In this document: in pieces, positions 1 through 64,000 of the stretch
Position numbering within the stretch: the first letter of the stretch is position 1
How the letters are laid out: each line of letters opens with the position of its first letter
NCBI GenBank assembly: GCA_003221695.1
Contig: QHSX01000064.1
Span: 1 to 64,000, forward strand
Direction: 5' to 3'
DNA: 64,000 bases
Source of the DNA: Candidatus Rokuibacteriota bacterium
GTDB lineage: Bacteria > Methylomirabilota > Methylomirabilia > Rokubacteriales > CSP1-6
The notes under the pieces: model-generated
What the model was told of the DNA's origin: nothing
Databases searched by the model: none
Seen by the model: the letters and a program-made list of their open reading frames with translations, nothing else
Made by a program: the position numbers and the translations under genes

Positions 1-9
1 GAGGGTACG

Positions 10-489
10 ATGGCGAAGCCAATCCCGGACGGGTTCCACGCGATCACCCCGGCACTCACCGTCCGTAACGGGGCCCAGGCGATCGACTTCTACAAGCGCG
101 CATTGGGAGCCGAGGAGGTGATGCGCATCCCCGGCCCCGACGGCAAGAGCGTCATGCACGCCGAGCTCAAGATCGGCGACTCTCTCTTCATGCTGAGCGA
201 TGAGCAGCCGGGCAGGGGGTGCCGGGCGCCGGCTTCGGTGGGCGGACCCACCAGTTACTTGTATGTCTACGTGCCCGACGTCGACAAGGCGTTCACGCGG
301 GCGGTGGAGTCCGGCGCGAAGGTCGTCGTGCCCCTCAGCGACATGTTCTGGGGCGACCGCTTCGGCCAGGTGGAGGATCCGTCCGGCCACCTCTGGGGTC
401 TCGCCACGCACACGGAGGACGTGCCGCCGCAGGAGATGGCCAGGCGCCAGAAGCAGTTCTTCGCGTCGATGAGCCAGCAGAAGAAGTAG
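10..489 (+). CDS. VOC-family (PhnB/glyoxalase-like) protein
   Basis: This 159-residue cytosolic protein has the paired beta-alpha-beta-beta-beta fold pattern of the vicinal-oxygen-chelate superfamily, closest in style to PhnB/YcnH-type proteins. The N-terminal half (residues 10-70) carries the hallmark run 'AIDFYKRALGAEEV' and an MHAEL strand; the C-terminal half carries 'VEDPSGHLWGLATH', the usual metal-ligand or substrate-edge strand. Length matches the family (about 140-160). The ATG is preceded by GAGGG. It ends 7 bases before the fumarase alpha gene, so it may be co-transcribed with the TCA block, but nothing shows a functional link. The substrate cannot be read from sequence. Confidence 0.85.
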   Translation: MAKPIPDGFHAITPALTVRNGAQAIDFYKRALGAEEVMRIPGPDGKSVMHAELKIGDSLFMLSDEQPGRGCRAPASVGGPTSYLYVYVPDVDKAFTRAVESGAKVVVPLSDMFWGDRFGQVEDPSGHLWGLATHTEDVPPQEMARRQKQFFASMSQQKK

Positions 490-496
490 GTCGGCC

Positions 497-1339
497 GTGC
501 GCGACGTCCACGTCAGCGCGATCACCGACGCGGTCAAGAAGCTCTGCATCGAGGCGAACCTCGACCTCGAGCCCGACATGCTGCGGGCCTTCGACGGGGC
601 GCTCCGGCAGGAGCGGTCGCCCGCCGGGAAGCAGGTGCTCCAGATCCTGAAGCAGAACGCCGAGATGGCGCGGACCCGGCGCATCCCCTACTGCCAGGAC
701 ACGGGCTTCGTCGTCTGCTTCGTCGAGCTCGGCCAGGAGATTCATGTGACGGGCGGCGGTCTCGACGACGCGATCAACGAGGGCGTGAGGCAGGGCTACA
801 GGGAGGGCTACCTCCGCGCCTCGATCGTCCGCTCGCCGTTCGATCGCGTGAACACCGGCGACAACACCCCGGCCGTCATCCACGCCGACGTCGTCCCGGG
901 CGCGACGCTGCGGATTCTGGTCATGGCCAAGGGCGGCGGGTGCGAGAACCGGTCGAAGTACAGAATGCTCACGCCCGCCGAGGGGGTCCCGGGCGTGAAG
1001 GAGTGGATCATCGAGTGCGTCAAGACGGCGGGGCCTGACGCGTGCCCGCCGCTCATTCTGGGCGTGGGCGTCGGGGGGACCTTCGAAAAGTCGGCGATTC
1101 TCTCCAAGAAGGCCCTCTTCCGCGAGCTGGGGTCCCCGAATCCGGATCCGACCCTGGATGCGCTGGAGAAGGAGCTCCTGGATCGCGCGAATCGGCTCGG
1201 GATCGGGCCCCAGGGCTACGGCGGGGACACGACCGCGTTCGGCATCCACATCCTGACGTACCCCTGCCACATCACCTCGCTCCCGGTCGCCGTGACCATC
1301 GAATGCCACGCGCATCGTCACAAAAAGGTGACGCTGTGA
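497..1339 (+). CDS. Class I (Fe-S) fumarate hydratase, alpha subunit
   Basis: N-terminal half of a two-subunit class I hydro-lyase, which hydrates fumarate to L-malate in the TCA cycle. Three cysteines sit in the family's 4Fe-4S positions: C66 in YCQDTG, C183 in ACPPL and C257 in YPCHI. The glycine-rich loop MAKGGGCEN (residues 143-151) is also typical. At 280 residues it has the normal length of the separate alpha chain. The start is a GTG 8 bases after the preceding stop. The beta subunit follows 28 bases downstream, and succinate dehydrogenase comes next, so fumarase rather than tartrate dehydratase (a close relative) is the better call; the distinction rests on context. Confidence 0.93.
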   Translation: MRDVHVSAITDAVKKLCIEANLDLEPDMLRAFDGALRQERSPAGKQVLQILKQNAEMARTRRIPYCQDTGFVVCFVELGQEIHVTGGGLDDAINEGVRQGYREGYLRASIVRSPFDRVNTGDNTPAVIHADVVPGATLRILVMAKGGGCENRSKYRMLTPAEGVPGVKEWIIECVKTAGPDACPPLILGVGVGGTFEKSAILSKKALFRELGSPNPDPTLDALEKELLDRANRLGIGPQGYGGDTTAFGIHILTYPCHITSLPVAVTIECHAHRHKKVTL

Positions 1340-1367
1340 GCCACCACGCGGGGGCGCGGGAGGCAGC

Positions 1368-1949
1368 ATGGGCGTGACGACGTCGCCCGATGGGATCAAG
1401 GAGATCAGGACGCCGCTCAGCGATGCGGACGTCGAGTCGCTGCGGGCCGGGGATCGCGTGAGGATCACGGGCGTCCTCTACACGGCGCGCGACGCCGCCC
1501 ACGGTCGCCTCGACCGGCTCATCGAGAAGGGCGAGCGGCTCCCCTTCGACCCGCGCGGCCAGATCATCTACTACACCGGGCCGTCGCCGGCCCGCCCCGG
1601 CGACGTCGTGGGCTCGATCGGCCCGACGACGGCGAGCCGGATGGACAAGTTCACGCCGGCCCTCCTCCGGCTCGGGCTCAAGGGGACCATCGGCAAGGGC
1701 TATCGCTCTCAGGCGGTCAAGGACGCGCTCCGCCAGCACCGGGGCGTCTATTTCGGCGCCATCGGCGGCGCCGGCGCGGTGCTCTCGCAATTCGTCAAGA
1801 AGCTCTCGATCGTCGCGTACGAAGATCTGGGCACCGAGGCGATCCGTCGTCTTGAAGTCGAGAGCTTTCCGGCGATCGTCGTCAACGACTGCCATGGCGG
1901 CGACCTCTATCAGGACGGGGCGAAGGCGTACGCACGGGAGGGAGCATGA
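1368..1949 (+). CDS. Class I fumarate hydratase, beta subunit
   Basis: C-terminal partner of the iron-sulfur fumarase. The family signatures are 'YYTGPSPARPGDVVGSIGPTT' in part (residues about 66-86), the 'GKGYRS' substrate loop (about 109-114) and 'GAIGGAGAV' (about 129-137). The 193-residue length is normal for the separate beta chain. The last codons overlap the next gene (ATGA at 1946-1949), which indicates translational coupling with the membrane subunit of succinate dehydrogenase and a single TCA operon. Confidence 0.92.
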   Translation: MGVTTSPDGIKEIRTPLSDADVESLRAGDRVRITGVLYTARDAAHGRLDRLIEKGERLPFDPRGQIIYYTGPSPARPGDVVGSIGPTTASRMDKFTPALLRLGLKGTIGKGYRSQAVKDALRQHRGVYFGAIGGAGAVLSQFVKKLSIVAYEDLGTEAIRRLEVESFPAIVVNDCHGGDLYQDGAKAYAREGA

Positions 1950-2740
1950 ACGGTCACGCCGTCAGCCAGGCGCGGCCGCCGATCGCGGCGGCTCACCTGC
2001 GGAAGGACACCTGGTGGGCGCTGCCGCTCGCCGTCGTCGGGGTCCTGACCTCGTTCATCGTCTACTCGACGTGGGCCGCGCTCCAGAACGCCCACTATTT
2101 TGTCGCGCCGTACCTCTCGCCGTTCTATTCACCGTGCCTCTCGAAGTCGTGCCTGCACCTGACGCTCGGCCGGGGGCTTCCGGAGTTCACCGTCCCGATC
2201 ATCGGGGTCGTGTCGCCGGCGCTCCTGATCCTCTGGGGTCCGGCGCTCTTCCGGCTCACGTGCTACTACTACCGCAAGGCGTACTATCGCTCCTTCTGGC
2301 TGGCGCCCGTCGCCTGCGCGGTGCGGGATGTGAAGGCGGGCTACACGGGCGAGACGCGCTTCCCACTGATCCTCCAGAACTTCCACCGCTACGCGTGGTA
2401 CGTGGCGGTCGTCTTCATCGTGTTCCTCACCTGGGACGCGATCCTCGCGTTCCGGTTCCCCGACGGCTTCGGCATCGGTGTCGGCACGCTCGTGATGTGG
2501 CTCAACGTCATCCTCCTCGCGGGCTACACCTTCTCGTGCCACTCCTGCCGCCACATCTGCGGGGGTCACGTCGACGTCTTCTCGAAGTCGCCCACGCGCT
2601 ACACGCTCTGGCACGTCATCAGCCGGCTGAACGAGCGCCACCCCATGTACGCGTGGCTCTCGCTCGGGAGCGTCGGGCTGACCGACCTTTACATCCGTCT
2701 CGTTTCGATGGGCGTGATTCGAGACCTGAGGCTTCTCTAG
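1946..2740 (+). CDS. sdhC: Succinate dehydrogenase membrane subunit (single-anchor type)
   Basis: A 264-residue integral membrane protein with about five hydrophobic helices (roughly residues 27-47, 78-100, 148-170, 176-200 and 237-258). It lies between fumarase and the flavoprotein and iron-sulfur subunits of succinate dehydrogenase. It resembles the membrane subunit of the actinobacterial/non-classical SDH, where one five-helix protein replaces the SdhC/SdhD pair; no second anchor gene is present. A Cys/His-rich stretch, SCHSCRHICGGH (about 195-206), lies at the end of a helix; its role is unknown. Histidines near helices 3 and 4 could be heme ligands, but this cannot be assigned from sequence alone. 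Confidence 0.82.
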   Translation: MNGHAVSQARPPIAAAHLRKDTWWALPLAVVGVLTSFIVYSTWAALQNAHYFVAPYLSPFYSPCLSKSCLHLTLGRGLPEFTVPIIGVVSPALLILWGPALFRLTCYYYRKAYYRSFWLAPVACAVRDVKAGYTGETRFPLILQNFHRYAWYVAVVFIVFLTWDAILAFRFPDGFGIGVGTLVMWLNVILLAGYTFSCHSCRHICGGHVDVFSKSPTRYTLWHVISRLNERHPMYAWLSLGSVGLTDLYIRLVSMGVIRDLRLL

Positions 2741-2751
2741 AGGATCCTCTC

Positions 2752-4554
2752 ATGGCGAACGCGGACTACGAGACACACGAGCACGACGTCATCGTGATCG
2801 GCGCCGGTGGCGCGGGGCTCCGGGCGGCGATCGAGGCCGCGGCGCAGGGCGTCTCGGTCGGCCTCGTCTGCAAGTCGCTCCTGGGCAAGGCGCACACCGT
2901 CATGGCCGAAGGCGGCATCGCCGCGGCGCTCGGCAACGTGTGGCCAGAGGACAACTGGCAGGTCCACTTCCGCGACACGATGCGCGGCGGGAAGATGCTG
3001 AACAACTGGCGGATGGCCCAGCTGCACGCCCAGGAGGCGCCCGAGCGTGTGCTCGAGCTCGAGCGGTGGGGCGCGCTTTTCGACCGGACCAAGGACGGCC
3101 GCATCCTCCAGCGCGACTTCGGCGGGCATCGCTACGCGCGCCTCGCCCACGTCGGGGACCGCACCGGCCTCGAAATGATCCGCACGCTCCAGTACCACGG
3201 GATCCATCAGGGGATCGACGTGTACATGGAGTGCACGATCGCGCGCCTCCTGAAGGACGGCGAGCGCGTCTCGGGCGCCGTCGGCTATTGGCGACCCCAC
3301 GGGAAGGTCGTGCTCTTCAAGGCCAAGGCGATCGTCCTCGCGACGGGGGGGATCGGCAAGGCGTGGAAGATCACGTCGAACTCGTGGGAGTACACGGGCG
3401 ACGGCCACGCGCTGGCGCTCTGGGCGGGCGCGGATCTGATCGACATGGAGTTCGTCCAGTTCCACCCGACGGGGATGGTGTGGCCACCGTCCGTGCGCGG
3501 GATCCTCGTGACCGAGGGCGTGCGGGGCGACGGCGGGATGCTCAAGAACAACCAGGGCGAGCGCTTCATGTTCAATTACATCCCCGAGTTCTTCAAAGGG
3601 GAGACGGCCGACAACGAGGAAGAGGCCGACCGCTGGTACGACGACAAGAGGAACAACCGCCGCACGCCCGACCTCCTGCCGCGCGACGAGGTGGCGCGCG
3701 CGATCAACGCCGAGATGAAGGCCGGACGCGGGAGCCCCCACGGGGGCGTCTACCTCGACATCGCGTCGCGCCGCACGGCTGACTACATCCGGAAGCGGCT
3801 GCCGTCCATGTACCACCAGTTCAAGGAGCTGGCGGGCGTGGACATCACCAAGGAGCCGATGGAGGTCGGTCCGACCTGCCACTACGTGATGGGCGGGGTC
3901 CGCGTCGACGCCGACTCCACGGCCGCCACGGTGCCCGGGCTCTTCGCGGCGGGCGAGGTCGCGGGCGGGATGCACGGCTCGAATCGTCTCGGCGGCAACT
4001 CGCTCTCGGACCTTCTCGTTTTCGGGCGGCGTGCCGGGCTCCACGCGGCGCTCTACGCGAAGGACTTCGGCGGTGCGCTCACGGTCGACGCAGGCCAGGT
4101 CGACGCGGTCGCGCGTGAGCTGGTCGAGCCCCTCGCGCGCGTCGGCGGTGAGAATCCGTACGCGATCCAGGCCGACCTCCAGGAGACGATGCAGAGCCTG
4201 GTCGGCTTGATCCGTACCGAGCGCGAGCTCGAGGAGGCTCTCCGGAAGCTCGAGGCCCTCAAGGCGCGCGCAAAGCGCGTCCGCGTGGAGGGGGGTCGCA
4301 CCTACAACCCCGGCTGGCACACGGCGCTCGACCTCCGGTCGCTTCTTGCCGTGGCCGAGTGCTGTGCCCTGGCGGCACTCGAGCGCAAGGAGAGTCGCGG
4401 CGGCCATACGCGGGATGACCACCCGTACACGGACGATCAGTGGGGCAAGGTCAACGTGGTGCTGCGCCTGAAGAACGGCACGCTCCAGCTCTCGCGCGAG
4501 CCCCTGCCCGAGATGCCCGGGGAGCTCAGGGCGCTCTTCCAGGAGCGAAAGTGA
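2752..4554 (+). CDS. sdhA: Succinate dehydrogenase flavoprotein subunit
   Basis: Catalytic FAD subunit, 600 residues, oxidising succinate to fumarate (or the reverse). Visible motifs are the Rossmann FAD loop GAGGAG (residues 17-22), the likely covalent FAD attachment His48 in KAHTV followed by AEGG, QFHPTG (about 239-244), the TEGVRGDGG active-site loop and the C-terminal HGSNRLGGNSL flavin loop. The ATG at 2752 gives the canonical N-terminus; the reading frame is open much further upstream, but that stretch lies over fumarase and sdhC and is not coding. The stop overlaps the sdhB start by one base. The insertion NEEEADRWYDDKRNNRR (about 286-302) is typical of the non-classical SDH/Frd group. 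Confidence 0.96.
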   Translation: MANADYETHEHDVIVIGAGGAGLRAAIEAAAQGVSVGLVCKSLLGKAHTVMAEGGIAAALGNVWPEDNWQVHFRDTMRGGKMLNNWRMAQLHAQEAPERVLELERWGALFDRTKDGRILQRDFGGHRYARLAHVGDRTGLEMIRTLQYHGIHQGIDVYMECTIARLLKDGERVSGAVGYWRPHGKVVLFKAKAIVLATGGIGKAWKITSNSWEYTGDGHALALWAGADLIDMEFVQFHPTGMVWPPSVRGILVTEGVRGDGGMLKNNQGERFMFNYIPEFFKGETADNEEEADRWYDDKRNNRRTPDLLPRDEVARAINAEMKAGRGSPHGGVYLDIASRRTADYIRKRLPSMYHQFKELAGVDITKEPMEVGPTCHYVMGGVRVDADSTAATVPGLFAAGEVAGGMHGSNRLGGNSLSDLLVFGRRAGLHAALYAKDFGGALTVDAGQVDAVARELVEPLARVGGENPYAIQADLQETMQSLVGLIRTERELEEALRKLEALKARAKRVRVEGGRTYNPGWHTALDLRSLLAVAECCALAALERKESRGGHTRDDHPYTDDQWGKVNVVLRLKNGTLQLSREPLPEMPGELRALFQERK

Positions 4555-5309
4555 TGCCGACCTTCACGATGCGCATTTTCCGCGGCGACACGGCGCGCGG
4601 CGAGTTCAGGGACTATCGCGTGGAGGCCGAGGAAGGGATGGTGGTGCTGGACGTGATCCACCGCGTCCAGGCGACCCAGGCGCCGGACCTCGCCGTCCGC
4701 TGGAACTGCAAGGCGGGCAAGTGCGGCTCGTGCAGCGCCGAGGTCGACGGGCGGCCGCGGCTCATGTGCATGACCCGCATGGAACTCTTCTCCGAGCGCG
4801 AGCCCGTCACGGTGGCGCCGATCCGCGCGTTCCCCCTGATCCGCGACCTCGTCACCGACGTCTCGTTCAACTTCGAGAAGGCCAAGACGATCCCGCCGCT
4901 CAGGCTCAAGCCGCCGGAGCCCGACGGGACGTACCGGATGATGCAGGAGGACATCGATCGCATCCAGGAGTTCCACAAGTGCATCGAGTGCTTCCTGTGC
5001 CAGGACGTCTGCCACGTGATCCGCGACCACGAGGAGAACAAACGGGCCTTCGCGGGGCCCCGCGTGTTCATCAAGGTCGCGTCGCTCGAGATGCACCCGC
5101 TCGATACGCGCGACCGGACGGAGTTCGTCCGGGCCACCGCGAGTGTCGGCCTCTGCAACATCACCAAGTGCTGCACCGAGGTGTGCCCCGAGGGGATCCA
5201 CATCACCGACAACGCGATCATCCCGCTCAAGGAGCGTATGGCGGACAGCTTCGACCCGATCGTCTGGCTGCTGCGGAAGTTCCGGGGTCAGACGACGCAG
5301 CCGGCATGA
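4554..5309 (+). CDS. sdhB: Succinate dehydrogenase iron-sulfur subunit
   Basis: Electron-transfer subunit of 251 residues with all three iron-sulfur sites. The plant-type 2Fe-2S cluster is bound by C52, C57, C60 and C72. The 4Fe-4S cluster is bound by C143, C146 and C149 with C211 closing it. The 3Fe-4S cluster is bound by C153, C201 and C207. The ATG overlaps the sdhA stop (GTGATG), so the subunits are translationally coupled. The C-terminus ends in a short basic tail. Gene order is membrane-flavoprotein-iron-sulfur. The next gene, sucC, begins 64 bases later. Confidence 0.95.
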   Translation: MPTFTMRIFRGDTARGEFRDYRVEAEEGMVVLDVIHRVQATQAPDLAVRWNCKAGKCGSCSAEVDGRPRLMCMTRMELFSEREPVTVAPIRAFPLIRDLVTDVSFNFEKAKTIPPLRLKPPEPDGTYRMMQEDIDRIQEFHKCIECFLCQDVCHVIRDHEENKRAFAGPRVFIKVASLEMHPLDTRDRTEFVRATASVGLCNITKCCTEVCPEGIHITDNAIIPLKERMADSFDPIVWLLRKFRGQTTQPA

Positions 5310-5372
5310 CCAGCGCAGACGGCCGTCTCGGGATCCAGCGCTGAATCGACACGCAACTCGGCCCCAAACGCC

Positions 5373-6539
5373 ATGAAGGTCCACGAGCACCAGGCGAAGG
5401 CGCTGCTGCGAGCGTTCGCGGTGCCCGTCCCGCGGGGCGACGTCGCGACCACACCGGCGGAGGCGAAGGCCGTCGCCGCCCGGCTCGGTGGTCGGGTGGT
5501 GGTCAAGGCGCAGGTGCACGCGGGAGGGCGGGGCAAGGCGGGCGGGATCCAGCTCGCCGACGGCCCGGTTGCGGCGGAGGCGGCGGCGCGGCAGATCCTC
5601 GGCATGCGGCTCACGACGCCGCAGACGCCGCCCGAGGGCATCCTGGTGCGCTCGGTCCTCGTGGAGGAGGCGTCGGCCGTCGCGCGAGAGCTCTACCTCT
5701 CGGTCACCCTCGACCGGGTCCGCGCGACGCACGTGGCCATGGCGTCCCAGGCCGGCGGGATGGAGATCGAGGAGGTCGCCGACCGGTCGCCCGAGAAGAT
5801 CCTCCGTGAATGGGCGCACCCCGCGCTCGGCCTCGCGGATCACCAGGCGCGCCGCCTCGCCTTCGGCCTCGGGCTCGTGGGAGAGGAGTTCAAGCAGGGC
5901 GCCGGCCTCGTCCGGAACCTCTTCGCGCTCTATCTCGCCAAGGACTGCTCGCTCGCCGAGATCAACCCGCTGGTCGTTACCCGGGACGGACGCGTCCTGG
6001 CGCTCGACGCGAAACTCAACTTCGACGACAACGCGCTCTATCGCCACGTGGACATCGCGGCGCTTCGGGACCCCCACGAGGAGGACCCGCTCGACGTCGA
6101 GGCGTCGAAGTACAGCCTGAACTACATCAAGCTCGCCGGCAACGTCGGGTGCATGGTGAACGGCGCCGGTCTCGCCATGGCGACGATGGACATCATTAAG
6201 CTCGCCGGCGGTGAGCCCGCGAACTTCCTGGACGTCGGTGGCGGCGCCTCCCCGGAGCAGATCGAGAACGCGTTCCGGATCCTCTCCTCCGACCCGAGCG
6301 TGAGGGCCGTCTTCATCAACGTCTTCGGCGGGATCCTGCGCGTCGATCGCCTCGCCGAGGGCCTGATCGCCGCCGTCAAGAAGCTCGGCCTGCGCCTGCC
6401 GGTCGTGGTCCGCATGGAAGGGACCAACGTGGAGCTCGGCAAGAGGATGCTCGGCGAGTCGGGGCTCCCCTTCGTGACGGCCGACGACATGGGCGACGGC
6501 GCGCGCAAGGCCGTGGCGCTGGCGAAGGGGTCAGGGTGA
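5373..6539 (+). CDS. sucC: Succinate-CoA ligase (ADP/GDP-forming), beta subunit
   Basis: ATP-grasp subunit, 388 residues (family length about 386-390), that makes ATP or GTP from succinyl-CoA together with SucD. The N-terminus '[12 protein letters not shown]' and the nucleotide loop '[12 protein letters not shown]' (about residues 48-59) are diagnostic. 'AEINPLVV' (about 197-204) supplies Mg ligands, and the C-terminal 'NVFGGI..VDRLAEG' and 'VVVRMEGTN' belong to the CoA-ligase domain. It overlaps sucD by 4 bases. Nucleotide specificity is not evident from the sequence. Confidence 0.96.
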
Positions 6540-7408
6540 GCATCCTCGTCGACAAGGCGACGCGCGTCGTCGTCCAGGGCATCACCGGCCGTGAGGGGGC
6601 GTTCCACGCGGCCCGCTGCAAGGAGTACGGGACGACCGTCGTCGGTGGCGTCACGCCGTCCAAAGGCGGGACGACGCACGAGGGCTTCCCCGTGTGGAAC
6701 ACCGTGGCCGAGGCGGTCCTGAACGAGGGGGCGAACTGCGCCCTCATTTTCGTGCCGCCCCCCGCGGCTGCCGACGCGATCATGGAGGCCGCGGCTGCCG
6801 GCGTTCCCCTCATCGTCTGCATCACCGAGGGGATTCCGGTGGCCGACATGGTCCGGGCGAAGCATTTCCTCGCGTGGACGACGAGCCGGCTGATCGGGCC
6901 GAACTGTCCCGGCATCATCACCCCGGACGCGGCGAAGATCGGCATCATGCCCGGTCACATCCACAAGCGGGGCGCGGTCGGCGTCGTCTCGCGGAGCGGG
7001 ACCCTGACCTACGAGGTCGTCGGCCAGCTCACGGGGCGGGGGATCGGCCAGTCCACCTGCGTCGGCATCGGCGGCGACCCCGTGCACGGCACGAGCTTCG
7101 TCGATGTCCTGCGGCTCTTCAACGACGACCCCGAGACGCGAGCGATCATGATGATCGGTGAGATCGGCGGGTCGGCCGAGGAGGAGGGCGCGGCGTTCAT
7201 CAAGGCGCACGTGACGAAGCCCGTCGTCGCCTTCATCTGCGGCCAGACGGCGCCGCCCGGCCGGCGCATGGGGCACGCGGGCGCGATCATCGCGGGCGGC
7301 AGGGGGACGGCGGCGGAGAAGATGAAGGCGCTCGCGACCGCGGGCGCGACGCTCGTCCGGAGCCCGGCGGACATGGGAGCGACCGTGGCGACGGTGCTCG
7401 GCCGATGA
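6536..7408 (+). CDS. sucD: Succinate-CoA ligase, alpha subunit
   Basis: CoA-binding and phosphohistidine subunit of 290 residues. It has an N-terminal CoA-binding Rossmann domain with the GITGREG loop (residues 15-21). The active-site His247 lies in RRMGHAGAI and is phosphorylated during catalysis (equivalent to E. coli His246); the phosphate-binding GIGGDP loop is at about 178-183. The GTG start overlaps the sucC stop (GTGA at 6536-6539), and the stop overlaps the ndk start by 4 bases. The whole fumarase-SDH-SucCD-Ndk block therefore reads as one transcriptional unit. Confidence 0.96.
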
Positions 7409-7845
7409 CCGTCGAGCGCACGCTCGCGATCATCAAGCCGGACGCGATCGCCAAGGGTGTCGCCGGCCAGATCGTGACCCGCATCGAGGAGGCGGGCTTC
7501 AAGATCCTCGCGGCGAAGCTGATCCACATGTCGCCCGAGGACGCGGCGGGCTTCTACATCGTCCACAAGGCGCTACCGTTCTACCGGAGCCTCTGTGCCT
7601 TCATGACCCAGGGGCCGTGCCTGCCGATGGTGCTCGAGGGCGACCACGCCATCCAGCGCTGGCGCGAGCTCATGGGCGCCACGGATCCGGCGAAGGCCGC
7701 GCCCGGCACGATCCGGAAGGCCTTCGCGGCGTCGATCGAGGCGAACGTCGTGCACGGCTCCGACTCGCCCACGTCCGCGGCGTTCGAGATCTCGTACTTC
7801 TTCTCGAGCCTCGAGCTCTGCCCGCGCTCGAACCGCGGTGATTAG
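7405..7845 (+). CDS. ndk: Nucleoside diphosphate kinase
   Basis: 146-residue kinase exchanging the gamma phosphate between NTPs and NDPs by a phosphohistidine intermediate. It has the N-terminal 'TLAIIKPDA' with Lys11 and the catalytic His117 in NVVHGSDS. The segment [14 protein letters not shown] deviates slightly from the usual FMTSGPVVVMVLEG, but the catalytic set is complete. The ATG overlaps the sucD stop. Coupling of Ndk to succinyl-CoA ligase makes sense because it would equilibrate the ATP/GTP formed there; this is an inference from gene order. Confidence 0.95.
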
Positions 7846-7879
7846 ACCGCCACCGTATACTGGGTCGTGGAGGGACACC

Positions 7880-8641
7880 GTGATCCGACCGCACCGCGTC
7901 CTCACCCTCGCCTCGCTCGCGCTGGCGGCGCTCGGCGCCGCGCCCGCCGCGGCGATCGAGTACCGTCTGCGAGTGGCGAACGTGCGGGACGTGGCGTTCA
8001 CCTCGTTCCTCGAGCGCGGCGAGATCAACGACGGCGCGACGGGACCCGGCCTCGAGCGGCTCGAGTCGAGTCTCGACACGGGCGGCTTCCCGAGGGCGGT
8101 CCTGCTCTACGACCGCCACCTCCAAGCCGCGAGCGAGTCGACCGCGCGCGACTATCGCGCGGTCGCCGTCCGTGCCGACGTGAAGCCGGGCGGGGAGGGA
8201 AAGGATCGCTGGGACGAGGTGCGCTGGGAAGGGACGCCGGGCGAGCAGAGCCTGTGGATCATCGCGCCCCAGGGGCGGCGACCGGGCGCGTTGTACCGCG
8301 TGGCGATCCACGGGCGGGGGCCCGTTCGACATTTCCTGCCGTACGGCGCGTCGAGCGGCTCGTACGCGCTCCCGGTCGTCCGGTTGCCGCTGAACTACCT
8401 ATTCTCCCGCGAGGGGGACGCCGACTTCTGGACGAGGCGCATCGCGCCCGTCATCGACCTCACCGAGGGCATCGGCGTGATCGCCGCCGCCCAGGACGGT
8501 GGCGTCGACGCCGATCAGGCCTACATCCTCGTGACCCACGGCGCCGTGCCCGCCACCTCCACGGCGATCCTCGCCTGGCGCGAGCGTTACAACGATCGGG
8601 AATCGCCGGGCAAGGGGTTCCTCAGAATCAGGCTCCGCTGA
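7880..8641 (+). CDS. Exported protein of unknown function
   Basis: A 253-residue protein with an N-terminal signal peptide (basic 'IRPHR', hydrophobic Leu/Ala core, AAPAAA cleavage region about residues 22-27). I do not recognise the mature domain; it is mixed alpha/beta with no metal or catalytic motif that I can identify. The GTG at 7880 is chosen because GGAGGG lies just upstream and it places the signal peptide at the true N-terminus; the frame stays open 14 codons further up to an ATG inside the end of ndk. It is convergent with the next gene, with only 19 bases between the stops. Confidence 0.75.
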   Translation: MIRPHRVLTLASLALAALGAAPAAAIEYRLRVANVRDVAFTSFLERGEINDGATGPGLERLESSLDTGGFPRAVLLYDRHLQAASESTARDYRAVAVRADVKPGGEGKDRWDEVRWEGTPGEQSLWIIAPQGRRPGALYRVAIHGRGPVRHFLPYGASSGSYALPVVRLPLNYLFSREGDADFWTRRIAPVIDLTEGIGVIAAAQDGGVDADQAYILVTHGAVPATSTAILAWRERYNDRESPGKGFLRIRLR

Positions 8642-8660
8642 CCCCGTCGAGCGGGCGCGC

Positions 8661-9824
8661 CTACCGCGCGGCGCCGCGCATGGACGCCGGCTGCCCCGGG
8701 AGCTTGAAACGCTTCCCCGTGTCCGTGACCGTCGTCCTGTCCACCTTGAGGATGGAGACGTCGCGGTCGGTGTAGTTGCCCACGTAGAGGTACTTGCCGT
8801 CAGGGCTAAAGACGACGCCCTCAGGCAGGCCGCCCACCTCGACCTCTTGGACCTTCGTGACCCTCTTGCCGTCGATCTTCAGCACGACGACCTTGCCCGC
8901 GCGGTGTGCGAACCAGGCGTTCTTCGCCACGCCGGCGCTGCCGTTGAGCAGGATGGCGACCGCGATCTCGCCGGTCGGGCTGATCGCGAGGCCCTCGGGC
9001 GCGTCACCGACCACGACGCGGTCGATGACGCGCGGCGGGTTCGCCTCGAGGTCGATGACGCTCACCGTGTCCACGTGGCCGTCGGAGGCACCACCGTTGC
9101 CGTTGTCGGCGGTGAGGGCCAGCGTGCCGTTCGGCGTGATGTCGATGTTGTACGGCCAGAGCCCTGCGGGCATGTCGTACTTCGAGTAGGTGACCTTCTG
9201 GCCGTTGATCTCGAGCATCGCGACCTTGTGACCGGGGAACTTGACCGCGAACGCACGCCGGCCATCGGGCGCGATCGCGACGGCCGCGACCATCTCGCCG
9301 ATCGCCACCGAGTCGATCAGCTTCACCTCTTTGCCATGGATCGAGAGCACGCTGATCGAGTTGTCGGCGCGGTTCGTGACCAGCGCCAGGTCGCCCGCGT
9401 GGTTGATGGCGAGGCCCGAGGGCTGCTTGCCGACCTCCACGGTCGCGATGTGCGCGGGCGGGCTCGTGGTCAGGTCGATGACGTAGAGCTTGGTGTCGGG
9501 CGTGGGCTTCCAGGCGCCGCCGTCCTGCGTCCACGCCATCGAGTTGGCGACGAGCGCCAGCGTGCCGTCGGGGGTGATCTGGAGGTTGGTCGGCGGGCCG
9601 AAGACGGAGTTCAACAGCGGGAGGGTCACGAGGATCCGCGGCGCCTCGCGGCTCGAGATGTCCACGATCGACACGGTGTCCTTCCCGGGCGGGAGGAACA
9701 CGGGCTTGCCCGCGTCATCCCAGGTCACCTTCTCGTCGCTGCCGACGAGCATGAGCTGCGCGGGCGCCGCCCGGGGAGCCAGCGCGAGCACCGCGACGAG
9801 CAGGAGCGTCAGCTTGAAGCGCAT
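8661..9824 (-). CDS. Exported YVTN-type beta-propeller protein
   Basis: 387-residue secreted or periplasmic protein. The signal peptide runs to about residue 22 (MRFKLTLLLVAVLALAPRAAPA). The rest consists of repeated blades with the pattern '[VI]xIxPDG..A[LF]V.N...[ND]..[ST]V[IL]', for example the segments ALVANS, LVTNRADNSISVL and YLYVGNYTDRDVSILKV, typical of seven-bladed YVTN/surface-layer propellers. Function in this family is usually scaffolding or binding; no catalytic residue is apparent. The ATG at 9824 is favoured over an in-frame ATG 18 codons upstream because GGAGG precedes it and the signal peptide then starts correctly. Confidence 0.88.
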   Translation of the reverse strand: MRFKLTLLLVAVLALAPRAAPAQLMLVGSDEKVTWDDAGKPVFLPPGKDTVSIVDISSREAPRILVTLPLLNSVFGPPTNLQITPDGTLALVANSMAWTQDGGAWKPTPDTKLYVIDLTTSPPAHIATVEVGKQPSGLAINHAGDLALVTNRADNSISVLSIHGKEVKLIDSVAIGEMVAAVAIAPDGRRAFAVKFPGHKVAMLEINGQKVTYSKYDMPAGLWPYNIDITPNGTLALTADNGNGGASDGHVDTVSVIDLEANPPRVIDRVVVGDAPEGLAISPTGEIAVAILLNGSAGVAKNAWFAHRAGKVVVLKIDGKRVTKVQEVEVGGLPEGVVFSPDGKYLYVGNYTDRDVSILKVDRTTVTDTGKRFKLPGQPASMRGAAR

Positions 9825-9984
9825 GTGGTCCTCCGACTCCGTGGGTTGACGTTTCGCCGCTCCACCCTGAGCGGTCACGCATCGGCGATGCTAAGAGCGG
9901 CGGGCGCCGGCGTCAACCCTGATAGAATCCTCGGAAGGTGATGGACCTCTCCGAGCCCTTCCCGGGCGCGCGCAGGCGCTAGCG

Positions 9985-10767
9985 GTGCGCGTCGTCATCG
10001 ACCGGGTCTCGAAGACGTACGCCGACCGCCGGGGCCAGGCCATCGAGGCGCTCCGGGACGTGAGTCTCACCGTCGAATCGGAGGAGTTCGTCGCGCTCGT
10101 CGGCCCCTCGGGCTGCGGCAAGTCCACGCTCCTTAACGTCGTCGCCGGGCTCACGCGACCGAGCGCGGGCGCGGTCGAGCTCGAGGGCGACTTCGCGCCG
10201 GGCCGGTCGGCGACGGCGATGGTCTTTCAGGAGTCGGCCCTGTTCCCCTGGCGCACCGTGCAGGCGAACGTCGAGTTCGGCCTCGAGGAGCTCGGCGTGG
10301 CGCCGGCCGAGCGCGTCCGCCGCGCGCGCGAGCACCTCGCGCTCACCGGTCTCGCCGGCTTCGAGACGAGGTACCCGCATCAGCTCTCGGGGGGCATGCG
10401 CCAGCGGGTCGGCATCGCTCGGGCTCTCGCCGTGGATCCCGCCGTGCTCCTCATGGACGAGCCCTTCTCGGCGCTCGACGCCCAGACCCGGCGGCTCCTG
10501 CAGGAGGAGCTCCTCACGATCCGGGAGCGGACGCGGAAGACGATCGTCTACGTCACGCACACCATCCAGGAGGCGGTCTGGCTGGCCGATCGAGTCGTGG
10601 TTCTGTCCCGCCGCCCGGGGCGCGTGCTGGCGACCGTGCCGATCCCGCTCGGGCGGCCGCGGACGGAGGCGCAGCTCGTCGAGCCCGGCTTCGTGGGCGC
10701 CGTCGAGCGGCTCTGGTCGCTGATCAAGGCGGAGGCGCTCGGCGCCCTGCGCGAGGCGCCAGCGTGA
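9985..10767 (+). CDS. ABC transporter ATPase, nitrate/sulfonate/taurine type
   Basis: Cytosolic ATPase of 260 residues in the SsuB/TauB/NrtD group. It shows Walker A GPSGCGKST (about residues 39-47), the Q-loop in FQESALFPW, the signature LSGGMRQRV, Walker B VLLMDEPFSALD and the switch His in VTHTIQEAV. The FPWRTV sequence after the Q-loop is characteristic of this subfamily. The GTG start is followed by a standard N-terminus. It overlaps the permease gene by 4 bases, so ATPase, permease and binding protein form one operon. Confidence 0.93.
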   Translation: MRVVIDRVSKTYADRRGQAIEALRDVSLTVESEEFVALVGPSGCGKSTLLNVVAGLTRPSAGAVELEGDFAPGRSATAMVFQESALFPWRTVQANVEFGLEELGVAPAERVRRAREHLALTGLAGFETRYPHQLSGGMRQRVGIARALAVDPAVLLMDEPFSALDAQTRRLLQEELLTIRERTRKTIVYVTHTIQEAVWLADRVVVLSRRPGRVLATVPIPLGRPRTEAQLVEPGFVGAVERLWSLIKAEALGALREAPA

Positions 10768-11555
10768 GCGTGCGCGTCCCGGTACCCGATCGCACGCGCG
10801 TCCTCGAGCGTCGCGAGCACCCGGTCGTGCGTGTCCTGGCGCTCGCGGGGCTCCTCGTCCTGTGGGAGCTCGTGACACGGACGGGCCGGGTGCCTTCCCT
10901 GTTCCTCCCGTCGCCGCTCGACGTGATCCAGAGCGGCGTGGAGATGCTGCGCTCGGGCGAGCTCGTCACGGACGTCCTGACGAGCCTCCGGCGCGTCGTC
11001 CTCGGCGTGGGCCTGGGCGCGCTGGGCGGCGTGTCGGTCGGCCTCGCGATCGGCATCTCCCGCCTCGCCGAGGCCGTCGGCAACCCGTTGATCGCGGCGA
11101 CGTTTCCGATTCCGAAGATCGCGCTCCTCCCGTTGCTCATCCTCTGGCTCGGAATCGGCGAGGCATCGAAGGTCGCGGTGATCACGCTGGGCGTCTTCTT
11201 CCCGATGGCGATCAACACCTACGCGGGGGTCCGGAGCGCGGATCCGCTCCTGATCCGCGCGGCGGTGAGCTTCGGCGCCGGGCGGTGGAGCCTGATCCGC
11301 AAGGTCCTGCTGCCGTCGGCGCTCCCCATGATCTTCGCGGGGCTCAAGCTCGGGGCGGGCACGTCGCTCCTGCTGCTCGTCGCTGCCGAGATGATCGCGG
11401 CGAATGCGGGGATCGGCTTCCTGGTGCTCCACGCGCAGAACCTCATGGAGACGACGAAGCTGATGGTGGGCATCGTGCTCCTGTCGGTCCTCGGCGTCCT
11501 CACCCACTGGCTCCTCGTCCGGTGTGAGCGGGCGGCGATACCGTGGACGACATGA
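10764..11555 (+). CDS. ABC transporter permease, nitrate/sulfonate/taurine type
   Basis: 263-residue inner-membrane permease with about six helices. The cytoplasmic coupling segment carries the EAA-like motif ('AAVSFGAGRWSLIRKVLLPSALPMIFAGLKLG', about residues 155-186, in parts), as in SsuC/TauC. The GTG start overlaps the ATPase stop (GTGA), and the stop overlaps the binding-protein start (ATGA). The importer is therefore complete in the order ATPase-permease-binding protein. Confidence 0.92.
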   Translation: MSVRVPVPDRTRVLERREHPVVRVLALAGLLVLWELVTRTGRVPSLFLPSPLDVIQSGVEMLRSGELVTDVLTSLRRVVLGVGLGALGGVSVGLAIGISRLAEAVGNPLIAATFPIPKIALLPLLILWLGIGEASKVAVITLGVFFPMAINTYAGVRSADPLLIRAAVSFGAGRWSLIRKVLLPSALPMIFAGLKLGAGTSLLLLVAAEMIAANAGIGFLVLHAQNLMETTKLMVGIVLLSVLGVLTHWLLVRCERAAIPWTT

Positions 11556-12562
11556 GGCTCTTCGCGCGAGGGATCGCGGCGCTGGCGCTGGCGGCGTGTG
11601 CCCTGGGCGGCGCCGGCGAGGTCCCCGGGCAGGGCGCGAAGGTGCGGCTCGGCGTGCTCAAGCTCACGTCGTCCGCCGTCCTGTTCCTGGGCGCGGAGAA
11701 GGGCTACTTCAGGGAGTTCGGCGTCGAGCCCGAGCTCGTCTTTTTCGACGCGGCCCAGCCGATCGCGGTCGCGATCGCCTCGGGCGACCTCGACGTGGGC
11801 GCGACCGGACTCACGGCCGGCCTCTACAACATCGTTGCCGGTGGCGTGAAGATCTGGATCGTCGCCGACAAAGGTCGCGAGTGGCCCGATCACAACCTGA
11901 CCGCGCTCCTCGTGCGCAGGGACCTGTACGACGCCGGTGCGCGCACGCTCCGCGATCTCAAGGGACGCACGATCGGCGTCACGCAGATCGGTTCCACGTT
12001 CCACTACAACGTCGGCCGCCTCCTCGAGCGCGAGGGCATGGCGCCGGGCGACGTCGAGATCGTCCCGTTGCAGTCGCTCGGCGCCGTGGCCGACGCGCTC
12101 CAGGCCAAGCGCCTGGACGCCGCCGCGACGGCCGAGCCCTTCGTGTCCCGGCTCGAGTCGAGCGGCGCCGGCGTGACGATCATCCGCACCGGCGACTCTC
12201 TGCCGTGGCAGATCGCCGCGATGCTCTACTCGGACACGTTTGCCCGCGACCGGAGGCGTGCCGTCGCCTTCATGAGGGGCTACGTCAAATCGTCCCGCCA
12301 TTACTTCGACGCCGTGCTCCGGAAGAAGTCGGGCCCCGAGTTCGACGAGGTCGTCGCGATCACCGCGACGTACACCGGCGCCCGCCCGGAGCTCATCCGT
12401 CGGGGGTTCCCCTATCAGGATCGCGACGGCCGGCTGATGCCCGGCGACATCGGGCGCCAGACCGCGTGGTGGTACGCGCGGGGCCTCGTCAAGGCGCCGA
12501 TCGCGGCCACGGGCATCGTCGACGAGAGCTTCCTGCGCGAGGCCCTCGAGGGGCTCAAGTGA
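11552..12562 (+). CDS. ABC substrate-binding protein, NMT1/SsuA-like
   Basis: 336-residue periplasmic binding protein with an N-terminal signal sequence (MRLFARG.. ending near GGAGEVPGQG). The mature part has the NMT1/THI5/SsuA layout: 'LGVLKLTSSAVLFLGAEKGYF' (in part) opens the first lobe, 'SGDLDVGATGL' gives the ligand-pocket edge, and 'DLKGRTIGVTQIGST' starts lobe two. Ligands in this family include alkanesulfonates, taurine, nitrate and pyrimidine precursors; the sequence does not settle which. The ATG at 11552 overlaps the permease stop; a GTG three codons earlier is possible. Confidence 0.9.
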   Translation: MRLFARGIAALALAACALGGAGEVPGQGAKVRLGVLKLTSSAVLFLGAEKGYFREFGVEPELVFFDAAQPIAVAIASGDLDVGATGLTAGLYNIVAGGVKIWIVADKGREWPDHNLTALLVRRDLYDAGARTLRDLKGRTIGVTQIGSTFHYNVGRLLEREGMAPGDVEIVPLQSLGAVADALQAKRLDAAATAEPFVSRLESSGAGVTIIRTGDSLPWQIAAMLYSDTFARDRRRAVAFMRGYVKSSRHYFDAVLRKKSGPEFDEVVAITATYTGARPELIRRGFPYQDRDGRLMPGDIGRQTAWWYARGLVKAPIAATGIVDESFLREALEGLK

Positions 12563-12620
12563 CCACGCGTCGGTTATCATGGAGGCCCTCGTGTTCGGGA
12601 CGCGCGCGGGGGCCGACAGA

Positions 12621-14144
12621 ATGAAGAGCGGCGGACGGACCACAGCCCGCCGGATCGCGAAGGTCCTGGTCGCGAACCGCGGCGAGATCGCCGTGCGCGT
12701 GATCCGCGCGTGTCGCGAGCTCGGCATCGTGCCCGTCGCGGTCTTCTCCGAGGTGGACCGCGCGGCGCTCCATGTCCTCTCGGCCGACGAGGCGTACCCG
12801 ATCGGCCCGGCGCCCGCGGCCGAGAGCTACCTGAACGTCGACCGGCTCGTGGGTGTGGCGAAGGCCGCCGGCGTCGACGCGGTCCATCCCGGCTACGGGT
12901 TCCTCGCCGAGAACGCCGCCTTCGCCGAGGCGTGCGAGGCCGCCGGGCTCGTCTTCGTCGGTCCACCGCCGTCGGCCATCCGCACGATGGGTGACAAGAG
13001 CGCGGCCCGCCGGATGGCGCGCGAGCTCGGCGTGCCGATGGTCCCGGGCAGCCTCGCGCCCGTCGCCGACGACGCCGCGGCGCGGGCCGCCGACGAGATC
13101 GGCTACCCGCTGATGGTCAAAGCGACGATGGGCGGCGGTGGCAAGGGCATGCGCCTCGTCCGCCAGGCGACCGAGCTCGACGGAGCGCTGCGGGCGGCGC
13201 GGAGCGAGGCGGCTGGCGCGTTCGGCGACGGTGCGGTCTACCTGGAGCGCTACGTCGAAGAGGCGCGCCACATCGAGATCCAGGTGCTCGCCGATGCCCA
13301 CGGTCAGGTGATCCATCTCGGGGAGCGCGAGTGCTCGATCCAGCGGCGCCATCAGAAGCTCGTCGAGGAGTGTCCGTCGCCTTTCGTGGACGCGGCCATG
13401 CGGGAGCGCATGGGGCAGGCCGCGTGCCGGATCGCGAAGACCGCGGGCTACGTCAGCGCGGGCACCGTCGAGTTCCTCGTGGACGCGACGCGAAACTTCT
13501 ACTTCCTCGAGATGAACACACGCCTTCAAGTCGAGCATCCCGTGACGGAGCTGGTGACGTCCATCGATCTCGTGCGTGAGCAGCTCCGGATCGCGGCCGG
13601 CGAGCCGCTCGACCGCACGCAGGACGACGTGGAGTGGCGCGGCGCCGCGCTCGAGTGCCGGATCAACGCCGAAGACCCGTTCGGTGGCTGGCTTCCGTCG
13701 CCGGGGACGATCACGGCGCTCCGTGGGGCGTCGGGGCCCTGGGTGCGCGAGGACTCGGGCGTCTACGAAGGCTACACGGTCCCCGGCTCCTATGACACGC
13801 TCCTGGCCAAGCTGATCGTCTGGGGCGCCGACCGCTCGGCGGCGATCGATCGGATGGCGCGCGCGCTCGCCGAGTACAAGGTGGTGGGCGTCCGGACGAC
13901 GATTCCGGTGCTCGCCCGCATCGTCGCGCACGCGGATTTCCGCGCGGGACGACTGTCCACCCGCTTGCTCGAGCGGATCATGGCCGGCGAGGTCCCGGCA
14001 CGCGGCCGCCTGCGCCCTGTCGCCCTCGTCGCCGCTGTCCTTGCCGAGTATGAGCGCCTTGGTCGCCGCCCGCTGACGGCGTCGGCGCCCGCGACCGCCG
14101 ACATGTCGCGGTGGAGCCGTCGCCCCGGCTGGAGATCGCGATGA
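12621..14144 (+). CDS. accC: Biotin carboxylase (acyl-CoA/pyruvate carboxylase subunit A)
   Basis: 507-residue ATP-grasp enzyme that carboxylates biotin on a carrier using bicarbonate and ATP. Motifs are the N-terminal KVLVANRGEIAVRVIRA-type strand (about residues 14-30), the glycine-rich lid MGGGGKGMR (about 170-178), the ERECSIQRRHQK loop and the catalytic EMNTRLQVEHPVTE (about 297-310). An upstream in-frame ATG at 12579 would add 14 unconserved residues. The C-terminal 25 residues are low-complexity. The biotin carrier follows 177 bases later, but no carboxyltransferase lies nearby, so the acyl substrate is unknown. Confidence 0.92.
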   Translation: MKSGGRTTARRIAKVLVANRGEIAVRVIRACRELGIVPVAVFSEVDRAALHVLSADEAYPIGPAPAAESYLNVDRLVGVAKAAGVDAVHPGYGFLAENAAFAEACEAAGLVFVGPPPSAIRTMGDKSAARRMARELGVPMVPGSLAPVADDAAARAADEIGYPLMVKATMGGGGKGMRLVRQATELDGALRAARSEAAGAFGDGAVYLERYVEEARHIEIQVLADAHGQVIHLGERECSIQRRHQKLVEECPSPFVDAAMRERMGQAACRIAKTAGYVSAGTVEFLVDATRNFYFLEMNTRLQVEHPVTELVTSIDLVREQLRIAAGEPLDRTQDDVEWRGAALECRINAEDPFGGWLPSPGTITALRGASGPWVREDSGVYEGYTVPGSYDTLLAKLIVWGADRSAAIDRMARALAEYKVVGVRTTIPVLARIVAHADFRAGRLSTRLLERIMAGEVPARGRLRPVALVAAVLAEYERLGRRPLTASAPATADMSRWSRRPGWRSR

Positions 14145-14196
14145 GCGCGAAGGAACCGCGGCCGGCGTCTGGAACGCGGAGCGGCATGCGGAACGG

Positions 14197-14241
14197 CGCC
14201 GGGTCGCGCCTGTGTCAGGCCACCCACGGAGTATGACGGTC
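14197..14241 (+). repeat. Dispersed repeat copy A (GCCGGGTCGC type)
   Basis: Between the biotin carboxylase and carrier genes lies a segment with GCCGGGTCGCGCCT, then GGCCACCCACGG, then GACGGTC in order. The same elements in the same order and spacing occur at 52873-52920, 38 kb away, with scattered substitutions. The copy is intergenic in both places. Its function is unknown. Confidence 0.5.
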
Positions 14242-14280
14242 CCGGGGACCCGCAACTTGATCATAGGCTCGCCTCGGACG

Positions 14281-14298
14281 GCGGGGCCCCAGCCCCGC
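14281..14298. other. GC hairpin in the leader of the biotin carrier gene
   Basis: A 7-bp perfect inverted repeat (GCGGGGC, loop CCCA, GCCCCGC) ends 23 bases before the biotin carrier ATG. There is no T-run, so it does not look like an intrinsic terminator; it may affect mRNA stability or translation of the downstream gene. Confidence 0.4.
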
Positions 14299-14321
14299 GA
14301 CGTCCTGCGGCTCGCACTGAC

Positions 14322-14825
14322 ATGAAGTTCGTCGCGACGATCGGCGACCGCGCCGAGACGGTCGAGGTGACCGGCACGGCCGGACGCTATCGGCTGACGA
14401 TCGGGAGCGAGGTTCGCGAGGTCGACGCGCGGCTCGTCGGGCCCGGCATATACTCGCTGCTGATCGACGGGGTCTCGTACGTCGCCGACGTCACCGAGCG
14501 CGACGGGGAGTGCGTCGTCGGCGTCGCCGACGAGACGTACGTGATCCGGGTCGAGGAGGAGGCCCGTTACGCCATTCGGACCAAGGGCGGTGCGTCGGCG
14601 GGCGGCGGATCCCAAACACTGACGGCGCCCCTGCCGGGGAAGATCACCCACGTCGCGGTCAAGGCGGGTGACATCGTCGCGCTCGGCGACACGCTCCTCG
14701 TGATCGAGGCCATGAAGATGGAGAACGAACTCCGGGCCGGGGCCCCCGGGACGGTTGCGGAGGTGCGGGTCCGGCTCGGCCAGGCGGTGAACGCCGGCGA
14801 CGTCCTCGTGGTGATCACCGGATGA
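14322..14825 (+). CDS. Biotin carboxyl carrier protein
   Basis: 167-residue biotin/lipoyl-attachment protein. The C-terminal swinging domain (about residues 95-167) has the biotinylation motif EAMKMENEL, with the modified lysine between the two methionines, and the entry strand LTAPLPGKI. The N-terminal 90 residues form a small beta-rich region, often seen before the carrier domain in acyl-CoA carboxylases. It pairs with the upstream biotin carboxylase. Its stop overlaps the start of an amino-acid ABC ATPase by 4 bases, so the carboxylase genes and the importer may share a transcript. Confidence 0.9.
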   Translation: MKFVATIGDRAETVEVTGTAGRYRLTIGSEVREVDARLVGPGIYSLLIDGVSYVADVTERDGECVVGVADETYVIRVEEEARYAIRTKGGASAGGGSQTLTAPLPGKITHVAVKAGDIVALGDTLLVIEAMKMENELRAGAPGTVAEVRVRLGQAVNAGDVLVVITG

Positions 14826-15562
14826 CCGACGCGGTGATCGAGTTCAAGTCCGTCAACAAGTGGTTCGGAAAGATGCATGTCCTCCGCGACATCACCCTGG
14901 CCGTGGAGGCGGGCGAGGTCGTCGTCGTGTGCGGCCCGTCGGGCTCGGGCAAGAGCACCCTCATCCGCTGCGTGAACGCGCTCGAGCCCGTCCAGGGCGG
15001 CGAGCTCGTCGTGCTCGGCGAGTCGCTCACGCGGCCCGGCGTCAGCCTCTCGGCGCTGCGCACGCGCGTCGGCATGGTCTTCCAGTCGTTCAACCTCTTC
15101 CCGCACATGACCGTGCTCGAGAACATCATGCTCGCGCCCGTCAAGGTGCGCGGCCTCAGCGGGGCCGACGCGTTGCGCACGGCGCGCGCGCTCCTGGAGC
15201 GGGTCCGCATCCCGGACAAGGCGGAGTACTACCCCGCGAACCTCTCGGGAGGCCAGCAGCAGCGCGTCGCGATCGCGCGCGCGCTGGCGATGCAGCCGAA
15301 GATCATGCTGTTCGACGAGCCCACCTCCGCGCTCGACCCGGAGATGATCAACGAAGTCCTGGACGTCATGACCGACCTCGCGAAGGACGGCATGACGATG
15401 ATGGTGGTCACGCACGAGATGGGCTTCGCGCGGCGGGTGGCCCACCGCGTCGTCTTCATGGACGCCGGCCAGGTGGTCGAGGAGGCCCCGCCCGAGCAGT
15501 TCTTCGCCGCCGCGAGGTCGGAGCGTGCCCGGGAGTTCCTGTCGAAAATCCTCACCCACTAA
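14822..15562 (+). CDS. Polar amino-acid ABC transporter ATPase (GlnQ-like)
   Basis: 246-residue ATPase of the polar amino-acid uptake group. It has Walker A GPSGSGKST (about residues 39-47), Q-loop FQSFNLFPHMT (diagnostic of GlnQ/HisP), signature LSGGQQQRVAIARALA, Walker B IMLFDEPTSALDPEM and switch VTHEMGFAR. The ATG overlaps the biotin carrier stop. It is followed by the binding protein and two permeases, making a complete four-gene importer. Confidence 0.94.
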   Translation: MTDAVIEFKSVNKWFGKMHVLRDITLAVEAGEVVVVCGPSGSGKSTLIRCVNALEPVQGGELVVLGESLTRPGVSLSALRTRVGMVFQSFNLFPHMTVLENIMLAPVKVRGLSGADALRTARALLERVRIPDKAEYYPANLSGGQQQRVAIARALAMQPKIMLFDEPTSALDPEMINEVLDVMTDLAKDGMTMMVVTHEMGFARRVAHRVVFMDAGQVVEEAPPEQFFAAARSERAREFLSKILTH

Positions 15563-15575
15563 GCGGAGGGTCACG

Positions 15576-16436
15576 ATGAGACGAGTGCTGACGGTCCTCT
15601 CCACCCTCGGGCTCGCGCTGTCGGTCGCGGCGCCCGCGCTCGCGCAGCAGTCCACCCTGGAGAAGATCAACCAGACGGGCGTGCTGACGATCGGGACGCG
15701 CACGGCGTCGCCGCCGTTCGCGTTCGTCGACAAGCAGAACGAGTGGGTCGGCTTCTCGATCGACCTGGTCGAGCAGGCCGTCAAGCCGGTGATCGAGCGG
15801 AAGCTCGGCAAGCCCATCCGGGTCGAGAAGAAGGAGTCGACGCCGCCGACCCGCATCCCGTTGCTGACGTCGAACGCGGTGGACCTGATCGCGGGCACGA
15901 TGACGGACACCCGCGCGCGCCGCGAGTCGGTGGACTTCAGCCTGACGTTCTTCGTCACCGGCGCGCAGTTCCTCGTGAAGCGAAACAGCCCGATCAAGGG
16001 GATCGACTCGATCGCGGGCAAGCGCGTCGCCGCCCAGCAGGGGTCGACGAACGCCAAGATCATCCGCGAGCGGATGCCGACGGCGCGGCTGCAAGAATTC
16101 CCCGACCAGCCGGCGGCGTTCCAGGCGCTCGCGCAGGGGCAGGTGGACGCCTACACGAACGACGGCATCCAGCTCTACGGACTCAGGGCCAAGGCGCCGA
16201 AGCCGGGGGACTGGAAGGTCGTGGGCGACTTCTTCTCCTACGAGCCGTACGGCATGGCGATGCGGAAGAACGACTCCGACTTCCGTCACGTGGTCAACGT
16301 GGGCCTCATGGAGGCGATCGAGTCGGGCAAGTACTTCGAGCTCTACGACAAGTGGTTCGGGCCGAAGGGCGAGACCCCCTATCCGCTGACGCCGGAGAAC
16401 AAACGCTTCCTGATCATGCAGGTGGTGCCGAAGTAG
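15576..16436 (+). CDS. Polar amino-acid ABC transporter substrate-binding protein
   Basis: 286-residue periplasmic protein with a clear signal peptide (MRRVLTVLSTLGLALSVAAP, cleavage near ALAQ). The mature chain has the SBP family 3 pattern: 'LEKINQTGVLTIGTR', 'PPFAFVDKQNEWVGFSIDL' (in part), 'DLIAGTMTDTRARRESVDFSLTF' (in part) and 'FQALAQGQVDAYTNDG'. The arginine in the RRESVDFS stretch normally binds the amino-acid carboxylate. The ATG at 15576 is preceded by GGAGGG at the right distance. Glutamate/glutamine-type ligands are likely but not proven. Confidence 0.93.
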   Translation: MRRVLTVLSTLGLALSVAAPALAQQSTLEKINQTGVLTIGTRTASPPFAFVDKQNEWVGFSIDLVEQAVKPVIERKLGKPIRVEKKESTPPTRIPLLTSNAVDLIAGTMTDTRARRESVDFSLTFFVTGAQFLVKRNSPIKGIDSIAGKRVAAQQGSTNAKIIRERMPTARLQEFPDQPAAFQALAQGQVDAYTNDGIQLYGLRAKAPKPGDWKVVGDFFSYEPYGMAMRKNDSDFRHVVNVGLMEAIESGKYFELYDKWFGPKGETPYPLTPENKRFLIMQVVPK

Positions 16437-16448
16437 GCCGGACGCTCG

Positions 16449-17162
16449 TTGCGATACGAGTTTCGCTGGGAGGTGCTCTGGAGCGGCCAGTCGGGAGCCT
16501 GGCTGCTCCAGGGCCTCCTGACGACGCTGGCGATCTCGAGCCTCGCCTGGCTCCTCGCCGCAGGACTCGGGATCCTGTCGGGCGCCCTCCGCACCGTGCC
16601 GTGGAAGCCGCTGCGCGCCGTCGCGACGTTCTACGTCGAGTTCTTCCGCAACGTCCCGCTGCTCGTCTGGATGTTCTTCTGGTACTTCGGAGTCCCGCCC
16701 CTTCTGCCGCAGGTGGCCCGAGAGTGGCTGTTCGATCACGGGGCCGAGTTCTGGGCCGGGATGTTTGCGCTCGGCGTCTACCACGGCGCCCGCATGTCGG
16801 AGGTCATCCGCTCGGGCATTCAGTCGATCCCGAAGACTCAGTTCGAGGCCGCCGTGGCGATGGGGCTCACGACGTTTCAGGCGTACCGGCTCGTCATCGT
16901 GCCGATCGCGCTCCGGCTCATCGTGCCGCCCGCAACGAGCGAGTCGCTGAACCTGCTCAAGAACTCGTCGGTCGCGCTCACGATCAGCGTGGCGGAGCTG
17001 ACCTTCCAGACCCGCCAGATCGAGACCTACACGGCGCGGGCCATCGAGGCGCTCACCGCGGGCACCGTCGTCTACCTCGCGCTCTGCGTTGGAATCGCGA
17101 CGATCATGGCCCGCGTGGAGCGTCGCTTCGCGATCCCCGGCCTCATCGCGCGGGGCGGTTAG
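16449..17162 (+). CDS. Polar amino-acid ABC transporter permease
   Basis: 237-residue inner-membrane permease of the HisM/GlnP group. It shows the N-terminal 'LLQGLLTTLAISSLAWLLA' helix, 'FYVEFFRNVPLLV' and the coupling loop 'EAAVAMGLTTFQAYRLVIVPIALR' in part. The best start is TTG at 16449, 12 bases after the binding protein stop; no better ATG or GTG fits. It pairs with the next gene to form the heterodimeric channel. Confidence 0.91.
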   Translation: MRYEFRWEVLWSGQSGAWLLQGLLTTLAISSLAWLLAAGLGILSGALRTVPWKPLRAVATFYVEFFRNVPLLVWMFFWYFGVPPLLPQVAREWLFDHGAEFWAGMFALGVYHGARMSEVIRSGIQSIPKTQFEAAVAMGLTTFQAYRLVIVPIALRLIVPPATSESLNLLKNSSVALTISVAELTFQTRQIETYTARAIEALTAGTVVYLALCVGIATIMARVERRFAIPGLIARGG

Positions 17163-17165
17163 CCG

Positions 17166-17837
17166 GTGCTCGACCTCTCGGTCATCGTCAACAACTTCAC
17201 CTTCCTCGTGGTCCAGGGGCTCCTGGGCCTCGGCGGCTTCACCGGCGGCACACTGCGCCTCGCGATCCCCGCGATCGCCCTCGGCTTCGTCCTTGGCATC
17301 TTCATCGGGATCGCGCGGCTCGCGCGCGCCTGGTGGATCAGCCTGCCGGCGACGCTCTACGTCGAGTTCTTCCGCGGCGTGCCGCTCGTCATGGTGATCT
17401 TCTGGATCTGGTTCATCATTCCGCAGCTCCTCCGGCTCCCCATCCCCGAGTACGGTGTCGCGCTCACGGCCTTCGTCGTCTTCGAGGCGGCGTACTTCGG
17501 CGAGATCGTGCGGGCGGGCATCCAGTCGGTCCCGCGCGGCCAGGTCGAGGCCGCGACGGCGCTCGGCCTGACGGCCGTGCAGTCGATGCGGTTCGTCGTG
17601 CTGCCGCAGGCGGTCCGCAACATGGTGCCGTCGCTGGTGACGCAGATGATCGTGCTCTTCAAGGACACCTCGCTCGCCTCGATCATCGGCTACGTGGACC
17701 TCACCAAGGCGGCGCAGATCGTCAACAACCGCGAGATCCGCCCGTTCGAGCTCTACCTCTTCATCGCGGTCGTCTACTTCGCCTTCACCTACTCCATGTC
17801 CCGGATCGCGTCGCGCTTCGAGCGCCGGCTCGCCTGA
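17166..17837 (+). CDS. Polar amino-acid ABC transporter permease
   Basis: 223-residue second permease of the importer, with 'YVEFFRGVPLVMVIFWIWF' and the coupling loop 'EAATALGLTAVQSMRFVVLPQAVR' in part. The N-terminus is amphipathic and is followed by the first long helix (about residues 25-50). The GTG start lies 3 bases after the preceding stop. The pair of permeases implies a heterodimeric pore, as in GltJK. Confidence 0.92.
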   Translation: MLDLSVIVNNFTFLVVQGLLGLGGFTGGTLRLAIPAIALGFVLGIFIGIARLARAWWISLPATLYVEFFRGVPLVMVIFWIWFIIPQLLRLPIPEYGVALTAFVVFEAAYFGEIVRAGIQSVPRGQVEAATALGLTAVQSMRFVVLPQAVRNMVPSLVTQMIVLFKDTSLASIIGYVDLTKAAQIVNNREIRPFELYLFIAVVYFAFTYSMSRIASRFERRLA

Positions 17838-17855
17838 CGGGCGCGCGGCGGGCCC

Positions 17856-18665
17856 GTGCTCGAGGTCCTCCTCAAGACGCTCGTCGCGCTGGGCCTCCTC
17901 GCGGTCGGCGCGGCCTACGCCCGCGGCTGGCGTCGGCTGCGCGCCGCCCGCGACGCCGCACCGCGCTGGCGGCTCGCGCTCTACGCGGCGGGCCTCGCCA
18001 CGATCGCCGTGGCGCTCCTCTCCCCCCTCGACGCGCTCGCGGCCGAGCGCTTCTCGGCCCACATGGGCCAGCACCTGCTGTTGACGATGGTCGCGGCGCC
18101 GCTCGTGGTCCTCGGCAACCCGCTGCCGTTCGTCCTGTGGGGCGCGCCGGCCGGCGCCAGGCGCGCGCTCGGGACGACGCTGCGCCGCCGCGCCCCGCTC
18201 CGAACGGCGCTGTCGGCGCTCACCTTCCTGCCCGTGGCCGGCATCCTCCATGTCACCGGCGTCTGGGTCTGGCACCTGCCGTTCATGTACGACGCCGCGG
18301 CCGAGCAGGAGCTGGTGCACGCCGTCGAGCACGCGACGTTCTTTGGGACGGCGATCCTCTTCTGGTGGCCGATCGTCCAGCCGGCGCCGCGGCTGCGCCC
18401 GCCGCCCCACCCCGGCTTCCAGATCCTGTACCTCCTGCTCGCCACCGCGCAGAACACGGCGCTGGGCATGCTGCTCGCCGTCCCCGAGCGCCCGTACTAC
18501 CCGTACTACGTGCGGAGGGCGGCGGCGCTCGGCATCAGCGCGGTGGACGATCAACTGCTCGGGGCCGGCCTCATGTGGAGCGGGGGGCACATGTACCTGC
18601 TCCCCATTCTCATGATCCTCTGGGGCCTCGCGCGCGACGCCGTCCGGGAGGAGGCCGGCGCGTAG
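17856..18665 (+). CDS. ctaG: Cytochrome c oxidase assembly factor CtaG (caa3-type)
   Basis: 269-residue membrane protein with about seven helices matching the caa3_CtaG family: 'FSAHMGQHLLLTMVAAPLVVLG' (in part), 'WVWHLPFMYDAA', 'LVHAVEHATFFGTAILFWWPI' (in part) and the C-terminal 'DQLLGAGLMWSGGHMYL'. Conserved histidines lie at helix ends, consistent with a role in delivering copper or maturing CuB in heme-copper oxidase. It starts with GTG 18 bases after the permease. No oxidase gene is nearby, so it is an orphan placed behind an amino-acid transporter. Confidence 0.9.
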   Translation: MLEVLLKTLVALGLLAVGAAYARGWRRLRAARDAAPRWRLALYAAGLATIAVALLSPLDALAAERFSAHMGQHLLLTMVAAPLVVLGNPLPFVLWGAPAGARRALGTTLRRRAPLRTALSALTFLPVAGILHVTGVWVWHLPFMYDAAAEQELVHAVEHATFFGTAILFWWPIVQPAPRLRPPPHPGFQILYLLLATAQNTALGMLLAVPERPYYPYYVRRAAALGISAVDDQLLGAGLMWSGGHMYLLPILMILWGLARDAVREEAGA

Positions 18666-18718
18666 GGCGGGTCCGGAGCCGTTCCATGGGCCCGCTCGCC
18701 ACACGGCGTGACAGTCCC

Positions 18719-18748
18719 TTGACAGTCACGCGTGGCGTCGTCTAGAGT
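18719..18748 (+). promoter_or_regulatory. Putative sigma-70 promoter of the symporter gene
   Basis: A consensus -35 box TTGACA (18719-18724) is followed after 18 bases by TAGAGT (18743-18748), a four-of-six match to the -10 box. It lies 74 bases before the symporter ATG in a 156-base gap, and is the only good promoter-like pair in that gap. Confidence 0.55.
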
Positions 18749-18821
18749 CCCGCGTGTCTCGCGGTCCGGGAGCCCGTCCTGGGCAACCCGCCTCCTGTGC
18801 GTGCAGTCAGGGGAGGGCACA

Positions 18822-20534
18822 ATGACTTCGCTCGACTGGGCGCTGGTCGTCGTCATCAACCTCGGCATCGTCATTTACGGCGTCTGGGTCATTAAGAGCA
18901 AGGACGAGAGCTTCGACTACTTCCTTGCCGCCAAGACGCTGCCCTGGTGGGCGGTCGGGCTGTCGGCCTTCGGCACCGCCGTGGACACCGGCGACTACGT
19001 GGCCGTGGCCGGCGGCGCCTACCGCTTCGGGATCTCTCAGCTCGCCTTCTGGTGGCTCGGCCTCGCGGTGGGCTGGTTCGTGCTGAGCTTCTTCGTGCTG
19101 AAGGCGATGTACCGCACGGGGATGTATACGAACGCGGAGTGGCTCGAGTTCCGCTTCGGGCCGATCACGCGCGTCCTCGCGGTGTTCATCAACATCCAGT
19201 CGCGGACCAACGTGCTCGGCAACATCTACTTCTCCATGTTCCTCGTGCTCAACATCGTGGCGGGGGTCCCTCGGGGGTGGTCGTGGGTGGTGGTCGTCCT
19301 CGTCGCGCTCACCGCGATCGCCTACATCGTGACGGGCGGCCTGCGCTCGGACGTCATCACGGACGTGATGCAGGCGGTGCCCATGGTGATCGGCTCCTTC
19401 GTGCTCGGCGGCGCCGTGTGGTGGAGCGTGGGCGGCTGGAGCGGGTTGACCGCGAAGCTCACCGCCATCGACCCGAAGCTCCCCGCGCAGCTCCTGCACG
19501 TCGGCGGGTACTCGCCCGGCGGCGTGCCGCCCACCGTGGTCGTCTTCGGGATGGTGATCGCCCTGATCGCCTACGCCACGATCAACCAGTACGAGGCGAT
19601 CAGGTTCCTGGGCGCGCGCTCGGAGTGGGACTACAAGATGGCGGCCGTGGTGGCGAGCGTGGTCACGTCCGCCACGCTCTGGTTCAACATCACGATGGGG
19701 CCGCTGGCGAGGGCCGACTTCCCCGATCTGAAGATCGTGGACCAGGCCTATCCCCTGATGATCACGAAGTACCTGCCCGCGGGCCTCATCGGCATCGTGG
19801 TGGCCGGGCTCGTCGCCGCCGGCTACTCCACCTTCGACTCCATCGGCATCGGCATCTCGAGCCTCTTCGTCCGCGACCTCTACGCCCGCTTCTTCGTGAA
19901 AAACGCGACGGACGCCCACTACACGCTGGTGGGGAAGCTCTCGGTGCCGTTCGTCATCGCCCTCGGCTTCGTGTACGTGCCGTTCCTGGGTGCGCCCGGG
20001 ATGTTCGCCTTCTACATCCGCCTGGCCGGGGCCATCTCGGTGCCGCTCATGACCGTGATGCTGATGGGCGTCTTCACGCGCGTGCATCGGGCCACGGGCT
20101 CGATCGGCCTCGTCGCGGGCCTTCTCTACGGGGTCTCGGCCATCGTCGCGGACTTCAACCGGTGGGGCTGGCCCACCTGGTACGTGAGCCCGTGGTGGGC
20201 GTACGTGTGGAACATCGTGATCCCGGCGTTGGTGATGGTCGCGGCCTCCGCGATCATCGACCGCGTGCGCGGTCCGGTGAAGGACGAGGAACTGCTGGGT
20301 CTCGTCTTCACCGGGCGCGAGGTGCCGCCGGCTCAGCTCCGGGACTCCATCGCGAAGCGACTCAAGGCGCTCGAGGGCACGTGGCTGCAGAAGACGCTGC
20401 GGGAGGCCCGACCGATGCCCAAGTACCCATTTCCGGTGCCGGCGGAAGGCTTGCCCTGGTACAAGTCGCCCGAGCGCTGGACGTGGGGCTACGTCGTCGT
20501 CGTCTGCTTCTTCCTCTTCTTCATCTTGTGGTGA
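18822..20534 (+). CDS. Sodium:solute symporter (SSS family)
   Basis: 570-residue membrane transporter with about 13 helices, coupling Na+ entry to uptake of an organic solute. It shows 'FFLAAKTLPWWAVGLSAFGT'-type helix 1-2 boundary (in part), the TGDYVAVAGGAY segment, and the later 'GLVAAGYSTFDSIGIGISSLFVRDLY' (in part), equivalent to the Na2 site region. The ATG at 18822 is preceded by GGGGAGGG; the frame is open a further 30 codons upstream without family similarity. The C-terminal tail (about 470-550) is long and charged before a last helix. The solute cannot be named. Confidence 0.9.
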   Translation: MTSLDWALVVVINLGIVIYGVWVIKSKDESFDYFLAAKTLPWWAVGLSAFGTAVDTGDYVAVAGGAYRFGISQLAFWWLGLAVGWFVLSFFVLKAMYRTGMYTNAEWLEFRFGPITRVLAVFINIQSRTNVLGNIYFSMFLVLNIVAGVPRGWSWVVVVLVALTAIAYIVTGGLRSDVITDVMQAVPMVIGSFVLGGAVWWSVGGWSGLTAKLTAIDPKLPAQLLHVGGYSPGGVPPTVVVFGMVIALIAYATINQYEAIRFLGARSEWDYKMAAVVASVVTSATLWFNITMGPLARADFPDLKIVDQAYPLMITKYLPAGLIGIVVAGLVAAGYSTFDSIGIGISSLFVRDLYARFFVKNATDAHYTLVGKLSVPFVIALGFVYVPFLGAPGMFAFYIRLAGAISVPLMTVMLMGVFTRVHRATGSIGLVAGLLYGVSAIVADFNRWGWPTWYVSPWWAYVWNIVIPALVMVAASAIIDRVRGPVKDEELLGLVFTGREVPPAQLRDSIAKRLKALEGTWLQKTLREARPMPKYPFPVPAEGLPWYKSPERWTWGYVVVVCFFLFFILW

Positions 20535-20540
20535 GGGCCC

Positions 20541-20735
20541 ATGGAAGCCAATGCGTTCCAGCTCCTCTACGGCACGGTCTTCCTCGCGATCGTCGGCGTC
20601 CTGGTGCTGCTCACGCTGGCGTACGGGGGCGGCCTCGCGTGGGTGAAGGTGCTGATCGGCGTGGGGCTCCTGGCGTTCAGCGCGTGGTTCGGCGTGCAGT
20701 ACCAGCGCGCGCGCGGCGTCCGGCGGCGCCGCTGA
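20541..20735 (+). CDS. Small membrane protein partner of the symporter
   Basis: 64 residues, two predicted helices (about 8-28 and 34-52) and a basic end RARGVRRRR. It starts 6 bases after the symporter stop. A short hydrophobic protein directly after an SSS transporter is common and is usually regarded as an accessory subunit. The fold is too small to classify further. Its stop abuts the stop of the convergent dioxygenase gene, leaving no room for a separate terminator. Confidence 0.7.
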   Translation: MEANAFQLLYGTVFLAIVGVLVLLTLAYGGGLAWVKVLIGVGLLAFSAWFGVQYQRARGVRRRR

Positions 20736-21566
20736 TCACTTGAAGCGGTCGATGCCGGTGCCGCGATAGAGGATCTGCGCCTGGCGTTTCATGATCGCGG
20801 CGTGACGCGCCAGGGCCTCCGGCGCGAGGTCGCGCGCCGGGGGCTCCTCGGGCTCGAAGTGATGGTACCCGTCCGTCCCGCGGACCAGCAACGCGCTGTC
20901 CCCCTCACCGGCCACCTGGCGGACCGACGTCGGGATGTAGCGGACGGCGAAGCCGATCCGACGGTCATCGGACCGGTTGGGCGGCGAGCTGTGGAACATC
21001 AGCACGTGATGGAGCGACATCTCGCCCGCACGGAGCAGGATGTCGACCGCTCGCCCCTCGTCCACCTCGACGGCGATCTCCTGACCGCGCGAGAGCAGGT
21101 TGCTCGGGGCGAAGGTGTCGCGGTGCGGGACCTGCGCGCGATGCGAGCCTGGCACCATGCGCATCGCGCCGTTCTCCACGGTGGCGTCCGTGAACGCCAC
21201 CCACGCCGTGACGATGTCGGGCTGGCTGAGGCCCCAGTAGGTCGCGTCCTGGTGCCAGGACACGTACGCCGGATCCCGCGCCTCCTTGATGAAGAAGCTC
21301 GAGCTCCAGCAGAGGAGGTTCGCCCCCAGGATGGCTTCGACGGCGTCGAGGATGACGGGATGCCGCACCAGCCGATCGAGCCACGTGAAGACCAGATGGG
21401 CCTTGTGCCGGAGCTCGCCGCGCAACGGGCCGCCCTGGAGGCGCTCGACCCCCTCCAGACGCAGCCGGACCTCGCGCGCCTCCGCGGCGGAGAGCACGCG
21501 AATCGGGAAGGCGAAGCCGTCGCGCTCGTACGCTGCCACCGCCGAGGACGAGAGACGCGTCCCCAT
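20736..21566 (-). CDS. Phytanoyl-CoA dioxygenase (PhyH)-family oxygenase
   Basis: 276-residue Fe(II)/2-oxoglutarate oxygenase. The facial triad is visible: H105 and D107 in SWHQDATYW, and the distal His in MFHSSPPN (H192). R203, in DDRRIGF, is the likely 2-oxoglutarate anchor. The family hydroxylates many small molecules and CoA esters; the substrate here is unknown. It is the last gene of a minus-strand run with a sugar ABC importer, 4 bases after a small beta-barrel protein, so the imported compound could be its substrate; that is inference. Confidence 0.88.
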   Translation of the reverse strand: MGTRLSSSAVAAYERDGFAFPIRVLSAAEAREVRLRLEGVERLQGGPLRGELRHKAHLVFTWLDRLVRHPVILDAVEAILGANLLCWSSSFFIKEARDPAYVSWHQDATYWGLSQPDIVTAWVAFTDATVENGAMRMVPGSHRAQVPHRDTFAPSNLLSRGQEIAVEVDEGRAVDILLRAGEMSLHHVLMFHSSPPNRSDDRRIGFAVRYIPTSVRQVAGEGDSALLVRGTDGYHHFEPEEPPARDLAPEALARHAAIMKRQAQILYRGTGIDRFK

Positions 21567-21570
21567 GACC

Positions 21571-21831
21571 TCAGCCCTTGAGCCGGAGCACGTCGTCGTG
21601 CTTGCGGACCCGCTCGCCGACCTTCAGCGCCACCTCGCTGCCACGCTCGGCCCGTTGCACCCCGCGGTGGTCCACCTCGAGCGACTCGACCGTCTGGATG
21701 ACGTCGGTCGTGTGACCGCGGATGCGGATCCTGTCGCCGACCTGGAGGGCGCCCTCGCCGAGGTTGATGGCCGCGACACCGATCTTCGCGTAGTAGTCCG
21801 TGACGGTGCCGACCTTCTCTTCCGTGGCCAT
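21571..21831 (-). CDS. EF-Tu-domain-II-like small beta-barrel protein
   Basis: 86 residues resembling domain II of translation factors and the C-terminal domain of U32 peptidases: 'KVGTVTDYYAKIGVAAINL', 'LQVGDRIRIRGHTTDVIQTVESLEVDH' (in part) and 'ALKVGERVRKHDDV'. No GTPase domain is present. Such proteins are annotated as translation elongation factor-like but have no established role. It sits between a sugar permease (21 bases upstream) and the dioxygenase, and is likely co-transcribed with both. Confidence 0.82.
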   Translation of the reverse strand: MATEEKVGTVTDYYAKIGVAAINLGEGALQVGDRIRIRGHTTDVIQTVESLEVDHRGVQRAERGSEVALKVGERVRKHDDVLRLKG

Positions 21832-21852
21832 GCGCGCCCCCCTGGGTGGCGG

Positions 21853-22698
21853 TTACTTCAAGGCGCCCGCCGTCAGGCCGGAGACGTAGTAGTCGAGGAA
21901 GAAGACGTACAGAATCACGATCGGGACCGAGCCGAGGACGGCGCCCGCCATGAGGGAGCCCCAGAAGTAGATGTCGCCACGGATCAGCTCGGTCGTAACC
22001 CCGACGCTCGCCGTGATCTGCTCCGAGGACGAGGTGAAGGTGAGTGCGTAGATGAACTCGTTCCAGGAGAGCGTGAAGGCGAAGAGCGCCGCGCAGACGA
22101 GCCCAGGCACGGCCATCGGCAGCACGATGCGCCAGAGCGCCTGGATGCGCGTGGCCCCGTCCACCAGGGCGCACTCCTCGACCTCCTTCGGCACCGTGCG
22201 GAAGTAACCGATCAGCAGCCACGTGCAGAACGGGACGAGGAACGTAGGGTACGTCAGGACGAGCGCCCACTTCGAGTCGGACAGGCCGAGCCACTGGACG
22301 ACCTGCGCCAGCGGCAGGAAGAGGAGCGAGGTCGGCACCAGGTAGGTGACGAAGATGCCGGTCCCCAAGCTCGCCACGCCGAAGAACTTGAGCCGCGCCA
22401 GCGCGTAGGCGGCGATGGTGCCGACGACCACGGAGATCCCCGTGGCGAGAAAGGCCACCATCAGGCTGTTCTTCGTCCACGTGAGAAACTCGGTGTCCCA
22501 GAGCAGCTTCGCGTAGTGCTCCAGCGTCGGCCCCTGCGTGATGACGAGCGGCACCGCGTAGCGGTCGTAGAGCTCGCGGTCCTGCTTCAGCGACGTCAGC
22601 GTCATGTGATAGAAGGGGAACAGCGCGAAGATCAGGAACGGCAGCAGCGCGACGTGGAGCATCAGCCGCTTGACGAAGGGCCGGCGCGACACCGTCAT
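21853..22698 (-). CDS. Sugar-type ABC transporter permease (MalG-like)
   Basis: 281-residue inner-membrane permease with six helices. The coupling loop contains 'EECALVDGATRIQALWRIVLPMAVPGL' (in part), the EAA motif of the CUT1 group, and 'YFRTVPKEVEE' precedes it as in MalG/UgpE. It follows the first permease after 3 bases. Binding protein and both permeases are present, but no ATPase is encoded in this run, so a shared MsmK-type ATPase elsewhere is likely. Confidence 0.92.
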   Translation of the reverse strand: MTVSRRPFVKRLMLHVALLPFLIFALFPFYHMTLTSLKQDRELYDRYAVPLVITQGPTLEHYAKLLWDTEFLTWTKNSLMVAFLATGISVVVGTIAAYALARLKFFGVASLGTGIFVTYLVPTSLLFLPLAQVVQWLGLSDSKWALVLTYPTFLVPFCTWLLIGYFRTVPKEVEECALVDGATRIQALWRIVLPMAVPGLVCAALFAFTLSWNEFIYALTFTSSSEQITASVGVTTELIRGDIYFWGSLMAGAVLGSVPIVILYVFFLDYYVSGLTAGALK

Positions 22699-22701
22699 GC
22701 G

Positions 22702-23643
22702 CTAGTACACCTGCTTCCGCACGAACCGCAGCTGCGCCCAGACGACGAAGACCAGCAGTGGGAAGAGGTAGAGGGAAATCGCCGCCCCCTCGCCGATCCG
22801 GCCGGTATCGATGCCCACCTGACGCGAGAGCGTGGCGAAGAGATGGGTGGCATTGATGGGGCCGCCGTGCGTCAGAATGTAGACGATGTTGAAGTCGCCG
22901 AAGGTGAAGATGGTCGAGAAGAGGACGACCACGGCGAGGACAGGCCTCAGCAGGGGCAGCGTGACGTGCCAGAACCGCGCGTTCGCGCCCGCACCGTCGG
23001 CCTCGGCGGCTTCGTAGAGCTCCTTCGGGATCGCGACGAGCCCCGCGAGGATGGTGATGGCGAAGAACGGCAGCCCCCGCCAGACGTTGACGGCGATGAC
23101 CGCACTCATGGCGTAGTAACGCTGGCCGAGCCAGTTCGGTCCCGGTGGGTCCACGATCCCGAGCGCGATGCCCGTCCAGTTCACCACGCTGTAGAGCGAG
23201 TTGAACATCCACCACCAGCCGAGCGTCGAGAGCGCGGTCGGAATCACCCACGGCAGGAGGACCGCCCCGCGGATCATGCGCTTGAACCAGAGCTGCTCGT
23301 TCAGCAGCAGCGCCAGGATGATGCCCAGCACGACCTTGAAGGCCACCGCGATGCTGGTGAAGACGAAGGCGTTCTGGAAGGTCTGGCGGAAGACGTCGCT
23401 GTCCCAGAGCGCGATGAAGTTGTGGAGACCCACCCAGCGGCTCGGGCGGCCGATGAACGCGTTGGACATGGAGAAATAGAGCGCCATGACGAAGGGATAC
23501 GCGACCAGCAGCACGAGGAGGAGCAGCGCCGGCGTGACGAACACCGGCCCGAGGATCGACTCGTGGTCGAGCCACTCGCGCACGCGCCCGGCGAGCCGCG
23601 GGCGGCCACGCGGCACCGGGAGATCGTCGGCCCTGACCGCCAT
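22702..23643 (-). CDS. Sugar-type ABC transporter permease (MalF/UgpA-like)
   Basis: 313-residue inner-membrane permease with an N-terminal extension and six helices. The coupling loop is 'ELYEAAEADGAGANARFWHVTLPLLRPVL' in part, the canonical CUT1 EAA loop. The start ATG lies one base after the TGA of the binding-protein gene, which implies coupling. With the MalG-like gene it should form the heterodimeric pore. Confidence 0.92.
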   Translation of the reverse strand: MAVRADDLPVPRGRPRLAGRVREWLDHESILGPVFVTPALLLLVLLVAYPFVMALYFSMSNAFIGRPSRWVGLHNFIALWDSDVFRQTFQNAFVFTSIAVAFKVVLGIILALLLNEQLWFKRMIRGAVLLPWVIPTALSTLGWWWMFNSLYSVVNWTGIALGIVDPPGPNWLGQRYYAMSAVIAVNVWRGLPFFAITILAGLVAIPKELYEAAEADGAGANARFWHVTLPLLRPVLAVVVLFSTIFTFGDFNIVYILTHGGPINATHLFATLSRQVGIDTGRIGEGAAISLYLFPLLVFVVWAQLRFVRKQVY

Positions 23644-23644
23644 G

Positions 23645-24925
23645 TCAGCCGGCGAGGATCTTCTTCATTTCGGTCTCGGCCCAGGCGATGGCGTCCTTGG
23701 GCGAGGTGCCGGTGACCGCCTTGGCGATCATGTTCGGCAGCAGATAGGTGTTGGTGATGAGCTGGACCTTGTCCGAGGGCGGCGCCGGCCAGCCATAGGT
23801 GTGATACTGGACCCCCTCGCCCCTGAGAGCGGCGTACTTGGGGTCGGTCCTGAGCACCGGGTGATCCTGGAGCTTCTCGTAGACGGGCAGATTGAACGCG
23901 TCGCCCGACATGATGTACTCGTCGTAGACCTCTCGCGTGCCGAGCAGGTACCGGATCCACTCCTTGGCGGGCTCGACGTTCTTCGAGAACTTCCAGATGG
24001 CGATGTGGCGCGGAGTGTCGGTCTCGTGGCGGCCGTGCGGCCCGCCGAGGCTCCGGTGGTGGTTGATGCCGTCGGCGGTGACCAGCTTCCGCTGCTTCGC
24101 CACGATATAGGCGCTGACGGGGTTGTGGATCCAGCCGGCCTTGCCCTGCTGGATCGACTCGTTGTTGCTGGCGTCCGACCACGACAGCACCTCGGGCTCC
24201 ATGCAATCGCGGAACATCTTCTTGTACCACTCGATCGTCTGGACGGTGGCCGGCGAGTTGATGCGCACGGTCTTGCCGTCCTTGTCCACCTCCATGCCGC
24301 CGAACGACCACAGCACCGGGCCGGCCGTGGAGATCGAGTCGTAGTTCTGGCTGATGGGAATCCCGACCGGATTCCCCATCTTCTTGAGCTCCTTGCCGAC
24401 CGTGTAGAGATCTTCCCAGGTGTCGGGGACCTTGAGGCTCGCCTTCTTGAACAGGTCCTCCCGGTAGGTCGCGACGAACATGGCGTGGTACTGGGGCACG
24501 GCGCGCCACGCCCCGTTGACGTGGGCGCCCTCGTACGCCGAGCCGATCGCCTTGCCGTGCTTCTTCTCGAGCTCGCCCACGACGTCCGAGACGTCCACGA
24601 GCTGGGGCTCGTAGAGCCACGGGAAGTGCATGCGCATCTCGACGAGGTCGTGGCCGGCCTGGGTCTGGACTTCGGAGGCGTACTTCTGCTGTTGCGGGCC
24701 CATGTGCGAGACGTGGTCGATCTTGAGCTTGATGCCGGTGTCCTTGGTGAAGCGCTGGCCGATCTCGGCCAGCTTCTTGTCCGAGGCCGGGGCGAAGTTG
24801 TTCCAGCAGAGGTACGAGATCTCCCGCTGCTGGCCCCGCGCCGGGGGCACGCGCGTCGCGAGGATGCCGGCGAGGCCTCCTCCCGCGGTCGTGGTCAGGA
24901 AACGGCGGCGGCTGATCGGCTCCAT
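23645..24925 (-). CDS. Extracellular solute-binding protein, Tat-type leader
   Basis: 426-residue SBP family 1 lipoprotein or periplasmic protein. The leader begins MEPISRRRFLTTTAGGGLAG, with a twin-arginine motif (RRRF) and hydrophobic stretch, so Tat export is likely. The mature protein has 'RFTKDTGIKLKIDHV' and a long alpha/beta body typical of maltose/glycerol-phosphate binding proteins. The ATG at 24925 is preceded by GGGAGGAG and gives the proper leader; an in-frame ATG 21 codons upstream would mask it. It heads the minus-strand transporter operon. Confidence 0.9.
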   Translation of the reverse strand: MEPISRRRFLTTTAGGGLAGILATRVPPARGQQREISYLCWNNFAPASDKKLAEIGQRFTKDTGIKLKIDHVSHMGPQQQKYASEVQTQAGHDLVEMRMHFPWLYEPQLVDVSDVVGELEKKHGKAIGSAYEGAHVNGAWRAVPQYHAMFVATYREDLFKKASLKVPDTWEDLYTVGKELKKMGNPVGIPISQNYDSISTAGPVLWSFGGMEVDKDGKTVRINSPATVQTIEWYKKMFRDCMEPEVLSWSDASNNESIQQGKAGWIHNPVSAYIVAKQRKLVTADGINHHRSLGGPHGRHETDTPRHIAIWKFSKNVEPAKEWIRYLLGTREVYDEYIMSGDAFNLPVYEKLQDHPVLRTDPKYAALRGEGVQYHTYGWPAPPSDKVQLITNTYLLPNMIAKAVTGTSPKDAIAWAETEMKKILAG

Positions 24926-24977
24926 GGCTCCTCCCTGTCTGGCGTTGGGGGGCCCGACGGTTCGAAACGGTGAAGGG

Positions 24978-25005
24978 AGTGTAGACAACGCGCGTCGGCT
25001 GTCAA
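24978..25005 (-). promoter_or_regulatory. Putative sigma-70 promoter of the sugar ABC operon
   Basis: On the minus strand a consensus TTGACA (25005-25000) and a TACACT -10 box (24983-24978) are separated by 16 bases. They lie 53 bases upstream of the binding-protein ATG. The match is strong for a genome of this GC content. Confidence 0.6.
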
Positions 25006-25018
25006 GGCGCGCCGCGGC

Positions 25019-28000
25019 TCACGCCGTCTCCTCGGGCGCGCCGATCGTGCGGGGGAACCGCTCCTCGAGGATGACGTAGAGCGTGGGGATGAGGACCAGC
25101 GTGAAGAAGGTCGAGACGAGCAGGCCGCCGATGACCGCGATGGCCAACGGCTGATTCGCCTCCGTGCCGACCCCGAAGGCGAGCGCCATCGGCAGGAGGC
25201 CGACGACGGTCGTGAGCGTGGTCATGAGGATGGGGCGCAGACGGATCCGGCCGGCCCGCGGGACCGCCACGCGCAAAGGCTCGCCGCGCCGGCGGCGTTC
25301 GTTGATGTACTCGACGAGGAGCACGCCGTTCGAGACCACGATTCCGACCATCATGATGATGCCCATGAACGACGTCGTCGAGAGCGTCGTGTTCGTCAGG
25401 TAGAGCGCCCAGAAGACGCCGATGAGCCCCATGGGCACCGAGAACATGATCGTGAACGGGTCCTTGAGTGACTTGAACTGCGACGCGAGCACCATGTACA
25501 CGAGGATGACCGCGAGGATCGAGGTGAAGTAGAGGCTCGCGAAGGACTCCCGCTGCTGCTCGGTCTGCCCACCGAGGCGCACCGTGAAACCGGCCGGCAG
25601 CGGAAGCCGACGGAACTTCGCCTCGAGCTCCTCCGAGATCGAGCCGAGGTCGCGGCCCACGGCGTTGGCGTTGATGCGGATCAGCCGCTGTGCGTACTTG
25701 CGCTCGATCTCGACGGGCCCCGTCGACTGGACGATGCTGGCGACCGTGGAGAGCAACACGGGCCGGTCGTTCACCGTGACGAACAGACGCGCGAGGTCGT
25801 CCGGCGTCTGGCGGTACGGCTCGTCGAGCTGGACGACCAGGTTGTATTGGTTACCCGTCCGCGGGTCGGTGAAGATCGACGGGTTGACGCTCGCGTTCGA
25901 GTTCAGCGAGAAGAGCGCCGCCTGGGCGATGTCGCGCTGCGAAAGCCCGGCCGAGGCCGCCTTCTCACGGTCGACGAGCAGCTCGAACTGGGGGTAGTTG
26001 GCGTCGCGACTGATGTTGACGTCGGCGATGCCCTCGGTGGCCTGCATCAGGCGGGCGACCTCGCGGGAGAGCGCGTCGGCGGTCGCGAGGTCGTAGCCGA
26101 GGATCTCGACCTGGATCGCCGTCTCCGACCCGAAGTTGATGACGCGCGAGACGAGGCCGCCCGCGACGAACTGGTAGCGCGTGCCCGGGAACTGGCCGGC
26201 GAACCGCGGCCGGAGCGCATTCACGATCTCGCGGTCGCTCCGCGTCCGCTTGTCCGCGGTCGAGAGGTAGACCTGGATCGTCGCGCTGTGGGGGCCGGTG
26301 TTACTGGTGAAGACCGCCGAGCGCCCCTGGGGGATGCCGACGTTCGTGACGACCGACGTCAGCTCCTCGGGGCGCAGCGTCGCCCGGATGATCGACTCCA
26401 TGCCCTTGACGATGCGCTCGGTCTCCTCGATCCGCGTGCCGATCGGCGCCTTGGCGTTGATGCGGAACTGCGCCTCGTCCGACGGGGGGAAGAACTCGGT
26501 GCCGATGAGCGGCTTGAGACCGAACCACGGCGCGAGGACGAGGAACATGCTCCCCGCAAACGCCACGGCGACCCAGCCCACGACGAGGCCGCGACGGCCG
26601 AGCGCCCACTCGAGGAGGCGCTGGTAGAGCGTCTCCATGCCGTCGAAGAAGCGCTGCGAGAGCCGGAAGACGCGGTCCTTGACGCGCCGGGAGGCGGGGT
26701 CGACCGGGTGCTCCGGCCGCAACACCCGGAGCGCCAGGAGCGGCGTCACCGTCCGCGACACGAGGAACGAGGCGAAGAGCGAGATCGAGATCGTGAACGT
26801 GAGCGGAATGAAGAGGAGCTTGATCTGCCCTTCGAGGAACACCGTCGGCACGAAGACGATGATCGTCGTGATCGTCGCGGCGAAGATCGGCATGGCCACC
26901 TCGCGCGCGGCGTCGAGGACGGCCTTGCGGCGCGGCGTGTCCGGGATGTTCAGGTGGCGGTTGATGTTCTCGAGCTCGACGATCGAGTCGTCGACGAGCC
27001 GGCCCACGGCCAGCGCGAGCCCCCCGAGGGTGAACACGTTGAGCGTCTGGCCGAGGAAATACATGCAGATGAACGAGAGCAGGATCGAGAGCGGGATCGC
27101 GATCGAGATGATCAGCGTCGAGGTGAACGACCGGAGGAAGATCAGGATGACGACGAAGGCCAGGGCCGAGCCCTGCATGGCCTCGTGCCAGAGGCTCTCG
27201 ATGGCCTGGCGGATGTAGATCGACTGGTCGAACGTGACGCCGACCCTCACCCCCGGCGGGACACCGGTCACCTTCGGCAGGAGCTCTCGCACCTGGTCCA
27301 CGACGGCGATCGTGTTCGCCCCGGGCTGCTTGTTCACCCGCATGAAGACGCCGCGATGACCGTCGATGCGGACGACCGCCGTCTGGGTCTCGTGGGAGTC
27401 GACGACGTGGCCGACGTCCTTCACGTGGATCGGCGTGCCGCTCGGCCCGGCCCGCTGAATGACGATGTCCTCCATCGGCTGGACGACCTTGAACTGGTTG
27501 TTCGTGTAGATGTTGTAGTCGAGGCGGCCGACCTTGATGTCGCCTGCGGGAAGGAGGAAGTTCGCCTCGTTGACCGCCCGGACGACGTCGATGACCGAGA
27601 GCCGCTTGGCGTAGAGCTGGTCGCGGTTCAGGTTCACCGTGATCTGACGCACCCTGCCGCCGTCCACCGACGCCGACGCGACCCCGCCCAGCCGCTCGAG
27701 CTGGGGCTCGATCGTGTTGTAGGCGAGGTCGTAGAGTTGTCGCTCGTCGAGGTCGCCCCCCGAGACCGTGACGAGGCAGACCGGGATGTTCGAGAGGTCG
27801 AAGCGCACGATGAACGGCTGCTTGATCCCCGTGGGCAGCGAGTTGAGGATCTGCTGGATCCGCTGGATCACCTCGGTCTGGCCGTTGTTGACGTCGGCGC
27901 CCCAGTTCATCCAGAGCCGCACCGTCGAGAGGCCCTGCCGCGATTTCGACTCGACGAACTTGACGTCGCTGACGGCGCTGACGGCCTTCTCGATCGGGTA

Positions 28001-28192
28001 GGTGACGGTCTTCTCGATGTCGAGGACACCGGCGCCTGTGTAGACGGTGCCGATGTTGATGATCGGCAGATTGATGTTCGGAAAGAGGTCGATGGGAAGC
28101 CGCGCCAGCGCCACGAAGCCGAGGATGGCCACGCCCAGCGACGCCATCAGGATGGCGATGGCGTTGCGCAGCGCGAGGAACGTCATCCACAT
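25019..28192 (-). CDS. RND-family efflux transporter (AcrB/MexB/MdtBC-like)
   Basis: 1057-residue inner-membrane pump with the RND layout: helix 1, a large periplasmic loop (about residues 35-340), helices 2-6, a second loop (about 570-870) and helices 8-12. The proton-relay acids lie in helix 4 (GRLVDDSIVELEN). 'LPIDLFPNINLPIINI' after helix 1 is typical of the HAE group. Length is normal (about 1030-1060). The adaptor gene lies directly upstream, one base away. No outer-membrane channel gene is present, so a shared TolC-like protein is expected. Substrates are unknown. Confidence 0.94.
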   Translation of the reverse strand: MWMTFLALRNAIAILMASLGVAILGFVALARLPIDLFPNINLPIINIGTVYTGAGVLDIEKTVTYPIEKAVSAVSDVKFVESKSRQGLSTVRLWMNWGADVNNGQTEVIQRIQQILNSLPTGIKQPFIVRFDLSNIPVCLVTVSGGDLDERQLYDLAYNTIEPQLERLGGVASASVDGGRVRQITVNLNRDQLYAKRLSVIDVVRAVNEANFLLPAGDIKVGRLDYNIYTNNQFKVVQPMEDIVIQRAGPSGTPIHVKDVGHVVDSHETQTAVVRIDGHRGVFMRVNKQPGANTIAVVDQVRELLPKVTGVPPGVRVGVTFDQSIYIRQAIESLWHEAMQGSALAFVVILIFLRSFTSTLIISIAIPLSILLSFICMYFLGQTLNVFTLGGLALAVGRLVDDSIVELENINRHLNIPDTPRRKAVLDAAREVAMPIFAATITTIIVFVPTVFLEGQIKLLFIPLTFTISISLFASFLVSRTVTPLLALRVLRPEHPVDPASRRVKDRVFRLSQRFFDGMETLYQRLLEWALGRRGLVVGWVAVAFAGSMFLVLAPWFGLKPLIGTEFFPPSDEAQFRINAKAPIGTRIEETERIVKGMESIIRATLRPEELTSVVTNVGIPQGRSAVFTSNTGPHSATIQVYLSTADKRTRSDREIVNALRPRFAGQFPGTRYQFVAGGLVSRVINFGSETAIQVEILGYDLATADALSREVARLMQATEGIADVNISRDANYPQFELLVDREKAASAGLSQRDIAQAALFSLNSNASVNPSIFTDPRTGNQYNLVVQLDEPYRQTPDDLARLFVTVNDRPVLLSTVASIVQSTGPVEIERKYAQRLIRINANAVGRDLGSISEELEAKFRRLPLPAGFTVRLGGQTEQQRESFASLYFTSILAVILVYMVLASQFKSLKDPFTIMFSVPMGLIGVFWALYLTNTTLSTTSFMGIIMMVGIVVSNGVLLVEYINERRRRGEPLRVAVPRAGRIRLRPILMTTLTTVVGLLPMALAFGVGTEANQPLAIAVIGGLLVSTFFTLVLIPTLYVILEERFPRTIGAPEETA

Positions 28193-28193
28193 G

Positions 28194-29495
28194 CTACTTC
28201 TTCACCTCCGCGCGGACCCGCTGGCCGTCGCGCACCAGCTCCTTGCCCTCGACGATGACGAGCTCATCCCCGCTGAGCCCCTTCGTGACCTCCACGAGCG
28301 TGCCCTCGCCGACGCCGGTGGCGATCGTGCGCCTGGCGACGACGCCTTCCTTCACGACGAACACGACCGGCGTCTCGCCCTCGTTCGAGACCGCCTCGCC
28401 GTGGATCAGGATGGCGCCGGGATGGTGGGCGATGACCAGCTCGACCCGGGCGTACATGCCGGGCTTGAGGAGACCGTCGGGGTTGACGATCGCCATCTCG
28501 ACGCCGAGCGTGCGCGTCCGGGGATCGAGGGCGTGGACGAGGCGCGTCGCCCGCGCCTCGAACGCGCGGTCGGGGTAGGCGTCCACGAGGACGCGCGCGA
28601 CCGAGCCGAGCCGGACGAGCGTGATGTGCCGCTCCTGGACCTCGAGCTGGACCTTGACGGTCGCGATGTCCTGCAGGACCAGAATGCCCACGGCCTGGGT
28701 CGACGTGCCCGCCTGCTGGGAGTTGACCGAGGCGCCCGGGTAGAGGTTCCGCGCCGAGATGTACCCCGAGAACGGCGCGAGGATCCGCGTGTTGTCGAGG
28801 TTGGTCTGGGCGATCTTGAGGAAGGCGCGGGCGCCGTCGGCGTTGGATTGCGCGAGCGCCACCTGGCTACGCTGGGTCTCGATCTGGCTCCGGGCCGCGG
28901 CGAGCTGCGCCTCGGCCGCGGCGAGCGACGCCTGCGAGGACTCCGCGTTCGTCTTCGCGTTGTCCCGGTCCATCGCCGCGATCAGCCCGCGGCCGTGGAG
29001 GTCTTCGAGCCGGGCGGCGTTCCGCGCGTCGTTGCTCGCGACCGTGCGGGCCTTGACGAGATTCGCTTCCTGGTTGACGGCGTTGGCCTTCGCGGATTCC
29101 AGGGTCGACTCGGCGACCTTCAGGTTGGCCACGGCCGTCGCCACGGCGGCGCGGGCCTGCTCGACGGCGGCGGCGAGCTCCGGCGCCTCCACCTCCACCA
29201 CGAGCTGGCCCTCCTTGACGAAGTCGCCGAGGTCGGCTCCGAGCCGCTTGATGTATCCGCTCACCTTCGAGAAGATCGCGACCTGCTGGTTCGGCAGCAC
29301 GTCCGCCGTGTATGCGAGCTTGACGTCGAGGTCCTTCCGGATCGGCGTGATCACGCCCACCACGATCTCGAGCTGTCGCGGGGCCACGGCCGCGGCCTGC
29401 TGCTTCCGGATCCGGTACCCGACGAGCGTCGCGACGAGGACGCCGAGCGCCAAGAGGACGACGAAGACGCGGTGCCGGCGGAGAAAGGCCGTCAC
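28194..29495 (-). CDS. RND efflux periplasmic adaptor subunit
   Basis: 433-residue membrane-fusion protein: N-terminal anchor helix (about residues 7-25), split biotinyl-lipoyl half-motif 'ADVLPNQQVAIFSKVSGYIKRLGADLGDFVKEGQLV' (in part), a long Ala/Gln-rich coiled-coil hairpin (about 90-210), then the beta-barrel and membrane-proximal domains. The GTG at 29495 overlaps the end of the preceding small gene by 4 bases and fixes the N-terminus; the frame upstream of it runs over other genes and is not coding. It links the RND pump to an outer-membrane exit duct. Confidence 0.9.
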   Translation of the reverse strand: MTAFLRRHRVFVVLLALGVLVATLVGYRIRKQQAAAVAPRQLEIVVGVITPIRKDLDVKLAYTADVLPNQQVAIFSKVSGYIKRLGADLGDFVKEGQLVVEVEAPELAAAVEQARAAVATAVANLKVAESTLESAKANAVNQEANLVKARTVASNDARNAARLEDLHGRGLIAAMDRDNAKTNAESSQASLAAAEAQLAAARSQIETQRSQVALAQSNADGARAFLKIAQTNLDNTRILAPFSGYISARNLYPGASVNSQQAGTSTQAVGILVLQDIATVKVQLEVQERHITLVRLGSVARVLVDAYPDRAFEARATRLVHALDPRTRTLGVEMAIVNPDGLLKPGMYARVELVIAHHPGAILIHGEAVSNEGETPVVFVVKEGVVARRTIATGVGEGTLVEVTKGLSGDELVIVEGKELVRDGQRVRAEVKK

Positions 29496-29833
29496 GGCAC
29501 GGCGCGCTCCTCGGCCCGCGGCCTCACGCCGGCCGGTGACGTCCGGACGCTCCCGTCGGGGTTGATCACGGCAAGCGGCGGGACGTACGACTCGTGATCG
29601 GAAACCCGGCGCTCCCAGTGACCCGGGACGAGGACGGTCCCCCCGGTGGTCGCCGGGAAGTGGCGGTCGGGGACCCAGACGGTGTCGGGTCGCGCTGCCG
29701 GAGGCCGCGCCACGGTGGGCACGGGTGTCCTGCTGGCGCGGTCGATCTGGTCCACCCCGTGACGGAGCCCGGTCCCGCCGCCGGTCTGGAGGAACAGGAG
29801 CCCGCCCGCCAGCAGCGCGCCGGCCCGTCGCAT
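29492..29833 (-). CDS. Small exported protein of unknown function
   Basis: 113 residues with a short signal-like N-terminus (MRRAGALLAGGLLFLQ). The mature part contains 'WVPDRHFPATTGGTVLVPGHWERR', in part, reminiscent of the WxPGHW repeats found in small Gram-negative envelope proteins. I do not recognise a defined family. The ATG overlaps the stop of the acyl-CoA ligase gene (ATGA), and its own stop overlaps the adaptor start, so it is in the middle of a coupled minus-strand operon. It may be a structural or lipoprotein component linked to the pump. Confidence 0.65.
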   Translation of the reverse strand: MRRAGALLAGGLLFLQTGGGTGLRHGVDQIDRASRTPVPTVARPPAARPDTVWVPDRHFPATTGGTVLVPGHWERRVSDHESYVPPLAVINPDGSVRTSPAGVRPRAEERAVP

Positions 29834-31470
29834 CAGGCGTCCCTCGCCTTCCAGCCCTTGTAGCGCTCGCGCAGCACTTTCTTGTCGAACTTGCCGACGC
29901 TCGTCTTGGGCACCGCGTCGATGATCTCGACGTCGTCCGGCAGCGCCCACTTGGCGACCTGGGGCCGGAGGTGGTCGATGATCTCGGTCGCATCGAGCCG
30001 CGCGCCGGGCTTCGGCACGACGCACGCCAGCGGCCGCTCGACCCACTTCGGGTGCGGCACGGCGATGACGGCCGCCTCGAGGACCTTCGGGTGCGACATG
30101 ATCATGTTCTCGAGGTCGACGCTCGAGATCCACTCGCCGCCGGACTTGATCAAGTCCTTCGTGCGGTCGGTGATCTGCACGTAGCCCTCGGGGTCGATCG
30201 TCGCGACGTCGCCCGTCCTGAACCAGCCGTCTTCGGTGAACCGGGCGGCCGACTCCGGGTTGTTGTAGTAGGCGCCGACGACCCAGGGGCCGCGCACCTG
30301 GAGCTCGCCCATGCTCGTGGCGTTCCACGGCAGCTCGCGGCCGGCGTCGTCCACGATGCGGACGTCCACCCCGACCGACGGGTAGCCGACGCGCGCGCGC
30401 ACGTCGTACTGCGCGTCCTCGGACCAGCCCCGCATGTAACTCTTGAGCCGTGCGATCGTGCCCAGGGGCGTCATCTCCGTCATGCCCCAGGCGTGCGACA
30501 TGACCACGCCGAACTGGTTCTTGAAGGCGAGCTGGAGGTGCTTGGGCGCCGCCGAGCCGCCGATCGCGATCGTGCGGAGCGAGGCGATGTTCCAGCCCTC
30601 CTTCTCGCAGAGATCCTTGACGGCGATCCAGACCGTTGGCACCGCGCCGGTGAACGTGACACGCTCGTTCTGGACCAGCTCGCAGATGTCGCGCGGCTGG
30701 GGGCTCGGCCCGGCGAAGATCTGGGTCGACCCCACCATCACGCCCGTGAACGGCAGGCACCAGGCATTGGCGTGGAACATGGGGACGATGTGGAGGATCG
30801 TGTCGTCCTCCGAGATCCCGAACGAGTCGGTGAGCGCCTCCCCGAGGCAGTGCAGGAACATCGCCCGGTGGGTGTACACGACCGCCTTCGGGCTCCCCGT
30901 GGTGCCCGAGGTGTAGCACATGCCCGCCGCGTCGGTCTCCGCGAGCCGCGGCCAGCCCGTGACGGGCGTGGCGGCGGCGAGGAGCGCCTCGTACTCGTCG
31001 AGGCCCGCCGGCACCGTCGCGTCGGGCGTGTCGCGCATGATCACGATCCGGCGCACGCTCGGGATCTTGTCGCGGATCGCCTCGAGCACAGGCCACACGC
31101 TCGCGTCGGCGAAGATCACCGCGTCCTCGGCATGGTTGACGATGTAGGTGAGGTCCTGGGCCGAGAGCCGGAAGTTCAGCGTGTGGAGGACGCAGCCGAC
31201 GAGCGGCGCCGCCCAGTAGATCTCGAGGTGGCGGTGGCTGTTCCAGGCCAGGGTCGCCACACGGTCGCCCTTCCGGAGGCCGAGGGCCCGGAGGGCGCCG
31301 GCGAGGCGTGTCGTCCGCTCGGCAAAGTCCGCGTACGTGTGGCGGAAGAGCGGGCGGCCGGGGATGCGCGTGGCGAGCGTCTTCTTCGAGAAGAGCCGAC
31401 GGCTCCGCTCGAAGAAGTGCGTCAGCGTGAGCGGGTAGTCCATCATGAGCCTGTCGAGCTGAGCACTCAT
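29833..31470 (-). CDS. Long/medium-chain acyl-CoA ligase (AMP-forming)
   Basis: 545-residue adenylate-forming enzyme that activates carboxylic acids to acyl-CoA. The A3 phosphate loop is YTSGTTGSPKAVVYTHR in part (about residues 176-192); 'GWFRTGDVATIDPEGYVQI' (in part) and the C-terminal 'KTSVGKFDKK' with the adenylation lysine are intact. It resembles the FadD3/AlkK-like group. The start is set at ATG 31470 (MSAQLD), since the 12 residues upstream are unconserved. Chain-length preference cannot be read. It is divergent from the aldolase-dehydrogenase gene across a 437-base gap. Confidence 0.92.
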   Translation of the reverse strand: MSAQLDRLMMDYPLTLTHFFERSRRLFSKKTLATRIPGRPLFRHTYADFAERTTRLAGALRALGLRKGDRVATLAWNSHRHLEIYWAAPLVGCVLHTLNFRLSAQDLTYIVNHAEDAVIFADASVWPVLEAIRDKIPSVRRIVIMRDTPDATVPAGLDEYEALLAAATPVTGWPRLAETDAAGMCYTSGTTGSPKAVVYTHRAMFLHCLGEALTDSFGISEDDTILHIVPMFHANAWCLPFTGVMVGSTQIFAGPSPQPRDICELVQNERVTFTGAVPTVWIAVKDLCEKEGWNIASLRTIAIGGSAAPKHLQLAFKNQFGVVMSHAWGMTEMTPLGTIARLKSYMRGWSEDAQYDVRARVGYPSVGVDVRIVDDAGRELPWNATSMGELQVRGPWVVGAYYNNPESAARFTEDGWFRTGDVATIDPEGYVQITDRTKDLIKSGGEWISSVDLENMIMSHPKVLEAAVIAVPHPKWVERPLACVVPKPGARLDATEIIDHLRPQVAKWALPDDVEIIDAVPKTSVGKFDKKVLRERYKGWKARDA

Positions 31471-31612
31471 GTCACCGGCCTCCCAGACCCTCCGACGTCG
31501 CACCACGCGGCCCCGGCGACCCCGTCCCGTCCATTCCCGGAATCATCAGGAGAGGCCCCAGGAGTATAAGGATAGGGGCGCGGGAGGTCGACGTCCACTC
31601 GGGCGCGTCGGG
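31471..31612. other. Divergent intergenic segment left of the tandem repeats
   Basis: This is the left part of a 437-base gap between a minus-strand acyl-CoA ligase and a plus-strand aldolase-dehydrogenase. I see no gene, tRNA or clear promoter in it. It contains a GAGTATAAGGATAG stretch (about 31562-31575), slightly AT-richer than its surroundings, that might carry a promoter. The right part of the gap is filled by the 68-bp tandem repeat. Confidence 0.4.
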
Positions 31613-31885
31613 ATCATGGTCGTGGGAGCCGAGCGGCGGCCGCGGAGGCTCGGCGACGCGCGCCGCGAGGCGAGTCTGGAATCATGGTCGTGGGAGCCGA
31701 GCGGCGGCCGCGGAGGCTCGGCGACGCGCGCCGCGAGGCGAGTCTGGAATCATGGTCGTGGGAGCCGAGCGGCGGCCGCGGAGGCTCGGCGACGTGCGCC
31801 GCGCGGCGAGTCTGTAAATCATGGTCGTGGGAGCCGAGCGGCGGCCGCGGAGGCTCGGCGACGCGCGCCGCGAGGCGCGTCTGGA
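31613..31885 (+). repeat. Four tandem copies of a 68-bp GC-rich repeat (cluster 1)
   Basis: Units start at 31613, 31681, 31749 and 31818. Each begins ATCATGGTCGTGGGAGCCGAG, continues through a GCGGCCGC palindrome and a GGCTCGGCGACG arm, and ends near GAGTCTGGA. Units 1 and 2 are identical; unit 3 has a few changes and one extra base, unit 4 one or two. GAGCC and GGCTC arms inside each unit can pair. The unit length is not a multiple of three and the array is intergenic, so it is not coding although all frames are open. A related two-unit cluster lies at 35611-35736. Confidence 0.95.
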
Positions 31886-31889
31886 ATCA

Positions 31890-31898
31890 TGCTATCGT
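31890..31898 (+). promoter_or_regulatory. Possible extended -10 element before the aldolase-dehydrogenase gene
   Basis: TGCTATCGT (extended -10 form TGnTATnnT) lies immediately after the last tandem repeat, 10 bases before the ATG at 31908. No -35 box is evident; if used, the transcript would have almost no leader. Confidence 0.3.
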
Positions 31899-31907
31899 GA
31901 TCCAGCG

Positions 31908-33968
31908 ATGCACTCACGCTGGGACGACGCCGAGGCCCGCCGGCTCGAGGGCCTCGATCTCCTCGTCTACGCCTCCCGTCTGATCGGCGCCGAGACCTCG
32001 CTCGTCGTCTGGGGGGGCGGCAACACGTCGATCAAGACCGTCGAGCGCGACCACCGTCGGCGTGACGTCCGGGTGCTGCGGGTGAAGGGCAGCGGCTCGG
32101 ACCTCAAGTCGGTCGAGCGCAAGGACTTCCCGGGCGTGCGCATGGACGACATCCTGGCGTTGCTCGAGCGGGACGACATGGGCGACGCGGAGATGGTGGG
32201 CTACCTTGCCCACGGGCTCCTGGACCCGGGCTCCACCCGGCCCTCGATCGAGACGCTGCTCCACGGTTTCCTCCCGGCCCCCGCCGTCATCCACACCCAC
32301 GCCGACGCGATCGTCTCGCTCACGAACAACGACCACCACCGCGACGTCTTCGATCAGGTGTACGGCAAGGACGTGATCACGCTCCCGTACCGGCGCCCGG
32401 GGTTCCGGATCTCGCGCGACGTCGCGGATGCGCTCCGCCTCCACCCCGACGCGCCGGCGCTCGTGCTCGAGCGTCATGGCACGATCACCTGGGGCGCGAC
32501 GGTTCGCGACGCCTACGACGCGACGATCGAGCTGATCACGCGCGCCGAGGAGGCGATCGCCGAGAGGAAGCGGGGCCGGCGAGTCTTCGGCGGCCCGCGC
32601 GTCCCGGTTTCTGAGCCGGCGGCGCGGCGCGCGGCCGCGCTCGCGGCGGCGCCACGCCTGCGCGGCGTGCTGAGCCGCACGCGGCGGGTGATCGTCACGT
32701 TCGACGACTCGCCCCCGGTCCTCGAGTTCGTGTCCTCCGCCCACGGGCCGCGGCTCTCGCAGATCGGTCCCGCCACCCCCGACCACACGATCTACACGAA
32801 GCGGCTGCCGTGCGTGGTGGCGCTCGACGGGGCGGAGACCGGCGAACCGCTCATGGCCGCGATCGAGGCGGCCGTCGAGCGCTTCGTCGCCGACTATACG
32901 CGCTACTTCGACGCGAATCGCTTCGAGGGCGCCGAGCTCGGCGACCCTCGGCCACGCGTCGTCCTGGCGCCCGGGCTCGGCATGTTCACCGCGGGTCGCG
33001 ACCGGCGCACCGCGGGGATCGTGAACGATATCTACCACCACACGATCGACGTCATCGGCGGCGCCTCGACGTTCGGCGAGTACGTCTCGCTCTCGGCCAA
33101 GGACGCCTTCGACGTGGAGTACTGGCCGCTCGAGCTCTACAAGCTCACCCTGGCGCCGCCCGAGAAGGAGCTGGCGCGGCGCATCGCGCTCGTGACCGGC
33201 GGTGCCTCTGGCATCGGCCGAGCGGTGGCGCGGCGGCTCGCGGCCGAAGGCGCCCACGTCGTGGTCGCCGACCTCGACGAGGCCGGCGCGCGAAAGACGG
33301 CACACGAGATCGTCGCCACGGTCGGCGCGGGGCGGGCGCTCGGCCTCGGGATGGACGTCAGCCGGGAGGACTCGGTGAGCGCTGGCGTCGAGGAGACGGT
33401 GCTCGCCTACGGCGGGCTCGACATCCTCGTGTCGAACGCCGGCGTCGCCCACTCCTGCCCCGTCGAGCGGCTGTCGCTCGCCGACTGGGAGCGGTCCTTC
33501 GCGGTCAACGCGACGGGCCACTTCCTGGTGGCGCGCGAGGCGCTGAAGATCCTCATCGCCCAGGGGCTGGGCGGCGCCCTCGTCTTCGTCGCGACCAAGA
33601 ACGTGATGTCGCCCGGCAAGGACTTCGCCGCCTACTCCGCCGCCAAGGCGGCCGAGGCGCAGCTCGCGAAGGTCCTGTCGCTCGAGGGCGCGCCCCACGG
33701 GATCCGCTCGAACATCGTGAACCCCGACGCCGTCTTCCAGGACTCGAAGCTCTGGTCCGACGAGGTCCGGCGCGAGCGCGCGGCCGCCCAGGGGATCCCG
33801 GTGACCGAGCTCGAGGAGTTCTACCGCAGACGTAATCTCCTCGGCGTCCGCATCCTCCCCGAGGACGTCGCCGAGGCGGTGCTCTTCCTCGCTTCCGACC
33901 GCTCGGCGAAGACGACCGGCTGCACGATCACCGTGGACGGCGGCGTGAAAGACGCGTTCCCGAGGTGA
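31908..33968 (+). CDS. Bifunctional class II aldolase / short-chain dehydrogenase
   Basis: 686-residue fusion of the kind annotated as rhamnulose-1-phosphate aldolase/lactaldehyde dehydrogenase. Residues 1-420 form the class II aldolase part: VVWGGGNTSIK (about 32-42), and the zinc-site His pair in 'VIHTHADAI' (about 127-135) with 'LVLERHGTITWG'. Residues about 425-686 form the SDR: TGGASGIG NAD loop, the YSAAK catalytic pair and 'TGCTITVDGG' at the end. Such proteins cleave a ketose phosphate and oxidise the aldehyde. The ATG at 31908 follows the tandem-repeat cluster; the longer open frame reads through the repeats and is rejected. Confidence 0.9.
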   Translation: MHSRWDDAEARRLEGLDLLVYASRLIGAETSLVVWGGGNTSIKTVERDHRRRDVRVLRVKGSGSDLKSVERKDFPGVRMDDILALLERDDMGDAEMVGYLAHGLLDPGSTRPSIETLLHGFLPAPAVIHTHADAIVSLTNNDHHRDVFDQVYGKDVITLPYRRPGFRISRDVADALRLHPDAPALVLERHGTITWGATVRDAYDATIELITRAEEAIAERKRGRRVFGGPRVPVSEPAARRAAALAAAPRLRGVLSRTRRVIVTFDDSPPVLEFVSSAHGPRLSQIGPATPDHTIYTKRLPCVVALDGAETGEPLMAAIEAAVERFVADYTRYFDANRFEGAELGDPRPRVVLAPGLGMFTAGRDRRTAGIVNDIYHHTIDVIGGASTFGEYVSLSAKDAFDVEYWPLELYKLTLAPPEKELARRIALVTGGASGIGRAVARRLAAEGAHVVVADLDEAGARKTAHEIVATVGAGRALGLGMDVSREDSVSAGVEETVLAYGGLDILVSNAGVAHSCPVERLSLADWERSFAVNATGHFLVAREALKILIAQGLGGALVFVATKNVMSPGKDFAAYSAAKAAEAQLAKVLSLEGAPHGIRSNIVNPDAVFQDSKLWSDEVRRERAAAQGIPVTELEEFYRRRNLLGVRILPEDVAEAVLFLASDRSAKTTGCTITVDGGVKDAFPR

Positions 33969-33972
33969 GTCG

Positions 33973-34890
33973 ATGACCGGCTTCGGCGTCCACCTCACCA
34001 TGCATCCCCCCGAGGAGCAGTTCGCGCTCGTGCGACGGGTCGAGGAGCTCGGCTTCGACTCGGTCTGGACGGGCGACCACGTCGCCTTCAACACCCCGCT
34101 CTACGAGTCGCTCACGCTGCTCGCCGCCTACGCGCCGATCACGCGCCGGCTCAAGCTCGGCGTCGCGGTGTACCTGCTCGCGCTCCGCTCGGCGGCGGTC
34201 GCGGCCAAGGTGACCGCGACGCTCGACGTGCTCTCGGGCGGGCGGCTGATCTTCGGCGTGGGAGTCGGGGGCGAGAACCCGAAAGAGTTCGAGCTATGCG
34301 GCGTTCTCCACGCGGAGCGGGGGGCGCGCGTCACCGAGGGGATCGACGCGGTGCGCGCCCTCTGGCGCGACACGCCCGCGACGTTCCAGGGGCGGTTCAA
34401 CCGGTTCAAGGACGTCTCGATCGATCCCAAGCCCGTGCAGACGCTCCCGCCGGTCTGGGTTGGCGGGCGCTCGGACGCCGCGCTGGTTCGCGCCGGCCGC
34501 CAGGGGGACGGCTGGGTGTCCTACGTCGTCCAGCCCGAGCGCTACGCGCGGAGCCTCGAGACGATCCGCGAGGCGGCGCACGCCGCCGGCCGGTCGCTCG
34601 CCGACTTCACCGCCGCGCACCTCGCCTTCATCGCCGTGGGGCGCGATTACGAGCGCGCCAAGCAGGCGTGGGTCAGCGTCCTCTCCAGGCGTTACGCCCA
34701 GAACTTCGAGCCCCTCGCACGGAAGTACGGGATCATCGGCACCCCCGCCCAGTGCGTCGAGCAGCTCGCGGCGTTCCGCGACGCCGGCTGCGGCTACTTC
34801 CTCCTGAGCGCGATCGGCGAGCCCCGCGAGGAGCGGGAGCAGCTCGAGGCGATCGCCGCGGAGATCCTCCCGCGTCTCCGGGCGCGCTGA
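33973..34890 (+). CDS. LLM-class flavin/F420-dependent oxidoreductase
   Basis: 305-residue TIM-barrel enzyme of the luciferase-like superfamily. It shows 'RRVEELGFDSVWTGDHV' (about residues 21-37), 'RLKLGVAVYLLALRSAAVAAKVTATLDVLSGGRLIFGVGVG' in parts (about 58-97) and 'PPVWVGGRSDAAL' (about 159-171). It may use FMNH2 or F420; the flavin cannot be decided here. It lies 4 bases after the aldolase gene and 10 bases before a flavin-reductase-like gene, so a two-component oxygenase is plausible. Confidence 0.9.
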   Translation: MTGFGVHLTMHPPEEQFALVRRVEELGFDSVWTGDHVAFNTPLYESLTLLAAYAPITRRLKLGVAVYLLALRSAAVAAKVTATLDVLSGGRLIFGVGVGGENPKEFELCGVLHAERGARVTEGIDAVRALWRDTPATFQGRFNRFKDVSIDPKPVQTLPPVWVGGRSDAALVRAGRQGDGWVSYVVQPERYARSLETIREAAHAAGRSLADFTAAHLAFIAVGRDYERAKQAWVSVLSRRYAQNFEPLARKYGIIGTPAQCVEQLAAFRDAGCGYFLLSAIGEPREEREQLEAIAAEILPRLRAR

Positions 34891-34900
34891 GCGGGCCGCC

Positions 34901-35602
34901 GTGAAGCCCTTCGAGTGCCGGGCGCGGGTCGACGCGGTCCGTCGGCTCGCGCCCGAGATCCTCGAGGCCGACCTCCGTCTGGACGAGCCGCCGGCGCTCG
35001 AGTTCGTCGCAGGCCAGTGGGTATCGGTCCCGTTCGGACCGAAGACCGTCCGCGCCTACTCGATCGCCTCGACGCCGCGCTCCCCCACGCGGCTCACGCT
35101 CTGCGCCGACGTGGCGCCCGGCGGGATCGGCTCCGAGTGGTTTCGCGGCCTCAAGCCGGGCGACGCCGTCCGTTTCAAGGCGCCGCTCGGCGGCTTCGTC
35201 TTCAGCCGCGCCGATCCGCGGCGTCCCCTCTTCGTCGCCGAAGAGATCGGCATCGTGCCGATCCGCGCGATCCTGACCGAGCTCTACGCGACCGGCTTCG
35301 GACGCCCCGCGACCCTCGCCTACTGGGCGCGTGACCCGGGCTGGCTCGCGTACGACGCGGAGTTCGGCTCGCTCGCACGCCGGTATCCCGGCTTCGTCTA
35401 CCATCCGGTGGTGGCGGGCGCCGGGGGCCCGGCACGGGACGGGGCGGGCAGCCTCGCCGAGGCAGTCCGGTCCCTGGTCGCCGACGTCACCGGGCTCGTC
35501 GCCTATGTCTCGGGGAGCGAGTCGATGATCCACCAGGTCCGCGACGTCCTCGTCGCCAGGGGCCTCGACCGCAAAGCCGTCAAATGGGAGAAATTCTGGT
35601 GA
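34901..35602 (+). CDS. FAD/NAD(P)-binding ferredoxin-reductase-like protein
   Basis: 233-residue oxidoreductase of the FNR superfamily. The FAD barrel carries RAYSIAST (about residues 50-57, the R-x-Y-S flavin motif). The NAD(P) half starts at 'PLFVAEEIGIVPIRAIL' (about 108-124) and ends at 'VAYVSGSESMIHQVRDVL' (in part) and a C-terminal EKFW, the usual aromatic end covering the flavin. In the first NAD(P) loop EEIG replaces the usual G[TS]GIG, a departure that could change cofactor use. No 2Fe-2S domain is present. GTG start. It probably supplies reduced flavin or electrons to the LLM enzyme next to it. Confidence 0.83.
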   Translation: MKPFECRARVDAVRRLAPEILEADLRLDEPPALEFVAGQWVSVPFGPKTVRAYSIASTPRSPTRLTLCADVAPGGIGSEWFRGLKPGDAVRFKAPLGGFVFSRADPRRPLFVAEEIGIVPIRAILTELYATGFGRPATLAYWARDPGWLAYDAEFGSLARRYPGFVYHPVVAGAGGPARDGAGSLAEAVRSLVADVTGLVAYVSGSESMIHQVRDVLVARGLDRKAVKWEKFW

Positions 35603-35610
35603 GTGGCAGT

Positions 35611-35736
35611 GCGAGCCGAGGGGCGGCCGCGGAGGCTCGGCGACGCGCGCCGCGAGGCGAGTCTGGAAATCGCGGTTGTGCGAGCCGAGGGGCGGCCGCG
35701 GAGGCTCGGCGACGCGCGCCGCGAGGCGAGTCTGTA
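35611..35736 (+). repeat. Two copies of the 68/69-bp repeat (cluster 2)
   Basis: Two units, 35611-35667 and 35680-35736, share the core GAGCCGAGGGGCGGCCGCGG and the tail GGCGAGTCTG with the four-unit array at 31613-31885, in the same orientation. They occupy the gap between the reductase-like gene and the ThDP-enzyme gene. The unit heads differ (GTGCGAGCC rather than GTGGGAGCC), so each cluster seems to have been amplified or homogenised locally. Confidence 0.92.
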
Positions 35737-35754
35737 ATGACCGCCGGGGAGATT

Positions 35755-35775
35755 CGGAGGGGGTCGCCCCCTCCG
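35755..35775 (+). promoter_or_regulatory. Perfect hairpin covering the ribosome-binding site of the ThDP-enzyme gene
   Basis: A 9-bp perfect stem (CGGAGGGGG, loop TCG, CCCCCTCCG) ends 5 bases before the ATG at 35781. The only Shine-Dalgarno-like sequence (GGAGG) lies within its 5' arm, so in the folded mRNA the ribosome site would be hidden. It could be a translational switch, or a mobile GC palindrome inserted by chance. Confidence 0.55.
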
Positions 35776-35780
35776 CCAGA

Positions 35781-37424
35781 ATGACGGGCGGGGAGCTGGT
35801 CGCGCGGACGCTCAAGGAGGCGGGCGTGAGCCACGTGTTCACGCTCTGCGGCGGCCACATCCTACCGATCTACGACGGCTGCCTCAGCGAGGCCCTCACG
35901 CTCGTCGACTTCCGCCACGAGCAGGCGGCCGCCCACGCCGCCGACGCGTACGCTCGCCTCACGCGGGGAATCGGCGTCGCCCTCGTCGCGCCGGGGCCCG
36001 GCGTGACCGACGCGGTCACGGGCGTCGCGAACGCCTACGCGGCGCGCAGCCCCGTGCTCCTGGTCGGTGGCGCCGCGCCCCAGGGACTTCACGGACTCGG
36101 CGCGCTCCAGGAGATGGACCAGCTAGGGCTCATGCGCTCGATCACCAAGGGCGCGTGGACGGTCGCGGAGACGCGGCAGATCCCCGAGGTGCTCACCACG
36201 GCGATCCGCACCGCGCTCTCGGGCCGGCCCGGCCCGGTGTTCGTCGAGATTCCGGTGGACCTCTTGATGGCGACGGTCGAGGACCGCCTGGCGCCGATCC
36301 CCCGGCAGTACGTCCACCGGCCGCGGCCCGCCGCCGATCCTGACGGGCTCAGGCGCCTGGAGCGGCTGCTCGCCGCCGCCGCGCGCCCCGTGGTCATCGC
36401 CGGGGGCGGCGTGTACTGGGACGACGCGGCGCAGGCGCTCACCGCGTTCGTGGAGCGCGCGGGGGCGCCGGTGTTCATGAACGGGGCGGGACGCGGCGCG
36501 CTCCCGTCGTCCCACCCTAACGCCTTCGCCCAGGCACGCGGCTTCGCCCTGGGCCAAGCCGACCTCGTCCTCGTGCTCGGCACGCCGCTCGACTTCCGCC
36601 TAGGCTACGGCCGGCCGCCGCTCTTCGCCGAGGGTGCGAAGGTCGTCATGATCGACGTCGATCCGGCCGAGCTTGGCCGGAACCGCCCGCTCGAGTTGGG
36701 GCTCGTGGGCGACCTCGACGTGATCCTCCGTCAGCTGAGCGAGGTCGTTCCCCCGAGGCGCGCCGAGCAGACGGCGCCTTGGCTTGCGGCGGTGCGCGCC
36801 CGGGAGACGGAGAGCCGGGGGAAGCTCGACGGCTTCTGCGCCTCCGAGCAGGTGCCGGTGGCACACTACCGCCTCGCCGCGGAGATTGCGCGCGTCGTGA
36901 CCCCGGAGACGATCGTCATCGGCGACGGCGGCGACATCGTCGGTTGCGCCTCGAAGGTCGTGCTGCTCGACCGGCCGGGGCAGTGGCTCGACCCCGGGCC
37001 GCTCGGCTGTCTCGGGGTCGGCCCGTCGTTCGCACTCACGGCGAAGCTGCTCCACCCGGGACGGCGCGTCCTCCTGATCGCGGGCGACGGTGCCCTGGGG
37101 CTCAACGGGATGGAGCTCGAGACGGCGGTGCGCTTGGGTCTGCCGCTGACCGTGGTCGTCGGCAACGACGGCGGCTGGGGACAGATCCGGAACCCGCAGC
37201 TGGGGTTCTACGGCGAGGCGCGCGCGGTGGCGACGTCGCTCCCGCACACGCGCTTCGACCTCCTGGCCGAGGCGTTCGGTGGACGCGGCGTGCTCGTCCG
37301 GGAGCCGGACCAGATCGGCCCCGCGCTCGCGCGGGCGCTCGCGAGCGACCAGGTCTGGTGTGTCAACGTCATCCTCGACCCGGAGGCGTACAAGAAGACC
37401 GGCACGGTCTCGATGGCGATCTGA
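35781..37424 (+). CDS. Thiamine-diphosphate-dependent enzyme (acetolactate synthase/2-hydroxyacyl-CoA lyase-like)
   Basis: 547 residues with the three ThDP domains. The Pyr domain has the catalytic Glu47 in FRHEQAA, the middle domain runs about residues 185-320, and the PP domain carries the Mg-ThDP motif GDG (435-437) ending at N462 in VVVGNDGGW. Length fits acetolactate synthase, oxalyl-CoA decarboxylase or 2-hydroxyacyl-CoA lyase; no small regulatory subunit is nearby and the gene is in a catabolic cluster, so a lyase is at least as likely as a biosynthetic synthase. The open frame upstream reads through the repeats; ATG 35781 gives the family N-terminus. Confidence 0.88.
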   Translation: MTGGELVARTLKEAGVSHVFTLCGGHILPIYDGCLSEALTLVDFRHEQAAAHAADAYARLTRGIGVALVAPGPGVTDAVTGVANAYAARSPVLLVGGAAPQGLHGLGALQEMDQLGLMRSITKGAWTVAETRQIPEVLTTAIRTALSGRPGPVFVEIPVDLLMATVEDRLAPIPRQYVHRPRPAADPDGLRRLERLLAAAARPVVIAGGGVYWDDAAQALTAFVERAGAPVFMNGAGRGALPSSHPNAFAQARGFALGQADLVLVLGTPLDFRLGYGRPPLFAEGAKVVMIDVDPAELGRNRPLELGLVGDLDVILRQLSEVVPPRRAEQTAPWLAAVRARETESRGKLDGFCASEQVPVAHYRLAAEIARVVTPETIVIGDGGDIVGCASKVVLLDRPGQWLDPGPLGCLGVGPSFALTAKLLHPGRRVLLIAGDGALGLNGMELETAVRLGLPLTVVVGNDGGWGQIRNPQLGFYGEARAVATSLPHTRFDLLAEAFGGRGVLVREPDQIGPALARALASDQVWCVNVILDPEAYKKTGTVSMAI

Positions 37425-37431
37425 CCGTTCC

Positions 37432-38463
37432 GTGAGGATCACCTTTCTCGTTCCCCACCTGCGGATCGCCGGCGGCGTGCGGGCGATCCTCGCGTACGCG
37501 GACCGGCTGGCGGCCCGGGGCCACGACGTGACGCTGGTGGTGGAGGCGAAGAGCCGCGTCCGTGCCGCGTGGCGTAACCTGAGAGGCGTCGGCGCCGACT
37601 GGGTCCCGGCGCTCCGCGCGCGTGTGCGCTGGGTGGAGCGCTTCGCGCCCGCGGTGCTCGCCGAGGGCGACGTCGTCGTCGCCACGGCGTGGCAGTCGGC
37701 GGCCGGGGTCGCCGCGGCGCCAGCCCGGTGCGGGGCGAAGTTCTACTTCGTGCAGCACTACGAGAGCCTCTACCACGGCGCGCCCAACGCCGTGGACGCG
37801 ACGTACCGGCTCCCGCTCAGGAAGATCGTGATCTCGACATGGCTCCGCGACCTGATGCGCGAGCGGTTCGGCAGCCCGACCGACGTGCTCGTGACGCCGG
37901 TGGATCCCGACCTCTTCCATCCGACGCCCGGCACCGTCTCCACCTCGCGGCCGCGCGTGCTGATGCTCCACCACGAGTACGCGTGGAAGGGTGTCGCCGA
38001 CGGCCTGGAGGCGGTGGCGCGCGTGAGGCGTCACGTGCCGGCGCTCAGGCTGGTCGGGTTCGGGGTCAAGCCGCCGGCCGGCGAGATGCCGTACGACGAG
38101 TTCCACCTGAGCCCCCCGCAGGCGCGCCTGGCCGCCGTGTACTCGAGCTGCGAGGTCTATCTCTGCCCGTCGTGGGACGAAGGCCTCGGGATGCCGCCGA
38201 TGGAGGCGATGGCCTGCGGCGCCGCCCTCGTCACGTACGACAACGGCGGCTGCCGCGATTACGCGCGCGACGGCGAGACCGCCCTGGTCGCGCGACGGCG
38301 AGACGTCGCCGACCTCGCCGACAAGCTGGAGCGCCTCGCGGTGGACGCGCCGCTCCGCATGCGGCTCGCCGCCGCGGGCATGCGCTTCGTCACGACGGCG
38401 TTCAGCTGGGACCGCGCCGTGTGCCGGCTGGAAGAGATCTTCGGAGCGAGGCGATCAGGATGA
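37432..38463 (+). CDS. Group 1 (GT4-like) glycosyltransferase
   Basis: 343-residue GT-B glycosyltransferase. The N-terminal domain begins 'RITFLVPHLRIAGGVRAIL' (in part) with the glycine-rich loop that accepts the acceptor. The C-terminal donor domain has 'YLCPSWDEGLGMPPMEAMACG' (in part), with the E-x7-E pair that binds the nucleotide-sugar. The start is GTG 37432, 7 bases after the ThDP-enzyme stop. It may act in exopolysaccharide or glycolipid assembly with the second glycosyltransferase at 40167; donor and acceptor are unknown. Confidence 0.88.
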   Translation: MRITFLVPHLRIAGGVRAILAYADRLAARGHDVTLVVEAKSRVRAAWRNLRGVGADWVPALRARVRWVERFAPAVLAEGDVVVATAWQSAAGVAAAPARCGAKFYFVQHYESLYHGAPNAVDATYRLPLRKIVISTWLRDLMRERFGSPTDVLVTPVDPDLFHPTPGTVSTSRPRVLMLHHEYAWKGVADGLEAVARVRRHVPALRLVGFGVKPPAGEMPYDEFHLSPPQARLAAVYSSCEVYLCPSWDEGLGMPPMEAMACGAALVTYDNGGCRDYARDGETALVARRRDVADLADKLERLAVDAPLRMRLAAAGMRFVTTAFSWDRAVCRLEEIFGARRSG

Positions 38464-38649
38464 TCGGCGTGCCGCGAGCGCGATGAGGGCGGGCTGACCG
38501 TCCAGGGTCCAGGCGAGCACGTGGAGCTCCGCTTCCACCTCGGTGAGCTGCCGCATGAGGCGCTCCCGGTCCTCGCGCAGCGCGCGCGCGAGCCGTGCGA
38601 CCTGCTCCAGCACGCGCTGCTCATCGTCGGTGTACGCGCCGTCGGGCAT
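38455..38649 (-). CDS. Small coiled-coil protein, hypothetical
   Basis: 64 residues on the minus strand; the core 'DDEQRVLEQVARLARALREDRERLMRQLTEVEAEL' (in parts) is a strongly predicted coiled coil. It overlaps the 3' end of the glycosyltransferase gene by 9 bases and has only a weak ribosome site (GGGCCCGGGC). The codon pattern and charged heptads support a real protein more than chance, but the frame remains open upstream and the evidence is limited. Confidence 0.45.
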   Translation of the reverse strand: MPDGAYTDDEQRVLEQVARLARALREDRERLMRQLTEVEAELHVLAWTLDGQPALIALAARRSS

Positions 38650-38809
38650 GCCCGGGCCCGGCAGCAAAAAAGGTGCCGCCGGGTGGAGGGCTTGCTGGAC
38701 GCGAGCTTGGCCGAGCGCGCCCGGCAGACTGGCACACCGTGTCCGCGGCCTGACACGTGGGCCCGCGCGCCCGCCGAGGCGCCCACCGCGTGCTAAGATT
38801 GATGAGACC

Positions 38810-39193
38810 ATGCCGATCTACGAGTACGAGTGTCACGACTGCCAGCGCCGGGTCAGTCTGCTCGTGCTTCGCCCCTCCGCGGCGTCGCCGCCGACGTGCC
38901 CGCGCTGTCACGGTCAGAGCCTGAGCCGCGTGATGTCGCGCTTCGCCACGGTGAAATCGGAGGAGGCGCGCCTGGAGTCGCTCGCCGACTCGTCCGCCTT
39001 CGGCGACCTCGACGACAACGACCCCGCGAGCGCGGCCCGGTTCATGAAGAAGATGGGCCGGGAGCTCGGCGACGACCTCGGCGAAGACTTCGAGTCGGCG
39101 ATGGACGAGGCGCTCAGCGAAGGCGAGGCCGACGCGGCGGACGGGACCGCGGCCGACCCCCCGGGCGCGGCAGGCGCGGCTCCAGACCTGTGA
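38810..39193 (+). CDS. FmdB-family zinc-ribbon protein
   Basis: 127 residues. The N-terminus 'MPIYEYECHDCQRR' and the second pair CPRC (about residues 32-35) form the FmdB/CxxC_CxxC_SSSS zinc ribbon. The rest is acidic and low-complexity (EDFESAMDEALSEGEADAADG-like). FmdB proteins are described as regulatory, but the biochemical role is not defined. It overlaps the next gene by 4 bases (GTGA), suggesting a coupled FmdB-acyltransferase-glycosyltransferase unit. Confidence 0.87.
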   Translation: MPIYEYECHDCQRRVSLLVLRPSAASPPTCPRCHGQSLSRVMSRFATVKSEEARLESLADSSAFGDLDDNDPASAARFMKKMGRELGDDLGEDFESAMDEALSEGEADAADGTAADPPGAAGAAPDL

Positions 39194-40170
39194 AGACCGA
39201 CGTCGTCGACCGCCTCGAGGCGGTGGGCGCCGCCGCGTGGGATCACCTCGTGGCGCAGAGTCGCCTGCGGTCGCCGTTCCTCACATGGACCTGGCAGCGC
39301 GAGTGGACGCGGACGTTCGCCGCCGACCGGCGCCTCGAGATCAGGCGCGTCGAAGACGCCGAGGGCCAGCTCGTGGCCCTCCTGCCGCTTCACGAGGCCG
39401 CGCCGGGCGTGCTCACGCTCATCGGCGGCGGCGACATTTCCGACTACCTCGACCTGATCGCGCTCGCCGGCCGGGAGGAAGAGGCGTGGATGGCGCTCCT
39501 CGAGTCGCGCGCGGCGGAGCGGGTCGCGTGGGACCTCCACGCCGTCCCCGGGACCTCGCCGACCGTGACGGCGCTCCCCCAGCTCGCCCGAGCGTGCGGG
39601 CTCTCCGCGTCGGTTGCGGTCGAGGAGCGCTGTCCCGTCCTGGTCCTGCCGTCCTCGTGGGACGGGTATCTGGCCTCCCTCAGCGGCAAGCACCGCCACG
39701 AGCTCGTGCGGAAGATGCGGCGGCTCGAGCGCGAGACGCCCGAGGCGCGGGCCGTGTGCGCGAGCCGCCCCGCCGACGTCGAGGACCGGCTCGGCGACTT
39801 CTTCGACCTCCATCGCCGCTCCCGAGCCGGGAAGGCGCGTTTCATGGACGTCCGGATGGAGGCGTTCTTCCGACGCGTCACGACGGCGTTCGTCGAGCGC
39901 GGCGCCGCCCGGCTGTGGTTCCTCGACACGACCTCCGGACCCATCGCGTCTTTCATCACGCTCGAGTGGGATGACACGGTCGGCCTCTACAACTCGGGGT
40001 TCCACCCGGACCGGGCGACGCTGTCCCCCGGCGTGGTCCTGCTCGGGCACCTGATCCGCGACGCGATCGAGCGCGGGAAGCGGCGCTTCGACTTCCTGCG
40101 GGGCGAGGAGCGGTACAAGTACGAGTTCGAGCCCGTCGCCAAGGACGTCTGCGCGGTGAAGATCACGTGA
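39190..40170 (+). CDS. FemAB/CelD-like GNAT acyltransferase
   Basis: 326-residue protein of the Acetyltransf_6 (BioF2/CelD, FemAB-like) family. Diagnostic segments are 'SPFLTWTWQREWTRTF' (about residues 25-40), 'LSGKHRHELVRKMRRLERE' (about 168-186), 'LWFLDTTSGPIASFITLEWDDTVGLYNSGFHPD' (in parts) and 'FDFLRGEERYKYEF' near the end. Members act in exopolysaccharide or cell-envelope synthesis. The GTG start overlaps the FmdB stop, and the stop overlaps the next glycosyltransferase start by 4 bases. Confidence 0.88.
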   Translation: MKTDVVDRLEAVGAAAWDHLVAQSRLRSPFLTWTWQREWTRTFAADRRLEIRRVEDAEGQLVALLPLHEAAPGVLTLIGGGDISDYLDLIALAGREEEAWMALLESRAAERVAWDLHAVPGTSPTVTALPQLARACGLSASVAVEERCPVLVLPSSWDGYLASLSGKHRHELVRKMRRLERETPEARAVCASRPADVEDRLGDFFDLHRRSRAGKARFMDVRMEAFFRRVTTAFVERGAARLWFLDTTSGPIASFITLEWDDTVGLYNSGFHPDRATLSPGVVLLGHLIRDAIERGKRRFDFLRGEERYKYEFEPVAKDVCAVKIT

Positions 40171-41435
40171 GGGGGGGCGCCGCGCTCCGGGTCGCGATGC
40201 TCTCGGTCCACACGTGTCCGCTCGCCGCGCTCGGGGGCAAGGAGACGGGCGGGATGAACGTCTACGTCCGCGAGCTCTCCCGCGAGCTCGGTCGGATGGG
40301 CGTCGAGGTGGACGTGTTCACGCGCTCGCAGAACGCGTCGATCCCGCGCGTCGTCCCCCTCGGCGCGCGCGCGCGCGTCATCCATCTCGCCGCGGGCCCG
40401 GAAGCCCCGATGCCGCGGGCCGAGATCCACGCGTACCTCGACGAGTTCGTGGACGGCGTCGATGCGTGGCGGCTCACGCAGGGCGCGGAATACGACCTCA
40501 TCCACGCCCACTACTGGCTCTCCGGCGTCGCGGCGCTGGCCTTGCGGGAGCGGTGGTCGGTGCCGGTGCTCCAGATGTTCCACACGCTCGGCCGACTGAA
40601 GAACCGGGCAGCGCGGAGCGCGGCCGAGCTGGAGCCGGCGCTCCGCCTCCGCGAGGAGACGCGCATCGTCCGGGCGTCCGATCGCGTGGTCGCCGCGAAC
40701 GTCGTGGAGCGCGCCGAACTGCTCCGCGACTATGCGGTGCACGCGCCGCGCATCGCGACGATCCCGTGCGGTGTGGACACGGCGCTCTTCGCGCCGGGTG
40801 ACCGCGCGGCGGCGCGTGTGGCGCTCGCGCTCGACGCGCACCCGGTGTTGCTCTGGGTAGGGCGCATCGCGCCGATCAAGGGGCTCGACACGCTGCTCGA
40901 CGCCATCGCGTGCCTGCGCGCCGGCGGGACCGCGCTCACCCTTCTGATCGTCGGCGGCGAGGCCGACGAGCCGCGGAACGGCCACGAGGCCGCCCTGCGC
41001 GAGCGGATCGAGCGGCTCCACCTGGACGCGGCGGTCCGCTTCGTCGGGCCGCTCCCCCAGGACGTGCTGCCGACCTACTACATCGCCGCGGACGTCACCG
41101 TGCTGCCCTCGTACTACGAGTCGTTCGGCATGGTGGCCCTCGAGGCGATGGCGTGCGGGAGCCCGGTCATCGCCTCCCGCGTGGGCGGCCTCGTGACGAC
41201 CGTGCGTGACGGCGTGACCGGCTTTCTCGTCCCCGAGAGCGACGTCGCGGCGCTCGCCGAGCGCATCGGGGGGCTGATCGCCGATCCAGACCTGCGTTGG
41301 CACATCGGGCGCGAGGGCGTGCGCTGGGCGAGGGCGCACCGGTGGCCGTGCGTGGCAGAGGCGATCTGTCGCGAATACGCGTCGCTCGAGCCCAGCGCGA
41401 CACTCCACCTGGCGGCCGCGCGCTGCCGGGACTGA
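40167..41435 (+). CDS. GT4 glycosyltransferase, MshA/sucrose-phosphate-synthase-like
   Basis: 422-residue GT-B enzyme. The N-terminus 'AMLSVHTCPLAALGGKETGGMNVYVRELSREL' (in parts) is very close in pattern to MshA, the D-inositol-3-phosphate glycosyltransferase of mycothiol synthesis, with the GGMNVYV acceptor loop. The donor domain has 'WVGRIAPIKGLDTLLDA' and 'SYYESFGMVALEAMACGSPV' (in part), including the E-x7-E motif. Without mycothiol-pathway neighbours, an acceptor cannot be assigned; exopolysaccharide or compatible-solute synthesis is also possible. GTG start, 4-base overlap with the acyltransferase. Confidence 0.88.
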   Translation: MRGGAALRVAMLSVHTCPLAALGGKETGGMNVYVRELSRELGRMGVEVDVFTRSQNASIPRVVPLGARARVIHLAAGPEAPMPRAEIHAYLDEFVDGVDAWRLTQGAEYDLIHAHYWLSGVAALALRERWSVPVLQMFHTLGRLKNRAARSAAELEPALRLREETRIVRASDRVVAANVVERAELLRDYAVHAPRIATIPCGVDTALFAPGDRAAARVALALDAHPVLLWVGRIAPIKGLDTLLDAIACLRAGGTALTLLIVGGEADEPRNGHEAALRERIERLHLDAAVRFVGPLPQDVLPTYYIAADVTVLPSYYESFGMVALEAMACGSPVIASRVGGLVTTVRDGVTGFLVPESDVAALAERIGGLIADPDLRWHIGREGVRWARAHRWPCVAEAICREYASLEPSATLHLAAARCRD

Positions 41436-41455
41436 CGGACCGCGGGCACGGTCCG
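41436..41455 (+). terminator. Hairpin directly after the glycosyltransferase stop
   Basis: CGGACCG (41436-41442) and CGGTCCG (41449-41455) form a 7-bp perfect stem with a six-base loop, starting at the base after the TGA. No T-run follows, so it may end transcription weakly or protect the mRNA 3' end. Confidence 0.45.
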
Positions 41456-41474
41456 CGCTCGGTGTCGAATCTCC

Positions 41475-41488
41475 GACCACCCGTGGTC
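41475..41488. promoter_or_regulatory. Palindrome upstream of the sigma-54 promoter (candidate enhancer site)
   Basis: GACCAC-CC-GTGGTC is a perfect 6-bp inverted repeat with a 2-bp spacer, centred about 120 bases upstream of the expected start of transcription. This is the usual position of binding sites for sigma-54 activators. The assignment is inferred from position. Confidence 0.45.
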
Positions 41489-41521
41489 AGGCTCTTTCCA
41501 ATTTTGTGGGTCCACTCCGCG

Positions 41522-41545
41522 GAACGCCCATCGCGGCGTTCTTTT
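41522..41545 (+). terminator. Intrinsic terminator between the glycosyltransferase and the sensor kinase
   Basis: GAACGCC (41522-41528), a six-base loop and GGCGTTC (41535-41541) are followed by TTTT, the layout of a rho-independent terminator. It separates the upstream operon from the sigma-54-dependent gene. Confidence 0.6.
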
Positions 41546-41575
41546 CCGAGCCGACGTTAGGCATTTCCGGATTAG

Positions 41576-41591
41576 TGGCACGGCGCTTGCT
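41576..41591 (+). promoter_or_regulatory. Sigma-54 promoter of the REC-PilZ-GAF-kinase gene
   Basis: TGGCACGGCGCTTGCT is a full match to the sigma-54 consensus TGGCACG-N4-TTGCW, with the invariant GG and GC separated by exactly 10 bases. Transcription should begin about 12 bases downstream, near 41602, which rules out a GTG at 41592 and fixes the coding start at 41622. Confidence 0.85.
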
Positions 41592-41621
41592 GTGGTCCAG
41601 CGGGAGGGGTCTGCACGAGCT

Positions 41622-43565
41622 ATGCGCGTTCTCGTCGTGGAAGACGATCCGCTGCTGTGCGACGTCCTGCGGGACTTTCTCTACGAGCTCGGCCACGAAC
41701 CGGTCGTCACTCACTGCGCCGAGGATGCGCTCGCGCGCATGGGCCTGGAGCTCCCCGACGCTGTCCTGCTCGACATCTACCTCCCCGGCATCAGCGGGCT
41801 CGACTTCCTGCAGCTCCAGACCACGCGCGAGTCGCGCATCCCGATCGTGGCGATCTCGGGCATGGCGGCGGAGAGCCAGGCGCGCGAGTGCGTGCAGCTC
41901 GGCGCGGTCGACTTTTTGCCGAAGCCCGTCGAGCTCGAACGCCTGCGAGAGGTCCTCACGTGTCTCGAGCCCCACGCCGGCCGGCGGTCCCCCGCGGCGC
42001 ACCGACACGAGCGGCGGCGGGCGCCGCGCGCGGCCGTCGCCGTTCCCATCCGCGTCGTCGAGGACGGCGGCGCCGAGTGGGAGGCGACCTCCGAGGACCT
42101 CAGCGCGGTCGGCGTCAGGCTCCGCTCGAGCCAGGCGGTCAGCCCGGGCGGCGCGGCCAGGCTCTCGTTCGCGCTTCCCGACGGCGACGGGACGCTCGAG
42201 GTCAGCGCCATGCTCGTCAGGTCCGACGGCCGGGGCTACGCGTTCGACTTCGTCAGCCCCACCGAAGGCCAGCTCGGGCGGCTGCGCGAGTTCGTCCAGC
42301 GGCGCGACGCCGGCGCCGCGCGCGCCGTCGAGCCGCACTTCCGCGTCCTGCGGGCGATCTCGCGGGCCCTCAGCCTGAGTCTCGACGTCGACCAGATGCT
42401 GCGCATCGCCCTCGACGCGCTCACGCGCGTGACCGGGCACGAGGTCTCGAGCCTCCATCTCCTGTCCGACGACCGGAGGACGCTGCGCCTGCTCGCCGAC
42501 CGCGGCCTCGGGCCCGAGTTGCGCGAGGCGAACCGCGTGCTCAAGGTCGGCCAGGGTGTGATCGGGCGCGTGGCGGTCACCGGCGAGACGGTGCACCTGA
42601 CGAACGCGGCCTCCTGTACGGACCTCCCGCCGGCCGAGCGGGCGGTCGTCGAGCGGGAGGGGATCCGCGGCCTCGTCTGCGTCCCGCTGCAGAGCCGCGG
42701 ACGCATCCTGGGTGCCCTGTCGCTCGCCCGGCGGACGCCGGAGCCCTTCACGGATGCCGAGATCGCGCTCCTGGAGGCGGCCGCGAACCAGATCAGCCTG
42801 GCGCTCGACAACGCCCGACTGTACTCGGAGACCCGGACCCAGCTCGACGAGATCAAACAGGCCGAGACCCAGCGGGCGGAGGGCGAGCGGCTCTCCACGG
42901 TCGGCAAGCTGGCGGCTGGCCTCGTGCACGAGATCAACAACCCGCTCACGGTCATCCTCGGCCAGGCAGAGCTCGTGATGACGGAGCTCGCGGATTCGAC
43001 GCGGGGGCGGGAGCGCGTGCGCATCATCCTCCAGGAGACGTCGCGGGCCGCGCGTTTACTACAGAAGGTTCTGCAGCTCGCGCAGCCACAGCCTTCCGAG
43101 CGCCGGCCGTGTGCCCTCCTGGACCAGGTGCAGTGGGTGCTCGGGGCGAAGCGCCACGAGCTCGACCGGGATGGCATCCGAGTCGTCACCGAATTCGCGC
43201 CGATCCCGTCCGTGTACGCCGACCAGGACCAGATCCGACAGGTGCTCCTCAACCTCGTCCAGAACGCGCAGCAAGCGATGGCGAAGCATCCCGGGCCGCG
43301 CGTGCTGACGCTCTCGACCGCGGAGGCGGACGGGCGCGTCCGGGTCGAGGTACACGACACCGGGCCCGGCATCCCACCGGAGACGCTCCCGCGGATCTTC
43401 GACGCGTTCTTCACGACCAAGCCCGCCGGCGAGGGCACCGGCCTCGGCCTCTGGGTGTCCTACGGCATCATCGAGCAGCACCAGGGCCGGCTCAGCTGCG
43501 AGTCGCGCCCCGACGGCGGCGCGACCTTCATCGTCGAGTTACCGTTCCGGAAAATGCCGAGCTGA
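41622..43565 (+). CDS. Hybrid sensor: REC-PilZ-GAF-histidine kinase
   Basis: 647-residue cytosolic signalling protein with no membrane helix. Order: receiver domain (1-118; acidic pocket E7/D8, phospho-acceptor D51, S79, K101); PilZ domain (about 128-226; RRRAPR at 131-136 and DLSAVG at 159-164, the c-di-GMP-binding pattern); GAF domain (about 250-400); HisKA helix with H436 in LVHEINNP; HATPase with N-box N544/N548, DTGPGI (579-584) and GEGTGLGL (603-610). It is transcribed from a sigma-54 promoter behind a terminator; GGGAGGGG lies before the ATG. No partner regulator is adjacent. It could join a phosphorelay input, c-di-GMP and a GAF ligand in one kinase. Confidence 0.92.
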   Translation: MRVLVVEDDPLLCDVLRDFLYELGHEPVVTHCAEDALARMGLELPDAVLLDIYLPGISGLDFLQLQTTRESRIPIVAISGMAAESQARECVQLGAVDFLPKPVELERLREVLTCLEPHAGRRSPAAHRHERRRAPRAAVAVPIRVVEDGGAEWEATSEDLSAVGVRLRSSQAVSPGGAARLSFALPDGDGTLEVSAMLVRSDGRGYAFDFVSPTEGQLGRLREFVQRRDAGAARAVEPHFRVLRAISRALSLSLDVDQMLRIALDALTRVTGHEVSSLHLLSDDRRTLRLLADRGLGPELREANRVLKVGQGVIGRVAVTGETVHLTNAASCTDLPPAERAVVEREGIRGLVCVPLQSRGRILGALSLARRTPEPFTDAEIALLEAAANQISLALDNARLYSETRTQLDEIKQAETQRAEGERLSTVGKLAAGLVHEINNPLTVILGQAELVMTELADSTRGRERVRIILQETSRAARLLQKVLQLAQPQPSERRPCALLDQVQWVLGAKRHELDRDGIRVVTEFAPIPSVYADQDQIRQVLLNLVQNAQQAMAKHPGPRVLTLSTAEADGRVRVEVHDTGPGIPPETLPRIFDAFFTTKPAGEGTGLGLWVSYGIIEQHQGRLSCESRPDGGATFIVELPFRKMPS

Positions 43566-43619
43566 CCGGCCCCCGGGAGCTACGCGCGGCTCGGAGCGCG
43601 TGCTACACTCCCGCGCACC

Positions 43620-44618
43620 GTGGGAGCCCTCCTCGAAGTCGAGAACCTGACGACCGAATTCGTGACGCGGGGCGGCGTCGTCCGGGCCGTGGACGGCGTC
43701 TCGTGGGATGTCCGGGAAGGGGAGACCGTCGCCCTCGTCGGGGAGTCGGGCTGCGGCAAGAGCGTCAGCGCGCTTTCCGTCATGCGCCTCATCGCCGCGC
43801 CCGCCGGCCGCATCGTGGGGGGCCGGGTCCGCTTCAAGGGCCGGGACCTCCTGGCGCTCTCCGATGAGGAGATGCGGCGGATCCGCGGCCGCGAGATCGC
43901 GATGATCTTCCAGGAGCCGATGACCTCCCTGAATCCGGTGCTGTCCATCGCGCGTCAGCTCACGGAAGGGCTCGAGATCCACCTGGGGACGACGGCGGCG
44001 GAGGCGCGGCGTCGGGCGGCCGAGCTCCTGGCGACGGTCGGGATTCCCGACTCCGAGCGGCGGCTTCGGCAGTACCCGCATCAGTTCTCGGGGGGGATGC
44101 GCCAGCGAATGATGATCGCCATGGCGCTCGCGTGCAATCCGTCCCTGATCCTCGCCGACGAGCCCACCACGGCGCTCGATGTCACGATCCAGGCGCAGAT
44201 CCTCGAGCTGATGAAGGCTCTCTCGCGGCGGCTCGGCGTCGCGATGCTGATCATCACCCACAACCTCGGGGTCGTCGCCCGCTACGCCGATCGCGTGAAC
44301 GTGATGTACGCGGGCCGCATCGTCGAGCGCGGGACCGCGCGCGAGCTCTACGCGCACCCGCGCCACCCCTACACGCTCGGCCTCCTGCGCTCGGTGCCCC
44401 GGCTCGACGAGCCGCGCCGCGCCCGGCTCGACCCGATCGAGGGGCAGCCACCCGACCTCACGCGACTGCCGGCCGGCTGCGCATTCGCGACGCGCTGCGC
44501 CTTCCGCGTCGAGCGGTGCGCCCGCGAGCGGCCCGGGCTCGTCGCGGTCGGCGGGGGCGGCCATGTGAGCGCCTGTTGGGAGGCAGAGCGCCTGGACCGG
44601 GCGCTGGCGATGCGATGA
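43620..44618 (+). CDS. Oligopeptide/dipeptide ABC transporter ATPase (DppD-like)
   Basis: 332-residue ATPase. Walker A is GESGCGKS (about residues 39-46), the Q-loop is [12 protein letters not shown] (diagnostic of OppD/DppD), the signature is [16 protein letters not shown], and Walker B is [14 protein letters not shown]. The C-terminal oligopeptide extension carries cysteines in '[15 protein letters not shown]' that bind a 4Fe-4S cluster in the family. GTG start. The stop overlaps the DppF-like ATG by 4 bases. Confidence 0.93.
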
Positions 44619-45595
44619 TCGACGGGCGCCCGCTGCTCGAGGTCCGGAACCTCGTCAAGCACTTCTACGTCTCGGGCGGGCTCTTCGGCGGGCGGGAGGG
44701 CGTCGTCCGCGCCGTGGACGACGTGAGCTTCGCGATCCATCGCGGCGAGACGCTGGGGCTCGTCGGCGAATCCGGCTGCGGCAAGACCACGACCGGTCGG
44801 TGCATCCTCCAGCTCGAGCGGCCCACGCGCGGCCAGATCCTCTTCGAGGACCGCGACCTTGCGACCCTCGGCCCCGAGGAGCTCCGGGCGGTCCGCCGCC
44901 GTATGCAGGTGATCTTCCAGGATCCCTACAGCTCGCTGAACCCCCGCATGACGGTGGGCCAGATCATCACCGAGCCGCTCGCGGTGCATCGCATCGTCCC
45001 CGACCCGGTGAAGCGCGAGGCGCGTGTCCAGGAGCTCCTGGGACACGTGGGCCTGCTCCCGCAGCATGCGCGGCGGTATCCCCATCAGCTCTCCGGTGGT
45101 CAGCGCCAGCGCGTGGGGATCGCGCGGGCGCTCGCCATGGAGCCCGCGCTCATCGTCTGCGACGAGCCGGTCTCCGCGCTCGACGTCTCGATCCAGGCGC
45201 AGATCATCAATCTGCTCGAGGATCTCCAGCGCGAGTTCGGCCTGACCTACCTGTTCGTCGCTCACGACCTCTCCGTCGTGCGCCACATCTCGGACCGCGT
45301 GGCGGTGATGTACCTCGGCAGGATCGTCGAGCTCGCCGACCGGAAGGCGCTCTACGACGACCCGCTGCACCCCTACACCCGCGCCCTGCTCTCCGCCGTG
45401 CCGATCCCCGACCCCGAGCTCGAGGCGCGCCGCGAGCACATCGTCCTGGGCGGGGAGGTCCCGAGCCCGTTGCACCCGCCGTCGGGGTGCGTCTTCCACC
45501 CTCGCTGTCCCATCGCGATCGACCGGTGCCGGGCGGTGGTGCCAGAGCTCCGCGAGATCAAGCCGGGCCACTGGGCGGCGTGCATCCTCGCTTGA
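44615..45595 (+). CDS. Oligopeptide/dipeptide ABC transporter ATPase (DppF-like)
   Basis: 326-residue second ATPase: Walker [10 protein letters not shown] (about residues 47-55), Q-loop [15 protein letters not shown], signature [15 protein letters not shown], Walker [14 protein letters not shown], and the Cys-containing C-terminal extension '[15 protein letters not shown]'. ATG 44615 overlaps the previous stop. Heterodimeric DppD/DppF pairs drive peptide, nickel or other solute uptake; the solute here is undetermined. Confidence 0.93.
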
Positions 45596-45620
45596 CAGGC
45601 CCGCGGCACGTGCTTAAATG
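45592..45620 (+). promoter_or_regulatory. Putative sigma-70 promoter of the tandem binding-protein genes
   Basis: TTGACA (45592-45597), a 17-base spacer and TAAATG (45615-45620) lie at the end of the DppF-like gene, 55 bases before the first binding-protein ATG. A separate promoter would allow higher expression of the binding proteins than of the ATPases, as is common. Confidence 0.55.
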
Positions 45621-45674
45621 CTGAAACCTTTCGTGGTCTTCCTCGGTTTCAAAGCCAACCCTCTGGAGGGATCG

Positions 45675-47267
45675 ATGCTCCATCGCCTGGCCCTCGTGAT
45701 CGCGATCGTCGCCGCCGCGGCGGCGGCCCCTGCGGGGGCGCAGGAGAAGCCCCGTTACGGGGGCGAGCTGGTCTTCGCCGTGCCCTCGGAGCCACCGTCC
45801 TACGACGCCCACCGAGAGGAGACGTTCGGCGTCATCCACCCGATGGCCCCGCACTACAACACCCTGCTCCGACCCGACCCGACCGACAAGACGGCGAGCC
45901 GGATCGTGGGAGACCTCGCGGAGTCGTGGACGATCTCGAAGGACGGGCGCGTGTACACGCTCAAGCTCCACCGGGGCGTCAAGTTTCACGACGGCAGCGA
46001 GCTGACGTCTCGGGACGTCAAGGCCAGCTACGACAAGATCATCTTCCCGCCCGCCGGGGTCGCCTCCGACCGCAAGGGCGAGTACGTGGACGTCGAGGCC
46101 GTGCAGGCCCCCGACCCGTACACCGTCGTGTTCCGGCTCAAGTGGCCGTCCGGCTCGTTCCTCATGTCTCTGGCTTCGCCCTGGAACTGGATCTACAAGG
46201 CCGACATCCTCGCCAAGGACATGCGCTGGTACGAGACGCACGTGATGGGCACGGGCCCGTTCGTGTTCGTGGAGCACGTGAAGGGCTCGCACTGGGTGGG
46301 CAAGAAGAATCCCAACTACTGGGACAAGGGGAAGCCTTACCTCGACGGCTACCGTGCGATCTTCATCAAGGACTCGGCGGCGCAGGTGTCGGCGGTTCGC
46401 GGCGAGCGGGCGTACATCCAGTTCCGCGGCTTCGCACCCGCCGAGCGCGACAGTCTCGTCGCCGCGCTCGGGCCCAAGCTCACCGTCCAGGAGAGCCCCT
46501 GGAACTGCGTGATCCTGGTCGCGCTCAACCACGAGAAGAAGCCCTTCGACGACAAGCGGGTGCGTCGCGCGCTCACGCTCGCCATCGACCGCTACCAGGG
46601 GGCGCAGGCGCTGTCGAGGATCGCCATCGTGAAAGAGCCGGCCGGCGTGCAGGTGCCGGGGATGCCGTTCGCCACGCCCCCGGCGGAGCTCGAGAAGCTG
46701 GCCGGCTACGGGCGCGACATCGCCAAGGCCCGCGCCGAGGCCAGGCGCCTGCTCAGGGAGGCCGGGGTCCCCGACGGGTTCTCGTTCACCTACAAGAACC
46801 GCGGGGTCCCGATGCCGTACGAACCGCTCGGCGTCTGGCTCATCGACCAGTGGCGGCAGATCGGACTCAACGTCCGCCAGGAGGTGATCGAGGCCGCCAA
46901 GTATTACGCCGAGCTCCGTGGAGGCAACTTCGAGGTGGCGGCCGACTTCCAGTGCGGCTACATCGTGGAGCCCGACCTCGATCTCTACAAGTTCCAGTCC
47001 AAGGACAAGAGTCCGGCCAACTACAGTCGCTACGTGGACCCGACCCTCGACGAGCTGTACGAGAAGCAGAGCCGCGCGGTCGACCCGGAGGAGCGCAAGA
47101 GGTACATCCGCGAGTTCGAGCGGCGGCTGCTCGACGAGGAAGTGCACTACATCTACACGCTGCAGTGGCATCGGATCATCCCGCATCTGGCCAGGGTCCG
47201 GGGATGGACGATCACGCCGAGCCACTACCTGAACCAGCAGCTCGATGCGGTGTGGCTGACCGAGTAA
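45675..47267 (+). CDS. ABC transporter substrate-binding protein, family 5 (copy 1)
   Basis: 530-residue periplasmic SBP_bac_5 protein. Signal peptide MLHRLALVIAIVAAAAAAPA with cleavage near GAQ. The mature N-terminus 'RYGGELVFAVPSEPPSYDAH' (in part), 'DLAESWTISKDGRVYTLKLHRGVKFHDGSELTSRDVKAS' (in parts) and 'RRALTLAIDRYQ' are family hallmarks. The ATG at 45675 follows CTGGAGGG; 19 upstream in-frame codons are excluded because they precede the signal peptide. It is nearly collinear with the next gene, which looks like a tandem duplicate. Confidence 0.93.
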   Translation: MLHRLALVIAIVAAAAAAPAGAQEKPRYGGELVFAVPSEPPSYDAHREETFGVIHPMAPHYNTLLRPDPTDKTASRIVGDLAESWTISKDGRVYTLKLHRGVKFHDGSELTSRDVKASYDKIIFPPAGVASDRKGEYVDVEAVQAPDPYTVVFRLKWPSGSFLMSLASPWNWIYKADILAKDMRWYETHVMGTGPFVFVEHVKGSHWVGKKNPNYWDKGKPYLDGYRAIFIKDSAAQVSAVRGERAYIQFRGFAPAERDSLVAALGPKLTVQESPWNCVILVALNHEKKPFDDKRVRRALTLAIDRYQGAQALSRIAIVKEPAGVQVPGMPFATPPAELEKLAGYGRDIAKARAEARRLLREAGVPDGFSFTYKNRGVPMPYEPLGVWLIDQWRQIGLNVRQEVIEAAKYYAELRGGNFEVAADFQCGYIVEPDLDLYKFQSKDKSPANYSRYVDPTLDELYEKQSRAVDPEERKRYIREFERRLLDEEVHYIYTLQWHRIIPHLARVRGWTITPSHYLNQQLDAVWLTE

Positions 47268-48901
47268 TGGCGACGAATCGCGCGCGCCGCCGGGGCTCCG
47301 AGACCGTGCGCGGTCTCGTGGTCGGTGTCGCCGGACTGATGCTCGCCGTGCTCGGCGGCACCGGCGCGGGCGCGCAGGAGCGGCCGCGCTACGGTGGCGA
47401 GCTCGTGTTCGTCGTCCCGACCGAGCCGGCATCCTACGACGGGCACCGCGAAGGGACGTTCGCGCTCGTCCACCCTGTCGCTCCGATTTACAATACGCTC
47501 CTCCGGTTCGATCCCACCGATCGTACGGGGACGCGGGTGGTGGGTGACCTCGCCGAGTCGTGGACGATCGCCAGGGACGGCCGGACCTACACGTTCAGGC
47601 TCCGTCGCGGGGTGAAGTTCCACGACGGCAGCGACCTGACCTCGAAGGACGTGAAGGCGTCCTACGACAAGATCATCTTTCCGCCCTCTGGCGTCATCTC
47701 GTTCCGCAAAGGGCAGTACACGGCCGTCGAGGCGGTGGAGGCCCCGGACGCCGCCACGGTCGTGTTCCGCCTCAAGTGGCCGTCGGCGTCGCTCATCACC
47801 GCTCTCGCCTCGCCCTTCAACTGGATCTACAGGGCCGACATCCTGGCGAAGGACGTGCACTGGTACGAGACGCACGTCATGGGCACGGGCCCCTTCATCT
47901 TCGTCGAGCACGTGAAGGGCGCATACTGGGCCGCCAGGAAGAACCCCAATTACTGGGACAAGGGCAAGCCCTATCTCGACGGCTACCGCGCACTCGTCGT
48001 CAAGGACGCCAACGCGCAGGTGGCGGCGGTCCGGGCCGAGCGCGCCCACATCCAGTTCCGAGGGTTCACGCCCTCGGAACGGGACAGCCTCGTGCAGGCC
48101 CTCGGCGCCAAGATCGCGGTGCAGGAGAGCCCCTGGGACTGTGTCCTCCTGGTCGGGATGAACCACGAGAAGAAGCCGTGGGACGACAAGCGCGCGCGCC
48201 GGGCGCTCACGCTCGCGCTCGATCGCCACCAAGGCTCGCAGGCGCTCTCGAGAATCGCCATCGTGAAGAGCGTCGGAGGCGTGCAGGTTCCAGGGACACC
48301 GTTCGCGGCGCCGCCCGAGGAGCTCGAGAAGCTCGCCGGCTACTCTCACGACGTCGCAAAGTCGCGGGCCGAGGCGCGCCGTCTCCTGACGGAGGCCGGC
48401 GTCCCGGAGGGCTTCTCGTTCAGCCTCAAGAACCGCAACGTCCCCATGCCCTACGAGCCGATCGCCGTATGGCTGGTCGATCAGTGGCGGCAGGTCGGCC
48501 TCCAGGCGCGTCACGAGTTCATCGAGTCGACCAAGTGGGAGGCCGATCTCCGAAACGGCGAGTACGAGGTCGCCGTCGACACCCAGTGCAGTTACGCCGT
48601 CGATCCGGACCTCGACCTCTACAAGTTTCAGTCGATGGGGATCAGCCACAACAACTACGGCCGCTACACGGACACGGTCCTCGACGAGCTCTACCAGAAG
48701 CAGAGTCGCGCCCTCGATCCGGACGAGCGGAAGAAGTACGTCCGTGAATTCGAGCGGCGGCTTCTGGACGAGGAGGCTCACTACGCCTACACGCTCCAGT
48801 GGCACCGCATCATTCCGCACAGCGCGAAGGTGCGCGGGTGGACCATCACGCCCAGCCACTTCGTCAACAACCAGCTCGATACGGTGTGGCTTGCGGAGTA
48901 G
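47267..48901 (+). CDS. ABC transporter substrate-binding protein, family 5 (copy 2)
   Basis: 544-residue paralogue of the preceding protein, with a longer leader (basic ATNRARRRG, then hydrophobic core, cleavage near GAGA/QERP). Large parts match copy 1 residue for residue, for example 'YETHVMGTGPF', 'NPNYWDKGKPYLDGYRA' and 'YTLQWHRIIPH'. Differences concentrate around the central lobe (about residues 440-475), where ligand specificity usually lies. ATG overlaps the stop of copy 1 by one base. Confidence 0.93.
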   Translation: MATNRARRRGSETVRGLVVGVAGLMLAVLGGTGAGAQERPRYGGELVFVVPTEPASYDGHREGTFALVHPVAPIYNTLLRFDPTDRTGTRVVGDLAESWTIARDGRTYTFRLRRGVKFHDGSDLTSKDVKASYDKIIFPPSGVISFRKGQYTAVEAVEAPDAATVVFRLKWPSASLITALASPFNWIYRADILAKDVHWYETHVMGTGPFIFVEHVKGAYWAARKNPNYWDKGKPYLDGYRALVVKDANAQVAAVRAERAHIQFRGFTPSERDSLVQALGAKIAVQESPWDCVLLVGMNHEKKPWDDKRARRALTLALDRHQGSQALSRIAIVKSVGGVQVPGTPFAAPPEELEKLAGYSHDVAKSRAEARRLLTEAGVPEGFSFSLKNRNVPMPYEPIAVWLVDQWRQVGLQARHEFIESTKWEADLRNGEYEVAVDTQCSYAVDPDLDLYKFQSMGISHNNYGRYTDTVLDELYQKQSRALDPDERKKYVREFERRLLDEEAHYAYTLQWHRIIPHSAKVRGWTITPSHFVNNQLDTVWLAE

Positions 48902-48906
48902 CGGTC

Positions 48907-49860
48907 TTGGGCAAGTACATCCTCAAGCGACTCCTCTTGATGATCCCGACCCTGCTCGGCGTCGCGGTGATCATCTTCTTTCTGATGCGCGTCGTGCCGG
49001 GCGACATCGTCGAGCTGCGGTTCGCGGGCGAGAGCTCGTTCGCCTCGAAGGAGAACCTCGACAAGGAACGCGTCCGGCTCGGTCTGGACCAGCCGCTCTG
49101 GAGACAGTTCCTCGCCTGGATCACGGGGATCGTCCGGCTCGACTTCGGCAAGTCGATGTGGACCGGCGCTCCCATCCTCGAGGAGATCCGGTTGCGCTTT
49201 GCGCTGTCGCTGCAGCTCGCGATCATGGCCACGCTGATCGCCGTGCTGCTGGCGATCCCGCTTGGCGTCATCGCCGCGCTCAAGCAGGACACGTGGGTGG
49301 ACTACGTCGTGCGGATCGTGTCGATCGCCGGGCTGGCGACGCCCTCGTTCTGGCTCGGCATCGTCTTCATCCTCGGACTCCTGATCGTCTTCAAGTGGCT
49401 TCCGCCCATGGTCTACACGCCGCTCTGGGTGGACCCCTGGCAGAACCTCCTGCAGCTCATCTGGCCGGCACTCGCGGTCGGCTACCGGTACTCGGCGGTC
49501 GCCACGCGCATGACGCGTTCGGCGATGCTCGAGGTGTTGCGAGAGGACTACATCCGCACGGCCCGGGCCAAGGGACTCTGGGAGAAGCTCATCCTCTCGC
49601 GCCACGCGCTCAAGAACGCGATGCTGCCGGTGCTCACCGTGATCGCGCTCGAGTTCGCCTTCCTGATGGGCGGGCTCGTCGTGACCGAGCAGGTGTTCAA
49701 CCTCAACGGGCTCGGTCTCCTCTTCGTCGAGGCGGTGGCCCACCGCGACTACACGCTCACGCAGGCGCTCGTGATGCTCGTCGCGTTCGTCTTCATCTTC
49801 GTGAACTTCCTGGTCGACCTGGCGTACGCCTGGATCGACCCGCGCATCAGATTCAGATGA
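48907..49860 (+). CDS. Oligopeptide/dipeptide ABC transporter permease (DppB-like)
   Basis: 317-residue inner-membrane permease with six helices. N-terminus 'GKYILKRLLLMIPTLLGV' (in part) and 'FLMRVVPGDIVELRF' are typical of DppB. The coupling loop is 'EDYIRTARAKGLWEKLILSRHALKNAMLPVLTV' in parts. The best start is TTG at 48907, 6 bases after the previous stop; no ATG/GTG occurs at the conserved N-terminus. Confidence 0.92.
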   Translation: MGKYILKRLLLMIPTLLGVAVIIFFLMRVVPGDIVELRFAGESSFASKENLDKERVRLGLDQPLWRQFLAWITGIVRLDFGKSMWTGAPILEEIRLRFALSLQLAIMATLIAVLLAIPLGVIAALKQDTWVDYVVRIVSIAGLATPSFWLGIVFILGLLIVFKWLPPMVYTPLWVDPWQNLLQLIWPALAVGYRYSAVATRMTRSAMLEVLREDYIRTARAKGLWEKLILSRHALKNAMLPVLTVIALEFAFLMGGLVVTEQVFNLNGLGLLFVEAVAHRDYTLTQALVMLVAFVFIFVNFLVDLAYAWIDPRIRFR

Positions 49861-49911
49861 TGGGACGGCTCGGATCGGGGATCCAAAGGACCACAACGCG
49901 TGATCGCGGCG

Positions 49912-49948
49912 GGGTGCGGGCGTGGCGCGAGCCCGGGTGCCCGCACCC
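49912..49948 (+). other. 10-bp-stem hairpin between the two permease genes
   Basis: GGGTGCGGGC (49912-49921) and GCCCGCACCC (49939-49948) are perfect complements around a 17-base loop. It lies in the 97-base gap between the DppB-like stop and the DppC-like ATG at 49958, and would trap an alternative GTG start at 49922 in its loop. It may set the relative expression of the two permeases or stabilise upstream mRNA. Confidence 0.5.
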
Positions 49949-49957
49949 GGTTCGGTG

Positions 49958-50854
49958 ATGGCCGTCGAGCGCGCGGTCCTCGGCGAAGTCCCGGAGGTCG
50001 TCGAGCGTGGCGGCTGGCGGAGCGCGGCCCTGGACTTCTGCCGTGCGCGGCCGCTCGGCGCCATCGGCGCCGTCGTCGTCGCCATCAACATCTTCGTCGG
50101 CCTGGGCGCCAACGTGATCGCCCCCTATGACCCGCTGGCGACCGACTACGGGGCCATGCTGGGGCGGCCGTCGGCGGCCCACTGGCTCGGCACCGATGCC
50201 TTCGGCCGCGACGTCCTCTCGCGGATCATCCACGGCTCGCGCACCGCCATGCTGGTCGGCTTTTCGTGCGCGTTCCTCGGCGCGACCCTGGGCACGATCA
50301 TCGGCGTCACGAGCGCCTACTTCGGTGGCCGGGCGGACCTCCTGATCCAGCGCGTGATGGACGTCTTCCTCGCGTTCCCTTTGATCATCCTGGCCCTCGC
50401 GGTCGTCTCGATCCTCGGCACGGGCATCGGCAATGTGATCATGGCGATCACGATCCCGATGATCCCGCGCGCGGCGCTCGTGGCGCGCTCGAGCGCGCTC
50501 GCCATCAGGGAAATGCCCTACGTCGACGCGGCGCGCGCCGCAGGCTTCAGCCACGGGCGGATCATTCTGCGCCACATGTTGCCGAACGTGATGGCCCCGT
50601 ACCTGATCATGCTCACCGCGTACCTCGGGCAGGCGATCCTTCTCGAGGCGTCGCTCTCCTTTCTCGGCCTCGGCGTCGCCGAGCCGACGCCGGCCTGGGG
50701 CCTCATGCTCCGCGGGGCCGCGGTCCAGTTCGCCGAGTCGGCGCCTTGGATGGCGATCTTCCCCGGGTTCGCGATCAGCCTCGCGGTCTTCGCGTTCAAC
50801 CTCTTCGGCGACTCGCTGCGCGATGCGCTCGACCCGCGCCTCCGGACGCAGTAG
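49958..50854 (+). CDS. Oligopeptide/dipeptide ABC transporter permease (DppC-like)
   Basis: 298-residue permease with the DppC/OppC N-terminal helix, 'HWLGTDAFGRDVLSRIIHGSRTAMLVG' (in parts; the GTDxxGRD motif), and the coupling loop 'MPYVDAARAAGFSHGRIILRHMLPNVMAP' (in parts). 'ASLSFLGLGVAEPTPAWGLML' closes the family match. ATG 49958 is preferred to the GTG at 49922 because the latter is in a hairpin loop and adds only 12 unconserved residues. It completes the importer ATPase-ATPase-SBP-SBP-permease-permease. Confidence 0.92.
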   Translation: MAVERAVLGEVPEVVERGGWRSAALDFCRARPLGAIGAVVVAINIFVGLGANVIAPYDPLATDYGAMLGRPSAAHWLGTDAFGRDVLSRIIHGSRTAMLVGFSCAFLGATLGTIIGVTSAYFGGRADLLIQRVMDVFLAFPLIILALAVVSILGTGIGNVIMAITIPMIPRAALVARSSALAIREMPYVDAARAAGFSHGRIILRHMLPNVMAPYLIMLTAYLGQAILLEASLSFLGLGVAEPTPAWGLMLRGAAVQFAESAPWMAIFPGFAISLAVFAFNLFGDSLRDALDPRLRTQ

Positions 50855-50923
50855 CCGCGCGCCTGAACCTCGGTGGAACGGAAAGCGACCGGGCTCGCGG
50901 CCCCCGCGACAACGGTCGAATGC

Positions 50924-50952
50924 TTGACACGCTGCGGCGATTCGGGTACAAA
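50924..50952 (+). promoter_or_regulatory. Sigma-70 promoter of the ferredoxin gene
   Basis: TTGACA (50924-50929), a 17-base spacer and TACAAA (50947-50952) give a near-consensus promoter 45 bases upstream of the ferredoxin ATG. A GGGAGG ribosome site follows. This predicts strong constitutive expression. Confidence 0.7.
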
Positions 50953-50996
50953 CTCATGGGTTTAGCCAGCGCTCAAGAATTGATTGGGAGGCTCTG

Positions 50997-51263
50997 ATGC
51001 CGTATATCATCGCCGAGCCGTGCATCAACGTGAAAGACAAGGCATGCGTCGAGGTGTGCCCGGTCGACTGCATCTACGAAGGCGAGACGATGCTCTACAT
51101 TCACCCCGACGAGTGCATCGACTGCGGGGCCTGCGAGCCCGTGTGTCCGGTGAAGGCGATTTTCGCCGAGGACGAGACTCCGGAGCAGTGGAAGAACTAC
51201 ATCGAGCTCAACAAGCAGTTCTTCAAGGACCACCCGGGAGTCAAGCCCGCCACCAAAAAGTAG
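50997..51263 (+). CDS. Seven-iron-type ferredoxin
   Basis: 88-residue electron carrier. Cysteines at C9, C17, C21 and C25 (PC-x7-CVEVCPVDC) and at C40, C43, C46 and C50 ([13 protein letters not shown]) match the 3Fe-4S plus 4Fe-4S ferredoxins such as FdxA/Azotobacter FdI; the wide C9-C17 spacing with Val in place of the middle Cys is the 3Fe-4S signature. The C-terminal segment (about 60-88) is shorter than in FdI. It is a monocistronic gene with its own promoter. Confidence 0.93.
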
Positions 51264-51300
51264 CTGCACACCCCCCGCGGCACCCCGCCAGGCCCGCCGG

Positions 51301-51316
51301 GCATTCGCGCGAATGC
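51301..51316. promoter_or_regulatory. Perfect 16-bp palindrome upstream of a sigma-54 promoter
   Basis: GCATTCGCGCGAATGC is a perfect palindrome centred about 70 bases upstream of the expected transcription start of the small Fis-type regulator. It may be an activator or autoregulator site, or act as the 3' hairpin of the ferredoxin transcript, which ends 38 bases before it. Confidence 0.5.
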
Positions 51317-51354
51317 GGTGGGCCTTAGTCGCTGCGAAATCGAGCGTCGGTGTC

Positions 51355-51370
51355 TGGCACAGCGGTTGCG
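51355..51370 (+). promoter_or_regulatory. Sigma-54 promoter of the small Fis-type regulator
   Basis: TGGCACAGCGGTTGCG matches the consensus TGGCACR-N4-TTGC with GG and GC separated by 10 bases. Expected transcription start is near 51380, so the gene would have a very short leader if ATG 51385 is used. Confidence 0.75.
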
Positions 51371-51384
51371 TCCCGTCGAAGGGC

Positions 51385-51621
51385 ATGGCCTCGGTGCCCG
51401 CAACCTCGCCGCCACCCTTGCTCGAGTCGAGCCTCGGCTACCACGGCGCCGTCTCGGCGTTCAAGCGACGGCTGATCGAAGCGACGCTCCACCAGGTGAG
51501 CGGCAACCGCACCCACGCCGCCCGCATGCTGGGCCTCCAGCGCACCTACCTCCTCCGCCTCATCCGGGACCTCGGCGTCGCCGCGCCGCCGCCCCCGACG
51601 CGAGGACGGCGCCTGGCCTAG
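51385..51621 (+). CDS. Small Fis/NtrC-type HTH DNA-binding protein
   Basis: 78 residues. The C-terminal part 'RRLIEATLHQVSGNRTHAARMLGLQRTYLLRLIRDLGV' (in parts, residues 28-65) is the Fis-type helix-turn-helix that ends NtrC-family activators (GNRTHAARMLG...). The AAA+ and receiver domains of those activators are absent, so it is a stand-alone DNA-binding module. The start is uncertain: ATG 51385 lies only about 5 bases after the predicted sigma-54 start site, and GTG 51394 is an alternative; the open frame above 51385 crosses the promoter and is rejected. Confidence 0.75.
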   Translation: MASVPATSPPPLLESSLGYHGAVSAFKRRLIEATLHQVSGNRTHAARMLGLQRTYLLRLIRDLGVAAPPPPTRGRRLA

Positions 51622-51698
51622 ACAGCCTGGCCTAGACAAAGGTCGGCCCCCACATACGGGTTGACGGGCCGCGATCCGTCCGGGCAAGCTGAGGCCCG

Positions 51699-52823
51699 AT
51701 GCGTGACGTGTGGGTCGCGGGCGCGGGCATGACGCGCATTGGCCGCCGGGCGGAGTCACTCTCCGATCTTATGGCCGAGGCGGCGCACGCCGCCCTGCGC
51801 GACGCCGGGCTCGAGCGGCCCGACGCGATCGTCGCCGCGGCAATGAACCCCGAGGAGTTCGTCGGCGACGGCAACTTCGCCTCCAGCACCGCCACGCACA
51901 TGGGCTTCGCGGAGACGCCCGCGATGCGCATCGAGACCGCGACGTCCTCGGGCGCGGCGGCGCTCTACGCGGGCTTTGCCCAGATCGCGGCGGGCATGCG
52001 CCACGCGGTGCTCGTCGTCGGCGGGGAAAAGATGACGCATCTCGACACGCCGCGCGTCTCGGAGCTGATCGGCCGCTCGATCGATCACTACGAGCGCTCG
52101 TACGGCGCCACGATGCCAGCGCTCGCCGGCCTCGTCGCGCGTGCGCTAATCGCGCGGAACGGCGGCGCGCCCCGCGAAATGGCCCAGGTCGCCGTGAAAA
52201 ACCACGCCAACGCCGTCCGGAACCCGTACGCCCATTTCCAGCGCGCGGTCACCGTCGACGAGGTGCTGGACTCCCGGATGGTCGCCGATCCGCTCCGCCT
52301 GCTGCACTGCTGCCCCATCTCCGACGGCGCCGCCGCCGTCGTCCTGACGGCCGACCGCGCGGCGGTACGAATCACCGGCATCGGGCAGGGGATGGACACG
52401 CTCGCGCTCCGCCACCGCGATGCGCTCACGAGCTTCCGGGCCTCCCGAGCGGCGGCGCGCGCGGCGTTCGCGATGGCGGGTGTCGGTCCCGAGCGCGTGG
52501 ACGTGGCCGAGCTGCACGACGCGTTCGCGCCGTTCGAGCTGATGTCGCTCGAGGACCTCGGCCTGGTGCCGTCGGGGAAGGCCGGCCGCGCGACGCTCGA
52601 CGGCGAGACCGCGCTCGACGGCCGGCTGCCGGTGAACCCGTCGGGCGGCCTCAAGGCGCGTGGCCACCCGCTCGCGGCGACGGGGCTCGCGCAGATCGTC
52701 GAGTGCGTGTGGCAGCTCACGGGGCGCGCCGAGGGGAGGCAGGTGCAGGCGCATGTCGCGCTCGCGCAGTCGATCGGCGGGCTCGCAACGAACAACTGGG
52801 TGACGCTCCTCGAGGCGCCATGA
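51699..52823 (+). CDS. Thiolase-like protein with substituted nucleophile
   Basis: 374-residue thiolase-superfamily protein. Both thiolase halves are present, with 'DVAELHDAFAPFELM' and 'NPSGGLKARGHPLAATGLAQI' (in parts), so the catalytic His of GHP is retained. The N-terminal nucleophile, normally Cys in 'ACASG', aligns with T82 in ETATSSG, and the C-terminal Cys loop reads QSIGGLA. Condensing or cleaving activity of the normal kind is therefore doubtful. It precedes a DUF35 protein and a CoA transferase, the usual setting for SCP-x/archaeal-type thiolase complexes. ATG 51699. Confidence 0.85.
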   Translation: MRDVWVAGAGMTRIGRRAESLSDLMAEAAHAALRDAGLERPDAIVAAAMNPEEFVGDGNFASSTATHMGFAETPAMRIETATSSGAAALYAGFAQIAAGMRHAVLVVGGEKMTHLDTPRVSELIGRSIDHYERSYGATMPALAGLVARALIARNGGAPREMAQVAVKNHANAVRNPYAHFQRAVTVDEVLDSRMVADPLRLLHCCPISDGAAAVVLTADRAAVRITGIGQGMDTLALRHRDALTSFRASRAAARAAFAMAGVGPERVDVAELHDAFAPFELMSLEDLGLVPSGKAGRATLDGETALDGRLPVNPSGGLKARGHPLAATGLAQIVECVWQLTGRAEGRQVQAHVALAQSIGGLATNNWVTLLEAP

Positions 52824-52872
52824 GGGAACGAGACATGAGGTGTGTAGCCGGGTCGCCCTGTGTCGAGATACG

Positions 52873-52920
52873 GAGCCGGGTCGCACCTCGTCTCGGGCCA
52901 CCCACGGGATGTCGCGGTCT
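52873..52920 (+). repeat. Dispersed repeat copy B (GCCGGGTCGC type)
   Basis: In the gap between the thiolase-like and DUF35 genes, GCCGGGTCGCACCT, GGCCACCCACGG and GCGGTC recur in the order seen at 14197-14241. A further AGCCGGGTCGC lies about 28 bases upstream (from about 52846), so this copy is partly duplicated. It is non-coding because the DUF35 start is at 52936. Confidence 0.5.
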
Positions 52921-52935
52921 CGCGGCGTCGTTGCA

Positions 52936-53364
52936 ATGATCGAGACGATCCCGGGCTCGCGCTGCCCCGCGTGCGGGCTGACCGTGGCGCCGCCCGCCCC
53001 CTTCTGCCCGCGTGATCCGGTCGCGATGACGCCGGTCGACCTCGAGGGCACTGGCGAGATCGTCTCGTTCACGACGCTGCACTCGCCGCCCGCGGGGTTC
53101 CGGTCGCCGCTCCACATCGCGCTGGTCGCGCTCGAGGGGGGCGCCCGGTTCATCTGCCACGGCGCGGAGACGCGCGGGCTGCGCATCGGCTCGCGCGTCG
53201 CGATCGAGGCGGTGAACGACGTCTACTACTTCTCCCATCTCGGCGCGCTGGACCGCGCCCGCCTCTTCTGGCGGCGCACGGGCCGCGCGGGCGACCGCGT
53301 GCACGCGATCGCCCAGAGCCTCGCCAAGCGAGTCCGGAAAGGAAAGACGCGTGTCTCGAGCTGA
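52936..53364 (+). CDS. DUF35 (zinc ribbon + OB-fold) protein
   Basis: 142 residues. The N-terminal rubredoxin-like ribbon is seen in 'GSRCPACGLTVAPPAPFCPRD' (in parts, about residues 6-26), although only three of the four expected cysteines are evident. An OB-fold follows with 'GEIVSFTTLH' and 'PLHIALVALEGGARFICHG' (in parts). In archaea and bacteria DUF35 proteins bridge thiolase and a partner enzyme and bind CoA; the thiolase-like gene is directly upstream, as expected. ATG 52936 is chosen because the upstream frame runs through a dispersed repeat. It overlaps the CoA transferase by 14 bases. Confidence 0.83.
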   Translation: MIETIPGSRCPACGLTVAPPAPFCPRDPVAMTPVDLEGTGEIVSFTTLHSPPAGFRSPLHIALVALEGGARFICHGAETRGLRIGSRVAIEAVNDVYYFSHLGALDRARLFWRRTGRAGDRVHAIAQSLAKRVRKGKTRVSS

Positions 53365-54547
53365 CCAGCCCCTCGCCGGTATCCGCGTCCTGGATCTCAC
53401 GCGCGTCCTCGCCGGGCCGTTCTGCTCGATGACGCTGGGCGACATGGGCGCCGAGGTCATCAAGATCGAAGAGCCCGGGAAGGGCGACGACACGCGGAGC
53501 TGGCCGCCCTTCGCGGGCGGTGAGTCGACGTACTTCATGTCGGTGAACCGCAACAAGAAGAGCGTCACGCTGAACCTCAAGGCGCCGGAGGGCCAGGCGA
53601 TCCTCCGCACGCTCCTGGGGAAGAGCGACGTCCTCGTGGAGAACTTCCGGCCCGGGACGATGGACAAGCTCGGGTTCGGCTACCGGACGCTCGCGCGCCG
53701 CCACCCTCGGCTCGTCTACTGCTCGATCTCGGGCTTCGGCGAGTCCGGGCCGGAGGCGCACCGCGCCGGCTACGACCTCGTCGTGCAGGCCGAGTCGGGG
53801 ATCATGGACATCACCGGCTTCCCCGACGGTCCGCCCGTCAAGGTCGGCACCTCCATCGCCGACCTCGTGGCGGGCATGTCGGCGGCCCACGGCGTGACGC
53901 TCGCGCTGCTCGCGCGCGCGCGCACGCGGCGGGGCCAGAAGGTCGAGATCTCGATGCTCGACGCCATGGCGGCGCTGCTCACCTACCAGGCGGGCATCTA
54001 CTTCGGCACGGGCCAGCGGCCGGCGCGCCGGGGGAACGCCCATCCCTCGATCGTGCCCTACGAGGTCTTCAAGGCGGCCGACGCGTACCTGACGCTCGGC
54101 GTCGCCAACAACGCGCTGTGGGCGAGGTGCTGCGCGGCGCTCGACCGGACCGAACTCGCGACCGATCCGCGTTTCGACACCGAGGCCAGGCGCGTCACGA
54201 ACCGCGACGCGTTGATCCCGCTGCTCAACGAGATCTTGGGGACCCGCACGGCGGAGGAGTGGCTCAAGCGCTTCGAGAGCGCGGGCGTGCCCGCGGGGCG
54301 GATCAAGAGCGTTCCCGAGGTGTGTGAGAGCCCGCACCTCAAGGCGCGCAGGATGATCGCGACGCTGCCGCATCCCCGGGCGGGCCGCGTGACGGTCCTC
54401 GGCGTGCCGATCCGTCTGCACACGACACCGGGCGGCGCGCGGCTCGCGCCGCCCCTCCTCGGCCAGGACACCGACGCCGTGCTGCGGACGCTCGCGGGCC
54501 TCGGGAAGAAGGAGGTGGCGCGCCTGCGCGCGCAGGGCGTTGTCTGA
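53351..54547 (+). CDS. Class III CoA transferase (CaiB/BaiF family)
   Basis: 398-residue enzyme that moves CoA between carboxylic acids. 'LAGIRVLDLTRVLAGPFCSM' (in part) begins the family fold, 'VNRNKKSVTLNLK' binds CoA, and the catalytic Asp171 lies in TSIADLVAG. 'RRGNAHPSIVPYEVF' (about residues 221-235) is also typical. Length is normal (about 395-410). The GTG start is inside the DUF35 gene, so the three acyl-CoA genes are probably one operon. Substrate unknown. Confidence 0.93.
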   Translation: MSRADQPLAGIRVLDLTRVLAGPFCSMTLGDMGAEVIKIEEPGKGDDTRSWPPFAGGESTYFMSVNRNKKSVTLNLKAPEGQAILRTLLGKSDVLVENFRPGTMDKLGFGYRTLARRHPRLVYCSISGFGESGPEAHRAGYDLVVQAESGIMDITGFPDGPPVKVGTSIADLVAGMSAAHGVTLALLARARTRRGQKVEISMLDAMAALLTYQAGIYFGTGQRPARRGNAHPSIVPYEVFKAADAYLTLGVANNALWARCCAALDRTELATDPRFDTEARRVTNRDALIPLLNEILGTRTAEEWLKRFESAGVPAGRIKSVPEVCESPHLKARRMIATLPHPRAGRVTVLGVPIRLHTTPGGARLAPPLLGQDTDAVLRTLAGLGKKEVARLRAQGVV

Positions 54548-54635
54548 CGGCGCGGAGCCGGGTCGTTGGCGGCGTGGACTCGAGGCCGCGAATCTTGACA
54601 CTCCGGCGTCGCGCAGCGCATCATGACAGTAACCC

Positions 54636-56216
54636 ATGCGCGAGCTGATCAGGATCTATGACACGACCCTCCGGGACGGGACGCAGGGCGAGGGAGTGTC
54701 CTTCTCGATGGAGGACAAGGTCCGCCTGACGTCGCGGCTCGACGCGCTCGGCATCCACTACATCGAGGGAGGCTGGCCGGGCTCCAATCCCAAGGACTTG
54801 CGCTTCTTCCGCCGGATGCAGGACGTGGCGCTCAAGCACGCGAAGCTCGCCGCGTTCAGCATGACCCGCCGTGCGGGTGGCACCGCCGAGTCGGACGCCA
54901 ACATGCAGGCGCTCCTGGACGCGGGCGCGCCCGTCGCGACGATCGTCGGCAAGGCGTGGGACTTCCACGTGACCCACGCGCTCTCCACGACCCTCGACGA
55001 AAACCTGGCGATGATCGCCGACACGATCGCCTTCCTCCGGCCGCGGGTGGAGGAGGTCATGTTCGACGCCGAGCACTTCTTCGACGGCATCCGTCGGAAC
55101 CGCGACTACGCGCTCGCGACGCTCCGCGCCGCCGAAGCCGCCGGCGCCCACTGGCTCGTGCTCTGCGACACGAACGGCGGCACGCTCCCGCGCGACCTGA
55201 TCGCGGCCCTCCAGGCCGTGAAGCAGCACGTGAAGACGCCGCTCGGCATCCACGTCCACAACGATGCCGAGTGCGCCGTCGCCAACTCGCTGGCCGCCGT
55301 CGGCGAAGGCGTGCGCCAGGTGCAGGGGACGATGAACGGCTACGGCGAGCGGTGCGGCAACGCGAACCTCGTCTCGATCATCCCCAACCTGGTGCTCAAG
55401 ATGGGGCTCGACTGCATACCGCAGCCGAACCTGCGCGAGCTGCGGGACGTCTCGCGGTTCGTCTCCGAGCTGGCCAACCGCAAGCCGTGGGCCGCGCAGC
55501 CCTACGTCGGCGACTCCGCCTTCGCCCACAAGGGTGGCATGCACGTCGCCGCCGTGCTGAAGCATCCCGAGACGTACGAGCACCTGGACCCCGAGGCGGT
55601 GGGCAACCACCGGCGCGTGCTCGTCTCCGAGCTCGCGGGCAAGTCGAACATCCTCTGGAAGGCGCGCGAGTATGGCATCGACATCGACCGCGACACGCCG
55701 GACTCGCGACGGATTCTCACCGAGCTCAAGGCGCTCGAGGACCAGGGGTTCCAGTTCGAGGGCGCGGAGGCGTCGTTCGAGCTCCTGATGGAGCGCGCGC
55801 TCGGCCGGCACAAGCCCTACTTCGAGCTCGACGCGTACCGCGTGATCGTCGAGGAGCAGAGCCACGACGCGGAGCCGGTCGCGGAGGCCACGGTCCGCGT
55901 CCGCGTCAAGGGCATCCTCGAGCACACGGCGGCGTCCGGCAACGGGCCGGTCAACGCGCTCGACCACGCGCTCCGCAAGGCGCTGGAGGAGTTCTACCCG
56001 AACCTCCGGGCGATGCGGCTCCTCGACTACAAGGTGCGTATCCTCGACGAGTCCAAGGGCACCGCGGCGAAGACGCGTGTGCTCATCACCTCGGGCGACG
56101 GCGAGGAGACGTGGGGCACCGTCGGGGTCGCCGACAACATCATCGAGGCGTCCTGGCAGGCGCTCGTGGACTCGATCGAGTACAAGCTGCGCCGGGACGA
56201 GCGGGCGCGTCCATGA
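54636..56216 (+). CDS. cimA: (R)-Citramalate synthase
   Basis: 526-residue acyltransferase condensing acetyl-CoA and pyruvate to citramalate, the threonine-independent route to isoleucine. The TIM barrel has DTTLRDG (residues 9-15, with the catalytic Arg/Asp), '[17 protein letters not shown]' (in part; metal-binding HxH) and '[12 protein letters not shown]'. The C-terminal LeuA regulatory domain (about 395-520) is present, so feedback inhibition is likely. The N-terminal '[12 protein letters not shown]' distinguishes CimA from 2-isopropylmalate synthase. A TTGACA box lies at 54595-54600. The stop overlaps the following response regulator by 4 bases. Confidence 0.93.
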
Positions 56217-56584
56217 CCGTCGTGGTCGTCGACGACGACCTCACGATCGTCAAGATGTGCGAGAAGGTCCTTCGTGCGCAGGGCCACACGGTCCACGGCT
56301 TCACGACCACGCGCGAGGCGCTCGCCCACCTCGGGCAGGGCGTCCCCGCCGACCTGCTCGTCGTGGACTACATGATGCCCGAGCAGAACGGGTTCGAGTT
56401 CGTCGAGCAGGCGTGGTCGCTCAGGCCCGCGCTGCGAGTCGTCATGATCACCGCCCACGGCAATCGTGAGCTCGTGGGTGAGGCCGCCCAGGCCGGGATC
56501 CACGGGGTCGTCCTCAAGCCATTCACCGCGGCTGACCTCACGCGGGGGGTGGCGACGGCGATGGAGCGGTCGACGTCCGCCTAG
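56213..56584 (+). CDS. Stand-alone response regulator receiver protein
   Basis: 123 residues consisting only of a receiver domain: acidic pocket D7/D8, phospho-acceptor D52 in VVDYMMP, T80 in MITAHG and K102 in VLKPF. There is no output domain, as in CheY/Spo0F-type relay proteins. Its ATG overlaps the citramalate synthase stop (ATGA), so the two are translated together. The partner kinase is not adjacent; the orphan hybrid kinase at 41622 is the nearest candidate in the window, which is only a guess. Confidence 0.9.
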
Positions 56585-56682
56585 CTCCGTGGTCTCGGCT
56601 CTGTGAGGGGGGGGTGGTCCGGAAATTATCTGGGTGTCCAGAAACTTACCAGCAATATCGTGGCCACCCACTCGTAAGATCT

Positions 56683-56692
56683 TGAAATTTCA
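56683..56692. promoter_or_regulatory. AT-rich palindrome upstream of the small HTH gene
   Basis: TGAAATTTCA, a perfect 10-bp palindrome, stands out in a locally AT-rich gap (56585-56748) and lies just before a weak sigma-54-like sequence. It may be an operator. Evidence is positional only. Confidence 0.3.
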
Positions 56693-56704
56693 GCATAGGG
56701 AGTT

Positions 56705-56720
56705 CGGTATCGAAATTGCC
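56705..56720 (+). promoter_or_regulatory. Weak sigma-54-like promoter before the small HTH gene
   Basis: CGGTATCGAAATTGCC retains the invariant GG-N10-GC spacing of sigma-54 promoters and the TTGC element, but only part of the -24 box. It lies 29 bases before the ATG of the downstream gene. Confidence 0.35.
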
Positions 56721-56748
56721 TTTGCTCCATCCCCAGGAGGATTCAGCC

Positions 56749-57000
56749 ATGGGGATGGGAGAAGTAACAGCGTTCAGCGGGATGGTGCCGGGCAACGGCC
56801 AGGCGCACACCCGGGTGCGTGGCGTGGGCCGGCCGTCCACGGTGGCCCAGTTCTCGCCGCAGATCACGCAGTGGCTTCAGGACCACCCGGCCATGTCGGG
56901 TGCGGAGGTGCTTCGGCGCGTCCGTCTGGTAGGCTATCGCGGCGGTAAGAGCGCGCTGTACGAGCTGGTGCGGCGCCTCCGGCTCGCAATCGCCAACTAG
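56749..57000 (+). CDS. Small HTH protein resembling the IS21-transposase DNA-binding region
   Basis: 83 residues with a strong ribosome site (AGGAGG) before ATG 56749. Residues about 27-79, 'VGRPSTVAQFSPQITQWLQDHP' (in part) and 'VGYRGGKSALYELVRRLR', match the helix-turn-helix that begins many IS21-family transposases ('G[YR]xGGxSxLYxxVRxLR'). No DDE catalytic part follows, and no IS ends or IstB gene are seen. It is either a domesticated DNA-binding module or a transposase remnant. The good ribosome site and complete frame favour an expressed protein. Confidence 0.68.
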   Translation: MGMGEVTAFSGMVPGNGQAHTRVRGVGRPSTVAQFSPQITQWLQDHPAMSGAEVLRRVRLVGYRGGKSALYELVRRLRLAIAN

Positions 57001-57121
57001 CCCGCCTTAGCGTGCTCCCGCGTCGGCGCGCCGGCCTTCGGTGTGCGCTCGACGCGTAGGGACCCGGTCTCGCCTCTCGCGCCACGCTCGGATTCCCGCG
57101 CCACGCTCGATCTGGTCGACG

Positions 57122-58798
57122 TCAGCGATCCCGATCGTCCCCGTCGCCGTCGTGTTCGGCAGCGCCACGGCACGCGAAGTTCGCGGCCTCATTGGTCCCG
57201 CCGTGCCCCCTGTAGACCGCCTTTTGAGGGTACGGGCAGAGCGGACGTTGCATGGCGACGCCCTTCCCGGGATCGTCGTCCACGTATTTCGTGGCGATGA
57301 TCTTGTCCGGCGCCACGTGGCGGTCGACCCACTGGTCGAGCGCGCTCAGCACGTCGTGCGCCGCGTCGATTTGTGGCGGGCTCGCCCCGAACACGCCACC
57401 GATGGCGTGAGGGCCAGGGCCGCCACCGCAATGGAGCATCCCCGGCGCCATGAAGAGGCGGAAGAACTGCTGCGTCTCGCGCAGGGCGTCTCCGCGATCG
57501 CGAGTGTCGGGCTTGCGCCCATCCTCCTCGGCGACGGCTCGCACCACGCTCTCGTAGTAGTTGATGGCGTTGAGCGGCGCGATCGCCCCGTCCTCCCAAC
57601 CGTGATACATGATGATCTTTCCGCCGCGAGCCTTCAGGCGTCTGAGGTCCGGGTTGGTCGAGTTGAGGATGCCGGCCAGCTTGTTATCGGTGACGTCGAC
57701 GTCGCTGTCGAAGTCGAAGGTCCTGAAGTCCCAGCTCGGATCCTCGAAGACCATGTTGGTGAAAAACTGGTTCCCGAAAAAGAACTGCAGCGCCCCGCCT
57801 GGCGGTGCGCCGGTGATCCAGACCGACCAGTTGCCCGGCGCGGCGACGGCGCCCGGCGTATAGCCGGGGAAGATCTGCTTTCCTGTGCCCGGGTTCCGTG
57901 GCCCGTCCATGATCTTCATGAGCGCGGTCACCTGTGGCGCCGTGAGGCACGTGTTGGCGTCGGCCCCCTGACACAGGAGTTGCGATGGATCGAAGTGGCA
58001 TCGCCTCGGGTCGTCGATGATGCCGTCCACGATGCCGTCGAGCGCGTCACAGGCGGCGAGCGCCGCGGCCTGGATGGCGGGGAGCTTGCTCGTCGGGATG
58101 TAGCTGCCTGGTCCACCCATCGTCGCTTGCTCGTTCCAAACGAACCCCACGAAGTGGTGCGTCCAGAAGTTGGCCGGTGCCCCGACGATGATGCCATCGT
58201 AGTCGTCGGGGAAGCGCTGCGCTTCCATGAGCGCCTCCCGGCCGCCGTCCGAGCATCCGCTGAAGTAGGAACGCCGGGGACCGTTGCCGTAGAAGGCGCG
58301 GATGATCGCCTTGGCCCTCTCGGCCGTTTCGTGGACCGCGCGATACCCGAAATCGACGACCCTTTCAGGGTGTCCCAGGGCCCAGCGGGCGTCGCCGCCC
58401 GTGTGGCCATCATCCGTCCCGGCGGTAGCGTAGCCGCGGCGGAGCCCGGGGGCCAGGGCGCTGTACAAGATCGAGCCCGCGAAGCCGCCATTGCCAATGC
58501 CCTCGAACTTTCCGTTCCAGCCCGAGCTTGGCATCCAGACTTCGAAACCGATCCGCGAGGCGCTCGTCGGCGTTGCGAAGCCCGCCACCCGGCAGAAGGC
58601 CGGCAGATCGTTGACGACCTCCCCACTCGGTGCGCTGAAGGTGCCGGAGGGGACGGACTGGGCCACCGTGATCGTCGTGTTCGGCACCGCAAGAGCGCTG
58701 AGGCTCTCGCAGGCCGCCGCGGCCGCCGGCGTCGGGCCCGGGATGACCGCCGCGAGCAGACCCACGACGAGAACGAGAACGCCGAAGTGACGACTCAT
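57122..58798 (-). CDS. Exported tannase/feruloyl-esterase family hydrolase
   Basis: 558-residue secreted esterase. Signal peptide residues 1 to about 28 (hydrophobic core LVLVVGLLAAVI, AAAAAC cleavage region). The CS-D-HC catalytic arrangement of the family is complete: Cys182-Ser183 in SGCSDGG, Asp403 in HGWEDGAIAP and His456-Cys457 in LHCGGG, where the Cys pair forms the disulfide linking Ser and His. The lid has 'CDALDGIVDGIIDDPRRC' (in part; calcium loop). It should hydrolyse ester bonds of gallate or ferulate-type phenolics. It is monocistronic and points away from the cassette region. Confidence 0.93.
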   Translation of the reverse strand: MSRHFGVLVLVVGLLAAVIPGPTPAAAAACESLSALAVPNTTITVAQSVPSGTFSAPSGEVVNDLPAFCRVAGFATPTSASRIGFEVWMPSSGWNGKFEGIGNGGFAGSILYSALAPGLRRGYATAGTDDGHTGGDARWALGHPERVVDFGYRAVHETAERAKAIIRAFYGNGPRRSYFSGCSDGGREALMEAQRFPDDYDGIIVGAPANFWTHHFVGFVWNEQATMGGPGSYIPTSKLPAIQAAALAACDALDGIVDGIIDDPRRCHFDPSQLLCQGADANTCLTAPQVTALMKIMDGPRNPGTGKQIFPGYTPGAVAAPGNWSVWITGAPPGGALQFFFGNQFFTNMVFEDPSWDFRTFDFDSDVDVTDNKLAGILNSTNPDLRRLKARGGKIIMYHGWEDGAIAPLNAINYYESVVRAVAEEDGRKPDTRDRGDALRETQQFFRLFMAPGMLHCGGGPGPHAIGGVFGASPPQIDAAHDVLSALDQWVDRHVAPDKIIATKYVDDDPGKGVAMQRPLCPYPQKAVYRGHGGTNEAANFACRGAAEHDGDGDDRDR

Positions 58799-59329
58799 AG
58801 GATCCCCTCCCTGTGCAACAGATAGGGGGCCAGGGCTCTCTCCGCTATCAGGGGTTTCCTTGGCTCGGCTCAGGGAAGATCCCCCGTCTCGGGAAGCGCG
58901 GGAACCTGCGGGAAGTTGCGGCCGGCGCTGATTTCCCTGAGGTCGCGTGTAACCCCGCTTCGCGATTCACGAGTCGCTCGCCGTCATTCGAGAACAAGCT
59001 TCTCAAGTTCGGTCAGGTCACGGATGCCCGATCCGCATCTGCACTAACCGCACGCGGATACAGCTGGGCGCGGCTTGTTCGCTTCGCCAGCCGCGCGCTA
59101 TAGTCGGGCCGGCGCCGTGCGGAGCCCGGTGGACCGGATGTTCACGTCGTGACCTGGCTCGCGGCCTCTGGACGTATACGCGACAGGATATGCTGCAGGG
59201 GTCCCGCAGCCTATCTCGGGAAAGGGCCTGTCGGGGTGACGAGCAATTCGTTCGTATCACGAATAGGCTGCGAAATCCCCCAGCGTTTCCGGTATTACGC
59301 TGATCAGCCGATCCGGTGGCCGAATTCTA
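58799..59329. other. 531-base gap between the esterase gene and the cassette array
   Basis: No convincing gene is seen. The esterase promoter should lie at the left edge. A large imperfect foldback at 59048-59122 has outer arms CCGCACG/CGTGCGG and inner arms GCGCGGCT (59068-59075)/AGCCGCGC (59089-59096). It resembles, but does not meet, the attC pattern because no GTTRRRY box follows. Base composition falls along this stretch, marking the transition to foreign DNA. Confidence 0.5.
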
Positions 59330-59336
59330 GTTCGGC
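59330..59336 (+). other. Possible left boundary (R-box) of the first gene cassette
   Basis: GTTCGGC here is followed by GTACT; the identical 12-mer GTTCGGCGTACT occurs at 60034-60045, where it is the R' box of attC1 and the start of the second cassette. No inverted partner is seen upstream, so it could be an attI-like simple site or a decayed attC. Confidence 0.35.
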
Positions 59337-59376
59337 GTACTTCGATATGACGCTGCGTGACGACGATTCAAGGATC

Positions 59377-59985
59377 ATGGATCCCAAAACGCAAGTCCGA
59401 GAGTCGTACAACCGCATTGCGGGCGCGTATCTTTCGTCACGTCGTTGCGATTCGCCGGATGTTGCGTTGCTGAATGATCTTGTCGTCCGGCTCCCACCGC
59501 GTGCACGGGTCCTTGACGCGGGTTGCGGCGCCGGTGTCCCCATCGCCCGGCAGCTTGCGACTCGTGCCAATGTCGTCGGGGTCGACTTTGCCGACGTACA
59601 GCTCGGCCTCGCCAGACGCCACGTGCCCACGGGGCTTTGGGTCTGTGCAGACCTCGTCGCACTGCCGTTCGCTGACGCGTCGTTCGATGCGATATGCTCG
59701 TATTACGCCGTCATCCACATCCCGCGAGAAGAGCATGCGCGCGTTCTTGATGGCTTTGCACGAGTGCTACGGTCCGGAGGGCCGGCGCTTCTGTGCCTTG
59801 GCGCGGCCGACCTGCCTGCGTGGACGGAGGAGTACCACGACGCGCCAATGTATTGGAGCCACTACGATGCCGCGACGAGTCTTTCGCTGGTGAAGGCCGC
59901 CGGCTTCGACTTGGTGTGGCATCGTTGGGTCGCCGATGGATCTGGTGGTCACTTGTTCGTTCTGGCTCAGCGCCATGACGCCTAA
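59377..59985 (+). CDS. Class I SAM-dependent methyltransferase (cassette 1)
   Basis: 202-residue methyltransferase_11/25-type enzyme. The SAM motif VLDAGCGAGVP lies at about residues 46-56, 'VVGVDFAD' at motif II, and 'ADLVALPFADASFDAICSYYAVIHI' (in parts) at motifs III-IV. ATG 59377 gives the usual 'MDPKTQVRESYNRIAGAYL'-type start (in part); ATG 59347 is also possible. The stop TAA lies inside the R'' box (GCCTAAC) of attC1, the usual geometry of integron gene cassettes. G+C is lower than in the core genes. Substrate unknown. Confidence 0.85.
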   Translation: MDPKTQVRESYNRIAGAYLSSRRCDSPDVALLNDLVVRLPPRARVLDAGCGAGVPIARQLATRANVVGVDFADVQLGLARRHVPTGLWVCADLVALPFADASFDAICSYYAVIHIPREEHARVLDGFARVLRSGGPALLCLGAADLPAWTEEYHDAPMYWSHYDAATSLSLVKAAGFDLVWHRWVADGSGGHLFVLAQRHDA

Positions 59986-60040
59986 CTGCAGCTTGGAGCC
60001 GGCGGCGCTGGCGCGCCGCGGCTCAAGCTGAGCGTTCGGC
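59980..60040 (+). repeat. attC1 recombination site (integron cassette)
   Basis: 61 bp: R'' GCCTAAC (59980-59986), L'' CAGCTTGGAGCC, central GC hairpin, L' GGCTCAAGCTG, R' GTTCGGC (60034-60040). L'' and L' pair over 11 bp with one unpaired G in L'', the extrahelical base that attC sites need for strand choice. R' matches the reverse complement of R'' at six of seven positions. Confidence 0.85.
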
Positions 60041-60068
60041 GTACTAGCGGCAAGACGGAGGAGGCCAT

Positions 60069-60959
60069 ATGGCAGGTCGACGACCGGTGGTTATCCTGGC
60101 GCTGACGTTACTGGTTTTGCCGGAACTCGTGCTTCACGCCTCGGGCAAGCCCATCACGACGATGGCCCATGGCCCCAAGGGCGACGTCGAGTTCGAGACG
60201 CTCACGCTGAACGCGAGCGACTTCTGGGACGGCGTCAAGACCGGGCAGCGCGTCACCATCTCCGGCGAGCTGCTCCTGCCGAAGGGCGAGGGCCGGGTGC
60301 CCGTCGTCGTCCTGTCGCATGGCGGCGGCGGCGTGGGGCGCGCGGAGGACACCTGGGCTCGTGAGCTGCGATCACAGGGCATAGCCGTGTTTGTCGTCGA
60401 CAGCTTCACCGGCCGCGGGATCAAGAAGTTCCCGCCCGAGACAGAGCTGAGTCGCGCCGGGCAGGTGTACGACGTGTACCAGGCCCTCGCGCTCCTCGCG
60501 ACTCATCCCAGGGTCGACCCCGGCCGTATCGCGCTGATGGGCGGGTCGCGCGGCGGCGGGCTGTCCCTCCTGGCCGCGATGACGAGATCGCTAAAGGCGC
60601 AGGCGCCCGCCAACCTCGAGTTCTGCGCGTATCTCGCGCTTTACCCCTCGATCAACGCCACGCTCGACTACGGGAAGGTAGCGAGCCGCCCGATCCGCCT
60701 CTTCACGGGCACGCTCGACGAGGCCACCTCGATCACCACGGTGCGGGGCTTCGCCGAGAAGCAGCGGGCGGGCGGCGCCGACGTCAAGCTGTTCGAATAC
60801 GAAGGCGCCCACCACGCGTTCGACAACCCCGACTTCCGGGCGCCGTTGGTCGCGACGATAGGGAATACCTCGTTCACCGTGCTCTACCACGCGCAGGCTC
60901 ACGCGAGGGTCACGAAGGACGTGAAGGCGACGCTGGCCGAGGTCTTCGCGAAGCCGTGA
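60069..60959 (+). CDS. Exported dienelactone-hydrolase-like alpha/beta hydrolase (cassette 2)
   Basis: 296-residue hydrolase with a signal sequence (MAGRRPVVILALTLLVLPEL, cleavage near HASG). The nucleophile Ser160 lies in GGSRGG, a candidate acid is Asp217 in GTLDEAT, and the His is in EGAHHAFD (H248/H249). 'VVVLSHGGGGVGRAEDTWARELRSQGIAVFVVDSFTGRG' (in parts) is typical of the dienelactone hydrolase group. It has GGAGG before ATG 60069, 29 bases after attC1, and ends about 145 bases before attC2, so it fills one cassette. Confidence 0.9.
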   Translation: MAGRRPVVILALTLLVLPELVLHASGKPITTMAHGPKGDVEFETLTLNASDFWDGVKTGQRVTISGELLLPKGEGRVPVVVLSHGGGGVGRAEDTWARELRSQGIAVFVVDSFTGRGIKKFPPETELSRAGQVYDVYQALALLATHPRVDPGRIALMGGSRGGGLSLLAAMTRSLKAQAPANLEFCAYLALYPSINATLDYGKVASRPIRLFTGTLDEATSITTVRGFAEKQRAGGADVKLFEYEGAHHAFDNPDFRAPLVATIGNTSFTVLYHAQAHARVTKDVKATLAEVFAKP

Positions 60960-61104
60960 TGCCGACGGCGGGACGGAGCCAGCAAGGGACGACTGCCGGC
61001 ATGATTTCCCGGGCGCTCACGATCGAGAATCGCTTGCGGGGAGTTTGCGGGGGCCAGAAGCTCTCGCTGGAGGAGATGAAACGTGCCGTGCTGCCGAGAC
61101 GGAC

Positions 61105-61168
61105 GCCGAACAAACGCATGCAGCCGACGGCGCGCAGGGCGCGCCGCGGCTGATACGTCGCGTTAGGC
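61105..61168 (+). repeat. attC2 recombination site (integron cassette)
   Basis: 64 bp: R'' GCCGAAC (61105-61111), L'' ACGCATGCAGCCG, central stem, L' CGGCTGATACGT, R' GTTAGGC (61162-61168). L'' carries one bulged G relative to L'. R'' is the exact reverse complement of GTTCGGC at the start of the same cassette (60034), as required if the cassette once circularised. Confidence 0.88.
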
Positions 61169-61185
61169 AGGAAGGTCACAGCACG

Positions 61186-61650
61186 ATGGCGACTGAATGT
61201 CCACAATGTGGCCTGATCAATCCGCCCGCTGCCCAGCGTTGCGATTGCGGCTACAATCTCGCCCAACGCCCCACTCTCAATGCGTCGCGAATCGGCCTTC
61301 AGGCTTTGTTGTTCTCTTTTACCGGTCGAATAGGCCGGTCTACATATTGGCTCAAGTTTCTCGTGCCGTATTTTGCACTCTACTTGGTATTGCTGGTCGT
61401 CGACTGGACTCTGGGAACACTTGATCGCAAGGAAGCTATTGGTCTCCTTTCTGGGATCTTCCTACTCCTGGCGTTGTTCCCGTCTGTTGCTGTCGGCGTG
61501 AAGAGGTGCCACGACAGGGACCGGTCCGGATGGTTCCTCCTGGTGGGAGTCATCCCCTTTTTGAATCTGTGGCTTCTGATCGAGCTCGGGTTCATGGCCG
61601 GGACAGCCGGGCCTAATAGGTACGGGCTCCCTGAGCCACGCGTGGTCTGA
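61186..61650 (+). CDS. Zinc-ribbon DUF805 membrane protein (cassette 3)
   Basis: 154 residues. An N-terminal zinc ribbon (CPQCGLINPPAAQRCDCG, residues 5-22) is followed by a DUF805 domain: 'FTGRIGRSTYWLKFLVPYF' (in part) opens it, and 'GVKRCHDRDRSGWFLL' is the family hallmark. Three helices span about residues 55-75, 88-105 and 118-135. Function is unknown; DUF805 proteins are common in mobile regions. ATG 61186 lies 18 bases after attC2, and AGGAAGG precedes it. G+C is visibly lower than elsewhere. Confidence 0.87.
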   Translation: MATECPQCGLINPPAAQRCDCGYNLAQRPTLNASRIGLQALLFSFTGRIGRSTYWLKFLVPYFALYLVLLVVDWTLGTLDRKEAIGLLSGIFLLLALFPSVAVGVKRCHDRDRSGWFLLVGVIPFLNLWLLIELGFMAGTAGPNRYGLPEPRVV

Positions 61651-61694
61651 GCGTCAGCAGGGAGCTATGGTACCCAACCGTCTGCGCTGTCCCT

Positions 61695-61752
61695 GCTTAA
61701 CCTCGGCATTCAGCCGACGGCCTGTGGCCGCGGCTGATGCCGGGCGTTGAGC
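61695..61752 (+). repeat. attC3 recombination site, interrupted by an IS element
   Basis: R'' GCTTAAC (61695-61701), L'' CGGCATTCAGCCG, L' CGGCTGATGCCG with one bulged T in L'', then GGC and GTT. The expected R' box reads GTTGAGC, but GAGC (61749-61752) is probably the end of the inserted IS; rejoining the IS flanks would give GTTAGAA. The inner arms share the CAGCCG/CGGCTGAT core with attC2. Confidence 0.82.
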
Positions 61753-61831
61753 CTGTAGAAAAACCTTGGAATCGCCGTCGTCTCGTCTCTCGTGTGAAGA
61801 GCGCGACGACCTCACACGATGAGGAGGAGCG

Positions 61832-63373
61832 ATGGCGCGGTTTAAGCCCTACAGCTACGATCAGCTGAAGCTCGTGCCGGTGAGCTTCGAGCGCCAGATC
61901 CTGCCGGGCACGTTCGAGGCTACGCTGAGCCGCCTGATCGACGAGGAGATCGATCTGTCGGTGTTCGAAGCCCGGTACCGTAACGACGAGGTGGGGGCGC
62001 CGGCCTACGACCCGGCCATCCTTCTCAAAGTCATCCTTTATGCCTACGCCCGCGGCGTGACCTCCAGCCGCGAGATTGCCCGGCTGTGTCGGGAGAATGT
62101 CCTGTTCATGGCGTTGTCGGCCGACAGCGCGCCCCACTTCACGACGATCGCAGATTTCATTGCGACGCTCGACCGGGAGATCGTCGCCGTGTTCCGGGAC
62201 GTGCTCTTGGTGTGTGACGAGCTGGGGCTGATCGGGCGAGAGATGTTCGCCGTCGATGGGGTGAAGCTGCCGAGCAATGCCTCCAAGGAGTGGAGCGGCA
62301 CCCGGGGGGACTTCGAGAAGAAGATCGCGAAGATGGAACGTGCGGTTGAGCATCTGGTGCGCCGTCACCGCGACGCCGACGCGGCGGGGGACGAGGAACC
62401 GCTGCGGGTGGCGCGGGGCAAGCAGATCGAGACCCTCCAGGCGGCGCTGGAGAAGGTCCGGGGGTTTCTTCAACGCCACGCGGACAAGGTCGGGCCCAGC
62501 GGGCGGGTGAAGAAGAGCAACCTCACCGACAACGACAGTGCCAAGATGAAGACCTCGAAGGGCGTGATCCAGGGCTACGACGGGGTGGCGGTCGTGGACG
62601 GCCAGCATCAAATCGTGGTCCACGCGCAGGCCTTCGGCGAAGCCCAGGAGCACGCGCTGCTGGTGCCCATGTTGGAGGGGACGCGAGCGACGTTTCGCGA
62701 GCTGGGCCTCGCCGAGGACGTGCTGGCGGGCGCGGTGGTCGCGGCGGACGCGGGCTTCCACACGGACGCGAACGTGCAGTACCTCGACGAGACGCACGTC
62801 GACGGCTATCTGGCCGACACGTTGTTTCGCAAGCGCGACCCGCGCTTTGTCACCGCCGAGCGGCATAAGCCCGAGCCGGTGGACGATCCCGCGCGGCTCT
62901 TTCGGCCCGAGGACTTTCGCTTCGACCCGAAGAGCTTGACCTGCATCTGCCCGGCGGGCAAGCGGCTGTACCGGAGCGGCCAACACAACCGTCCTGACGG
63001 CTATCGCGCGGTGATCTTCAAAGGGGCCAAGCGGGACTGCGGGGCGTGCCCGCTGCGCGCCCGGTGCCTGACGCATCCCGAGCGCACTCTGATCCGACAG
63101 GTCACGCTCTTCCTGGGACGATCCCCGGGCAAGCCGGAGACCTGCAGCGCTCGCATGAAGCGCAAGATCGACACCGACCACGGGCGCTATCAGTACAGTC
63201 GCCGGCTTGCGGTGGCCGAGCCGGTGTTTGCGAACATCTGCAGCAGCCGCCGCTTGAGGCGGTTCAGCCTGCGCGGCCACCGAAAGATCAACACCCAGTG
63301 GCTGCTGTACTGCCTGGTGCACAACATCGGGAAGCTGCAACGCTACGGGACGAGCGAGGGCCGATCGGCATGA
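61832..63373 (+). CDS. IS1182-family DDE transposase
   Basis: 513 residues. N-terminal DUF772 region (about 45-120: 'YDPAILLKVILYAYARGVTSSREI', in part), then the RNase-H-like core with catalytic D142 in VDGVKLPSNAS, D306 in AADAGFH and E463 in VAEPVFANI. A Cys cluster (C371, C373, C403, C406, C412) between the second Asp and the Glu may bind zinc, as in many IS1182/IS5-like transposases. A helical insertion lies at about 155-225. ATG 61832 follows GGAGGAG. The frame is uninterrupted, so it is probably active. Confidence 0.92.
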   Translation: MARFKPYSYDQLKLVPVSFERQILPGTFEATLSRLIDEEIDLSVFEARYRNDEVGAPAYDPAILLKVILYAYARGVTSSREIARLCRENVLFMALSADSAPHFTTIADFIATLDREIVAVFRDVLLVCDELGLIGREMFAVDGVKLPSNASKEWSGTRGDFEKKIAKMERAVEHLVRRHRDADAAGDEEPLRVARGKQIETLQAALEKVRGFLQRHADKVGPSGRVKKSNLTDNDSAKMKTSKGVIQGYDGVAVVDGQHQIVVHAQAFGEAQEHALLVPMLEGTRATFRELGLAEDVLAGAVVAADAGFHTDANVQYLDETHVDGYLADTLFRKRDPRFVTAERHKPEPVDDPARLFRPEDFRFDPKSLTCICPAGKRLYRSGQHNRPDGYRAVIFKGAKRDCGACPLRARCLTHPERTLIRQVTLFLGRSPGKPETCSARMKRKIDTDHGRYQYSRRLAVAEPVFANICSSRRLRRFSLRGHRKINTQWLLYCLVHNIGKLQRYGTSEGRSA

Positions 63374-63503
63374 ACGGATCGATCCGCCAGAGCGAGAACG
63401 GCCGCAGGCGATGCTGAGAGATCGGCTGTCGGCACCCCTCGCCTCCCTCGATAAAGACCGCCGACACTAGGGCGATTCTGGCGATGGCAGGCTTCGCAAA
63501 CCT

Positions 63504-63520
63504 GGTTTTTCTACAGACTC
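63504..63520 (-). repeat. Right terminal inverted repeat of the IS
   Basis: GGTTTTTCTACAGACTC, the inverted copy (16 of 17) of the left end at 61749-61765. Confidence 0.85.
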
Positions 63521-63550
63521 GTTAGAAGGACAAGAGTCGAGGAGGTACCC

Positions 63551-63991
63551 ATGGGCCGACCGTACGCGACAGAAAACGATGCTGAGCGCACCAGACTGAA
63601 GGCCTTCGTAGCCGGGCTGAGGGATGCCACGATCGCTCGCTCCATCGGCCATGGGTGGACGGTCGGCGTTGGTCTGGCACACTTGGCCTTCTGGGACAGG
63701 CTCTGGCTCGCCAAGTTCGAGGAGTGGGAGCGCACGGGTGTGGTGAGGGTGCCGCCAGTCGAGAGCTTCGTCAACGGAATCAACGACGGCATGCTGCCCT
63801 GGTGGCAGGCTATTGCGCCAGCCCAGATCAGGTACGAGGTGATCGCGGCGGCCGAGGCGGCGGACAGCAAGGCTGAGAGCCTGCGCGAGGCATTGGCCCA
63901 GGCAATCCTCGCGGTGCGTCCGCGGACTCTTGTTCGTGCGACCCATCGCCGTCAGCATCTGGACGAAATCGAGCGCGCCCTTGCCGACTGA
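63551..63991 (+). CDS. DinB-like four-helix protein (cassette 4)
   Basis: 146 residues, mainly helical, in the DinB/DfsB/maleylpyruvate-isomerase-N style: 'SIGHGWTVGVGLAHLAFWDRLWLAKFEEW' (in parts, about residues 31-59) carries the conserved GWTV..LAHL..WD pattern with a His that binds metal in the family. GAGGAGG precedes ATG 63551. If the IS were removed, this ATG would lie 30 bases after the attC3 core, the same spacing as in the other cassettes. Function is unknown; relatives act on thiol conjugates or DNA-damaging metabolites. No attC is visible before the window ends. Confidence 0.78.
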   Translation: MGRPYATENDAERTRLKAFVAGLRDATIARSIGHGWTVGVGLAHLAFWDRLWLAKFEEWERTGVVRVPPVESFVNGINDGMLPWWQAIAPAQIRYEVIAAAEAADSKAESLREALAQAILAVRPRTLVRATHRRQHLDEIERALAD

Positions 63992-64000
63992 CGACAGGTA

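Follow-up and report, generated by a model that had tools for sequence, protein, structure and literature searches.

A decayed, probably inverted-type chromosomal integron and a putative attC-homing IS1182 element in a Methylomirabilota genome

The region from 59105 to approximately contig position 70950 was interpreted, from sequence comparisons and with a probability of about 95%, as an inverted-type chromosomal integron that has lost its integrase. The analysed window, 64,000 nucleotides in length, corresponds to contig positions 1-64000 (C21) of a 4.6 Mb draft genome of 109 contigs, the breaks of which fall inside arrays. The sequence-only reading had proposed a run of integron cassettes with three attC sites and no visible integrase. 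The cassette interpretation was supported; it was incomplete in that the array appears to belong to a decayed integron of the inverted type, with attI and a stub of intI. The coordinates of the features are presented in Table 1.

Table 1. Positions of the integron features and of the IS1182 elements (window numbering unless stated otherwise).
Feature	Position	Strand	Evidence
intI 3' stub, last ~15 codons and stop, ...GAVRSPVDRMFTS (relatives GPAAVRSPADRMFPS)	59105..59152	+	blastn 85-88% to intI ends of closest relatives
attI	59153..59336	+	attI profile (nhmmer) and spacing from intI stop as in relatives
attI R' box GTTCGGC, junction with cassette 1	59330-59336	+	
Cassette 1 gene, SAM-dependent methyltransferase, 212 aa	59347..59985 (ATG 59347 or 59377)	+	Pfam Methyltransf_25 E 5e-19
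attC1	59980..60040	+	CM 56.9 bits, E 4.6e-13
Cassette 2 gene, dienelactone-hydrolase-type alpha/beta hydrolase, 296 aa	60069..60959	+	Pfam DLH E 2.6e-14
attC2	61105..61168	+	CM 55.8 bits, E 9.3e-13
Cassette 3 gene, DUF805 membrane protein, 154 aa	61186..61650	+	Pfam DUF805 E 2e-27
attC3	61695..61752	+	CM 57.0 bits, E 4.3e-13
IS1182-family insertion sequence	61749..63520	+	17-bp terminal inverted repeats; NF033551
IS1182 transposase	61832-63373	+	NF033551 271.4 bits vs cut-off 270, marginal
Cassette 4 start	63521..64000	+	R' box GTTAGAA 63521-63527
Cassette 4 gene, DinB/MDMPI-like	63551-63991	+	Pfam MDMPI_N E 1.4e-4, weak, below cut-off
Cassette 4 attC	contig 64019-64087	+	54.8 bits
attC-sited IS1182, other loci	L209 1354-3109; L211 1380-3218; L212 ~3083		
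attC-sited IS1182, other locus	L140	-	

All three proposed attC sites were located at precisely the positions listed in Table 1. The covariance-model check, which had been suggested earlier, was performed with a purpose-built model (CM), for which 24 attC sites were taken from the vicinity of IntI genes in further genomes of the family and none from this genome. The three sites scored 55.8-57.0 bits and the next-best non-overlapping place in the window 14.8 bits (E 0.15), a distance of about 40 bits over background; the E-values of the CM are rough. The training alignment contained 92.7% paired cells and 92 compensatory cells, and neither value was reached by any of 500 shuffles. The Rfam search gave no match at gathering or relaxed thresholds, and Rfam apparently holds no attC family. 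A simple scan, which called for R''/R' boxes together with one foldable stem, returned only these three sites in the 64 kb; the same scan on first-order shuffles gave 6 matches in 640 kb. The R''-L''...L'-R' order, paired arms, an extra base in one arm and placement in an array after genes were found in 11 sites on the contig. Smaller details of the earlier reading were also confirmed: the methyltransferase stop codon (59983-59985) falls within the R'' box of attC1 (59980-59986), and the GC content of the cassette genes, 0.55-0.68, is lower than the 0.696 of window positions 1-59,000.

In a circular cassette the own R' box adjoins the own R'' box, hence R'' is expected to match its own R' and not that of the neighbour in the array. 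Among 41 adjacent pairs, R'' was perfectly complementary to the R' of its own cassette in 26 and to the adjacent R' in 8 (permutation p 5e-5), and the paired comparison favoured the own R' in 25 cases versus 8. The window contributes two perfect examples. In attC2, R'' reads GCCGAAC and is exactly the reverse complement of GTTCGGC (60034), the R' box that heads its own cassette, as had been pointed out from the sequence alone, and the R'' of the DinB cassette (64019), TTCTAAC, is the exact complement of its own R', GTTAGAA (63521). These matches support the view that the cassettes were once circular intermediates joined at G/TT, which bears on past and not on present activity. Because of the CM scores, the ownership test and the direct linkage of such sites to IntI in the relatives, the three sites are, as far as sequence and predicted fold can tell, genuine attC sites of integron cassettes. 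Ordinary repeats positioned behind genes by chance, such as terminator hairpins, REP-like elements or IS remnants, would share with them the GC-rich hairpin at the gene end; however, the R''/R' boxes, the extra base in the left arm, the score of 40 bits over background, the clustering in an array, the complete co-orientation with IntI (88/88) and the ownership signature leave next to no probability for ordinary repeats of this kind.

The three-site array described earlier turned out to be too short, as at least eight further attC sites were found to the right of 64000, at contig positions 64019, 65139, 66105, 66621, 67225, 67849, 69752 and 70863, the last one ending at 70949. In total, 11 attC sites were determined on the contig, all on the + strand, and about 40 on nine contigs of the whole genome. 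The Pfam matches of the array genes comprised methyltransferase, DLH hydrolase, DUF805, DinB-like (weak), cupin, O-methyltransferase-like, leucine carboxyl methyltransferase, NUDIX, HicA-HicB pair, M23 peptidase, alpha/beta hydrolase and PNPOx; two genes had no match. The HicA-HicB toxin-antitoxin cassette is located at C21:66739-67194 (L017 6740-7195); such cassettes are thought to stabilise integron arrays. A defence role of the cassette proteins was considered with PADLOC on ten of them, which gave one weak-to-moderate candidate (PDC-S07, the NUDIX protein) that was not accepted. A near-identical methyltransferase cassette (MSVRAFYDDLAP...) was observed at several array contig ends (L197, L198, L199, L019). 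This repeated cassette probably broke the assembly; the copy number of the array is uncertain. On the left, the flank up to about 57.0-57.1 kb is common to the three congeners; on the right, G003 has the flank from 77.5 kb onwards, there on a different contig. The array therefore sits in a variable region spanning some 20 kb. A clean empty site was not demonstrable among the three congeners, and no tRNA was found at the array boundaries.

The suggested search for an intI gene and for further attC sites yielded the attC sites to the right of 64000, but of intI only a 3' stub, located upstream of the array. The stub is 48 bp long, and the homology to intI breaks off at about 59105 in every relative compared. 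Downstream of it, the attI profile, built from ten other genomes, matched 59248-59341 with an E-value of 1.5e-16 and 59154-59219 with an E-value of 2e-8 (nhmmer), and gave no further match on the + strand within the 64-kb window. In the relatives, the intI stop and the first R' box lie about 180-230 bases apart, and the sequence between them is conserved. With the stub and attI in place, the locus was therefore regarded as an integron from which intI was deleted from the 5' side. Thus, the statement that no integrase was visible stands for a functional IntI at the locus and fails for the stub upstream of attI. A repeated GATANGCTGC motif was observed in inverted arms within attI (59198-59214 and 59263-59279) and is kept across the family; the repeats may be additional binding sites for IntI or the site of a regulator. 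A sigma-70-like promoter was searched for in attI and none was found.

Clusters of at least two attC sites with no functional integrase nearby are termed CALIN in the IntegronFinder definition (PMC9024848). A free CALIN, in which cassettes were placed at secondary sites by a distant integrase and never attached here, would agree with the absence of an intI gene next to the array and with several other attC clusters of this genome on contigs lacking IntI. In contrast to such clusters, the present array keeps attI and the intI stub directly upstream and at normal spacing, which shows how the cluster arose, and a free CALIN was regarded as very improbable.

Two more integrons were observed in the genome. 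The second one (G000:C28, L019, 1-2463) consists of attI, two attC and a 5'-truncated intI lacking the N-terminal half, and adjoins a tyrosine-recombinase fragment near a tRNA-like sequence. The third one (G000:C11, L020, 6490-9586 onward) contains, in this order, an intI with internal deletions, attI, a XerC-like recombinase with an IS91-family transposase, and six attC. The internal deletions of its intI remove about 85 residues, a gap which would include the region of the first catalytic arginine of tyrosine recombinases. Two other recombinases were rejected as IntI, since their TIGR02249 scores were below the cut-off of 265 bits: that at contig 72395-72868 (42 bits) and a 314-aa protein on C11 (182 bits). 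The genome, whose assembly is rated 100% complete, yielded no intact IntI, and all three of its IntI copies are broken. The array could still be served in trans by an intact IntI missed by the assembly, as the array contigs C28, C32, C46 and C53 end in repeats and the integrons are thus partly unassembled; considering the completeness rating and the three broken copies, this was judged unlikely. At present the decayed integron is probably inactive, except if a gap in the assembly conceals an intI.

The IntI proteins of the relatives scored 454-457 bits with TIGR02249, and the truncated C28 copy 290 bits (cut-off 265). The linked IntI carries the IntI-specific region and matches VchIntIA (2a3v) over its full length with an E-value of 1e-112. 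Loci with both IntI and attC numbered 30 and came from the family, its class and one more distant genome. In each of them (30/30) intI is directed at attI and the cassettes, all 88 attC are co-oriented with intI, and 86 of the 88 lie on its 3' side, mostly 0.4-1.5 kb from IntI. The intI stub of the window is likewise directed towards attI, in the same direction as the cassettes. With the same CM, the classical orientation was detected in 10 named loci of Proteobacteria, Cyanobacteria, Chloroflexota and Nitrospinota, therefore the method does not force the inverted result.

This layout, with intI directed towards attI, was described for Treponema (PMC3607928), and its integrases were named the inverted integrase group (PMC10500605; PMC8352920). 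A tree of 45 IntI proteins placed the IntI of the family in one clade (99/99), which also took in one contig binned as Acidobacteria, inside a mostly inverted branch with Treponema, Planctomycetia and an Actinomycetota bin (83/91; the bootstrap is not fully settled). The family IntI thereby groups with that of Treponema denticola and other treponemes (PMC3607928) in the inverted-orientation branch (83/91). Unlike the Treponema integron, the present one belongs to another phylum, its attC sites are GC-rich and short, with 57-97 nt, every IntI copy of the genome is broken, and attC occurs in 55/57 genomes of the family. The contig binned as Acidobacteria (L101, QHWF01000814.1, labelled Acidobacteria gp6 AA50) bears its IntI inside the Rokubacteria-type clade and attC sites of 70-75 bits; it is either misbinned or the result of a transfer.

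The following course of events probably accounts for the locus. The intI of the ancestor would have been transcribed towards attI, and IntI would have joined the folded bottom strand of the attC of a circular cassette to attI, by which the cassettes came to lie co-oriented with intI. A deletion on the upstream side would then have removed intI except for its last ~15 codons, leaving attI and the 11 attC frozen. The IS1182 element would have entered the R' core of attC3 later.

The IS1182 element, with the ends GAGCCTGTAGAAAAACC and GGTTTTTCTACAGACTC, is flanked by duplicated GTT at 61746-61748 and 63521-63523. Its target is the GTT core of the R' box of attC3 (61746-61748), resulting in the junctions CGTT|IS|GTTAGAA. 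The letters GAGC at the end of attC3 (61749-61752) derive from the IS end and restore the split R' to GTTRRRY. The same junctions were determined for all other copies found in this genome (C11:138146 left, C46:431 right, C34:126845 right), for an element from a different genus (G056:C38) that is 83% identical, for a Pseudoalteromonas piscicida element with 43% protein identity, and for single IS ends in Pseudoalteromonas NC201 and Paraglaciecola. Every insertion examined had split an attC R' box at its GTT core; GTT was duplicated, and the consensus of R' was restored by the left end of the IS. The IS-end pattern had no match in the viral contigs. Insertion sequences targeting attC are known, namely the IS1111-attC group with ISKpn4 and ISPst6, as cited in PMC11187229. 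The likeness to the IS1111-attC group is that both are aimed at attC sites; IS1111 is of the DEDD type, guided by RNA and unrelated to IS1182, whereas the element here has an IS1182-family DDE transposase, terminal inverted repeats and GTT duplicated at the R' core. No relevant paper emerged from a literature search that combined IS1182 with attC. The junctions point to an apparent attC-homing subgroup of IS1182 in Methylomirabilota and marine Gammaproteobacteria, which may be new.

Sites of attC were detected at E <= 1e-4 in 55/57 genomes of the family. With the stricter limit of E <= 1e-6, they were present in about two-thirds of the remaining class and in 14 of about 100 genomes from other phyla. 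IntI at E <= 1e-40 was found in 26/57 family genomes and was full-length or nearly so in 19/57, these counts being lower bounds. Members of the same class with genomes of 2.5-3.0 Mb, one of which is a single contig, encode PmoA; no PmoA was found in this genome. The PmoA-bearing members would fit Methylomirabilis, and the family of the window, with 4-7 Mb genomes, the Rokubacteria side. The earlier hint at a Rokubacteria/Methylomirabilota lineage with poorly documented integrons was borne out, as the class has pMMO-encoding members like Methylomirabilis and integrons were unreported for Methylomirabilota/Rokubacteria in the literature search. The search for integron with Rokubacteria or Methylomirabilota, with subscription papers outside its scope, gave no relevant paper, and the word "integron" is absent from the Rokubacteria genome paper. 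Descriptions of integrons come mainly from Gammaproteobacteria, with a dozen or so further phyla. The phylum lists of reviews omit Methylomirabilota (PMC10500605). The inverted chromosomal integron is of a known kind, and its host lineage is apparently new.

Taken jointly, we consider it likely that near-universal, long-resident inverted integrons exist in a Rokubacteria-type family (attC in 55/57, IntI mostly in one clade) as a reservoir undescribed in the phylum, and that an IS1182 subgroup homes to the R' GTT of attC, rebuilds R' with its left end GAGC/GAGG and rides the arrays in Methylomirabilota and marine Gammaproteobacteria. The attC-homing IS1182 would be a second way for mobile elements to exploit attC. 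With three broken integrases and about 40 attC in one genome, a clear case of integrons becoming integrase-less arrays is presented, a decay which is usually inferred and rarely seen with the stub and attI still present. The occurrence of attC in 55/57 members of a family of 4-7 Mb genomes amounts to a sizeable hidden pool of mobile genes.
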